Origin: Mitsuaria sp. GD03876
GTDB lineage: Bacteria; Pseudomonadota; Gammaproteobacteria; Burkholderiales; Burkholderiaceae_C
Reading direction: 5' to 3'
Assembly: GCF_029840635.1 (NCBI RefSeq)
Contig: NZ_JAOCCU010000057.1
Span: 1-38,606, forward strand
Length of the DNA: 38,606 nucleotides
The notes below the pieces were generated by a model. That model ran no database searches. It saw nothing but the letters and a program-made list of their open reading frames with translations, and was not told the DNA's origin. The position numbers and the translations under genes are program-made. This document shows positions 1 to 38,606 of the stretch, one piece after another; position 1 is the stretch's first letter; every line of letters starts with the position of its first letter.

Positions 1-2
1 TG

Positions 3-2078
<2,076 letters not shown>

Positions 2079-2087
2079 CATGCCGCG

Positions 2088-3152
2088 ATGACGACAGTGA
2101 AAAGCTCTCTCCCCCTGCTCGCGGGGCTGGTCGCCGCGCTCGCGCTGACCGGCTGCGTCACGACGCCGACCTCGACGCCGCCCTTGAACGAGCCCCCGCC
2201 GGGCAAGACCGCCGCGCCGACCGCGACCGGCGAGGTGATCGCCCGCGGCGACCGGCTGCTGATCTACGTGCCGGTGGCCGGCGAATCGCTGCGCGGCATC
2301 GCCGGCCGGCTGCTGGGCAGCGAGGACCGGGACTGGCAGATCAGCGAGGCCAATGCCGGCGCGACCAAGGTCGACCCGGGCCAGCCGCTGATCGTGCCGC
2401 TCAAGCCGATGAACCCGCTGGGCGTGCACGCGGGCAGCTACCAGACGGTGCCGATCCTCTGCTACCACCGCCTGGGCACCACCGGCGGCAAGATGGCAGT
2501 CTCCCCGTCGAACTTCGCCGCCCAGATGGAATGGCTGGCCAAGAACGACTACCGCGTGATCAAGCTGTCGCAGCTCAGCGGCTACCTCGAGGGCAAGGAA
2601 CCGCTGCCGCCGAAGTCGGTCGTCGTCACCTTCGACGACGGCTACGAGTCGGTCTACAAGTTCGCCTACCCCGTGCTGCGCAAGCTGGGCCTGCCGGCGA
2701 CGATGTTCGTCTACACCGATTTCGTGGGCGCCGGCGGCGACGCGGTCAGCTGGCCGCAGCTGGCGGAGATGCAGGCCTCGGGGCTGATGGACATCCAGTC
2801 GCACTCCAAGTCGCACCGCAACCTGATCGAGCGCACCACCGGCGAGAACGAGGAACGCTACAAGCGCAACCTCGACACCGAGACCGCCGGCCCGCGCGAC
2901 CTGATCGAGCAGAAGCTCAGCACGTCGGGCCAGGTGCGCCATTACGCCTATCCCTTCGGCGACGCCAACGAGCAGGTGCTGGACGCGCTGACGCGCCAGA
3001 AGTACACGCTGGCGGTGACAGTCAACCCGGGCGGCAACGCCTTTTTCGCGCAGCCGCTGATGCTGCGCCGCACGATGATCTTTGGTGACCATGACCTCGA
3101 GGCCTTCAAGGCGCGCTTGCAGACCAGCAAGCGCACGGGGGCCGCGCCATGA
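2088..3152 (+). CDS. LysM-containing polysaccharide deacetylase lipoprotein
   Basis: 354-aa predicted lipoprotein with a NodB-type (carbohydrate esterase 4) deacetylase domain. The signal peptide ends in a lipobox with Cys23 (LTGC). A LysM-like segment lies at about 58-106 (a GESLRGIAGRLLG core ending in QPLIVPLKP), suggesting glycan or peptidoglycan binding. The catalytic domain shows TFDDGY at 181-186 (base and metal Asp), the metal-binding H-x3-H at His239/His243, and a later YAYPFGD motif, so all main CE4 motifs are present. Its start lies 9 nt after the kinase stop, and its TGA overlaps the ATG of the next gene by 4 nt, so the three genes are probably one transcript. A role in trimming peptidoglycan or an exopolysaccharide near the secretion apparatus is inferred from context; the substrate cannot be read from sequence. 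PgaB-like proteins share the fold but belong to poly-GlcNAc loci, which are absent here. Confidence 0.85.
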   Translation: MTTVKSSLPLLAGLVAALALTGCVTTPTSTPPLNEPPPGKTAAPTATGEVIARGDRLLIYVPVAGESLRGIAGRLLGSEDRDWQISEANAGATKVDPGQPLIVPLKPMNPLGVHAGSYQTVPILCYHRLGTTGGKMAVSPSNFAAQMEWLAKNDYRVIKLSQLSGYLEGKEPLPPKSVVVTFDDGYESVYKFAYPVLRKLGLPATMFVYTDFVGAGGDAVSWPQLAEMQASGLMDIQSHSKSHRNLIERTTGENEERYKRNLDTETAGPRDLIEQKLSTSGQVRHYAYPFGDANEQVLDALTRQKYTLAVTVNPGGNAFFAQPLMLRRTMIFGDHDLEAFKARLQTSKRTGAAP

Positions 3153-4057
3153 AGGCGGGACTGCTGGCCGCGCTGGCGGCACTGGCCCTGGCCGCCTGCA
3201 CGAGCGGGCCGAGCGGCTCGCTGCGCGGCCCGGACGCGCCGGGCGCGCCGCCGTCGCCGTTCGAGCTGGCGCAGGCGCAGCGCGCGCAGGAACAGGTGAA
3301 GGAAGGCCAGCTGGCCGATGCCGCTTGGACCTGGGAAGCGCTGACGGTGCTGCGGCCCGACAACGCCAACTACCGCGACAGCCTGGCCGCGACGCGCCAG
3401 CTGATCGACGGCGGCGTGACGGAGCGCGTGGACAAGGCCAAGGCGGCGCACAAGCGCGGCGACCTGGACGGGGCGACGTCGCTGTACCTGGGCGCGCTGG
3501 CGCTGCAGCCGGACAACGCGGAGGTGGCGGACGCGCTGCGCGGGCTCGAGAAGGAGCGCAACCAGAAGAGCTACCTCGGCAAGCCAGCGCGGGTGACGCT
3601 GCGCAAGGCCGCGCCGCCGCCGGTGGCGAAGGCCGCGCCCAAGGCCAAGGCGCCGGCGGCCGCCACGGCCGAGGCGGGCAAGGACACGAAGGACGCGAAG
3701 GACGCGAAGGCGGTGGCGGACGCGGGGCCGGATCGCAACGAGCTCGAGCACATCGCGATGCTGGCGGCGCAGGGCGAGGTCGACGAACCGATCCGGCTGC
3801 TGGAGCGCCGCGCGCCGCAGGACCGCAACGATCCGTCGGCCAAGCGGCTGCTGGCCGACCTCTACGTGAGGAAGGCCGAGAAGATCGCGACGATCGACAA
3901 GTCCGGCGCGGTGATGCTGCTGCAGAAGTGCCTGCGCGTGGATCCGAAGAACGCGCGCGCGACGGCGCTGATGCGCCAGCTCATCGACGAATCCGCCGCC
4001 AAGGCGCCCGCCACGGGCGCGCCGGCGACGGCGAAGAACAAGGTCGACAAGCGCTAG
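3149..4057 (+). CDS. TPR-like lipoprotein of the T6SS accessory operon
   Basis: 302-aa predicted lipoprotein: short signal peptide with lipobox LAAC (Cys17). Helical repeats resembling TPRs occupy about 35-140 (an AQRAQEQVKEGQLADAA-type helix, then an alpha-helical unit ending LALQPDNAEVADALRGLEK) and about 190-285 (ending LRVDPKNARATALMRQLID). They are separated by an Ala/Lys-rich linker at about 150-190. No catalytic motif is visible. It overlaps the deacetylase stop by 4 nt, and its own stop overlaps the convergent protease gene by 4 nt (CTAG). TPR lipoproteins usually scaffold protein complexes. Co-transcription with a T6SS-type kinase and a similar TPR lipoprotein beside tagH suggest an envelope-anchored partner of the T6SS, but this is inference. 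Confidence 0.75.
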   Translation: MKAGLLAALAALALAACTSGPSGSLRGPDAPGAPPSPFELAQAQRAQEQVKEGQLADAAWTWEALTVLRPDNANYRDSLAATRQLIDGGVTERVDKAKAAHKRGDLDGATSLYLGALALQPDNAEVADALRGLEKERNQKSYLGKPARVTLRKAAPPPVAKAAPKAKAPAAATAEAGKDTKDAKDAKAVADAGPDRNELEHIAMLAAQGEVDEPIRLLERRAPQDRNDPSAKRLLADLYVRKAEKIATIDKSGAVMLLQKCLRVDPKNARATALMRQLIDESAAKAPATGAPATAKNKVDKR

Positions 4058-4950
4058 GCGCGCACCGCGCGGCAGACCAGGCCGTGTCCCGCCGCCGCCG
4101 ATGCCGCCGAGACCGCGTCGGCGATGCGACGCGCCTGCCGCGCGCTGCCCAGCGGGATCAGCGCGCCGCCGCTGTTGTGGATCTGGATCATCGTCATGAG
4201 CGCGACGTGCTCGTTCAGGTCGAGGTGGCGGCCCAGCATCTCCAGCACGAAGGGCATCGGCGTCGTCGCGTCGTTCAGCATCTCGACGCCGTGCCGGAAA
4301 CCGGCGGGCGCGAAGTCCGGCAGGTCCAGCAGCCGCGTTTCGGGCGGGAAGATCGGTGCCTCCTGCGGGGCGACCGCCGCGATCGTCTCCGTGGGCGCGG
4401 GATGGGGCCGCCCGGCGACCACGTGCAGCAGCAGCTCCCAAAGAACCCGGCCGTCGTTGCTCACGGCGTCGGGCTGCGGGCGCATTGGGATCAGGCTGAG
4501 GAAAAAGACCACCGCGTTCACCAGCACGAAGGTCACCGCGAAAGCCCGGGCGAAGCCGTGGGGTCCAGCGTAGAGCGATGGCCACACCGGCAGGGCCACC
4601 CACAGCGCGATCGCGAAGGCGACGAGTTGCGCGAGCATCCCGGAGAGGTACAGCAGCGCGCAGCCGGCGACGGAGCGCGGCATCGCGAGCAGGCAGTGGC
4701 CACCCAGGCCATGCAGGTCCAGCGCGAAGACCTGCAGCCGCAGCGCCTTGGCGGCGAGCAGGTGTCCGCCCTCGTGCACCAGGATGAGCGCGGTGTAGGC
4801 GATGCAGTAGTGCGGCCAGTGCCAGACGTCGGCCCTGCTGATCAAGCTCACCAGCAAGCCGCCGGCCGGCAGCGACCACCCGATGAAGACGGGCACGCCG
4901 CGGATCGTGCAGAGGCGGTAGCGGTATTGCAGGAGCTTCAGCAGGGCCAT
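4054..4950 (-). CDS. M50-family (site-2-protease-like) membrane metalloprotease
   Basis: 298-aa membrane protein with the zinc-binding HEGGH motif at 59-63 inside a hydrophobic helix (YTALILVHEGGHLLAAKAL). A second conserved segment near 145-170 (LSLIPMRPQPDAVSNDG) supplies the likely third ligand Asp166, as in the S2P LIP...DG motif. Several other hydrophobic stretches occur in the first 160 residues; the last 130 are soluble. There is no PDZ domain, so it differs from RseP and resembles short S2P homologues of unknown substrate. The CDS is convergent with the TPR lipoprotein (4-nt overlap). The upstream VOC gene on the same strand ends 23 nt before its ATG, so the two may be co-transcribed. 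Whether it cleaves an anti-sigma factor or something else is unknown. Confidence 0.75.
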   Translation of the reverse strand: MALLKLLQYRYRLCTIRGVPVFIGWSLPAGGLLVSLISRADVWHWPHYCIAYTALILVHEGGHLLAAKALRLQVFALDLHGLGGHCLLAMPRSVAGCALLYLSGMLAQLVAFAIALWVALPVWPSLYAGPHGFARAFAVTFVLVNAVVFFLSLIPMRPQPDAVSNDGRVLWELLLHVVAGRPHPAPTETIAAVAPQEAPIFPPETRLLDLPDFAPAGFRHGVEMLNDATTPMPFVLEMLGRHLDLNEHVALMTMIQIHNSGGALIPLGSARQARRIADAVSAASAAAGHGLVCRAVRA

Positions 4951-4973
4951 CGGGGCGGGTCAGCGGTCAGCGA

Positions 4974-5402
4974 TCAGAAGGTCACCTTCACCGACGGCGC
5001 GCTGCGTTGCGCCTCGCCATGGAAGACCGCCTCGATGTTATTGCCGTCCGGGTCGAGCACGAACGCCGCGTAATAGCCCGGGTGATAGGGACGTTCCCCA
5101 GGGCCGCCGTTGTCGGTGCCGCCGTTGGCCAGCGCGGTCTTGTGGAAGGCATCGACCGCGGCGCGGTCCTTGGCCTGGAAGGCCAGGTGATGGCGGCCCG
5201 TCAAGTGCCCTTGCGCCGCCTGGCTGTCCGCCGTGGACACGAACAATTCGTCGGCCCAGAAGTAGTCGTCGCCTTCGCCGCCGATCGGCACGCCCAGCAG
5301 CGGCAGGATCGCGCCGTAGAAGGCGCGGCTCGCCGGCAGGTCGCGCACGACCAGCTGCAGGTGATCGATGAGGCGGCCGCGATGCAGTTCATTCACTTCC
5401 AT
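4974..5402 (-). CDS. VOC/glyoxalase-fold protein
   Basis: 142-aa protein of the vicinal oxygen chelate superfamily (glyoxalase / extradiol dioxygenase / bleomycin resistance fold). The opening beta strand RLIDHLQLVVRDL holds a candidate metal ligand His14. A HHLAFQAKD strand and a closing DPDGNNIEAVFHG strand (candidate ligand Glu) match the paired beta-alpha-beta modules. The frame extends upstream to 5798, but that part is poor in family signal. The ATG at 5402 is chosen because GGGAGA sits 6 nt upstream and the family's usual first strand begins about ten residues later. The substrate is not recognisable. It lies 23 nt upstream of the M50 gene on the same strand. Confidence 0.8.
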   Translation of the reverse strand: MEVNELHRGRLIDHLQLVVRDLPASRAFYGAILPLLGVPIGGEGDDYFWADELFVSTADSQAAQGHLTGRHHLAFQAKDRAAVDAFHKTALANGGTDNGGPGERPYHPGYYAAFVLDPDGNNIEAVFHGEAQRSAPSVKVTF

Positions 5403-5595
5403 GATGTCTCCCGATGAGGTTGAAGCGAGGGGCTTGGAGGACCGAGCAATCGGCGTTCTTACCCGAGCCCCCCTCGATCGCCATTCGATTTTTCCTGTCA
5501 CCCCCGAAGCCGGGGGCGCGGGCGCCTCGTTTGCTCGCATCCCGCGTCCCGTGCCGCGCACGCCGATTCCTGCCGATCCAAAGGCCGTTCCTGCC

Positions 5596-6519
5596 ATGAA
5601 GCCGATCCTTCTCGCCGCGTCGCTGCTCGCGGCCTCGTCCCTCGCCCACGCGCAGTTCAACCCGCCCGACGGCGCCAGCCAGACGGTCCAGGCGGTCGCC
5701 GGCGGCGTCACCGACGGCCGGACATCGGGCGGCAGCCCGGGCGCGCTGAACGCCTCGGCCATCGACGGCGCCGCCCGGGCCTCGGCCGGGACGCGCATCG
5801 GCGCGGGCTACGTGACCGGCCACCTGGCGACGCAGGCCAGCGGCCCGTCGGGCGCGTCGACCTCGCTGTCGGCGTACCAGACCGACGCGCTGACCTTCCA
5901 GCGCACCGATGGCGGCAGCGACAACGCGCTGGTCATCCACTACAACATCGTGATCGCCGGCGGCACCTCCGGCGCGATCGACCCGATTGCGCCGCCGGCC
6001 GGCGCCGGCACCGAGGCCGGCTCGCTGGACTGGACCTTCGTCCACCGCCTCGACGGCCACTACCTCACCAGTTGGGACAGCACCACCAAGCTCGGCTACG
6101 ACGGCAGCGTCACGACCACGAGCCACTGGAACGTCGGCGAGATCGGCAAGGTCTACGGCGTCTACACCTTCGCCGCGGCGGTGATGGCGGGCGCCGCGAT
6201 GGACATGGAGCTCTACACGCAGATGAGCAGCCGGCTGAACGCGCTCGGCGGCGCCACCGGATCGCTGGCCGCGAACGGGCCGTCGATCTACTGGGGCGGG
6301 ATCTCGCAGGTGACCGACTGGTACGGCAACCGGGTGGGCTACCGGGTCGCGTCGACCTCGGGCTTCAACTACGCCTTGTCGGCGGTGCCGACGTCGACCG
6401 CGCCGGAGCCGGCGACCTGGGCGATGCTGCTCGCCGGCGCGGCCTTGCTCGGCCTCCAGCGCATCAGGCGCTCCAACGCGACGGCCAGCAGCACGCACGC
6501 GGCCACGGCCGGCAGGTAG
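5596..6519 (+). CDS. PEP-CTERM sorting-domain exported protein
   Basis: 307-aa secreted protein. A signal peptide (MKPILLAASLLAASSLAHA) is followed by a Gly/Ser/Thr-rich beta-type domain without a known enzymatic motif, then a C-terminal PEP-CTERM signal: the APEPATWAMLL motif, a hydrophobic helix and a basic RIRR cluster. Such tails are recognised and cleaved by exosortase (EpsH family) and occur in bacteria that make exopolysaccharide. Unusually, 15 further residues follow the RIRR cluster, whereas most PEP-CTERM proteins end there. The last 151 nt lie antisense to the 3' end of the acyltransferase gene. An AAAGG stands about 10 nt before the ATG. The 193-nt gap upstream holds a 6-bp GC hairpin (5501-5516) and no other clear signal. 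No exosortase gene is in the window. Confidence 0.85.
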   Translation: MKPILLAASLLAASSLAHAQFNPPDGASQTVQAVAGGVTDGRTSGGSPGALNASAIDGAARASAGTRIGAGYVTGHLATQASGPSGASTSLSAYQTDALTFQRTDGGSDNALVIHYNIVIAGGTSGAIDPIAPPAGAGTEAGSLDWTFVHRLDGHYLTSWDSTTKLGYDGSVTTTSHWNVGEIGKVYGVYTFAAAVMAGAAMDMELYTQMSSRLNALGGATGSLAANGPSIYWGGISQVTDWYGNRVGYRVASTSGFNYALSAVPTSTAPEPATWAMLLAGAALLGLQRIRRSNATASSTHAATAGR

Positions 6520-7529
6520 ACGGCGAAGGTCCAGGCCTGCGACTCGCCCAGCAGCGCGCGGTAGGCCGCGACGGTGGCGAGCACGACGAACATGTGGGAC
6601 AGGTAGAGCTCGTAGCTCAGCCGTCCCATCGTCGCGAGCCAACCGAGGCCGCGACGCGGGTCCGGGGCATGGGCGCGGAAGGCGACCAGCATCAGCGCGG
6701 TCCCCACGCACAGCGCGTACATGCCCGACTTGAACAGGTGGCGGTGGACCAGCTCGCCCCAGCCGATGACCAGCAGCACGCAGAAGCCGCCGAAGATCGC
6801 CAGCGCGCGGGCATCGCGCCGGCCCGGCCGCCAATGCCGGGCGGCGAGGGCGGCCAGCACGCCCCAGGCGATGGCGCTCATGCCGGGCAGGTAGGCCTTC
6901 TCCCACCAGACCTCGTTGCTGATCGGCACCAGCGAGCGCAGCGGCATCAGGCTCAGCGCGAGCGCCGCCAGCGCGACGACCAGCAGCGGCCGGGGCAGGG
7001 CGAGGCACAGCAGCGGGAACGCGACGTAGAAGACCTCCTCGATCGACAGCGACCACAGGACGTCCCAGGCCGCGGGCGCCCAGCCGGTGCGGCCCTCATA
7101 CCAGTTGAAGGTGAAGGTCAGCGCCGAGCCGAGCAGGCCGGCCAGGCTCTGCTTGCCGCCCGGCGCGAAGCCCTCGACGCCGAGCGCCGCGAGCAGCGAC
7201 AGGATCGCCAGGATGACGAACAGCAGCGGCAGGATGCGCCGCGCGCGGGCCAGGTAGAAGGCGCGCAGGCCGACGCGGCGCAGGTCGCCGTCGCGCTCGA
7301 GGATGCGGGTCGTGATCAGGAAACCCGAGATCACGAAGAACATGAACACCGCCTCGTAGCCGTTGAAGCTGATCGCGTTGATCAGCCGCTTCGGGACCCA
7401 GGGGCCGATCAGGCTCGGCGCGAGCGGCAACCGGAACGGCAGCGCCAGGTGATGCACCACCACCAGCAGGATCGCGACGCCGCGCAGGCAGTCGATGGCG
7501 AAGTTGCGCGGGGTCGGCGTGGAGCTCAT
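6369..7529 (-). CDS. Acyltransferase 3 (OafA/NodX-type) membrane protein
   Basis: 386-aa integral membrane acyltransferase of the acyltransferase-3 family, which transfers acyl groups to surface sugars such as O-antigen or exopolysaccharide. The N-terminal family signature is clear: AIDCLRGVAILLVVVHHLAL (conserved Arg and His-His), then FMFFVISGFLITTRIL and an RARRILPLLFVILAIL helix. About ten hydrophobic segments run to the C-terminus. ATG 7529 (MSSTPTPRNFAIDCLRG) is chosen because the family signature begins directly after it; the frame remains open far upstream but without family sequence. The last 151 nt overlap the PEP-CTERM gene in antisense, and the final 30 or so residues (after LMRWRPSK) look like non-conserved read-through. 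Modification of an extracellular polysaccharide would fit the neighbouring exosortase substrate, but this is inferred. Confidence 0.87.
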   Translation of the reverse strand: MSSTPTPRNFAIDCLRGVAILLVVVHHLALPFRLPLAPSLIGPWVPKRLINAISFNGYEAVFMFFVISGFLITTRILERDGDLRRVGLRAFYLARARRILPLLFVILAILSLLAALGVEGFAPGGKQSLAGLLGSALTFTFNWYEGRTGWAPAAWDVLWSLSIEEVFYVAFPLLCLALPRPLLVVALAALALSLMPLRSLVPISNEVWWEKAYLPGMSAIAWGVLAALAARHWRPGRRDARALAIFGGFCVLLVIGWGELVHRHLFKSGMYALCVGTALMLVAFRAHAPDPRRGLGWLATMGRLSYELYLSHMFVVLATVAAYRALLGESQAWTFAVYLPAVAACVLLAVALERLMRWRPSKAAPASSIAQVAGSGAVDVGTADKA

Positions 7530-7687
7530 TGGGGAAGGGGGCGATGCTGAGGGCGGCGATGGTAGCGGCCCGGGGCGTGGAGGCCCGCGAGTCATGGGGT
7601 TACGCCCGTAACGCGGATGAAGCTGGTGACGCCGAGGGAGAGGGTGAGGCCGGTGACCGACGCGGGCGATGTCGCGGTGCCTGCGCG

Positions 7688-8572
7688 TCAGGAGCGGCGT
7701 GGCGCCATCGGCCGGATGCGTCGGGCCGGCGTCGGTCCGGCCTCCAGCATGTCCTGCATGCGATCGCCGGCCTGCGCGATGAGCGGCTCGATCAGCGCCG
7801 CTTCCGGCAGGTTGGCCCAGTAGCGACGCGGCATCTCGCGCTCCATCATCGCGACCTTGAGCCGCGCCGGATTGAAGATGCTGCGGTAGTAGGTCAGCCA
7901 CAGCGCGGCGCCGGCGTCCGGCGCGGGCGCGTCCTCGCGACGTCCGCCCGGGCCGGTGCGCAACACGCCGCCCTCCCACGACACCGAACAGCGCGGCGAC
8001 AGGATTGTCCCGCGCAGGTTGGCGAAACGCCGCGCGAAGAAGGGCGCCGCCGCCTCGAGCACGTGATGCTCCGGCTCGAACCACGCGACGAGGCGCTCGC
8101 CATCGCCGTCCTCGACCGGCACGAAGCGCACGAAGGCATGGGTCTTGTGGATCTCGCGGCTCACCTCGCGCGCGAGCCGCTGCGCCTGGCGGCGATCCGC
8201 GTCCAGCGTGTCGCGCCAGGTGTCGGGATCGGCCTTCAGGCGCCACAGCAGCCGGTACATCAGCGTGAAGCGCTGCGGCTCGCGATGGAGCAGGGCGGAT
8301 CGGCACAGCGTCAGGAAGCTGGCCGGCACGGTCAGTCGCGACGAGGCGTCCACGGGCGCCGCGGCGTCGCTCGATCCGTCATCGTCGTTGCGCTTGATGC
8401 CGCCCTGGCCGTCCTGGCTGTCGATCGGTTCTGGCTGGTCCCACAGGTCCACGCCGTCATCCGCGGTGGTCCACGCGACGTCCTCCGGGTGGACGCCCTG
8501 CGACAGCAGCCGGCGTGCGGCCTGCCGGAAGCCGTCGACATCGATCGGGCCGTCGAGCCTGACGCGAATCAT
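7688..8572 (-). CDS. TIGR03915-type probable DNA metabolism protein (radical SAM partner)
   Basis: 294-aa soluble protein resembling TIGR03915 (SAM_7_link_chp), a family that travels with a radical SAM protein and is sometimes fused to a uracil-DNA-glycosylase-like domain. Recognisable blocks include LTLMYRLLWRLKADPDTWRDTLD, a REVSREIHKTHAFVRFVP strand, a WFEPEHHVLEAAAPFFARRF segment and a WLTYYRSIFNPARLK motif near 235-250. The protein ends about 60 residues later with no glycosylase domain, so this is the short, unfused form. Its ATG shares one base with the TGA of the radical SAM gene (TGATG), so translation is coupled and the pair should form one transcript from the LexA-box promoter at 9944-9959. 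The biochemical activity of the family is not established. Confidence 0.82.
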   Translation of the reverse strand: MIRVRLDGPIDVDGFRQAARRLLSQGVHPEDVAWTTADDGVDLWDQPEPIDSQDGQGGIKRNDDDGSSDAAAPVDASSRLTVPASFLTLCRSALLHREPQRFTLMYRLLWRLKADPDTWRDTLDADRRQAQRLAREVSREIHKTHAFVRFVPVEDGDGERLVAWFEPEHHVLEAAAPFFARRFANLRGTILSPRCSVSWEGGVLRTGPGGRREDAPAPDAGAALWLTYYRSIFNPARLKVAMMEREMPRRYWANLPEAALIEPLIAQAGDRMQDMLEAGPTPARRIRPMAPRRS

Positions 8573-9918
8573 CAGAACAGGCCCATCTGCACGGGGACGG
8601 CCGGCGCGGCGGACACCGCCGGCGCGGCCGGCATCGACCCCGGCGGGGGCACCCGGGTCGGCATCGGCATCGGCATCGGCATCGCTGAGGACGAAGGGCG
8701 CGGTCCCATCGCGATCGGCCCGGGCCGGTGCCCGTCGACGACCACGAAGGGCAGCACCTTGCGCGCCGGCACCTTCAGCCGGCCGAGGTCCTCCGCCCGC
8801 AACCGTCGCACGCGGCGCGCCGCGATCAGCTTGTCCACCGAGCCGACGCCGAGTCCCGGCACCCGCAGCAGCAGCTCCCGCGGCGCCTGGTTGAGGTCGA
8901 CCGGGAAGCGCTCCGGATGCGCGAGCGCCCAGGCGTGCTTCGGATCGACATCCAGCCGGAGCAAGCCGCTGCCGTCGTCGACGATCTCCTCATGGCCGAA
9001 GCCGTAGAAGCGCATCAGCCAGTCGGCCTGGTAGAGGCGGTGCTCGCGCACCAGCGGCGGCGCCTTCAGCGGCAACGCGCTCGCCGCGTCGGGAATCGGG
9101 CTGAACGCCGAGTAATAGACGCGCCGCATGCGAAAGCGCCCGTAGAGCGCGGCACTGCTGCGCAGGATGCTGCGGTCGTCGCTGCCGTCGGCGCCGACGA
9201 TCATCTGCGTGCTCTGGCCCGCCGGCGCGAACCGCGGTGGCGCGGCGGGCCGCGAGGCCGCGCCCGGGATCACGCGGATCGGCACGGCCTTGGCCTCGCG
9301 GCGCGCCTCCTTGGACTCGTCGATGTGCAGCCGCAGCCGGCCCATCGAGCGCTGGATCGCGTCGGTGTCCTTCTCCGGCGCCAGGTCCTTCAGGGCGGCG
9401 TCGGTCGGCAGCTCGACATTGATGCTGAGGCGGTCGGCGTAGCGGCCGGCGCGGCTGAGCAGCTCGTCGCTGGCGTCGGGAATCGTCTTCAGGTGGATGT
9501 AGCCGCGGAAGTCGTGCGTCTCGCGCAGCAGCTGGGCCACGCGCACGACCTGCTCCATCGTGTGGTCCGGGCTCTTCACGATGCCGCTGCTCAGGAAGAG
9601 CCCCTCGATCATGTTGCGGCGGTAGAAGTCGAGCGTCAGCGCCACGACCTCCTCGACGCTGAACTTCGCCCGCGCGACGTTGCTCGACGAGCGGTTGATG
9701 CAGTACAGGCAGTCGTACTGGCAATGGTTGGTCAGCAGGATCTTCAGCAGCGAAATGCAGCGGCCGTCGGGCGCGTAGCTGTGGCAGATGCCCATGCCCT
9801 CGGTGGAGCCCATGCCGGTGCCGCCCCGGGAGTCGCGCGTGTCCGTGCCGCTGGACGCGCACGACGCGTCGTACTTCGCGGCGTCGGCCAGGATGGCCAG
9901 CTTGCGGTCGAGGTCCAT
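8572..9918 (-). CDS. Putative DNA modification/repair radical SAM protein (TIGR03916-like)
   Basis: 448-aa radical SAM enzyme. Cys66, Cys70 and Cys73 form the CxxxCxxC cluster motif in NHCQYDCLYC, which binds the [4Fe-4S] cluster that cleaves S-adenosylmethionine. Start MDLDRKLAILADAAKYDASC matches the family opening. An alternative TTG at 9939 would add seven residues and is less likely; no clear Shine-Dalgarno precedes either. A helix-hairpin-helix DNA-binding segment lies at about 355-395 (LLLRVPGLGVGSVDKLIAARR). A Pro/Ala/Met-rich tail follows and ends in VQMGLF at the C-terminus, a good match to the bacterial sliding-clamp motif QxxLF. A consensus LexA site lies 25 nt upstream. The family (rSAM_link_UDG) is predicted to act in DNA repair, and the SOS site plus clamp motif support that; the reaction is unknown. 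Confidence 0.88.
   Translation of the reverse strand: MDLDRKLAILADAAKYDASCASSGTDTRDSRGGTGMGSTEGMGICHSYAPDGRCISLLKILLTNHCQYDCLYCINRSSSNVARAKFSVEEVVALTLDFYRRNMIEGLFLSSGIVKSPDHTMEQVVRVAQLLRETHDFRGYIHLKTIPDASDELLSRAGRYADRLSINVELPTDAALKDLAPEKDTDAIQRSMGRLRLHIDESKEARREAKAVPIRVIPGAASRPAAPPRFAPAGQSTQMIVGADGSDDRSILRSSAALYGRFRMRRVYYSAFSPIPDAASALPLKAPPLVREHRLYQADWLMRFYGFGHEEIVDDGSGLLRLDVDPKHAWALAHPERFPVDLNQAPRELLLRVPGLGVGSVDKLIAARRVRRLRAEDLGRLKVPARKVLPFVVVDGHRPGPIAMGPRPSSSAMPMPMPMPTRVPPPGSMPAAPAVSAAPAVPVQMGLF
8660..8683. repeat. Four tandem 6-bp units (GGCATC) in the radical SAM gene
   Basis: Four perfect GGCATC copies encode an alternating Met-Pro stretch in the flexible C-terminal tail of the radical SAM protein. 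Gain or loss of a unit would keep the reading frame and only change tail length, so it is not a phase-variation switch. Confidence 0.85.
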
Positions 9919-9943
9919 GAACTGCGATGGGAATGGCAAATGA

Positions 9944-9959
9944 CTGTATTAATATACAG
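9944..9959 (-). promoter_or_regulatory. LexA (SOS) box upstream of the radical SAM cassette
   Basis: CTGTATTAATATACAG fits the proteobacterial LexA consensus CTGT-N8-ACAG exactly, with the A/T-rich centre. Including the flanking A and T, the arms ACTGTAT and ATACAGT are perfect inverted repeats around TAAT. Its near edge is 25 nt from the ATG at 9918, and on the minus strand the centre gives a possible -10 element (TATATT, 9956-9951), so bound LexA would block this promoter. No + strand gene starts nearby, so the target is the minus-strand radical SAM/TIGR03915 pair. Confidence 0.85.
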
Positions 9960-10024
9960 TATTGAAGCCATTCGACCACGGCTTCCGACCTCGCCACGTG
10001 GTTGCCATCGCTGCCCGGAAAGCA

Positions 10025-10049
10025 GAAGAGGCGCACGGGGCGCCTCTTC
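10025..10049 (-). terminator. Hairpin terminator after the LysM/TPR lipoprotein gene
   Basis: A perfect 10-bp inverted repeat (GAAGAGGCGC / GCGCCTCTTC) around a 5-nt loop lies 36 nt past the stop of the minus-strand lipoprotein gene. Read on the minus strand, the second arm is followed by a modest T-rich run (TGCTTTCC). It probably ends lipoprotein transcription and insulates the SOS promoter downstream; the weak U-tract lowers certainty. Confidence 0.65.
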
Positions 10050-10085
10050 GTCAGGTCGGGGTGTCCTCGCCCATCGGCGGCGAGA

Positions 10086-11135
10086 TCACTTCAGCTGGTC
10101 CGCCTTCGCCTTCAGCGTGACGGCCTTCTGGCGCTCGAGCTTGGCCAGCTCGTTTTCCGGATCGAGCTGCAACACGTTGTCCCAGCCCTTGATCGCGCCG
10201 GCCAGGTCCTGCTTGGCGAAGGCCGTGCGCGCGGACAGCGTCGCCCGGGCGATCTGCTTCTTGCGCACGCCCTCGATCTTGGCGGCGGCACCGGGCTGGT
10301 CGGCGGCCTCGGCGCGGCGGTACTCCTCCAGCGCCTTGTCCAGGCGGTTGGCGCGCTCGTGCGCCTCGCCGGCGCGCATCGCCTTCTCGCCGGGCGACAG
10401 CTCGGGCGGAGGCGGGGGCGCGGGCGGCGCGGCCGGGGTCGGCGCGGCGGCCACGGTGGGCGTCGGAGCCTGCGCGGCGGCGGCAGCGGCCGCTGCTGCG
10501 GCGGCCGCGGCGGCAGCGGCCTTCGGATCGGTCTTTCCGGTGGTCGGACGCGGATACAGCGGACCCGCCGGCGGCTTGCCGGGGATGCGCAGCACCTGGC
10601 CACCCGAGACCTGCTTGGGCACCCGGATGTCGTTGTAGCGCGCCAGGATGTAGAACGAGTAGATGTCGCCCATGAAGCGGCCCGCGATCCGCGACAGCGT
10701 GTCGCTGGACTGCACCGTGTAGGCGAAGGACTCGCGGCCCAGCAGCGCCACCGGATCGGCGGTGATCTGCTTCATCAGGCTGACCGCCAGCTTGTTGTTC
10801 GGGTCCAGCTGCAGCGCGCGCTGGATCTCGGCCTTGGCCTGCTCTTCCTGGCCGGTCTCGAGCAATTCGATCGACTGCATCGCCGTCTTCTGCGCCAGCG
10901 CCTGCTCGGCCGGGGTCGGCGGCACGGGTTCCGGCGGCGGCGGCGGGGGCGGTGGCGGGGCGGTGACGGCCGGCTCCGGCGGCGGAGGCGGCGGCTTGGG
11001 CGTGACGCAGGCCGACAGCAGCAACACGCTCACCAGGAGCGCGGTACCTGCGGCCAGGCCTCGACCCCGCGCCGCGGCGGCGGTCGGGGTCAGGGGAGTG
11101 GGGGCATCGGGACGGAAGAAGGTCGACATCGGCAT
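10086..11135 (-). CDS. LysM/TPR lipoprotein next to tagH
   Basis: 349-aa predicted lipoprotein. ATG 11135 (MPMSTFF) or ATG 11129 are both possible; neither has a strong ribosome-binding site. A signal peptide ends in LLLSAC, followed by a Pro-rich linker (runs of 6 to 9 prolines). Next come a TPR-like pair of helices (TPAEQALAQKTAMQSIELLE to RALQLDPNNKLAVSLMKQI) and a LysM-like segment with the core YTVQSSDTLSRIAGRFMGD and the end VLRIPG. A linker with about 16 consecutive alanines (near 10473-10521) leads to a second TPR-like block ending LQLDPENELAKLERQ. The layout (lipid anchor, peptidoglycan-binding LysM, TPR scaffold) mirrors features of the lipoproteins at 2088-4057. It is divergent from tagH, with 132 nt between the starts. 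Envelope anchoring of T6SS regulation or assembly is inferred; no family name is certain. Confidence 0.8.
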   Translation of the reverse strand: MPMSTFFRPDAPTPLTPTAAAARGRGLAAGTALLVSVLLLSACVTPKPPPPPPEPAVTAPPPPPPPPPEPVPPTPAEQALAQKTAMQSIELLETGQEEQAKAEIQRALQLDPNNKLAVSLMKQITADPVALLGRESFAYTVQSSDTLSRIAGRFMGDIYSFYILARYNDIRVPKQVSGGQVLRIPGKPPAGPLYPRPTTGKTDPKAAAAAAAAAAAAAAAAQAPTPTVAAAPTPAAPPAPPPPPELSPGEKAMRAGEAHERANRLDKALEEYRRAEAADQPGAAAKIEGVRKKQIARATLSARTAFAKQDLAGAIKGWDNVLQLDPENELAKLERQKAVTLKAKADQLK

Positions 11136-11267
11136 CACGTCGGGATTCGAGCGGGGTGGAGTATGAAACAGCGACAAGCCCCCGGCAGGTGACTTTCGTT
11201 CATTGAAGGCCCCGTCCCGACAGGCAAACATCCCATGCCAGTCTCTCGAGGTCCCAAAGGCAGCATC

Positions 11268-13121
11268 ATGACCCTCACCCTGCGCGCGGTGTCGCTCAAC
11301 GACCTGCCCTTGACGCAGCCCATCACCGCACGCTTCGACGCCGCCGGCGGGACCATCGGTCGCGCGGACCACAACACGATGGCGCTGCCCGACCCCGAGC
11401 GCCACATCTCTCGTCAACAGGCCGAGATCAGCGCCGAAGCCGGCGGCTACGTGATCCGCAACGTCGGCAGCGCCAATCCGATCACCGTCTCCGGCCAGGC
11501 CGTCGCGCAGGGCCAGGCCGTGCCGCTGCGCCACCTGGACGAGGTGCGCATCGGCGGTTACCTGCTGGAAGTGCAGAGCGACCTTGGCGACGACAGCGGC
11601 GCCACCGTCATCCGCCGCGCCCCGGACCTGGCCCGGCCGGTGACCCAGGGCCCGACGCCGATGCCGACCGCCACGCCCACGCCGTTCCCGGCCGCGGCGC
11701 CGGCGGCGCTGTCGAGCTCCAACCCGTTCGCCGACCTGCTCGGCGGCACGCCGCCGCCGCCCGACATCTTCAACACCACGCCGGTGGCGCCGCCGCACGC
11801 GTCGCCGTTCGCCGCGCCGCCGGTCCAGGCACCGGCCGCGCCTGCCGCCGGCCCCGCGCTGCTGCCCGACGACTTCGACCCGTTCGCGCCGCCGCCGGCT
11901 CCGTCGGCGCCGGTCCGGGCCTCGGGCGCCGCCTTCGACCCGTTCGGCGGTCTGGACCTGCCCGCGGCCCCGACCGCGCCCGTCGCGCCGCCGGCGCCCG
12001 CCAACGACCTCGGTTTCGGCGGTGCCTTCGCCGACCTGGTGCCGGGCGACGGCAACCGCTCGCTGGACGACCTCTTCGGCCTGAAGCCGGGCGGCAACGA
12101 TCCGCTGGCCGGGTTCATGGCCGGCGCCCCGACGGCCGCCGACGCCGGCGCGCGCGACGGCCTGGCATCCGATCCGCTGGCGCTGTTCGGTGCCGCGGCC
12201 CCGGCCACGCACACCGAACCGCAAACCCCCGCGCTGCCGGACCACACGCCGGCGCTGCACTCGTCCTTCCGCCCGCCGGAGGTGCGCACGCCCGCGCCGC
12301 CGCCATTGCCGCCGGCCCCCGCGCCGGTGCCGCCCGTGGCCGTGCTGCCGCCCGTGATGCCGCCAGCGGCCGTGCTGCCTCCGGTCGCTCCGCCCGTGAC
12401 GATGCCCCCGGCGATGCCGCCCGCGACCGTGCATGCGCTGCCGACCGCCGCCGCCGCGCCGGTCGCCTCGGGGCAGGCTGCCGACACCGCTGCGCTCTGG
12501 AACGCCTTCTGCGAAGGCGCCGGGGTGCGCATGGCCGCGCCGCCGCAAGGCCTGAATCCCGACCTGATGCGCGTCATCGGGCAGTTGCTGAACGCGTCGG
12601 TCGATGGCGCGCTGCGGATGATGGCGGTGCGCGCGGCCACGAAACACGAGTTGCGCGCGCAGGTCACCGTGATCCGTTCGCGCGACAACAACCCGCTGAA
12701 GTTCTCGCCCGACCCGCAGTCCGCGCTGGAGCAGCTGCTGCAGCCGCCGGTGCGCGGCTTCCTGCCGGGTCCGGCGGCGATGCAGGACGCGATGCGCGAC
12801 CTGGTCGGCCACACGATCGGCACGATGGCCGGCACGCGCGCGGCGCTGGAGGGCGTGCTGACGCGTTTCCAGCCGTCGGCGCTGGAGGCCAAGCTGACCA
12901 GCCGCTCGGTGCTGGACAGCGTGCTGGCGATGAACCGCAAGGCCAAGCTCTGGGAGCTTTACCTGCAGCACTTCGAGTCGATCCGCGACGAGGCGCAGGA
13001 GGACTTCCACACGCTGTTCGGCAAGGCCTTCCTGGAGGCCTACGAGGACCAGCTCGAGCGGCTGAGCCAGCACGGGCAGGGCCCGTCGTCGACCCCACAA
13101 ACACAGCAGAGCGGGGCCTGA
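11268..13121 (+). CDS. tagH: T6SS FHA-domain protein TagH
   Basis: 617-aa cytoplasmic protein. The N-terminal FHA domain (about 1-95) has GRADHN at 31-36 and HISRQQAEI near 46-54; FHA domains bind phosphothreonine. A very Pro/Ala-rich linker with repeated short DPF/ADL-type motifs follows (about 115-425). The C-terminal helical domain (about 430-605) matches the T6SS FHA (TagH/ImpI) C-terminus, including FCEGAGV, NPLKFSPDPQSALEQLL and a late LYLQHFESIRDEAQEDFHTLFGKAF block. ATG 11268 has AAAGG 7 nt upstream, better than the ATG at 11235. In Pseudomonas the homologous FHA protein is phosphorylated by PpkA and dephosphorylated by PppA; both partner types are in this window. The conserved FHA His after SR is Gln here (SRQQ). 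The phosphatase starts 39 nt downstream. Confidence 0.92.
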   Translation: MTLTLRAVSLNDLPLTQPITARFDAAGGTIGRADHNTMALPDPERHISRQQAEISAEAGGYVIRNVGSANPITVSGQAVAQGQAVPLRHLDEVRIGGYLLEVQSDLGDDSGATVIRRAPDLARPVTQGPTPMPTATPTPFPAAAPAALSSSNPFADLLGGTPPPPDIFNTTPVAPPHASPFAAPPVQAPAAPAAGPALLPDDFDPFAPPPAPSAPVRASGAAFDPFGGLDLPAAPTAPVAPPAPANDLGFGGAFADLVPGDGNRSLDDLFGLKPGGNDPLAGFMAGAPTAADAGARDGLASDPLALFGAAAPATHTEPQTPALPDHTPALHSSFRPPEVRTPAPPPLPPAPAPVPPVAVLPPVMPPAAVLPPVAPPVTMPPAMPPATVHALPTAAAAPVASGQAADTAALWNAFCEGAGVRMAAPPQGLNPDLMRVIGQLLNASVDGALRMMAVRAATKHELRAQVTVIRSRDNNPLKFSPDPQSALEQLLQPPVRGFLPGPAAMQDAMRDLVGHTIGTMAGTRAALEGVLTRFQPSALEAKLTSRSVLDSVLAMNRKAKLWELYLQHFESIRDEAQEDFHTLFGKAFLEAYEDQLERLSQHGQGPSSTPQTQQSGA

Positions 13122-13160
13122 GCCCCGCCGATCGTCCTACACGTCGTTATCACCATCACC

Positions 13161-14030
13161 ATGCTCAAGATCCGGGTCGCCGCCTGCAGTGAACAAGGCG
13201 CGCGCGCCAACAACGAGGATGCCGTCGTGGCCCATGAGAACGGGCCCGGCTGGTACGCCGTGCTGGCCGACGGCGCCGGCGGCCACCGCAACGGCGCGGA
13301 GGCCGCGCGCCGCGCCGTGCATCGCATGCAGAACAGCCTGGGCGACGCGACGCTGCCCTGGCGTCCCGAGCTGCTGACCGGCGCGGTGCTGGCGGCGCAT
13401 GACGACGTGCGCCGGGGTGTCGAGGGCACGGGCCGCGACCGCATGCACACGACCGTGGTGGCGCTGTGCGTGGACGCGCAGCGCAACTTCGCGCTGTGGA
13501 CGCATGTGGGGGACTCGCGGCTGTACCGCATCCGCGGCGGGCGCATCGACACGATCACGCAGGACGACAGCGTCGTGCAGATGCTGATCGAGGCGGGGAT
13601 GCTGACGCCGGAGCAGGCGGAGGACCATCCGCACAAGAACCACTTGGTGGCCGCGCTGGGCATCGAGGACGAACTGCATCCGCACACGACGACGCCGCAG
13701 CCGCTGGAGGCGGGGGACGTCTTCCTGCTGTGCAGCGACGGCTGGTGGGGCAGCGCGGGCGACGCGCTGATCCACGCGACGCTGGCCAGCGCCGGGTCGC
13801 CGGACGACTGGCTGGCGGCGATGCGCGCCGCCATCGAGGACCGTGGGCTGCCGGACCAGGACAACTTCAGCGCGATCGCGCTGTGGGTGGGCGAACCGGC
13901 GCTGACGGTGGTCGCTCAGGCCCCGACGGGGGAGGCCGGCGAAACGGCGGAAGTCACCTCGGTGGACTCCGGCCCGGTGCCGCTGGAAGAGGAAGAAGAG
14001 GACGAGTCGACGCGGCGCATGCCGCTTTGA
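13161..14030 (+). CDS. PP2C-family Ser/Thr phosphatase (T6SS PppA/Stp type)
   Basis: 289-aa soluble PP2C phosphatase. Metal-binding motifs are intact: NNEDAV near 17-22, LADGAGGH near 35-42, THVGDSRLYRI in the middle, LLCSDGWWG at about 193-201, and DQDNFSAIAL near the end. An acidic tail (EEEEEDE) closes the protein. Two Mn/Mg ions would activate water to remove phosphate from Ser/Thr. It follows tagH by 39 nt on the same strand and probably reverses the kinase's phosphorylation of the FHA protein, as PppA does in other T6SSs. There is no clear Shine-Dalgarno before the ATG (the leader reads TTATCACCATCACC), so translation may depend on coupling with tagH. Confidence 0.92.
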   Translation: MLKIRVAACSEQGARANNEDAVVAHENGPGWYAVLADGAGGHRNGAEAARRAVHRMQNSLGDATLPWRPELLTGAVLAAHDDVRRGVEGTGRDRMHTTVVALCVDAQRNFALWTHVGDSRLYRIRGGRIDTITQDDSVVQMLIEAGMLTPEQAEDHPHKNHLVAALGIEDELHPHTTTPQPLEAGDVFLLCSDGWWGSAGDALIHATLASAGSPDDWLAAMRAAIEDRGLPDQDNFSAIALWVGEPALTVVAQAPTGEAGETAEVTSVDSGPVPLEEEEEDESTRRMPL

Positions 14031-14052
14031 GCGTCCGCGGCTCGGGCGCCCG

Positions 14053-15555
14053 TCAGGCCCGGGTCGCCGTGGTCGCGGCGGTGCCCGCCGTCGCACCCCA
14101 CGCCCCCGGCGCCGCCACGAACGCGCTCAACCGCTGCGCCGTCTGCGACAGCGCCGCCGCGGTGCGCAGGTTCCTCTGCGCCATCTGCTCGGCCTCCGCC
14201 GTCGCGCGTCCCACGTCCACCAGCGCCGTCTCCAGCTGCCGTCCGGCGCTGGATTGCTGGTGCGTCGCCATCCGGATCTCCTTGCTCGCGATGTCCGACG
14301 CGCTTACGCGCTCCGAGATCTGCGAGAACAGCGCCTGGATTTCGGCGAAGACGTCGGCGCTCGCCGTCGCCGCCTTCGCGCCGGCCTCGGTGGCCATGAT
14401 CGTCGCGTTGGACATGTTGCGGATCGACTCCAGCTGCGCCCGGATGTCCACCGCGTCGGCCCGCACCTTCTCGGCCAGGCGCCGGATCTCCTCGGCCACC
14501 ACGCCGAAACGCTCGCCCGCGACACCGGCGCCATACGCCTCGATCGTCGCGTTGATCGCGAGGATGTTGGTCCGCTCGGCCAGGTCCTCGATCGCGCCCA
14601 GCACCGTCGAGGCGCCTTGCACCTCCTTGCCCAGCGTCGTCATCTGCGTGACCACCTGGTCGATCTGCCGGCGCAGGGTGGCCGTCGCCTCGCGCGCCTG
14701 GCCCATCGCCACGCCGCCCGACCGCGCGGCCTGCGTGCTGGCCGACGCCATCTCCTCGACCTCGGTCGAGCGCTGCGAGATCTGGTTGGCCGCCGCCTGC
14801 ACCTCGTGCATCGTCGCCGTCAGCTCGATCGTCGCGGACGAGGTCTCCTGCGTCGTCGCGGCCTGCTGCCGCGCGGCGGCCTCCAGCTCCCGCGCCTGCC
14901 GCGCGACATCCACCGCCTCCGCGCCGACCATGCGCGCCAGCAGCCGCTGCAGCGCCACCGCCGTCGCCGCGACGATCAGCAGCCCCAGCACCGTGCCGCC
15001 GAAGGCGACCCACTTGACCCGCGACGTGGTCCGGCCCATCTCGGCGGAGCGCGCCTCCAGGTGCACGACCTCCTGGTCCTCCATGCCGCCCAGGCGCTCG
15101 CGCAGTTGCTCCATGCGCTGGCGCACCAGGTTGACCTTGGGCGACCGCGTGGTCTCCTCGAGCGACATCCTGCGCCGGTCGGCGATGCGCTCGCGGAACA
15201 GCGTGGCGAGGGCGGCCAGGTCCTGGTCCGTCTCGGCCAGCTCGCGGGTCCGGCCCTCCCAGGCCGGCGAGCGCCGGATCGCCGCCATGCCGGCGCGGAC
15301 CTCGCCCAGCGACTTATCCAGCGCGGCGATGTAGGCCTCGTCCGTGGTGATCAGGAAGCCGCGCTGCGCGGCCTCGGCCTCGGCGACGTCGTTGAGCAGG
15401 GTGTCCAGGAGCCGCAGGCCCTGGTGGCTGCGCGTGACGCCGGCGGCGGCGTCCTCCATCGCGAAGGCGCTTCGCAGGGCCACCGCGCCCACGGCGCCCA
15501 GCACCGCGACCGCGAGCAGGAATCCCAGCGCCAGGCTGCGTCCGAATGTCGTCAT
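14053..15555 (-). CDS. Divergent methyl-accepting chemotaxis-like protein at the end of the T6SS operon
   Basis: 500-aa membrane protein. An N-terminal helix, a CHASE3-like extracytoplasmic four-helix segment (residues about 40-190, core AEAAQRGFLITTDEAYIAALD), a second helix near 200-220 and a long coiled-coil cytoplasmic signalling domain are visible. The hairpin tip is off-consensus: LAERTNILAINATIEAYGAG where chemoreceptors have [20 protein letters not shown], so the Phe and Gln of the trimer/CheA contact region and the EAAR motif are changed. A HAMP domain is not obvious. ATG 15555 is preceded by GGGAGAG. The gene lies 51 nt downstream of tagF on the same strand and is likely part of the tssJKLM-tagF transcript. 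It may sense envelope state for the T6SS rather than steer flagella; this is inference. Confidence 0.8.
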   Translation of the reverse strand: MTTFGRSLALGFLLAVAVLGAVGAVALRSAFAMEDAAAGVTRSHQGLRLLDTLLNDVAEAEAAQRGFLITTDEAYIAALDKSLGEVRAGMAAIRRSPAWEGRTRELAETDQDLAALATLFRERIADRRRMSLEETTRSPKVNLVRQRMEQLRERLGGMEDQEVVHLEARSAEMGRTTSRVKWVAFGGTVLGLLIVAATAVALQRLLARMVGAEAVDVARQARELEAAARQQAATTQETSSATIELTATMHEVQAAANQISQRSTEVEEMASASTQAARSGGVAMGQAREATATLRRQIDQVVTQMTTLGKEVQGASTVLGAIEDLAERTNILAINATIEAYGAGVAGERFGVVAEEIRRLAEKVRADAVDIRAQLESIRNMSNATIMATEAGAKAATASADVFAEIQALFSQISERVSASDIASKEIRMATHQQSSAGRQLETALVDVGRATAEAEQMAQRNLRTAAALSQTAQRLSAFVAAPGAWGATAGTAATTATRA

Positions 15556-15605
15556 ATGGCTCTCCCTGGCGCGAAATGTCGCACGGGACCAGCCCCGATG
15601 CGCGC

Positions 15606-16316
15606 TCAGCCCGTCTGTTTTCCCAGCATCGCGGCGAAGGCCTCGACGTACGGCAGTCCCGGCCCCCAACGCATGTGGACCTGCTCGCCCGGGTCGGGGT
15701 TGGGCGACCACACGGTGCAGCCGGCCAGGCGCTCCATCAGCTCGCCCGCCGCCAGCATCGGCACCGCCGAGGTCAGCAGCCCCGCCGGCGCGGTGTACGT
15801 GACCCACTGCACCGCGTTCTCCGGCGCGGGCAGCGTCGCCGCGTGGCTCGCCGGCCAGGGCGGCGCCGCGGCCAGCGCCGCCTCCAGCGAATCGACCGTC
15901 GCCGTGTCGTCCAGCGTGCGCATCGCCGCGTTGGCCAGCACCGTGTACCAGCGGTCCAGGTGATCCAGCCCGGCCCGGTCCACCGGCGGCTGCGTGCGGG
16001 GCTGCGCGATCACCAGCGGGAAATAGCGCCCGACGTTGTCGCAACTGGCCATCAGCACGCCGAACCACCACTTCATGTCGACCACGCCCGGCGCCCACGC
16101 GAAACGCAGCACCGGCGCCGTCAGGTAGGTGTCCAGCCAGCGCGGGCCGAGCACCTTGGGCAGGTCCTGCATCACGCCGGACAACCAAGCGTCGCAGTGC
16201 CGCACGCAGTGCTGCGGCAGCCGGCGCTGCGCGAAGTCGCCCAGCGCGGCGACCTTGCCGTACCAGCCGGGCGGCGCGTCGCCGACGGTGTTCAGGGCTT
16301 CGGGCAGGGCGCTCAT
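15606..16316 (-). CDS. tagF: T6SS accessory protein TagF
   Basis: 236-aa cytoplasmic protein of the TagF/ImpM family. Typical features are the N-terminal GWYGKVAALGDFAQRRLP motif, a conserved WLDTYLTAPVLRFAW segment, a WWFGVLMASCDNVGRYFPL block and a C-terminal half with the VQWVTY strand. TagF acts as a post-translational repressor of T6SS assembly in Pseudomonas and Agrobacterium through the FHA protein, and can be fused to PppA there; here it stands alone. An AGGAGAG ribosome-binding site precedes the ATG, and the gene begins 23 nt after the tssM stop. Confidence 0.92.
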   Translation of the reverse strand: MSALPEALNTVGDAPPGWYGKVAALGDFAQRRLPQHCVRHCDAWLSGVMQDLPKVLGPRWLDTYLTAPVLRFAWAPGVVDMKWWFGVLMASCDNVGRYFPLVIAQPRTQPPVDRAGLDHLDRWYTVLANAAMRTLDDTATVDSLEAALAAAPPWPASHAATLPAPENAVQWVTYTAPAGLLTSAVPMLAAGELMERLAGCTVWSPNPDPGEQVHMRWGPGLPYVEAFAAMLGKQTG

Positions 16317-16339
16317 GTCAGGGCTCTCCTTGCGAAACG

Positions 16340-19300
16340 TCACAGCCCGCTCGGGCAGCGGAACTCGTTGAGCTCGGGCAGCCGGAACGGATTGCGCACG
16401 CTGCTGGCGGTGACCTCGAAGACCGCCTTGCGGCCGTCCACGTCGAAGGTCGCCTTGAAGCGCTCCGGCGCGTTGGTCTTCTCGATCTTGACCCGGTCGA
16501 ACAGCCGGAACAGCGCCCACGGGCCGTCGTTGACCATGCCCGACGAGCCGCTCGTGCTGGCCGGGCTGATCTGCACCCGGACCTGCGAGCTGCCGCGCGG
16601 ACCCGGCCACTGCACCGAGGTAGGGATCTGCGGACCGTGGCTGTAGCGCACGATCTGGCCGTCCACGTCCAGGATGAACTGCTGGATCGTCGTGTCCATC
16701 TCCACCGGCTTGAAGTCCAGCCGCAGCGACGGCGCGGCGCTGCCGGGGAAGAAGGTCTCCTTGATCGCCTGCGCGCGCTGGAACTGCGGCAGCGTGCCGC
16801 TGTCCGCGCCCAGCGGCGTGCCCTCGACCGCGCGGAACTTCCACGGCCGCGTCGTCGTGTCGACATAGGGCGCGAGCTTCTGCTGGAACAGCTGGTCGAC
16901 CTTGCCGCCCGGGCCGAACAGCATCGCGAAGTCCGCCTGCGTGGCGTCGCGCGAGGAGTTGCGGTCCAGCGGATACCGGCCGGCGACGGCCTGGTTGCAG
17001 AACTCGCCGACCTGCGAGCGCACCTCCATCGCCAGGTTCTGGCGCATCGCGCCCTGCGACACGCGGGCGCTGCTGCTGCCCAGGTCGTCCAGCATCGTGC
17101 GCAGCGGCTCGGGGCTCATCGCCGCGGCCGCCTTGAGCCGCGTCGGCACCGGCGACGGCGGCGGCGCGCTGCCGCCCTTGAGCGCCGAATCGGCCGCGGT
17201 CAGCATGATGTTGGCCTCGGCGATCAGGCCCACCGTCTCGTCCAGCGGCGCCTTGCCGCCGCCCTGCGGCGCGGTGACCATGCTGCGCAGGCCGACGAAG
17301 CGCTCGTCGACGATGCTCTCGATGCGCTGCGTGTTCGGATCGCCCGGATTGGCCTGGCCCGGCTGTCCCGGCTTGCCGGAGAACATGCCGGCCACTCGCT
17401 CGCGCGTCTGCTGCACCAGGTCGGCGGCGCGGCGCTCGGCGTTCTCGATCGCGTTGCCGGGCTGGGTCAGCGTCGTCTCGCGCGAGGCGGCGCGCAGGAA
17501 CGGGCCCAGCGGGCTGTCCGGCGCGGACAGCATCCGCGAGCGCTCCACCGACTGCGGCACCGTGGCCATCGGCAGGAGCTTGACGCTGTTGAGGAAGGCT
17601 TCCCACGCGGCGGCGTAGTCGTTCAGGTAGAGCCGGCGCACGTCGTCGACCAGCGGCGCGTTGGCCCGCACGATCGCCTGCGCGTCCTTGGGCGCCGCGG
17701 CCACGCCCAGCACCCACGGTTCCTCGGCCGACAGTTCGTCGGTCACCTGGCCGACCCGCGGCTGGAAGCCGCGCAGGTAGGCGTCGCGGGTGAAGAAGCC
17801 CGGCACGCCCTGCGACAGCGGCGCGCCGTTGGTGCGCGTGAACAGCAGCGGCGCGTTGTGGCCGCCGGCGCGCGAGACGGTGAAGTCCGGGTACTCGGTG
17901 CCCAGGCCCTGCGCCCGCAGCCGGTTGTAGATGCGCTGGGGCAGCGGCTGCGTCGCCAGCTGCGTGCGCACCGCCGTCAGCAGCGACGCGTCCTCCGGCA
18001 GCGGCGAGGCGATGCCGCCCTGCGACAGCAGCGCGTCCAGGTGGGCGCCGAGTGCGGCGCGCTGGTCCGGCGTCAGCTCGCGCCGCGTCGTCTCCCAGTC
18101 GCCCTCGACATGCCGCTTGAGCGCCTGCGCGTCGAAGTGCTGCGGGTCGTGCAGCATCACGTAGGCCTTGAGCGCCTCGTACAGCGTGACCGGCGTGGCC
18201 GCGCCCTGGCGCAGCTGCTCCTCGATGCGCAGCACCAGCCGCGGCAGCACCGCGTCGCCCAGCATGCGCTGGTAGGACGCGCGCGCCGCGCTGTCGAGCT
18301 TCCTGCCCTGGAACAGGCCCATGCGCATCGACCACGGCACGTCCTCGTCGACCGCGGCGAGCGCGCGCGTGGCCTCCAGCGCCGGCAGGATCGGCAGCAG
18401 GTCGGCGGTGGCGCGGTTGGGCGTGGACTGCAGCAGCTCGCGGACCTGGTCGGCCCGGGCCGAGGTCGCCTCGAGGTACTTGCGGTTGTTGAAGTAGCTG
18501 ACGGTCCAGGCGCTCAGCAGCCCGATGCCGGCCACCGCGACGACCGCGTAGCCGGCCAGCGCCATCGCGTTGCGGCGACGCTCCCAGCCGCGGTGCGTGC
18601 CGCCCAGGCCCGCCTCGGCGAAGACCACTTCATTGAGCAGCCGGTTCAGGAAGTAGCTGCGGCCGCTGGCCTGGTTGGGCGCCAGCACCGCGTGCTCGAT
18701 CTGGTAGCTGCGCGCCACCGAACCCAGCACCCGGTCGATCGGCGTGCCTTCCTGGGTGCCGCTGACGAAGTAGACGCCGCGCAGCTGCGGCTGGGCTTCG
18801 TACGGGGAGGGCGCGAACACGCCCTCGGCGAACTCGGCCAGCAACGCGCGCAGGCTCGCGAACTGCGCCGGGAAACCGTAGATGCGGGCGCGGCGCTGCG
18901 GGTCGCGCTCGGCCTGCAGCCGGTCGATCAGGCCGTTCTGCAGGCGCTGCTCAAGGGCGTCGAACTCCGCGCCGAAACCCGCCAGCGGCGAGGCGCTGTT
19001 GCGCGCGAAGGTGAAGCCCCACGGCGCGGCGCGCTGGTCCTTGTCCAGCGTCGCGAAGTAGTCCATGAAGCCCGACAGCAGGTCGGCCTTGGTGACCAGC
19101 AGGTAGACCGGGAAGCGGATGTCCAGGTCCTTCTGCAGCTCCTGCACGCGGGCGCGCACGGTGGCCGCATGCTGCGCGCGCTCCGACGGGCTGCGCGAGA
19201 GCAGGTCGGTCACCGACACCGTCACCAGCGCGCCGTTGATCGGCTGGCGCGGACGCGAGCGCCGCAGCATCTGCAGGAAACCGCTCCAGGTCGCCTTGTC

Positions 19301-19924
19301 GTTGTCGGGATCGCTGTCCTGCGTGGTGAAGCGGCCGGCGGTGTCGATCAGCACGGCGCGGTCGGTGAACCACCAGTCGCAATGCCGCGTGCCGCCGACG
19401 CCGCGGATCGCGTGGTCGCCCATCTGCTCGGCCAGCGGGAAGTTCAGCCCACTGTGGCGCAGGGCCGTCGTCTTGCCGGAACCCGGCGCGCCGATGATCA
19501 GGTACCAGGGCAGCTCATAGAGATAACGGCCGCCGAAGCGCGAGCGCAGCTTGGCGCCGAAACCGGCCGAGCCCTCCGCCCCGAAGCGCGAGCGCTGCAG
19601 CGTCTGCAGCGCCTGGCGGAAACGCTCGCGCACAGAGGCCATGTCGGCGCTCTCGCGCTCGGTGGCCGCGGCCGGCTGCTGCAGCAGCTGGTTGACCACC
19701 GCGGTGTTGCCGCGCTTGGCGCGCCAGCGGCTCCAGGCGATGCACAGCGCCACCACCAGCACCAGCACGCCGATCGTGATCCAGCGCGAGCGCTCGGTGT
19801 CGAGCGGGCGGGCCTCGCCGACGGCCACCAGCGGGCCGATGATCCAGATCAGCAGCGCCACGGCCAGCACCAGCACCGCCAGCAGCACCCAGCGGTTGAA
19901 GATCCATCCCAGGACGCGTTTCAT
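16340..19924 (-). CDS. tssM: T6SS membrane-complex protein TssM (IcmF)
   Basis: 1194-aa inner-membrane protein, a usual length for TssM. Two N-terminal helices (about 10-35 and 48-65) precede a cytoplasmic NTPase-like domain with an intact Walker A GAPGSGKTT at 145-153 and a Walker-B-like VLIDTAGRF at 191-199. A third helix (ALAGYAVVAVAGIGLLSAW) lies near 455-480. The large periplasmic part carries the IcmF-related region and a C-terminal beta-rich domain, which binds TssJ in other systems. With TssL and TssJ it forms the trans-envelope complex on which the contractile tail docks. Its ATG overlaps the tssL stop by 4 nt. Conserved Walker motifs suggest nucleotide binding, which is dispensable in some T6SSs. 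Confidence 0.96.
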   Translation of the reverse strand: MKRVLGWIFNRWVLLAVLVLAVALLIWIIGPLVAVGEARPLDTERSRWITIGVLVLVVALCIAWSRWRAKRGNTAVVNQLLQQPAAATERESADMASVRERFRQALQTLQRSRFGAEGSAGFGAKLRSRFGGRYLYELPWYLIIGAPGSGKTTALRHSGLNFPLAEQMGDHAIRGVGGTRHCDWWFTDRAVLIDTAGRFTTQDSDPDNDKATWSGFLQMLRRSRPRQPINGALVTVSVTDLLSRSPSERAQHAATVRARVQELQKDLDIRFPVYLLVTKADLLSGFMDYFATLDKDQRAAPWGFTFARNSASPLAGFGAEFDALEQRLQNGLIDRLQAERDPQRRARIYGFPAQFASLRALLAEFAEGVFAPSPYEAQPQLRGVYFVSGTQEGTPIDRVLGSVARSYQIEHAVLAPNQASGRSYFLNRLLNEVVFAEAGLGGTHRGWERRRNAMALAGYAVVAVAGIGLLSAWTVSYFNNRKYLEATSARADQVRELLQSTPNRATADLLPILPALEATRALAAVDEDVPWSMRMGLFQGRKLDSAARASYQRMLGDAVLPRLVLRIEEQLRQGAATPVTLYEALKAYVMLHDPQHFDAQALKRHVEGDWETTRRELTPDQRAALGAHLDALLSQGGIASPLPEDASLLTAVRTQLATQPLPQRIYNRLRAQGLGTEYPDFTVSRAGGHNAPLLFTRTNGAPLSQGVPGFFTRDAYLRGFQPRVGQVTDELSAEEPWVLGVAAAPKDAQAIVRANAPLVDDVRRLYLNDYAAAWEAFLNSVKLLPMATVPQSVERSRMLSAPDSPLGPFLRAASRETTLTQPGNAIENAERRAADLVQQTRERVAGMFSGKPGQPGQANPGDPNTQRIESIVDERFVGLRSMVTAPQGGGKAPLDETVGLIAEANIMLTAADSALKGGSAPPPSPVPTRLKAAAAMSPEPLRTMLDDLGSSSARVSQGAMRQNLAMEVRSQVGEFCNQAVAGRYPLDRNSSRDATQADFAMLFGPGGKVDQLFQQKLAPYVDTTTRPWKFRAVEGTPLGADSGTLPQFQRAQAIKETFFPGSAAPSLRLDFKPVEMDTTIQQFILDVDGQIVRYSHGPQIPTSVQWPGPRGSSQVRVQISPASTSGSSGMVNDGPWALFRLFDRVKIEKTNAPERFKATFDVDGRKAVFEVTASSVRNPFRLPELNEFRCPSGL

Positions 19925-21240
19925 CGGGAAGCTCCGCGCGCCGGCGCCTCGGGGGCCCGGCCATTGATCATCAGACTGACTTCGACCCGGCGGTTCAGCG
20001 CGCGGTTGGCCGGCGTGTCGTTGGCGGCGACCGGCTCGGCGTCGGCGCGGCCCTCGGCGCGGATGCGCTCGGGCGCGACCCGGCGCGCGATCAGCAGCTC
20101 GCGCACGGTGTTGGCGCGTTCCTCCGACAGGTGCCAGTTGGACGGGAAGCGGGCCGAGCGGATCGGCGTGTTGTCGCTGTGGCCGGTGACCAGCACCGTG
20201 CCCTGGACCTGCGTCAGCGCGTCGGCGATGCGGGTCATCAGCGCCTCGCGCTCCGGCACGATGGTCGCGCTGGCCGGCGCGAACAGGCCGTCGCCGCGGA
20301 TCGTCACCACGCTGCGGTCGACCTCGTCGCGCACCGCGACCAGGCCGGCCTTGATGTCGGACTGCAGGAACTGCGCCAGGCGCGGCTTGGCCGGCGGCGG
20401 TGGCGGCGCCACCACCGGCGGCGACAGCCGCAGGCCCTGGATCTGGCCGAACACCGGGTCGGAACGCTCCGCCAGCGACAGCGTCAGCGACAGGTAGACG
20501 CCCACCAGCACAAGCGCGGTCAGCGCGGCGGTGGCCGCCAGCGGCAGCCAGCCGATGTGGCGGCGCTGCGTGATCGCCTCGACCTGCCAGTGCTGCGCCA
20601 GCGCGGCCGGATAGTCGCCGCGCTGCTGCTTGAGGATCTGCGCCAGGCGGTCACGCACCGCCTCGAGCTGCGCCGGGCCGTTGTCGATGACGCGGTAGCG
20701 GCCGGCGAAACCCAGCGTCAGCGCGGCGTAGATCAGCTCCAGCAGGTCGCGGTTGGCGTCGGGCTTCTCGGCCAGGCGGGCCATCAGCTGGAAGACCTTC
20801 TCGCCGCCCCAGGTCTCGTTGTGGAACATCGACAGCAGGCTGTGGCGCGCCCACACGCCGGAGCCGCCCCAGGGGGTGTCGGCGGCGGCCTCGTCGATCA
20901 TCGTGCAGAGCACGTAGCGCGTGGCCATCACGCGCTCGGGCGGAATGCCGGCGGCGGCGGCGCGCGAGGCGAAGTCGCGCACGCCCTGCGCCAGGTTGTT
21001 GCGCAGCGCGGCCACGTCGTCGACGCGGCGCGTCGCGCGCAGTTGCGGCACCAGCAGCAGCAGCGGATTGGCCAGCGTCAGCAGCGGGTTCAGGCCGGCG
21101 GCGGGCGGTGCCGCGTCGGGCTGCACCGAGTCCGGCGCGGACGCGCCGCGGGGCGCCTGCGCGCCACCGGGACGGGGCTTGATGAAGGTGCGCTGATCGT
21201 CGAAGCCTGCGAACGGATCGTTGAGCGCGGAGGGGTCCAT
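19921..21240 (-). CDS. tssL: T6SS TssL (DotU) with C-terminal OmpA-like peptidoglycan-binding domain
   Basis: 439-aa tail-anchored-type protein with an extension. The DotU domain (about 50-215) includes NPLLTLANPLLLLVPQLR, a RYVLCTMIDEAAADTPWG helix and the LSMFHNETWGGEKVFQL signature. One membrane helix (about 233-255, LPLAATAALTALVLVGVYL) is followed by a periplasmic OmpA/MotB-like domain (about 305-430) with VTGHSDNTPIRS, SNWHLSEERA and NRALNRRVEVSL, which should bind peptidoglycan. This is the 'evolved' TssL form; in systems without it a separate TagL/TagN protein supplies the anchor. It starts 75 nt after the tssK stop and overlaps tssM by 4 nt. Confidence 0.96.
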   Translation of the reverse strand: MDPSALNDPFAGFDDQRTFIKPRPGGAQAPRGASAPDSVQPDAAPPAAGLNPLLTLANPLLLLVPQLRATRRVDDVAALRNNLAQGVRDFASRAAAAGIPPERVMATRYVLCTMIDEAAADTPWGGSGVWARHSLLSMFHNETWGGEKVFQLMARLAEKPDANRDLLELIYAALTLGFAGRYRVIDNGPAQLEAVRDRLAQILKQQRGDYPAALAQHWQVEAITQRRHIGWLPLAATAALTALVLVGVYLSLTLSLAERSDPVFGQIQGLRLSPPVVAPPPPPAKPRLAQFLQSDIKAGLVAVRDEVDRSVVTIRGDGLFAPASATIVPEREALMTRIADALTQVQGTVLVTGHSDNTPIRSARFPSNWHLSEERANTVRELLIARRVAPERIRAEGRADAEPVAANDTPANRALNRRVEVSLMINGRAPEAPARGASR

Positions 21241-21315
21241 GCCGGCTCCCGGGGGTTGCTTGTCTTGAATCGGAGGGGACGGGGGCGGGGCCCGGCGTGT
21301 CGCCGCGAGCGGCGC

Positions 21316-22650
21316 TTACTGCCGGATGGCCCAGAGCTCCAGCTCCAGTCCGGGGAAATCGCCGGCCACGTGCAGCGCCAGGCTGCCGCTGCGTTCGAGC
21401 TGCTTCCACAGGTCGCCGCCGCGGTCCAGCTCGAAATAATGGAAACCCGCGTGGAAGGGCAGCTGGCGCGGCGCCACCGGCAGCGCGCGCAACCCGATGC
21501 CGGGCAGTTGCAGGTTCACCAGGTCGCGGATGCGGTCCACCGGGCCGAGCTTGGACTGTGCCGGGAAACGCTGGCGCAGCTGCTCGGCGGCCACCTGCGC
21601 GTTGACCGCGATGACGAAGCTGGCGCTGCGCAGCAGGTCGGCGTCGGGCACGACGGCGGTGCGCACGCCATGGGTGCGCTCGGTCAGGTCGATCTGCAGC
21701 GCGTTGCGCTCCAGCACGACGCTGAGCATGCGGCGCAGCTCCTCCAGCAACGGCGCGAAGCTGCCGCGCAGGTCGTCGTGGCGGTACAGCGGGTATTCGG
21801 AGGCCAGGCGGGTGTCGCTGACGAAGGTCGCCATGTCGCCGGCCAGTTGCAGGCAGTCGCGGTGCAGCGTCTCCGGATGCACGTGCGGGGAGGCGGCATG
21901 CTGGCGGAACAGCGGATCGGCGCGGTTCAGCGCCTGCAGCATCAGGAAGTCGGCCAGTTCGGACACGCCGTTGCCCAGCTGCCCCATCCGCGACGACAGC
22001 AGCTGCGCCCGCTGGCGCACCAGGCCGTGCAGCAGCGAGGCCATCGCCGACAGGTGGCCGCTGGCGTCGATGCGGGTCTGCGGCGGGATGTAGCTGCGGT
22101 CCAGCACCAACTGCTGGTCGGCGCGGCGCTCGGCGATGCGGGCCACGCCGAGCGCGGCATAGGCGTCGTTGAGCTCGCGCGCGGGCAGCAGGCGCAGCGT
22201 CAGCGCGCCGGTCTGGACCGGCTCGGGTTCGTCGCCGGCGCTGGTCTGGTCGCGCAGGTCCTGGTCGACGACGTGATAGCGATGCAACTCGCCGGCGTCA
22301 TGGCCGTTGAAGGCGACCTGGTCGGTGCCCGGCCGCGCGATCGGCGCGGCCAGCACGACCATGTCGCCCTTGAGGTCGGCCGGCACCTCCAGCGGCGCCA
22401 TCGCGGCATCCGCCTGCGGGATCTGGAACGGGGTGCCGTCGGGCAGGATGCCGCTGGCGCGCACGATGCCCAGCCGGCCCACGCTCAGCAGCGCCTCGTC
22501 CAGCACCAGCTCGGTGAAACCCCAGCCGTGCGGCGCCAGCGCGCGGGCGCGGCTGTCGACCAGGTGCTCGAGGTAACGGGTTTCCTGCTGGAAATGATGG
22601 GGCAGCAGGAACATGCCCTGCGACCAGATGACCTTGCTGTGCCAGCTCAC
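21316..22650 (-). CDS. tssK: T6SS baseplate adaptor TssK
   Basis: 444-aa cytoplasmic protein, the usual TssK length. The signature N-terminus WSQGMFLLPHHFQQETRYLE is present, as are the GWGFTELVLDEALL segment and a C-terminal domain starting near 310 that contacts the membrane complex in other systems. TssK trimers link the baseplate to TssL/TssM. Its ATG overlaps the tssJ stop by 4 nt. Confidence 0.96.
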   Translation of the reverse strand: MSWHSKVIWSQGMFLLPHHFQQETRYLEHLVDSRARALAPHGWGFTELVLDEALLSVGRLGIVRASGILPDGTPFQIPQADAAMAPLEVPADLKGDMVVLAAPIARPGTDQVAFNGHDAGELHRYHVVDQDLRDQTSAGDEPEPVQTGALTLRLLPARELNDAYAALGVARIAERRADQQLVLDRSYIPPQTRIDASGHLSAMASLLHGLVRQRAQLLSSRMGQLGNGVSELADFLMLQALNRADPLFRQHAASPHVHPETLHRDCLQLAGDMATFVSDTRLASEYPLYRHDDLRGSFAPLLEELRRMLSVVLERNALQIDLTERTHGVRTAVVPDADLLRSASFVIAVNAQVAAEQLRQRFPAQSKLGPVDRIRDLVNLQLPGIGLRALPVAPRQLPFHAGFHYFELDRGGDLWKQLERSGSLALHVAGDFPGLELELWAIRQ

Positions 22651-23183
22651 GGCTGCTTGACCGAGGCGCTGACCGACAGCTCGTCGGCCTGGATCAGGAC
22701 CTCCTGCTTCTTGCCCACCACCACCGGCACCACCGCGCGCCAGCGCGCATGCTCCAGGTCGCGGTAGGCGCCGAACACGGCGATGAAACGCGTCTCCGGC
22801 GACAGGGTCTTCTTGGCGATCGGGCGCGTCTCGCCCGGTTGCAGCGTCATTTCCTCGCGGGCGACCATCTCGGCGCCCAGTTCAGCCTGGTCCTTCTGGT
22901 ACAGGCTGATGAAATCCGCGGAGTTGAAGGCGTTGGCCGACTTCAGCTCATACACCCGCACCAGCAGCGGGGAAGGGCGCTTGGTGACGCTCGGGTTGAG
23001 CTGCGCCGAGGCCTGGATCGTGCCCCGCGTCAGCTCCGTCGGCTTGGGCGAACCCGGACCGAACGGATTGAGGCTCGACATCGTCGAGCAGCCCGCAAGC
23101 GCCCCCACGGCAAGCAGCGCCAAGGCGGCAGCCCGGCGCGTGGAGTGGCGGAGTCCCTGGTTTCCCGAACGAGGCGTGAGCAT
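22647..23183 (-). CDS. tssJ: T6SS outer-membrane lipoprotein TssJ
   Basis: 178-aa lipoprotein. The signal peptide has a Thr/Arg-rich n-region, a hydrophobic core and the lipobox LAGC (Cys32). The mature domain has the transthyretin-like TssJ pattern: IQASAQLNPSVTKRPSPLLVRVYELKS, the FNSADFISLYQKD segment, and the late ETRFIAVFGAYRDLEHARWR block. TssJ sits at the outer membrane and binds the TssM periplasmic tip. It is the first gene of the minus-strand tssJKLM-tagF group, 96 nt after the upstream chemoreceptor stop. The Shine-Dalgarno AAGGA lies 7 nt before the ATG, inside the 3' arm of a predicted hairpin (23184-23220). Confidence 0.94.
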   Translation of the reverse strand: MLTPRSGNQGLRHSTRRAAALALLAVGALAGCSTMSSLNPFGPGSPKPTELTRGTIQASAQLNPSVTKRPSPLLVRVYELKSANAFNSADFISLYQKDQAELGAEMVAREEMTLQPGETRPIAKKTLSPETRFIAVFGAYRDLEHARWRAVVPVVVGKKQEVLIQADELSVSASVKQP

Positions 23184-23220
23184 CTGGCTGTCCTTCTTTA
23201 CCGGAAGAAAGGATAGCCAG
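23184..23220 (-). promoter_or_regulatory. Leader hairpin covering the tssJ ribosome-binding site
   Basis: On the minus strand, arms CTGGCTATCCTT (23220-23209) and AAGGACAGCCAG (23195-23184) pair with one A-C mismatch around a 13-nt loop, and the second arm ends directly at the tssJ ATG. The AAGGA Shine-Dalgarno lies wholly in the stem. The structure could limit initiation on the first T6SS gene until melted or bound by a protein or RNA. Confidence 0.6.
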
Positions 23221-23279
23221 CGGGGGCTCTTGGGCGTGGTGACTTAGGTAATCGGGGCGAGGGGGACGGAAGGGGCGGG

Positions 23280-24839
23280 TCAGGCCGCGCGGAGGCGGAA
23301 TTGGCTCACCAGCTTCGCCAGCTGCTGGGCCTGGCCGTTCAGGCTCTCGGCGGCGGCGGCGCTTTCCTCGACCAGGGCGGCGTTCTGCTGGGTGACCTGG
23401 TCCAGGTGGGTGACGGCGTCCCCGACCTGCTGGATCCCGCCGTTCTGCTCCTGCGTCGCCGCCGAAATCTCCCGGATCAGCGTGTCGACCTGGCCGACCT
23501 GCGCCACCACCCGCCGCATCACCTCGCCGGCGCTTTCGGCCTGCCGGGCACCGGTGTCCACCCGCTGCGCGCTGGCCTGGATCAGGTCCTTGATCTCCTT
23601 GGCCGCGCCGGCCGAGCGCTGCGCCAGCGCCCGCACCTCGGAGGCGACGACGGCGAAACCGCGCCCCTGCTCGCCGGCCCGGGCCGCCTCGACGGCCGCG
23701 TTCAGGGCAAGGATATTGGTCTGGAACGCGATCGCGTCGATCACGCCGATGATGTCCTCGATGCGGCGCGAGGCCTCGCTGATGCCCTGCATCGTCTGAA
23801 CCAGGTCGCCCACCGCCTGGCCGCCTTCGCCGGCGGCGCCCGAGGCGTCCGCCGCCATCCGGCTGGCCTGGCCGGCGGACGCCGCGTTCTGGGCCACGGA
23901 ACTGGTCAGTTCCTCCATCGACGCCGCCGTCTGCTGCAGGCTGCTGGCCTGGCTCTCGGTGCGCGAGCTCAGGTCGGCGTTGCCCTGCGCGATCTCCTGC
24001 GAACCGGTGGCGATGCTCTCGCTGCTGTCTCGCACCTGGCCGACCAGGCGGCCGAGCTGGTCGACCATCCGTGACATCGCGCGGAGCAGGTCGGCCGGTT
24101 CGTCGCGGCCCACCGCGCGGATGTCGACGGTCAGGTCGCCGGCGGCGACGTCCTCGCTGGCCCGCACCGCCTGCGCGATCGGCGCGGTGATCGAGTGCGT
24201 CACCTGCCAGGCCAGCACGATGCCGATGGCCAGCGCGATCGCCACGACGACCAGCGTCACCCGCAGCCCGCTGGCGTAGGAGAGCGCGGCCTCCTTGGCC
24301 GCCGCGTCGCCGCCGTCGCGGTTGAAGGCGACGTCCTCGTCGATCGCCTTGGCCAGCTCGGTGAAGAGGGAGGAGGAGCGTCCCGCCGACAGCTTCCGGG
24401 CCGCGTCGTGCTGGGCCTCGCCGGCGGCCGCGGCCCGGGCGAGTTCCGCATCGGCTTCCTGGTAACCCTTCCAGGCGTCGCGGATCTTGGCGTAGAGCGC
24501 CTGCTCGCGCCCGGCGGTCACCGAGGTCTCGTACACCTTGGCCGCCTGCTCGAAGGCCGCGACCGCCGCGTCATGCTCCCGCGCCACCTTGGCGCGCGCG
24601 GTCTCGTCGGTCTCCAGCACCGCGCGCAGCGACAGCCGGCGCGTCAGGTTGGCGGCGTCCTGCATGTCGGCCAGCTTGGCCACGCTGGGCAGCCAGTTGG
24701 TGTTGAGGTCCTGCACGTTGGCGTTGATGCGCGCCATCTGCTCGACGCCGAAGGCGGCGATGAAGCACAGCAGGACCAGCACGGCGGCGAAGGCCAGCGC
24801 CAGGCGGCGGCCGATGCGGAAGTTGCGGAGGATGGACAT
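23280..24839 (-). CDS. Methyl-accepting chemotaxis protein (Tar/Tsr type)
   Basis: 519-aa chemoreceptor. An N-terminal helix (about 10-30), a periplasmic four-helix-bundle ligand domain (about 31-190), a second helix (about 192-212), a HAMP domain (about 213-268) and a canonical signalling domain are seen. The hairpin tip reads [20 protein letters not shown] followed by [20 protein letters not shown], so CheA/CheW coupling should work. There is no C-terminal CheR-tethering pentapeptide (it ends FRLRAA). The ligand is unknown. It lies upstream of tssJ on the same strand and is separated from the + strand MFS gene by a 258-nt divergent region. Confidence 0.92.
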
Positions 24840-25045
24840 GGTCGTGACCGGAGGGAGAGGCCGGCGTTAACGAGTGGTTGCATCAGCGTGCGCCTGTCAC
24901 CCTTCAGAAACCTGTCCGACACACGGCCGTACAGCCTGCGGAAACATGTCGTCCCGGGGAGCAGTGACCTGCTGCACGGCAGCCGCTGTACGGCAGGCGC
25001 CGAAAACCGTCCGTCCCGCGCCTCGACCCTAGCGATTGCCCTCGG

Positions 25046-25074
25046 ATGACAACGTTGTCAGCGTGTCTTATGCT
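25046..25074 (+). promoter_or_regulatory. Sigma-70-type promoter of the MFS transporter gene
   Basis: A -35-like ATGACA (25046-25051) and a -10-like TATGCT (25069-25074) stand 17 bp apart, with transcription expected to start near 25081, just before the AGAGGAGA ribosome-binding site of the MFS gene. The -35 lies in the left half of the operator palindrome. Confidence 0.6.
25047..25060. promoter_or_regulatory. LacI/GalR-type operator palindrome
   Basis: TGACAACGTTGTCA is a perfect 14-bp palindrome with the central CG pair typical of LacI-family operators. It overlaps the -35 and spacer of the MFS promoter, a position suited to repression. No LacI-type regulator gene is in the window, so it would act in trans. 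Confidence 0.7.
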
Positions 25075-25097
25075 CCGCCCCCAAAGAGGAGACATCG

Positions 25098-26525
25098 ATG
25101 AGTGCAGATCTTTCCCGGCTGGCCGGCGGCGGCGACGGGCCGTCCCGGTCCGGGGCGGTGGCGCCGCGCGGGCCGGACGAGGTCGCGGCATCCACCGAGT
25201 CGACCGCCGAGGCGGGCGCCGGGACCGGCCCCGCGCGCCATCCGCTGACCTGGGTGCCGTCGCTGTACCTGGCGATGGGGCTGCCGAACGTGCTGGTCGG
25301 CGTGGTCGCGGCGATCCTCTACAAGAACCTGGGCGTGTCCAACGAGGACATCGCGCTCTACACCTCGCAGATGTACCTGCCGTGGGTGCTCAAGCCGCTG
25401 TGGTCGCCGCTGCTGGAACCCTTCAAGACCAAGCGCTGGTGGGTCATCGCGATGCAGTTCGCGATGATGGCCTCGATCGGCGCCGTCGCGTTCTGCCTGC
25501 CGCTGGAGGGTTTCCTGCGCGCCTCGCTGGCGTTCTTCTGGATCACCGGCTTCGCCTCGGCGACGCAGGACATCGTGGCCGACGGCGTGTTCATGACGAC
25601 GATGCCGCCGCGCGAGCAGGCCCGCTACGCCGGCCTGCAGGGCATGTGCTGGAACCTGGGCGCGGTGGTGGGGTCGGGGCTGCTGGTGTCGCTGACCGGC
25701 TGGCTGCACGGATCGCTGGGGTGGACCTGGGTGCAGTGCTGGATGGCGGTGATGCTGGGCGCCGCGGCGATGATGGGCGGCTTCGGCCTGTGGCACCTGC
25801 GCGTGCTGCCGCCGGGCGCGCCGGCCGCCGTGCAGGGCAGCGATCCGCGCGGCGCGTGGGTCTCGCTGCGGGAGTCCTGGGCGACGCTGTTCCAGAAGCC
25901 GTCGATCTGGATGATGCTGGCGGTCGTCTTCTTCTACCGCTTCGGCGAGGGCTTCATCGAGAAGTTCGGCCCGCTGTTCCTGCTCGATCCGCGCTCGGCC
26001 GGCGGGCTCGGCCTGGACAACGCGGCGCTGGGGCACATCTACGGCACCGCGGGCACGGTGGCCTTCATCGCGGGGGCGTTCCTGGGCGGCTTCATCGCGG
26101 CGCGGATGACGCTGCGGCGCTCGTTCCTGCTGCTGGCGATCGCGCTCAACCTGCCGCACCTGACCTATTACTACCTGAGCCACGCCATGCCCACCGACCT
26201 GTGGTGGATCGGCGCCGTCGTCGCCATCGAGAAGTTCGGCTTCGGCATGGGCTCCGTCGGGCACATGCTGTACATGATGCAGCAGATCGCCCCGGGGCCC
26301 TTCAAGATGACGCACTACGCCATGGCCACCGGCGTGATGGCGCTGACCCGATGGGCCACCGGCAGCGTCAGCGGCTGGGTGTACCTGGCCGTCGGGCAGC
26401 ACTACGCGAGCTTCTTCGCGCTGGTGCTGGTGTTCTCGGTGCCGCCGATCCTGCTGGCCTGGCGGGCGCCGTTCCCGATCGACACGGACCGGCAGGACGC
26501 CGGCGCGGCCCCGGCCGGGCATTGA
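25098..26525 (+). CDS. MFS transporter, AmpG-like (PAT family)
   Basis: 475-aa polytopic inner-membrane transporter with about 12 hydrophobic helices. An N-terminal cytoplasmic stretch of about 45 residues comes first. Segments resembling AmpG are YLPWVLKPLWSPLLEPF after the second helix and GFASATQDIVADGVF in the middle of the N-half; AmpG imports muropeptides. Overall similarity looks moderate, so another sugar substrate is possible. A strong AGAGGAGA ribosome-binding site supports ATG 25098. The LacI-type operator over its promoter suggests control by a sugar or amino sugar. It is convergent with the MBL hydrolase, with 1 nt between the stop codons. Confidence 0.78.
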   Translation: MSADLSRLAGGGDGPSRSGAVAPRGPDEVAASTESTAEAGAGTGPARHPLTWVPSLYLAMGLPNVLVGVVAAILYKNLGVSNEDIALYTSQMYLPWVLKPLWSPLLEPFKTKRWWVIAMQFAMMASIGAVAFCLPLEGFLRASLAFFWITGFASATQDIVADGVFMTTMPPREQARYAGLQGMCWNLGAVVGSGLLVSLTGWLHGSLGWTWVQCWMAVMLGAAAMMGGFGLWHLRVLPPGAPAAVQGSDPRGAWVSLRESWATLFQKPSIWMMLAVVFFYRFGEGFIEKFGPLFLLDPRSAGGLGLDNAALGHIYGTAGTVAFIAGAFLGGFIAARMTLRRSFLLLAIALNLPHLTYYYLSHAMPTDLWWIGAVVAIEKFGFGMGSVGHMLYMMQQIAPGPFKMTHYAMATGVMALTRWATGSVSGWVYLAVGQHYASFFALVLVFSVPPILLAWRAPFPIDTDRQDAGAAPAGH

Positions 26526-26526
26526 C

Positions 26527-27432
26527 TCACTGCCGGCCCAGCGTGTTCAGCGGGATCTTCAGGTAGCTCACGCCGTTGTCCTCGGCCGGCGGCAGGTGGC
26601 CGGCGCGGATGTTGACCTGGATCGACGGCAGGATCAGCGCCGGCACGTCCAGCGTGGCGTCCCGCCCGGTGCGCAGCGCGACGAACGCCGCCTCGTCGAC
26701 GCCGTCGTGCACATGGATGTTGTGGGCGCGCTGGTCGGCGACCGTGGTTTCCCAGGCCGGGTCGCGGCCCTCGGGCGGGTAGTCGTGGCAGACGAGGAGG
26801 CGGGTGGCCGGCGGCAGCGCCAGCAGCCGCCGGATCGAGCGGTACAGCGTGACCGCGTCGCCACCGGGGAAGTCCGCGCGCGCGGTGCCGACGTCCGGCA
26901 TGAACATCGTGTCGCCGACGAAGACCGCGTCCGGCACCGCCGCGTCGCCGCTGGCGATCCGGTAGGCCAGGCAGGCCGGCGTGTGGCCGGGCACCAGCAG
27001 CGCCTGCGCCTCCAGGGTGCCGATGCGGAAGGTCTCGCCGTCGCGGAACAGGTGGTCGAACTGCCGGCCGTCGGGCAGGAAATCGCGCTCCAGGTTGTAG
27101 AGCCGGCGGAACACCGCCTGCACCTCGCGGATGTGCTCGCCGATGGCGATGCGTCCGCCGACGCGTTCCTGCAGGTGGCGCGCGGCGGACAGGTGGTCGG
27201 CATGGGCGTGGGTCTCGAGGATCCACTGCACCGTCAGCCCGGCCTCGGCCAGGTGGGCCAGCACGCGGTCGGCCTGCGTCGTGGCGGTGCGGCCGGACTT
27301 CAGGTCGAAGTCCAGCACCGGATCGACGATCGCGGCCTGGCGCGTCGCCGGATCGGCCAGCACGTAGGTGACGGTGCCGGTGCGCTCGTCGTGGAAGGGC
27401 TCGATGGACAGGGCAGGGGAAGCGTCGCTCAT
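26527..27432 (-). CDS. MBL-fold metallo-hydrolase (glyoxalase II / persulfide-dioxygenase-like)
   Basis: 301-aa soluble protein with the metallo-beta-lactamase metal motif THAHADHLSAARHLQ, a second ligand region LVPGHTPACLAY and the Asp-bearing VFVGDTMFMPDVGT, plus CHDYPPEG further on. The pattern resembles the ETHE1/Blh branch (mononuclear-iron persulfide dioxygenases and relatives) more than glyoxalase II, but the substrate is not settled by motif. ATG 27432 (MSDASPAL) is preferred over a GTG at 27444; neither has a strong ribosome-binding site. An Ohr-type peroxidase gene lies upstream on the same strand, so a shared role in sulfur or peroxide stress is possible. Confidence 0.82.
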   Translation of the reverse strand: MSDASPALSIEPFHDERTGTVTYVLADPATRQAAIVDPVLDFDLKSGRTATTQADRVLAHLAEAGLTVQWILETHAHADHLSAARHLQERVGGRIAIGEHIREVQAVFRRLYNLERDFLPDGRQFDHLFRDGETFRIGTLEAQALLVPGHTPACLAYRIASGDAAVPDAVFVGDTMFMPDVGTARADFPGGDAVTLYRSIRRLLALPPATRLLVCHDYPPEGRDPAWETTVADQRAHNIHVHDGVDEAAFVALRTGRDATLDVPALILPSIQVNIRAGHLPPAEDNGVSYLKIPLNTLGRQ

Positions 27433-27475
27433 GGTGCCGGGCACTATATCGAGCGACGCCGCCGCCTGTCGCCGG

Positions 27476-27610
27476 TCAGGCGTCGTCGGAGCGCGCTCCT
27501 TGCGACCGGCGGCGGGCGCCGCTGACGATCGCCGAACACTGCAACGGATGGCGGACCTCGTGGGCCACGCCGCCGAACAGGAACAACAACGCGAACAGCA
27601 GGCGCTTCAT
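27476..27610 (-). CDS. Possible small secreted or membrane peptide
   Basis: 44-aa frame with a strong hydrophobic start (MKRLLFALLFLFGGVAHEVRH) and a short basic tail. It sits between the Ohr and MBL genes on the same strand, 26 nt after the Ohr stop. An in-frame ATG three codons upstream (27619) is an alternative start. No clear Shine-Dalgarno is seen and no family is recognised, so it may be chance coding in GC-rich DNA. Confidence 0.3.
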   Translation of the reverse strand: MKRLLFALLFLFGGVAHEVRHPLQCSAIVSGARRRSQGARSDDA

Positions 27611-27636
27611 GGGCGGCATCCCGGCCGGGGCGGGCC

Positions 27637-28065
27637 TCAGACCAGCTCGAGGCCGACGGCGATGTTGCCGCGCGTCATCTTCGAGTACGGGCAGGTCTCG
27701 TGGGCGCGCTTGACCAGCTCATAGGCGGTGTCGCGGGGCAGGCCCGGCAGGCTGACGCGCAGCTGCGCGCTCAGCGAGTAGCCGTCGGCGCCCTTGTTCA
27801 GGTCGACGGACGCGTCGACGGCGGCGTCCGCGGGCAGCCGCACGCCGATGGCCTGCGCGGCCAGGCCCATCGCGCCGATGAAGCAGGCGGACCAGCCCAC
27901 GGCGAACAGCTGCTCCGGATTGGTCCCGGGGCGCGAGGAACCGGGCGAACCCAGCTGCACGTCGAGCCGGCCGTCGTCGGACTGGCCGCGGCCGTCGCGG
28001 CCGCCGGTGGTGTGGGTGCGGGCGGTGTAAAGGGTTTGAACGTGGTCGGTGGTCATGGCGGTCAT
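27637..28065 (-). CDS. Organic hydroperoxide resistance protein, Ohr/OsmC family
   Basis: 142-aa cytoplasmic thiol peroxidase of the Ohr group; 140-145 aa is typical. The two catalytic cysteines are present in the motifs GWSACFIGAM and AHETCPYSKMTRGN, with NPEQLFAVGWSACF matching Ohr. Ohr reduces organic and fatty-acid hydroperoxides using lipoylated protein. GGAG lies 6 nt before ATG 28065; a second ATG three codons on is possible. No OhrR repressor gene is next to it, and the 169-nt region upstream shows no clear operator to my eye. Confidence 0.92.
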   Translation of the reverse strand: MTAMTTDHVQTLYTARTHTTGGRDGRGQSDDGRLDVQLGSPGSSRPGTNPEQLFAVGWSACFIGAMGLAAQAIGVRLPADAAVDASVDLNKGADGYSLSAQLRVSLPGLPRDTAYELVKRAHETCPYSKMTRGNIAVGLELV

Positions 28066-28234
28066 GGAGGGCTCCGTTGAAGCAGCGTCATCTGCTGCAT
28101 GGCCCGCATTTCATCGGCGCGATGTATCGACGATGTGTGACCGCCGCGGCGAATTGGCGCCCTGCGTGTCCGCGGGCGCGCCGGACACACTGGCATACAA
28201 AGCGGAAGGGGCGGCGGACGCGCGAGGGTGCCGC

Positions 28235-30355
28235 TCAGGCCGGTGCCGCCTCGGGCGGGCGGACCGGAATCCCGACGCGAAAACGCGTGCCCTGGCCGGG
28301 CGTGCTGTCGACCTCGATGCGGCCGGCGTGCTTCTGGACGATCGAGTAGGACAGCGACAGTCCCAGACCGGTGCCCTGACCCACGGGCTTGGTGGTGAAG
28401 AACGGCTCGAAGATCCTGCGGCGGACCTCCTCGCTCATGCCGATCCCGGTGTCCTCGACGCTCACCCAGACCCAGTCGCCCTCGGCCCGTGTGGCCAGAC
28501 GGATCTCCCCACGCTGCGGGATCGCATGCGCGGCGTTGACGATCAGGTTCATGAAGACCTGGTTGAGTTGCGCCGCGATGCAGCGCACCGGCGGCAGCGC
28601 GCCGTAGTCCTTCTTGACATCGGCCTTGTACTTGACCTCGTTCATCACGACGTTGAGCGTCGATTCCAGCCCGGCATTGAGGTCGGCGTCCTGCCACTCG
28701 GCGTGGTCCACGCGCGAGAAGTCCTTGAGGTCCTGCACGATCTTCTTCACCCGCACCAGGCCGTCCTCGCTCTCGTCGAGCAGCTGCGGCAGGTCCTCCT
28801 TCACGAAGGCCAGGTCGATGCGGCGGTCCAGGTCGCCCAGCGCCCGGGCCACCGCCTCGGGCAGCGCGTCGGGGGCCGCCTGCATCGTGTCGAGCAGCCC
28901 GAACATCGGCTCGACGTAGCTCCTCAGCGTGCCCAGGTTGGAGCTGACGAAGCCAATCGGGTTGTTGATCTCATGCGCCACGCCGGCGGCGAGCTGTCCG
29001 ATCGAGGCCATCTTCTCGGCCTGCAGCAGCTGGTTCTGCGCCTCCTCGAGCCGGGTGTTGGTCAGCTTGATGCGCTGGTAGTTCTCGGCCAGCGCCTGCT
29101 GGACGCGCCGCTCCTCGGTGCGGTCCTGCAGCAGCCACCAGGTTTGCGCCAGCCGGTCGTGCGGGTTGGCGACGTAGGCGATCATCTGGATCCACAGCCG
29201 GTGGCCGCCCGCCGAGAGCATTTCCATCTCGTGCTGCAGCGAGTCGCCGCGCGAGAGCACCGGGTACGCCACGGCGGCCAATGACTGGAAATCCTCATCG
29301 CTGCAGAACAGCGTGCGGGTCGGAATGCCGCTCGGCGATGCGTCCCCGAGCTCGAAGATCTCGGCGAACTTGCGGTTGCCGCGCACGATGCGCTGGTTGA
29401 GCGTGGTGACGATGCCCACGGATGCGTTCTCCAGGAAGGCCTCGAGCTCATGGTGCGTCAGCAGCAGCTCGGCGGTGCGCTCGCTGACCAGTTCCTCCAG
29501 CTCGGCCCGATGGCGGCGCAATTCCTCCTCGGCGCGGCGCCGCTGGGTGACGTCCTGCAGCGTCTCGATGGCGCCGACCACGGCGCCCTGCGCGTCCAGC
29601 AGCGGCGCGGCGGTGAAGAACAGCCAGCGTCCGCCATCGTCCATCCGCGGGAAGAAGGCCTCCACCTCGTAGGCGTCGTCGACCGTTTCCGAGCGGCGGC
29701 AGCGGCCCTCGTACAGCGGGCCGCTTTGCGCCTCGATGGCGCCGTCGATGATCAGGTCGGCCAGCAAAGGGCGTGCTTCTGGATAGAAGGCGGTCCAGGC
29801 GTCCTGGCGCCCCAGCATGTCGAAGCGGTCCTGGCCGGTGAGTTTGCTGCAAGCCGCGTTCCAGTGCGTCACGCGATGTTCTCCATCGAGCACGAAACTG
29901 GCGACCGGACTGTTCTCGATGATCTGGTGCAGCACCCGGCCAACGTCGAGCAGGCTGGTCTGCACATGGCGCATGTCGCTCAAGTCCTGCACCGTCAGCA
30001 CGTTGAGCCGGCGTCCGCGCAGCGTGTAGGGGCGGGCGGTCAGCTCCAGCGCGCGCACCGACCCGCTGGCCGTCTGCGCCTCGATCTCGATGGCCGGCGG
30101 CAGCGCGTCCTGCGCGATCGCCTGCAGGCCATAGGTCCTGAGCGCCTCGCGCTGCGCCGGCGTGGCCCAGGCGTCGAAGGGCATTGCCGCCAGCGCCGCC
30201 GGCTCGTAGCCCAGCAGCCGCAGCATCGCGGCATTCGCATGGACGATGCGCTCCTCATCGTGTACCAGCAGCGGCGTGGTGACGGCCTCCCAGGCCGCCC
30301 GCAGTTCCACGGGCGGCGCCTCCGGCGGCGGTATCGCGGGGTCGGGCGCGTTCAT
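28235..30355 (-). CDS. PAS-domain sensor histidine kinase
   Basis: 706-aa predicted cytoplasmic histidine kinase without membrane helices. Three PAS-like segments are visible (about 15-115, 135-270 and 290-430), the first with LLVHDEERIVHANAAMLRLLGYE, a later one with LLDAQGAVVGAIETLQDVTQRR. A coiled coil follows. The H-box is GQLAAGVAHEINNPIGF, and the ATPase domain has the G1 box DTGIGM and GQGTGLGLSLSY near the C-terminus. ATG 30355 overlaps the upstream response-regulator stop by 4 nt. It ends a three-gene operon with two response regulators, which are its likely partners. The signal is unknown; PAS domains often bind haem, flavin or small ligands. Confidence 0.92.
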   Translation of the reverse strand: MNAPDPAIPPPEAPPVELRAAWEAVTTPLLVHDEERIVHANAAMLRLLGYEPAALAAMPFDAWATPAQREALRTYGLQAIAQDALPPAIEIEAQTASGSVRALELTARPYTLRGRRLNVLTVQDLSDMRHVQTSLLDVGRVLHQIIENSPVASFVLDGEHRVTHWNAACSKLTGQDRFDMLGRQDAWTAFYPEARPLLADLIIDGAIEAQSGPLYEGRCRRSETVDDAYEVEAFFPRMDDGGRWLFFTAAPLLDAQGAVVGAIETLQDVTQRRRAEEELRRHRAELEELVSERTAELLLTHHELEAFLENASVGIVTTLNQRIVRGNRKFAEIFELGDASPSGIPTRTLFCSDEDFQSLAAVAYPVLSRGDSLQHEMEMLSAGGHRLWIQMIAYVANPHDRLAQTWWLLQDRTEERRVQQALAENYQRIKLTNTRLEEAQNQLLQAEKMASIGQLAAGVAHEINNPIGFVSSNLGTLRSYVEPMFGLLDTMQAAPDALPEAVARALGDLDRRIDLAFVKEDLPQLLDESEDGLVRVKKIVQDLKDFSRVDHAEWQDADLNAGLESTLNVVMNEVKYKADVKKDYGALPPVRCIAAQLNQVFMNLIVNAAHAIPQRGEIRLATRAEGDWVWVSVEDTGIGMSEEVRRRIFEPFFTTKPVGQGTGLGLSLSYSIVQKHAGRIEVDSTPGQGTRFRVGIPVRPPEAAPA

Positions 30356-30915
30356 AGCGTGACGTCGCCCGGATCCTCGAGGATGAAGGACCCATCGTCG
30401 GCCCAGCGGACCTGCGTGATGCCCGGCTCCAGGCGCTCCAGTCGTCGCAGTTCCGCCTCCTGGGCGCTGATCTGCCCCTGCTGGGCCCGCACCAGGTCCG
30501 CGAGCCGGCGGTTCTCCAGCGTCAGCGCGCGCAGCTGCAGCACCTGCCGCACCGCGCTGAGCAGCTCGTAGTCGGCCCAGGGCTTGGCGATGAAGCGCGC
30601 GATCGCGGCTTCGTTGACCGCGCGGACCAGCGCGTTCAGGTCGGTGTAGCCCGACAGGATGATGCGTTCGCAGTCGGGCTGCAGCGTGCGGAGCTCGGTG
30701 AGGAAGTCCACGCCGTTCATCACCGGCATGCGGTAGTCCGAGATCGCCATCGCGTAATGCTGGCTGCGCGCGCGTGCCAGCGCCTGCGCGCCGTCGGCGC
30801 ATTCGTCGACGACGTAGCGGCCGCCGTCCGGGGTGATCAGGCCGTGGCGCAGCAGCCGCTGCAGCGCATGGAGGATGCCGGGCTCGTCGTCCACGATCAG
30901 CAGGCGCTCAACCAT
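30352..30915 (-). CDS. Response regulator with short coiled-coil tail
   Basis: 187-aa protein with a receiver domain (about 1-130) having acidic residues DDE near 9-11, phosphoacceptor Asp60 (ISDYRMP), Thr/Ser position ILSG and Lys in AKPW. After it comes a short coiled coil (ENRRLADLVRAQQGQISAQEAELRRLERLE) and a tail with no DNA-binding or enzymatic output domain. It may pass phosphate between the kinase and the HD-GYP regulator or act by dimerisation. It overlaps the upstream HD-GYP gene by 8 nt and the downstream kinase by 4 nt. Confidence 0.9.
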   Translation of the reverse strand: MVERLLIVDDEPGILHALQRLLRHGLITPDGGRYVVDECADGAQALARARSQHYAMAISDYRMPVMNGVDFLTELRTLQPDCERIILSGYTDLNALVRAVNEAAIARFIAKPWADYELLSAVRQVLQLRALTLENRRLADLVRAQQGQISAQEAELRRLERLEPGITQVRWADDGSFILEDPGDVTL

Positions 30916-32266
30916 GGGAGGCTCCTTGCGGGGTGACCGGCCGGGCGCCGCCGGGCGAGGCGTCGTCGTCGGGTCGGCGCACGTGCAGCGCCATGCGCAC
31001 GCCCTCACGGCCGGCGAACTCCCGGATCTGGCGCACCATCCGCGCGTCGAAGACATGGCCGGCCGCCAGCAGCAGCGTGCCCTTGGGCGTGAGCAGGTCG
31101 CGCGCGAGCACCATCCCGGGCTCGATGTCCTGAGGACTGATCTGGCGGTCGCGCGGGAGTTCCTCGGGCTCGTCGGTGAGCGCCAGCTCGAAGGCTTCGA
31201 CGATCTCCGGCTCATAGCGCGTGCCCGCGCCGCCGCGCGCCAGCTGCAGCGCCTGCGCCGGCGTGAAGTGCTGCTCGGCCATCCGTCCGGACAACGCCGC
31301 CCAGTAGTCGCTCGCGATGCTCAGCGCCTGCGCCGCCAGCGGCACCGCGTTGCCCGACAGGCCATCCGGAAACCCCTTGCCGTCGATGCGCTCGTGCTGG
31401 GACCGCACCAGCCGGGCCACATGCTGCAGTTGTCCCAGCGGCAGCAGCGCCGCCTCGCCGTTGAGGGAATGGCGGCGGTAGCGCGCGACTTCCTCGGAGT
31501 TCATCGTCGATACCGGCTTGTGCAGCAACGCGTCGGGGAAACCGATCTTCCCGATCTCGTGCAGCAGCCCGGCGATGTGGACGTCCTCCTCGTTGCGGGG
31601 CCCCAGGCCGAGCCGCCGGGCAGTGCGCCGGGCGAGGTCCGCGACCTGACGCGAATAGCCCGCCAGGCCGCCTTCGCGCAATTCCAGCAGTCCGGAGAAC
31701 ACCTGGATCGACAGCAGGAAGTTCTCCTTCACCTGCTCGAAGGACTTCTCCAGCATTGCGTTGACCTGTTCGAGTTCCTGCGTGCGGGCACGCACGCGCT
31801 TCGAGAGATCGGCGTTGAGCGATTGCAGCTCGGTGTTCTGGGACCGGGTCAGCTGCAGCAAGGCGCGGTTCTCGACCTCGAGCCGGCGTCGCGACAGCGC
31901 GTCGTCGATCGCCATCAGCAACTCGCGGTCATCCCAGGGCTTGGCGATGTGGCGCTGGATCTGGCCGCGGTTGACTGCGGCCACCGTCGCCTGGATGTCG
32001 GCGTAGCCGGTGAGCAGCAGGCGCCCGACCGTCGGCCAGCGTTCGCGCACCTGCTCCAGGAACGTGGCGCCGTCCATCTCGGGCATCCGCATGTCCGACA
32101 CCACGACGTCGATCGGTTCCTGCGCCAGCAGCTCCAGCGCGGCGGCGCCGCCTGGCGCCAGCAACACCCGGTAGCCCATGGGACGGACGAGCCGCCGAAG
32201 CGCGCTGAGGATGGAAGGCTCGTCGTCCACGAACAGGACGACGGGCGTCGTGGTCTCCTCGGTCAT
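30908..32266 (-). CDS. Response regulator with degenerate HD-GYP domain
   Basis: 452-aa protein: receiver domain (1-120, DDE at 14-16, phosphoacceptor Asp58 in VSDMRMPEMDG), coiled coil (about 125-180), HD-GYP-like domain (about 185-350) and a C-terminal extension of about 85 residues. HD-GYP enzymes hydrolyse cyclic-di-GMP, but key positions differ: HSxRV is YSRQV (Tyr204), HD is His236-Glu237, HHE is QHE, and GYP is Gly-Phe-Pro (298-300). His266 and the late SDYWAAL segment remain. Activity is therefore doubtful, and it may bind c-di-GMP or a partner instead. A GGGAGA ribosome-binding site precedes ATG 32266. It is the first gene of a three-gene overlapping operon. Confidence 0.9.
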   Translation of the reverse strand: MTEETTTPVVLFVDDEPSILSALRRLVRPMGYRVLLAPGGAAALELLAQEPIDVVVSDMRMPEMDGATFLEQVRERWPTVGRLLLTGYADIQATVAAVNRGQIQRHIAKPWDDRELLMAIDDALSRRRLEVENRALLQLTRSQNTELQSLNADLSKRVRARTQELEQVNAMLEKSFEQVKENFLLSIQVFSGLLELREGGLAGYSRQVADLARRTARRLGLGPRNEEDVHIAGLLHEIGKIGFPDALLHKPVSTMNSEEVARYRRHSLNGEAALLPLGQLQHVARLVRSQHERIDGKGFPDGLSGNAVPLAAQALSIASDYWAALSGRMAEQHFTPAQALQLARGGAGTRYEPEIVEAFELALTDEPEELPRDRQISPQDIEPGMVLARDLLTPKGTLLLAAGHVFDARMVRQIREFAGREGVRMALHVRRPDDDASPGGARPVTPQGASHG

Positions 32267-32421
32267 TGCTTGTCTCCCTGATGCGACCTGCCGACGAACG
32301 CTTGTCGAGTTTAGGAGCGCCCCGGGCCCGTCGCCAAGCCCGCCGGCGGGAGAGGGGGCTCGGCGGGACCTGCGCACGCCTTCCGACGGCCCCCGCACGA
32401 AACCCAGGTGCATCCTGCCAA

Positions 32422-32460
32422 GCCACGGTAAGCCAGTAAGTCACGGTGAATCCCGGTGAA
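32422..32460. promoter_or_regulatory. Near-tandem 10-nt repeats (CACGGTgAA type), possible regulator array
   Basis: TCACGGTGAA and TCCCGGTGAA are adjacent 10-nt repeats (32441-32460), and related CCACGGTAAG and CCAGTAAG lie just left. One-turn spacing on one face of the helix is typical of tandem response-regulator sites. They lie about 155-195 nt upstream of the HD-GYP operon start. No binding protein is known. Confidence 0.35.
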
Positions 32461-32535
32461 AGCAGCGTTGTCTCGACGTGAAGGAGGGTGCGTCTTGCGC
32501 CGCGCCGTGCTTCGATTCGCCCGCGATGCGAATTT

Positions 32536-32551
32536 CTTAAGACAGCCCTAA
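32536..32551 (+). promoter_or_regulatory. Possible OmpR-family (PmrA/QseB-like) box
   Basis: CTTAA (32536-32540) and CCTAA (32547-32551) are 11 bp apart start to start, close to the CTTAA-N6-CTTAA box of PmrA/QseB-type regulators with one mismatch. TAATCT (32549-32554) overlaps as a weak -10. The next + strand gene starts 132 nt downstream. Confidence 0.35.
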
Positions 32552-32683
32552 TCTGCCGGGCGCACCTTGCGGCCAGGGCACCCCATTGTTTGACGCAATC
32601 GGCCCGACCGGCCCCGCGGCCCACGGCGACGCCTTCCCCAAGACGCCACCGGCGCGGAGCCCGCCAGGTCCCAGGAGAAGCAC

Positions 32684-33016
32684 ATGAGCAAGTCCACCCC
32701 GATCCTCGCCATGGTCGCCGCCTTCGCGGCGGCGTCGGCCCAGGCCTCCACCAACACCGACGACGTGGCGCGCCGATCGGAGCGACGCGCGGCGATGCAG
32801 CAGCAGCTGCGCGCGGTGCAGGTCGAGCTCTATTGCGATCACCAGGACAACGCGATGCATCTGCTGCGCGACGCCCGTCGCCAGCTGATGGCCCAGCGCG
32901 ATCCGGACAACGCCGGCGACCTGCGCCAGCTCGAGAAGGTCAGCTGGCTGGTGCGCCACGGCGACACCGTCCAGGCGATCGCGACGATCGACGCGGCGCG
33001 CCACGACGCGGCCTGA
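32684..33016 (+). CDS. Small exported protein of unknown function
   Basis: 110-aa protein with a cleavable-type signal peptide (MSKSTPILAMVAAFAAASAQA) and an alpha-helical mature part of about 88 residues. That part holds one cysteine in VELYCDHQDNAMHLLRDARRQL and a TPR-like C-terminus (LRQLEKVSWLVRHGDTVQAIATIDAA). AGGAGA about 8 nt upstream supports ATG 32684. I do not recognise the family. It is convergent with the bestrophin gene, 18 nt away. Confidence 0.7.
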   Translation: MSKSTPILAMVAAFAAASAQASTNTDDVARRSERRAAMQQQLRAVQVELYCDHQDNAMHLLRDARRQLMAQRDPDNAGDLRQLEKVSWLVRHGDTVQAIATIDAARHDAA

Positions 33017-33034
33017 GGGCCGGTTCCGGCGGCC

Positions 33035-34030
33035 TCACATGAGGCAGTAGTCGACCGGCTGCAGCGGCGGCGGGACCTCGGTCTCGCCGAGCGCCTGCAG
33101 CAGGTCGATCTCCAGCGTGCGGCAGATCGCGTCCAGCGGCAGGTCGTTGGGACGCAGGCCGAAGGGCTCCTCGATCTCGTCGCCCACCGCGTCCAGGCCG
33201 AAGAAGGTGTAGGCCACGATGGCCACCACCACCGGCGTCAGCGCGCCCATCGAGTCGACCAGCCCGAACGGCAGCAGGAAGCAGTACAGGTGGGCCGTGC
33301 GGTGCAGCAGCAGCGTGTAGGGGAAGGGCAGCGGCGAGCTCTTGATGCGCTCGCACGACGCCGCCGAGGCCGTGAGGCCCGACAACGTGGCGTCGATCGA
33401 CGCCGACAGCACCGGATCGATCCGCCCCTGCGCCCGGCAGGCCTGCAGGTCGCGGCCCATCTGCAGCAGCAGTCCCGACGGCCGGTTGGCGACCGGCGCG
33501 ATCACGCGGGCATCGTCCTCGGTGAGCCAGGCGGCCAGGTCGGCGTCCCGCGACGTGCCGCGCAGCTGATGCTTGAGCGCATGCGCGAACGCCGCCATCC
33601 GCAGCACCATGCGCCGGCGCAGGGCGTCGACGGGAAGGTGGCCCGCGGACGCATCGGCGGTTGCAGTGGCGGTTGAAGCGGCGGTTGAAGCGGCGGTTGA
33701 AGCGGCGGCCGGCGCGTCGATCAGCGTGAGCACCTGGCGCGCCAGCGTGCGCCCGCGCAGCAGGACGTCGCCCCAGAGCTTGCGCGCTTCCCAATAGCGG
33801 TCGTAGCAGGCGTTGTTGCGGAAGCCCAGGAAGATCGCCAGCGGCAGGCCGATCAGCGAGAACGGCAGCGCCGACACCTGCAGCTTGTAGTCCAGCAGCC
33901 GGCCGTGGCTCCAGGTCACCAGCACCGCCAGCGCGATGTTGGCCGCCAGCGTCCACTTGATCTGTCCGAGGATGGAGCCTCGCATCGCGAAGAACAGACG
34001 GATGCCGGACGGGCGTTCGCGGACGATCAT
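33035..34030 (-). CDS. Bestrophin-family (UPF0187) ion channel
   Basis: 331-aa membrane protein. The bestrophin pattern is clear: a first helix after WTLAANIALAVLVTW, the SLIGLPLAIFLGFRNNACYDRYWEARKLWG signature (conserved FRxNxxYxRxWEAR), and in the C-terminal half YCFLLPFGLVDSMGALTPVV and a helix ending FFGLDAVGDEIEEPFG with the acidic cluster. Bacterial homologues are cation- or anion-selective pentameric channels. A four-copy Ser-Thr-Ala-Ala stretch is inserted in the cytoplasmic loop (DNA repeat at 33657-33704). ATG 34030 begins MIVRERPSG. Confidence 0.9.
   Translation of the reverse strand: MIVRERPSGIRLFFAMRGSILGQIKWTLAANIALAVLVTWSHGRLLDYKLQVSALPFSLIGLPLAIFLGFRNNACYDRYWEARKLWGDVLLRGRTLARQVLTLIDAPAAASTAASTAASTATATADASAGHLPVDALRRRMVLRMAAFAHALKHQLRGTSRDADLAAWLTEDDARVIAPVANRPSGLLLQMGRDLQACRAQGRIDPVLSASIDATLSGLTASAASCERIKSSPLPFPYTLLLHRTAHLYCFLLPFGLVDSMGALTPVVVAIVAYTFFGLDAVGDEIEEPFGLRPNDLPLDAICRTLEIDLLQALGETEVPPPLQPVDYCLM
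33657..33704. repeat. 12-bp minisatellite, four copies, in the bestrophin gene
   Basis: Four tandem 12-bp units (GCGGTTGAAGCG, the first diverged to GCGGTTGCAGTG) encode repeated Ser-Thr-Ala-Ala blocks in a loop of the bestrophin protein. Each unit is four codons, so copy-number change keeps the frame. Confidence 0.9.
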
Positions 34031-34099
34031 GGCGGAGGGCGGTGGCGCGGGGAGCCGGCAGCTTAGCCCACGGCAGGGGGCGGTCGGCCGTTCGTCGTA

Positions 34100-34118
34100 T
34101 TCGCTTGTATATTGCGAA
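34100..34118. promoter_or_regulatory. Inverted repeat at the promoter of the DUF2325 gene
   Basis: TTCGC (34100-34104) and GCGAA (34114-34118) flank an A/T-rich 9-nt spacer that includes a -10-like TATATT. It lies 22 nt upstream of ATG 34141 and could be an operator over the promoter; the arms are short. Confidence 0.4.
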
Positions 34119-34140
34119 GCGTCTTCAGAGGGCCCCGTCC

Positions 34141-35514
34141 ATGCACACGCCTCCCTTCAAATTGAGTCCCGGCGGATTGGCCGCGCTGGTCGGCGCGGAG
34201 GGCCCGCGCGCCGCCGCGCCGGGCGGCCGGCTCGCGCCCGTCGCCTGCTGCGAGGAGGACCGCGTCGCCGAGCTGGTCGCGCATGAGGACGCCGCCGCGC
34301 GCGCACCGGCGCCGAGTTCCGGCGCGGCCACGAACCGCATGCGGCTGCATCAGCTCGACCCGCACCTGCATTGCTCGGTGATCGGCAACTGCCTGGGCAC
34401 GGCGGAGCTGCGCCGGCTGATGGGCCGGCATGTCGAGGTGGCGGGGCTGAGCGATCTCGACGTGCACCATGCCGCGGTGTCGCTGGCGGTGCAGGGCGGG
34501 GAGGTGTCGAAGGCGCTGCACAAGGCGCTCGACCAGCGGCACGCGGGTGCCGTGCGCGCGTTCGCGGCGGCGGCCGACGAGGCGGCGCTCGATGCCGCCT
34601 GGCGCGAGGCCTGGCAGCGCGGCGAGGTGCAGGGCGCCTACTGGGCGCTGCTCACGCACAAGGCGGTGACGCCGGCGCTGCGGCAGACCGCGTTCGGCGA
34701 GGTCCACATGCTGTCGCACCTGATGGCGTCGGCGAACCGGCATGAACTCAAGCGCTTCGTCGCCCTCGAGAAGGGGCACGCGGAGCTGGAAGAGCGGCTC
34801 GAGCGCGAACAGGCCCGTCGCCAGGAGGCGCTCCAGGAGCGCGACCGGATGGCGGAGCAACTGCGGCAACAGGCGATCGACTTCGAGGGACGGCTCGCGC
34901 AGGCCCTGGCGTCTCGGTCGGAGGCGCCGATGTCGGCGCGGGAGCTGGGCGAGCAGGTGGCGATCCAGGCCGAGCGCCGGGAGCGCGCCGAGCGGCAGTC
35001 CGAGGACGCGGCGCGCCAGCTCGCGAGCCTGAAGGAACAGCTCGAGCGCGTGCAGGCGCATGGACGGGCGCAGGCGGAAGAGCTGGCGGCGGCGGAGGCC
35101 GAGCTGCACCGCCTCAGCGCGGGCGTGCCGGACACCAGTGGCGATGGCGCGGCCTTGCTCGCGCAACGGCGGGTGCTCTATGTCGGCGGGCGCCCCAGCT
35201 CGACGCCGGCGATCCGCGATTACGTCGAATGCCGGGGTGGGGAGTTCCTCCACCACGATGGCGGGCTGGAGGCTCGCAAGGGCCTGCTGGCGGCGCTGCT
35301 GCCGCGGGCGGACCTGGTGGTGTTCCCGGTCGACTGCATCGACCACGATTCGGCGCTCAACCTGAAGCGCCTGGCGGAGCGACACCAGGTGCCGTTCCTG
35401 GCGCTGCGCAGCGCCAGCCTGGCCAGCTTCGCCGCCGCGGTGCGGCGGGAGCTGGTGCCGTCGGGAGACGGCCAGGAACAGGGCTCGCGGCGCTTCTGCC
35501 TGCGGCACGCCTGA
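34141..35514 (+). CDS. DUF2325 domain protein
   Basis: 457-aa soluble protein. The N-terminal half (about 55-200) has conserved LDPHLHCSVIGNCLGTAELRRLM and a helical segment. A long coiled coil (about 205-330) is rich in Glu, Arg and Gln. The C-terminal DUF2325 domain (about 340-435) starts VLYVGGRPSSTPAIRDYVE and has FLHHDGG and VVFPVDCIDHDSAL, a Rossmann-like fold of unknown function; the Cys and His residues in it could bind metal. ATG 34141 is preferred to the upstream 34042 because AGAGGG precedes it and the upstream part is unlike the family. It is divergent from bestrophin. Confidence 0.82.
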   Translation: MHTPPFKLSPGGLAALVGAEGPRAAAPGGRLAPVACCEEDRVAELVAHEDAAARAPAPSSGAATNRMRLHQLDPHLHCSVIGNCLGTAELRRLMGRHVEVAGLSDLDVHHAAVSLAVQGGEVSKALHKALDQRHAGAVRAFAAAADEAALDAAWREAWQRGEVQGAYWALLTHKAVTPALRQTAFGEVHMLSHLMASANRHELKRFVALEKGHAELEERLEREQARRQEALQERDRMAEQLRQQAIDFEGRLAQALASRSEAPMSARELGEQVAIQAERRERAERQSEDAARQLASLKEQLERVQAHGRAQAEELAAAEAELHRLSAGVPDTSGDGAALLAQRRVLYVGGRPSSTPAIRDYVECRGGEFLHHDGGLEARKGLLAALLPRADLVVFPVDCIDHDSALNLKRLAERHQVPFLALRSASLASFAAAVRRELVPSGDGQEQGSRRFCLRHA

Positions 35515-35704
35515 GCGGACTGCTGCTGGCGATGCGTACCGCTGCCCTGGCGGTTCGCTGACCCGTCCTTGTCTCGATTCGAGTCGCGCCTACTTGCGTG
35601 CGTGGTTTCGATAGCAGGAACCTCGCAAAACGCGGGGCTCAGTCGATTTCGAGCCATTTCCACGGTCCTAGCATCGACCTTCCTGGTGGACCGGAGGACA
35701 TGCG

Positions 35705-36025
35705 ATGGCTCCCGAAATGATGGCCTTCTGGTTGGCTGGCATTTGTCCGCCCGCTGCCGGTTGGATCCTGAATCTCACAATGCGCGGATCCATGGCCTTC
35801 AAGACGTCGGTCGCGGACTGTGCGATCGCCCCCGCGCTCATCCTGATTTCAACGACGCTCTGGATGGTGATCGTCCGTTGGCTCGAACCCATCGTTGCTC
35901 GCGAGCGTCCTGGTGCGCGTGAGCTTTTCCGAAAAGCCTTCTGCATTGCGCTCATGTGGACGCTGATGCTCATGAACATCTTTGGTCACTACTTTCTCTT
36001 CATAAGGGGATTTCATGCTGGTTGA
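35705..36025 (+). CDS. Small membrane protein of unknown function
   Basis: 106-aa protein with about three hydrophobic helices (about 3-23, 36-58 and 80-100) and a loop with Glu/Arg residues between the second and third. A GGAGGA ribosome-binding site 7 nt upstream supports ATG 35705. The base composition is visibly lower in GC than the flanking genes (for example about 47 % in 35941-36000). The next gene starts inside its 3' end (11-nt overlap). I do not recognise a family. Confidence 0.6.
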   Translation: MAPEMMAFWLAGICPPAAGWILNLTMRGSMAFKTSVADCAIAPALILISTTLWMVIVRWLEPIVARERPGARELFRKAFCIALMWTLMLMNIFGHYFLFIRGFHAG

Positions 36026-36170
36026 ATTTCTGCTCAATTGCGCCGCTGCCGGCGTGTTCTTCTCGATCATGACGGGAGGAGCGAGTTACATCGCCTACAA
36101 GAGGGGTGTTTTCGGGGATCCCAATCAGCCTGACGACCCGTCGGAGGAGGAAGTGAAACGGAAAGCCTAG
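36015..36170 (+). CDS. Very small single-pass membrane protein, coupled to the upstream gene
   Basis: 51-aa protein: hydrophobic helix (about 3-28) followed by YKRGVFGDP and an acidic/basic tail (DDPSEEEVKRK). AAGGGG lies 6 nt before the ATG, inside the 3' end of the preceding gene, with which it overlaps by 11 nt. It shares that gene's lower GC content. No family is recognised; the pair could be a small membrane complex or a toxin/antitoxin-like pair, but nothing in the sequence proves it. Confidence 0.55.
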   Translation: MLVEFLLNCAAAGVFFSIMTGGASYIAYKRGVFGDPNQPDDPSEEEVKRKA

Positions 36171-36224
36171 TCGAGTGCCGCAAACCGTTTGGCGAGGAAA
36201 AGGAAGCCATGTGGAAAGACACTA

Positions 36225-36243
36225 GCCGCCACCGAAAGGCGGC
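36225..36243. other. GC hairpin between the small genes and the tctD-like gene
   Basis: A 6-bp inverted repeat (GCCGCC / GGCGGC) with a 7-nt loop lies 55 nt past the small-gene stop and has no U-tract, so it may be a weak terminator or part of the regulator's leader. A -10-like TAGCAT (36248-36253) ends 8 nt before the ATG at 36262, which has no Shine-Dalgarno, so a leaderless start is possible. Confidence 0.3.
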
Positions 36244-36261
36244 GCGCTAGCATCGCGCGCC

Positions 36262-36927
36262 ATGCGGATCCTCCTCGTCGAAGACGAAAAACCCCTGGCC
36301 GACTGGCTGGTCAAGGCGCTCGGCCAGAACGACTTCGTCGTGGACTGGGTCGACGACGGCCGCCTGGTGCTCGGCCAACTGGCCGCCACCCGCTACGACG
36401 CGATGATCCTGGACCTCGGGCTGCCCGGCCTGGGCGGCCACGAAGTCCTCGCCCGGCTGCGCGAGGCCGACTCCCGCGTCCCCGTGCTGATCCTGACCGC
36501 CCGCGACTCGCTGATGGAACGCGTCAGCACCCTGCACGAGGGCGCCGACGACTTCCTCGCCAAGCCGTTCGAGCTCCAGGAACTCGAAGCCCGCCTGGTC
36601 GCGCTGATCCGCCGCTCCCGCGGCCGCGACCAGCCGCGCTTCGCCTGCGGGCCGCTGGTCTACGACGCCGGCACCAAGCTCTTCACGCTGGACCGGGAGC
36701 CGCTGGCCCTGTCGCCGCGCGAGCACGCGGTGCTGCGCACGCTGATCCAGCACAGCGGCGAGCCGATGTCCAAGCAGGAGATCCTGGAGCGCCTGTTCTC
36801 CGACGAGCAGGACGTGCGCCCCGAGGCGATCGAGGTCCTGGTCCACCGGCTGCGCCGCCGCATCGAGTCCGGCAAGGTCCGCATCACCACGCTGCGCGGC
36901 CTGGGCTACGTGCTGGAACCGGCATGA
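36262..36927 (+). CDS. OmpR-family response regulator (TctD/QseB-like)
   Basis: 221-aa DNA-binding regulator. The receiver domain (1-115) has the acidic pair ED at 7-8, phosphoacceptor Asp51 (ILDLGLPGLGG), Thr in LTAR and Lys in AKPF. The winged-helix output domain (about 125-220) includes LSPREHAVLRTLIQ and the VLVHRLRRRIES recognition helix, ending GLGYVL. Its TGA overlaps the ATG of the sensor kinase by 4 nt. Such pairs often control tricarboxylate or metal transport genes; a matching tandem site follows the kinase gene. Confidence 0.92.
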   Translation: MRILLVEDEKPLADWLVKALGQNDFVVDWVDDGRLVLGQLAATRYDAMILDLGLPGLGGHEVLARLREADSRVPVLILTARDSLMERVSTLHEGADDFLAKPFELQELEARLVALIRRSRGRDQPRFACGPLVYDAGTKLFTLDREPLALSPREHAVLRTLIQHSGEPMSKQEILERLFSDEQDVRPEAIEVLVHRLRRRIESGKVRITTLRGLGYVLEPA

Positions 36928-38402
36928 CCGCGCCGGGCGAGCGGCGGCTGGCCGCCTGGCTGCCGTCCTTGCCCGCCCGCTGGCACCGCTTCAGCGTCCG
37001 CCGCACGCTGCTGACGCTGGTGCTGCCGGTGATGCTGGCCGCCGTCGGCATCGAGCTCGCGCTGACCTGGGGCACCGCGCTGCAGGCGGCCAACTCGGCC
37101 TATGACCGCTCGCTGCTCGGCGCGATCAAGGCCATCGACAGCAACGTCTCGACCGAGACCGGCGGCCTGTCCGTCGAGATGCCGTACCGGCTGCTCGAGT
37201 TCTTCGAGCTGACCGCCAGCGGCCAGGTCTATTTCCGCGTCAGCACCGAGGACGGGCTGGTCGAGATCGGCAACGCCGGGCTGCCGCTGCCCGGCCAGCC
37301 GCTCAAGACCGGCGTGCCGCGCTTCATCGACGCCGAGTACTTCGGCGCGCCGGTCCGGGTGGGCGCCTGGGCACGGGAGCTGGACGCGGAGCGGCCCGGG
37401 CGCCGGATGATCATCCAGGTGGCCGAGAGCACCAACTCGCGCAACGCGTTCTCGCGCGCGCTGCTGATCCAGGCGATGTGGCGCGACCTGCTGACCGTGT
37501 CCATCGTCGCGGGCACGCTGGCGCTGGTGATCGGCTGGGCGCTGCGCCCGCTGGAGCGGCTGCGGCGCGAGGTCGAGGCCCGCGCCGACGACGACCTGTC
37601 GCCGGTCGACGAGACCCAGGTCCCCGCCGACGCCGCGCCGCTGGTGCGGGCCATCAACCACCACCTGGCGCGCCAGCGCGAGCTGGTGGACGGCCGCCGG
37701 CGCTTCGTCGACGACGCCTCCCACCAGCTGCGCACGCCGCTGGCGACGCTGGCCACGATGGTCGGCTACGCGCGGCGCGAGCGCGATCCGGCGCGCCTGG
37801 CCGAGGCGCTGGAGGCGCTCAAGGCGCAGATCGACGACACGGTGCGGCGCACCAACCAGATGCTGGCGCTCGCGCGGGCGGACACGGCGCCGGTGGCGAT
37901 GACGCCGCTGGCGCTGGACCGCCTGGCCGACCGGTGCGCGCGCGAGTCCTGGCCGCTGGCGCGGGAGCAGGGCATCGACTTCGGCTTCGAGCACGAGTCC
38001 GGCGAGATCGTCGTGCTCGGCCACGAGGGCCAGTTGCGCGAGGCGCTGCTGAACCTGCTGCACAACGCGCTGCGCTACACGCCGCGCGGCGGCCAGGTGA
38101 CGCTGCGCATCGCGATCGAGGGCGCGGAGGCGGTGATCCGCGTCGTCGACGACGGTCCCGGCATCCCCGCCGACGAACGGCCGCGCGCCGGGGAGCGCTT
38201 CTTCCGCGGCAGCAACGTCGACCTGCCGGGGTCGGGCCTGGGCCTGGCGATCGTGCGCGCGATCGCGCGTCGCCACCTGGGCGAGATGGACGTCGCGGCC
38301 GCGCGCCTCGACGCCCACGGGCTGGAGCGCGGTACCGCGGTGACGCTGCGGCTTCCGCTGCACACGGCTGCGGTTTTCCCGGTTCCGCTGAAAGCCGGCT
38401 GA
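36924..38402 (+). CDS. Sensor histidine kinase (TctE-like)
   Basis: 492-aa membrane kinase. The first helix (about 28-48), a periplasmic 2CSK_N-like sensor domain (about 55-180), the second helix (about 188-207) and a short HAMP-like linker are followed by the H-box FVDDASHQLRTPLATL (His267). The ATPase domain has an N-box HNALRYTPRGG, DDGPGIP and GSGLGLAIVRAIARRH. ATG 36924 overlaps the response-regulator stop by 4 nt. Open frame upstream of it is shadow sequence. Confidence 0.92.
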   Translation: MTAPGERRLAAWLPSLPARWHRFSVRRTLLTLVLPVMLAAVGIELALTWGTALQAANSAYDRSLLGAIKAIDSNVSTETGGLSVEMPYRLLEFFELTASGQVYFRVSTEDGLVEIGNAGLPLPGQPLKTGVPRFIDAEYFGAPVRVGAWARELDAERPGRRMIIQVAESTNSRNAFSRALLIQAMWRDLLTVSIVAGTLALVIGWALRPLERLRREVEARADDDLSPVDETQVPADAAPLVRAINHHLARQRELVDGRRRFVDDASHQLRTPLATLATMVGYARRERDPARLAEALEALKAQIDDTVRRTNQMLALARADTAPVAMTPLALDRLADRCARESWPLAREQGIDFGFEHESGEIVVLGHEGQLREALLNLLHNALRYTPRGGQVTLRIAIEGAEAVIRVVDDGPGIPADERPRAGERFFRGSNVDLPGSGLGLAIVRAIARRHLGEMDVAAARLDAHGLERGTAVTLRLPLHTAAVFPVPLKAG

Positions 38403-38422
38403 AAGCGCCGGGTCCCTAGAGT
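38388..38422 (+). promoter_or_regulatory. Tandem response-regulator site and -10 before the next exported-protein gene
   Basis: CTGAAAGC occurs twice (38388-38395 and 38399-38406), 11 bp apart, the spacing bound by OmpR-family dimers. TAGAGT (38417-38422) follows 10 nt later as a -10. The repeats stand where a -35 would be, typical of an activated promoter, and overlap the sensor kinase stop codon. Confidence 0.6.
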
Positions 38423-38526
38423 TCGCCGCAAGCAGGGGGCGGGCGACCGCGCGGGCCTGCCGGCGCCTCGCGGCTTGTCGCGGGCGGCGGCGGCTGGCGG
38501 CGACCCGATCACCGCGAGGAGACAAC

Positions 38527-38606
38527 ATGCATTCGACCCCGACATTGCGGGCGGGCCGGCGTTGGGCGGCCGCGCTGCTGACCGTGCTGGGCGCGGCCTG
38601 GCTGGG
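38527..38606 (+). CDS. Start of an exported protein (3' partial)
   Basis: Only 26 codons are in the window. They form a signal peptide (MHSTPTLRAGRRW, then AAALLTVLGAAWL) with an AGGAG ribosome-binding site 6 nt upstream. It is probably the target of the TctD-like regulator and could be a tricarboxylate-binding protein of the TctC family by context, but the sequence shown is too short to tell. Confidence 0.6.
   Translation, partial: MHSTPTLRAGRRWAAALLTVLGAAWL

Follow-up and report, generated by a model that had tools for sequence, protein, structure and literature searches.

A predicted LexA-controlled radical SAM/DUF4130 gene pair with a clamp-binding-like motif in Mitsuaria

In annotations, proteins of the TIGR03916 and TIGR03915 families appear as putative factors for the repair or modification of DNA, and we take TIGR03916 to be the family also called COG4277. 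Another set of radical SAM proteins, the SplB-like PA0069 and Rv2578c, presumably belongs to COG1533. ImuB, Pol IV, and Pol V, all of them SOS proteins, bind the beta clamp through a QL(S/D)LF or QLxLxL-type peptide. The closest described system is a COG1573–COG4277 (UDG/radical SAM) operon, which excerpts of PMC8565304 place in the SOS regulons of Bacteroidetes, Verrucomicrobia, and Alphaproteobacteria and treat as UDG-based base excision repair. Earlier links of the radical SAM, DUF4130, and UDG families to the SOS response appear in excerpts of PMC8565304 and PMC3765255, and an unspecified radical SAM protein is mentioned for Gram-positive and Balneolaeota SOS regulons in those of PMC7739468. 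SOS control of the TIGR03916 family is already published for other groups (PMC8565304, in excerpt), and the result presented here is an extension of it.

We analyzed a stretch of 38,606 nucleotides from Mitsuaria sp. GD03876 (contig NZ_JAOCCU010000057.1; hereafter the window) which carries a TIGR03916 radical SAM gene and a DUF4130 partner. The pair resembles the COG1573–COG4277 operon in its radical SAM family and in its predicted control through the LexA motif of its own lineage, but here the motif is the Burkholderiales CTGT-N8-ACAG, and neither the locus nor, at cut-off, the genome contains the UDG module. The DUF4130 half is shared with UdgX (TIGR03914)–TIGR03915 fusions, which in relatives adjoin the same radical SAM gene, whereas the window’s partner stops after DUF4130 and the only UDG of the genome belongs to family 4. 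Like PA0069/Rv2578c, the window enzyme is a radical SAM protein with an SOS box and a C-terminal Q..LF-type motif; however, it belongs to another family, TIGR03916, and has a partner of its own. With ImuB, Pol IV, and Pol V it has in common predicted SOS induction and a short clamp-binding-type peptide, yet those are polymerases or adaptors, whereas this is a radical SAM enzyme whose clamp binding is putative.

The gene pair and its operator

The radical SAM gene (8572–9918, minus strand) encodes 448 aa and scores 549.4 bits against TIGR03916 (rSAM_link_UDG; NCBIfam cut-off 343.5), with a Pfam Radical_SAM match and an AlphaFold model that matches radical SAM structures. Its CxxxCxxC motif (9700–9723, minus strand) holds cysteines C66, C70, and C73, which are invariant across 38 aligned orthologues, as are C20, C45, and C54. 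The stretch containing the latter three (residues 18–58) is disordered in the model, as is the motif-bearing C-terminal tail (pLDDT under 50), so both rest on sequence arguments. Residues about 343–375 (8794–8892, minus strand; conserved APRE-LLRVPGLGV) are helical with pLDDT over 90 and make up what we take to be a helix-hairpin-helix-like segment. The fold matches many different enzymes with similarly weak E-values, among them MiaB, TsrM, AprD4, HydE, and LIAS, and we therefore infer no chemistry from the fold. No sequence relative was found in the PDB at E up to 0.01, and the PA0069 and Rv2578c NCBIfam models, both in the library searched, did not match the protein at E up to 1e-3.

The partner gene (7688–8572, minus strand; 294 aa) matches TIGR03915 at 188 bits (cut-off 112.25) and, over residues 99–257, Pfam DUF4130 at 117 bits (cut-off 27); it has no UdgX domain. 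In a TGATG at 8570–8574 (minus strand), the stop codon of the radical SAM gene overlaps the start codon of its partner by one base, just as a sequence-only reading of the window had described. In 80/80 loci a DUF4130 gene follows the radical SAM gene in the same orientation; these loci are the best 80 of 528 relatives that were confirmed, so shares among them are not population shares. A Foldseek search with DUF4130 returned no confident match, and comparison with PDB sequences gave two insignificant matches (E 0.15 and 0.59). A VIA second look pointed to a DHH/DHHA1 fold (RecJ, Cdc45). A DHH/RecJ origin of DUF4130 is retained as a lead only: Foldseek did not return it, and the profile comparison with eight RecJ sequences gave 0.1%, equalled by an unrelated comparison.

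Upstream of the pair, the CTGT-N8-ACAG core CTGTATTAATATACAG occupies 9944–9959 and is separated from the radical SAM ATG (A at 9918, minus strand) by a 25-nt spacer at 9919–9943, in agreement with the LexA-type box reported earlier at that distance. The extended operator, GACTGTATTAATATACAGTA on the plus strand, spans 9942–9961 as a feature without assigned strand. We scored it with a 20-bp matrix trained, with the focal site left out, on six other LexA-type boxes of the same genome: two upstream of lexA and one each upstream of recA, imuA, a UvrD/PcrA/Rep-type helicase gene, and a PA0069 radical SAM gene. The focal site scored 32.9 against 10.3 for the runner-up in the window, and none of 100 Markov-1 random windows matched it (maximum 19.9). 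The window contains a single exact CTGT-N8-ACAG. If one mismatch is tolerated, the pattern is not enriched there (7 seen, 8.3 expected), nor is the exact pattern enriched genome-wide (17 sites versus 23 for the reversed control pattern); thus, the bare pattern proves nothing and was kept out of the evidence. A promoter scan upstream of the radical SAM gene gave no sigma-70 consensus match. The features of a LexA regulon member that can be read from sequence are present, namely a box at the promoter, a LexA (one is encoded in the genome), and a box kept upstream of orthologues.

Operators upstream of orthologues

A LexA-type box precedes the gene in 12/12 same-genus orthologues, the window’s own included, and at 3/3 further same-family loci, one of which (L189) appears to be the same as L085 among the 30 Burkholderiales loci. 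Counts among the best 80 of 528 relatives, grouped by record titles, are not independent events, many of the loci being close kin (Bradyrhizobium above all): CTGT-N8-ACAG stands before 27/30 Burkholderiales radical SAM genes (31/1440 background tiles; reversed-pattern control 1/30), GTTC-N7-GTTC, the LexA box of Alphaproteobacteria, before 29/30 in that group (3/1411; 1/30), and an unfamiliar palindrome, GTCTCA-N5-TGAGAC, before 14/18 in Xanthomonadales (1/853; 0/18). No operator was recognized at L018, L025, and L060 (Burkholderiales), L071 (Alphaproteobacteria), or L072, L082, L086, and L094 (Xanthomonadales, with 16 nt of upstream sequence at L094), nor before the Luteibacter orthologues, and an operator match with two mismatches at L091 is probably due to chance. 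Two loci lie outside the three groups: L042 (Methylovorus), where no box was recognized, and L065 (unclassified Pseudomonadota), with a box of the alphaproteobacterial type. The sequence-only reading had proposed that LexA represses the pair and that absence of the box from homologous loci would speak against this; the box is present in the Burkholderiales, genus, and family sets. Together with the matrix score, these lineage-matched operators support the predicted LexA control of the pair, and LexA would be expected to bind the 9942–9961 site.

In Xanthomonadales, the TIGR03916 and PA0069 families both lie behind GTCTCA-N5-TGAGAC (one mismatch allowed), which also occurs, varying by genome, before recA, uvrA, imuA, umuDC, a TIGR03817 helicase gene, and mraZ. 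We rejected the palindrome as the ordinary LexA box because lexA in these genomes bears other boxes, for which LexA1 and LexA2 are presumably the fitting names: judged by eye, TTAGTAGTA(A/T)TACTACTAA in five of eight genomes, and TGTACAAATGTACA in two of the eight, one of which also has the former. No lexA box was recognized by eye in the remaining G054 and G073; recA in G073 has the palindrome, so a LexA role is possible in that genome. Several observations speak against a clean regulon. Of the 32 palindrome sites examined, only 13 precede a gene that was recognizable by eye as serving repair, replication, or division, with family matches confirming four, and G054 has 8 sites versus 5 for the control. 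Four genomes (G046, G048, G049, and G060) share the form GTCTCAGGTTTTGAGAC, to which the dnaB site belongs and which may be a repeat. Two lexA regulons are mentioned for Xanthomonas in an excerpt of PMC9578287.

The clamp-binding-like tail and the glycosylase question

The radical SAM protein ends, after a low-complexity linker, in QMGLF (8575–8589, minus strand), labeled beta-sliding-clamp-binding-like by what we take to be the clamp-binding consensus, QL(S/D)LF or QLxLxL. A strict clamp-like motif is found in the last 45 residues of 76/80 relatives (best 80 of 528), and the other four tails are near matches (QLSLL, QLSLL, QLSFF, and QIELPF). As controls, the motif occurred in 22/638 internal pieces and 1/80 partner tails, and 500 tail shuffles yielded a mean of 3.4 and a maximum of 11 of 80. 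Nine further relatives, from four named phyla and two virus-labeled contigs, gave six strict and three near matches; tails from Bacteroidota, Bacillota, Gemmatimonadota, and Pseudomonadota read QLLLDF, QLSLF, QLSLW, QLSLGF, and others. These comparisons suggest that the QMGLF tail may bind the clamp. A search of one open-licence library yielded no paper joining a clamp-binding motif, radical SAM, and the sliding clamp, which does not imply absence from print, and we present the clamp-like tail motif in TIGR03916, as predicted from sequence, as a new point of this analysis.

The PA0069 family shows an SOS box in 24/29 members and a C-terminal Q..LF-type motif in 27/29, with 16/29 coming from the window’s genus; the tail pattern also accepted QLSL, and L251 had no frame that could be read. 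Viral copies were found at two loci in IMG/VR and in 10 phage records, with L212 and L221 examined. Matches occurred in 158 plasmid records, of which seven were examined, as was one of the 10 phage records.

A UdgX-type domain is fused to or follows DUF4130 in 62 and is lacking in 18 of the best 80 of 528 relatives. The 62 comprise 58 automatically flagged fusions plus L019, L046, L051, and L084, which have UDG sequence outside the flag; three fused proteins were checked overall, and L019 was confirmed as a UDG fusion. Presence and absence of UDG on the tree imply at least 7 changes of state, and 15/18 UDG-less loci keep an operator, which points to the radical SAM gene plus DUF4130 as the core. 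No UdgX was found at the window’s locus, where the partner ends at 294 aa with no UDG fused or adjacent, and no TIGR03914 match in its genome passes the cut-off. The single match there (149.6 bits versus 189.95) lies on another contig and is a UDG of family 4 (TIGR00758, 199.5 bits, cut-off 125.3) without the KxRxH loop that is present in fused relatives. Some match to TIGR03914 occurs in 39/40 genomes searched, over cut-off in two, and the radical SAM gene in 16/60 genomes searched. The sequence-only reading had likewise seen no glycosylase beside the pair, and its suggestion that the pair may work without one fits the UDG-less loci.

A model for the pair and its rivals

We consider it somewhat probable that the pair is a LexA-controlled damage-response operon in which a clamp-recruited radical SAM enzyme acts on a damaged DNA base with DUF4130 as its partner. 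The operator, the operon, the families, the conserved motifs, and the lack of a UdgX at cut-off are read from the sequence itself; LexA binding, clamp binding, and action on a DNA lesion are inferred. DNA damage would lead to cleavage of LexA and production of the pair. The QMGLF peptide, on its flexible linker, would recruit the enzyme to replicating or stalled DNA, the helix-hairpin-helix-like segment would hold the DNA, and a 5'-deoxyadenosyl radical would be used on the damaged base. DUF4130, as the constant partner, might serve in DNA or lesion handling or in hand-over. In most relatives examined, UdgX would be an addition to DUF4130 that binds or excises a uracil-like base, while the window’s organism, lacking UdgX at cut-off, would run on a two-protein core. 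The chemistry is a guess, for which our first choice, held with low confidence, would be a direct reversal like that carried out by spore photoproduct lyase.

The pair could instead be an accessory of uracil excision that prepares or presents bases to a UDG, with the family-4 UDG serving in trans in this organism. Such a role would suit the 62/80 UdgX-linked loci, the UDG on another contig, and the base excision repair treatment in the excerpted PMC8565304, but we hold it to be unlikely: the 18/80 loci without UDG (again among the best 80 of 528) involve at least seven state changes and mostly keep an operator, and the distribution of an ordinary UDG does not follow that of the pair, TIGR03914 matching in nearly all genomes searched and the radical SAM gene in 16/60.

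A mutagenesis factor working on the clamp like ImuB and Pol V, altering a template base for a translesion polymerase, would likewise be under SOS control and carry a clamp-like motif, and a box of the same type precedes imuA in this genome. However, the radical SAM gene is patchy, found in 12/16 genomes of the genus, 3/20 others of the family, and, over cut-off, 0/24 others of the order, and we doubt this explanation. It appears very improbable that the palindrome at the site is vestigial or due to chance and that the pair is otherwise regulated or acts on RNA or free nucleotides; the bare pattern is indeed not enriched and the Luteibacter and Methylovorus orthologues have no recognized operator, but the matrix score lies far above the random-window maximum and lineage-matched operators stand upstream of the same gene in three groups.

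Beyond the favored damage-response operon, we give about even weight to a wider proposal: TIGR03916 with DUF4130, and PA0069, may be SOS-boxed radical SAM families that the clamp recruits, so that damage-induced radical chemistry on DNA bases would be delivered there. Their damage control would be kept so strongly that the different palindrome in front of both families in Xanthomonadales may mark an undescribed second damage regulator; confirmation would make this palindrome another operator of the DNA-damage response next to the LexA boxes. The comparative evidence indicates when TIGR03916/TIGR03915 would be needed, namely upon DNA damage, across groups with differing LexA motifs; if the clamp motif is real, the place of work would be the sliding clamp. 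Timing and place of action would narrow the search for the substrate and make cheap tests possible, and the UDG-less form would offer a two-protein core that may be reconstituted without a glycosylase.

The gene pair and its candidate operator

The minus-strand pair at 7688..9918 consists of a radical SAM gene encoding a 448-aa protein, assigned to TIGR03916 by profile search (549 bits), and a gene for a 294-aa TIGR03915 partner (188 bits) carrying a Pfam DUF4130 domain. As the sequence-only reading had claimed, one base is common to the radical SAM stop and the partner start, and a spacer of 25 nt separates the upstream box CTGTATTAATATACAG (9944-9959) from the radical SAM ATG (9918). The bare CTGT-N8-ACAG pattern is itself no evidence, since it occurs 17 times in the 6.36-Mb genome vs 23 for a reversed control; the window holds one exact copy and, with up to one mismatch, 7 vs 8.3 expected. 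What distinguishes the 9944-9959 site is its extended AT-rich palindrome (9942..9961), which scored 32.9 with a LexA matrix trained on six further SOS sites in the same genome, the next site in the window scoring 10.3 and the highest among 100 random windows 19.9. LexA control of the pair, as predicted from sequence, is very probable.

The lexA gene of this genome is single-copy and preceded by two imperfect boxes; further boxes were found upstream of recA and imuA, of a gene for a UvrD/PcrA/Rep-type helicase and of a radical SAM gene belonging to the PA0069 family. Another strong site, the palindrome TACTGTATGCGCATACAGTA, was seen by eye behind a fur-like gene on contig C68 of the same genome (G000; locus L210, ~3110), its target not evident. 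TagH, a type VI secretion FHA protein (TIGR03354), is encoded at 11235-13121, 1.3 kb upstream of the pair, with no connection seen.

Candidate operators before orthologues

Among the best 80 of 528 confirmed relatives from a genome scan, the region from -150 to +6 relative to the radical SAM start contained CTGT-N8-ACAG with at most one mismatch in 27/30 Burkholderiales loci, exact GTTC-N7-GTTC on either strand in 29/30 alphaproteobacterial loci, and GTCTCA-N5-TGAGAC in 14/18 Xanthomonadales loci at up to two mismatches (13/18 at up to one), counts that are not independent events because many of the Bradyrhizobium rows are closely related. Background tiles taken from these loci matched in 31/1440, 3/1411 and 1/853 cases, respectively, and reversed-pattern controls in 1/30, 1/30 and 0/18. 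GTTC-N7-GTTC is the LexA motif of Alphaproteobacteria according to PMC8565304. The predicted control is conserved, with operator sequence varying by lineage. The gene was found in 12 of 16 genomes of the window's genus, all 12 loci having the box between -34 and -42 (one mismatch in four of them), and in 3/20 genomes from the rest of the family, all three with a box; across 24 genomes from the rest of the order, none had the gene over the cut-off and one gave a weak match.

The Xanthomonadales palindrome, at up to one mismatch, lies upstream of the radical SAM gene at loci L067, L070, L073, L075-L080, L083, L090, L092 and L093, and occurs at the further loci L107, L110, L136, L156, L166, L167 and L169. 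Exact copies are rare: across 41 genomes from a single order, counts ran from 0 to 4, with copies in 19 genomes and the control pattern in 3. With one mismatch allowed, one Stenotrophomonas genome holds 13 sites vs 0 for the control and genome G054 holds 8 vs 5. Six of the 13 precede the TIGR03916 gene, uvrA, a TIGR03817 helicase gene, a PA0069 radical SAM gene, imuA and an mraZ-like gene, and the remaining seven are without a clear target; in other genomes, 13/32 sites precede such genes, including recA, dnaB and mraZ. At one umuDC operon, a copy with one mismatch stands next to a TTAG-type box. GTCTCA-N5-TGAGAC differs from TTAGTAGTAATACTACTAA and TGTACAAATGTACA, the boxes observed at lexA genes in Xanthomonadales.

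Repair genes observed behind the palindrome in Xanthomonadales comprise TIGR03916, PA0069 radical SAM, uvrA, recA, imuA, umuDC, TIGR03817 helicase and mraZ. No convincing operator of any of these three types was seen before the Luteibacter and Rhodanobacter orthologues (L072, L082, L086, L091), and a GGCACCAT-like stretch recurs directly before the start in some of them. On a faecal phage-labelled contig (L221), the radical SAM gene is preceded by CAAACAAATGTTCG, which differs at one position from CGAACN4GTTCG, the LexA box of Gram-positive bacteria as given in PMC9578287.

DUF4130 partner and glycosylase

Within the same best 80 of 528, a DUF4130 gene follows the radical SAM gene, on its strand, at 80/80 loci, with a gap of at most 25 nt in 56 (starts estimated). 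UdgX-type sequence (TIGR03914) is fused to or follows DUF4130 at 62/80; three fused proteins checked scored 294 to 342 bits against the TIGR03914 model. The 18 UDG-less loci (14 Burkholderiales, 3 Xanthomonadales and Methylovorus) have a candidate operator in 15 cases, the exceptions being L025, L060 and L042. A quick tree with 95 rows requires at least 7 changes in UDG presence or absence, a count that does not separate gain from loss. None of the 12 same-genus loci, which reach only ~0.5 kb past the partner, contains UDG sequence. A profile search of the own genome found no UdgX over cut-off, and its single UDG belongs to family 4. Genome G006, of the same genus, has a stand-alone UdgX ~390 kb from its pair, with no TIGR03916-type radical SAM gene within ~5 kb.

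Clamp-like motif and proposed mechanism

The radical SAM tail after F391 is variable in length and low in complexity, and in an alignment of 38 orthologues Q444 is its sole invariant residue, followed by xxLF in most rows and by a QLxLxL-like form in Bradyrhizobium and kin. The motif resembles the bacterial beta-clamp-binding consensus. A strict version occurs in the last 45 residues of 76/80 tails (best 80 of 528), at most 12 residues from the end in 73; the ends of the remaining four read QLSLL, QLSLL, QLSFF and QIELPF. Controls gave 22/638 control pieces, 1/80 partner tails and, over 500 shuffles, a mean of 3.4/80 shuffled tails (maximum 11). Nine more relatives (Bacteroidota, Bacillota, Gemmatimonadota, Pseudomonadota and two virus-labelled contigs) all have the motif by eye, six matching the strict pattern. 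The PA0069 family is an NCBIfam family distinct from TIGR03916, and a similar C-terminal motif is present at 27/29 loci examined (L002 and L222-L249; 16 from the window's genus), and its Burkholderiales members have a LexA-type box at 24/29. In the open-licence literature we found no paper connecting a radical SAM protein with a clamp-binding motif and the sliding clamp.

We propose that damage would induce the pair and that the clamp would recruit the radical SAM enzyme to act on DNA; DUF4130 would be its constant partner, and UdgX an optional addition. Clamp recruitment is likely. We lean towards a DNA lesion as the putative substrate; direct reversal as the putative chemistry is doubtful. 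Taken whole, the proposed model is one that we marginally favor.
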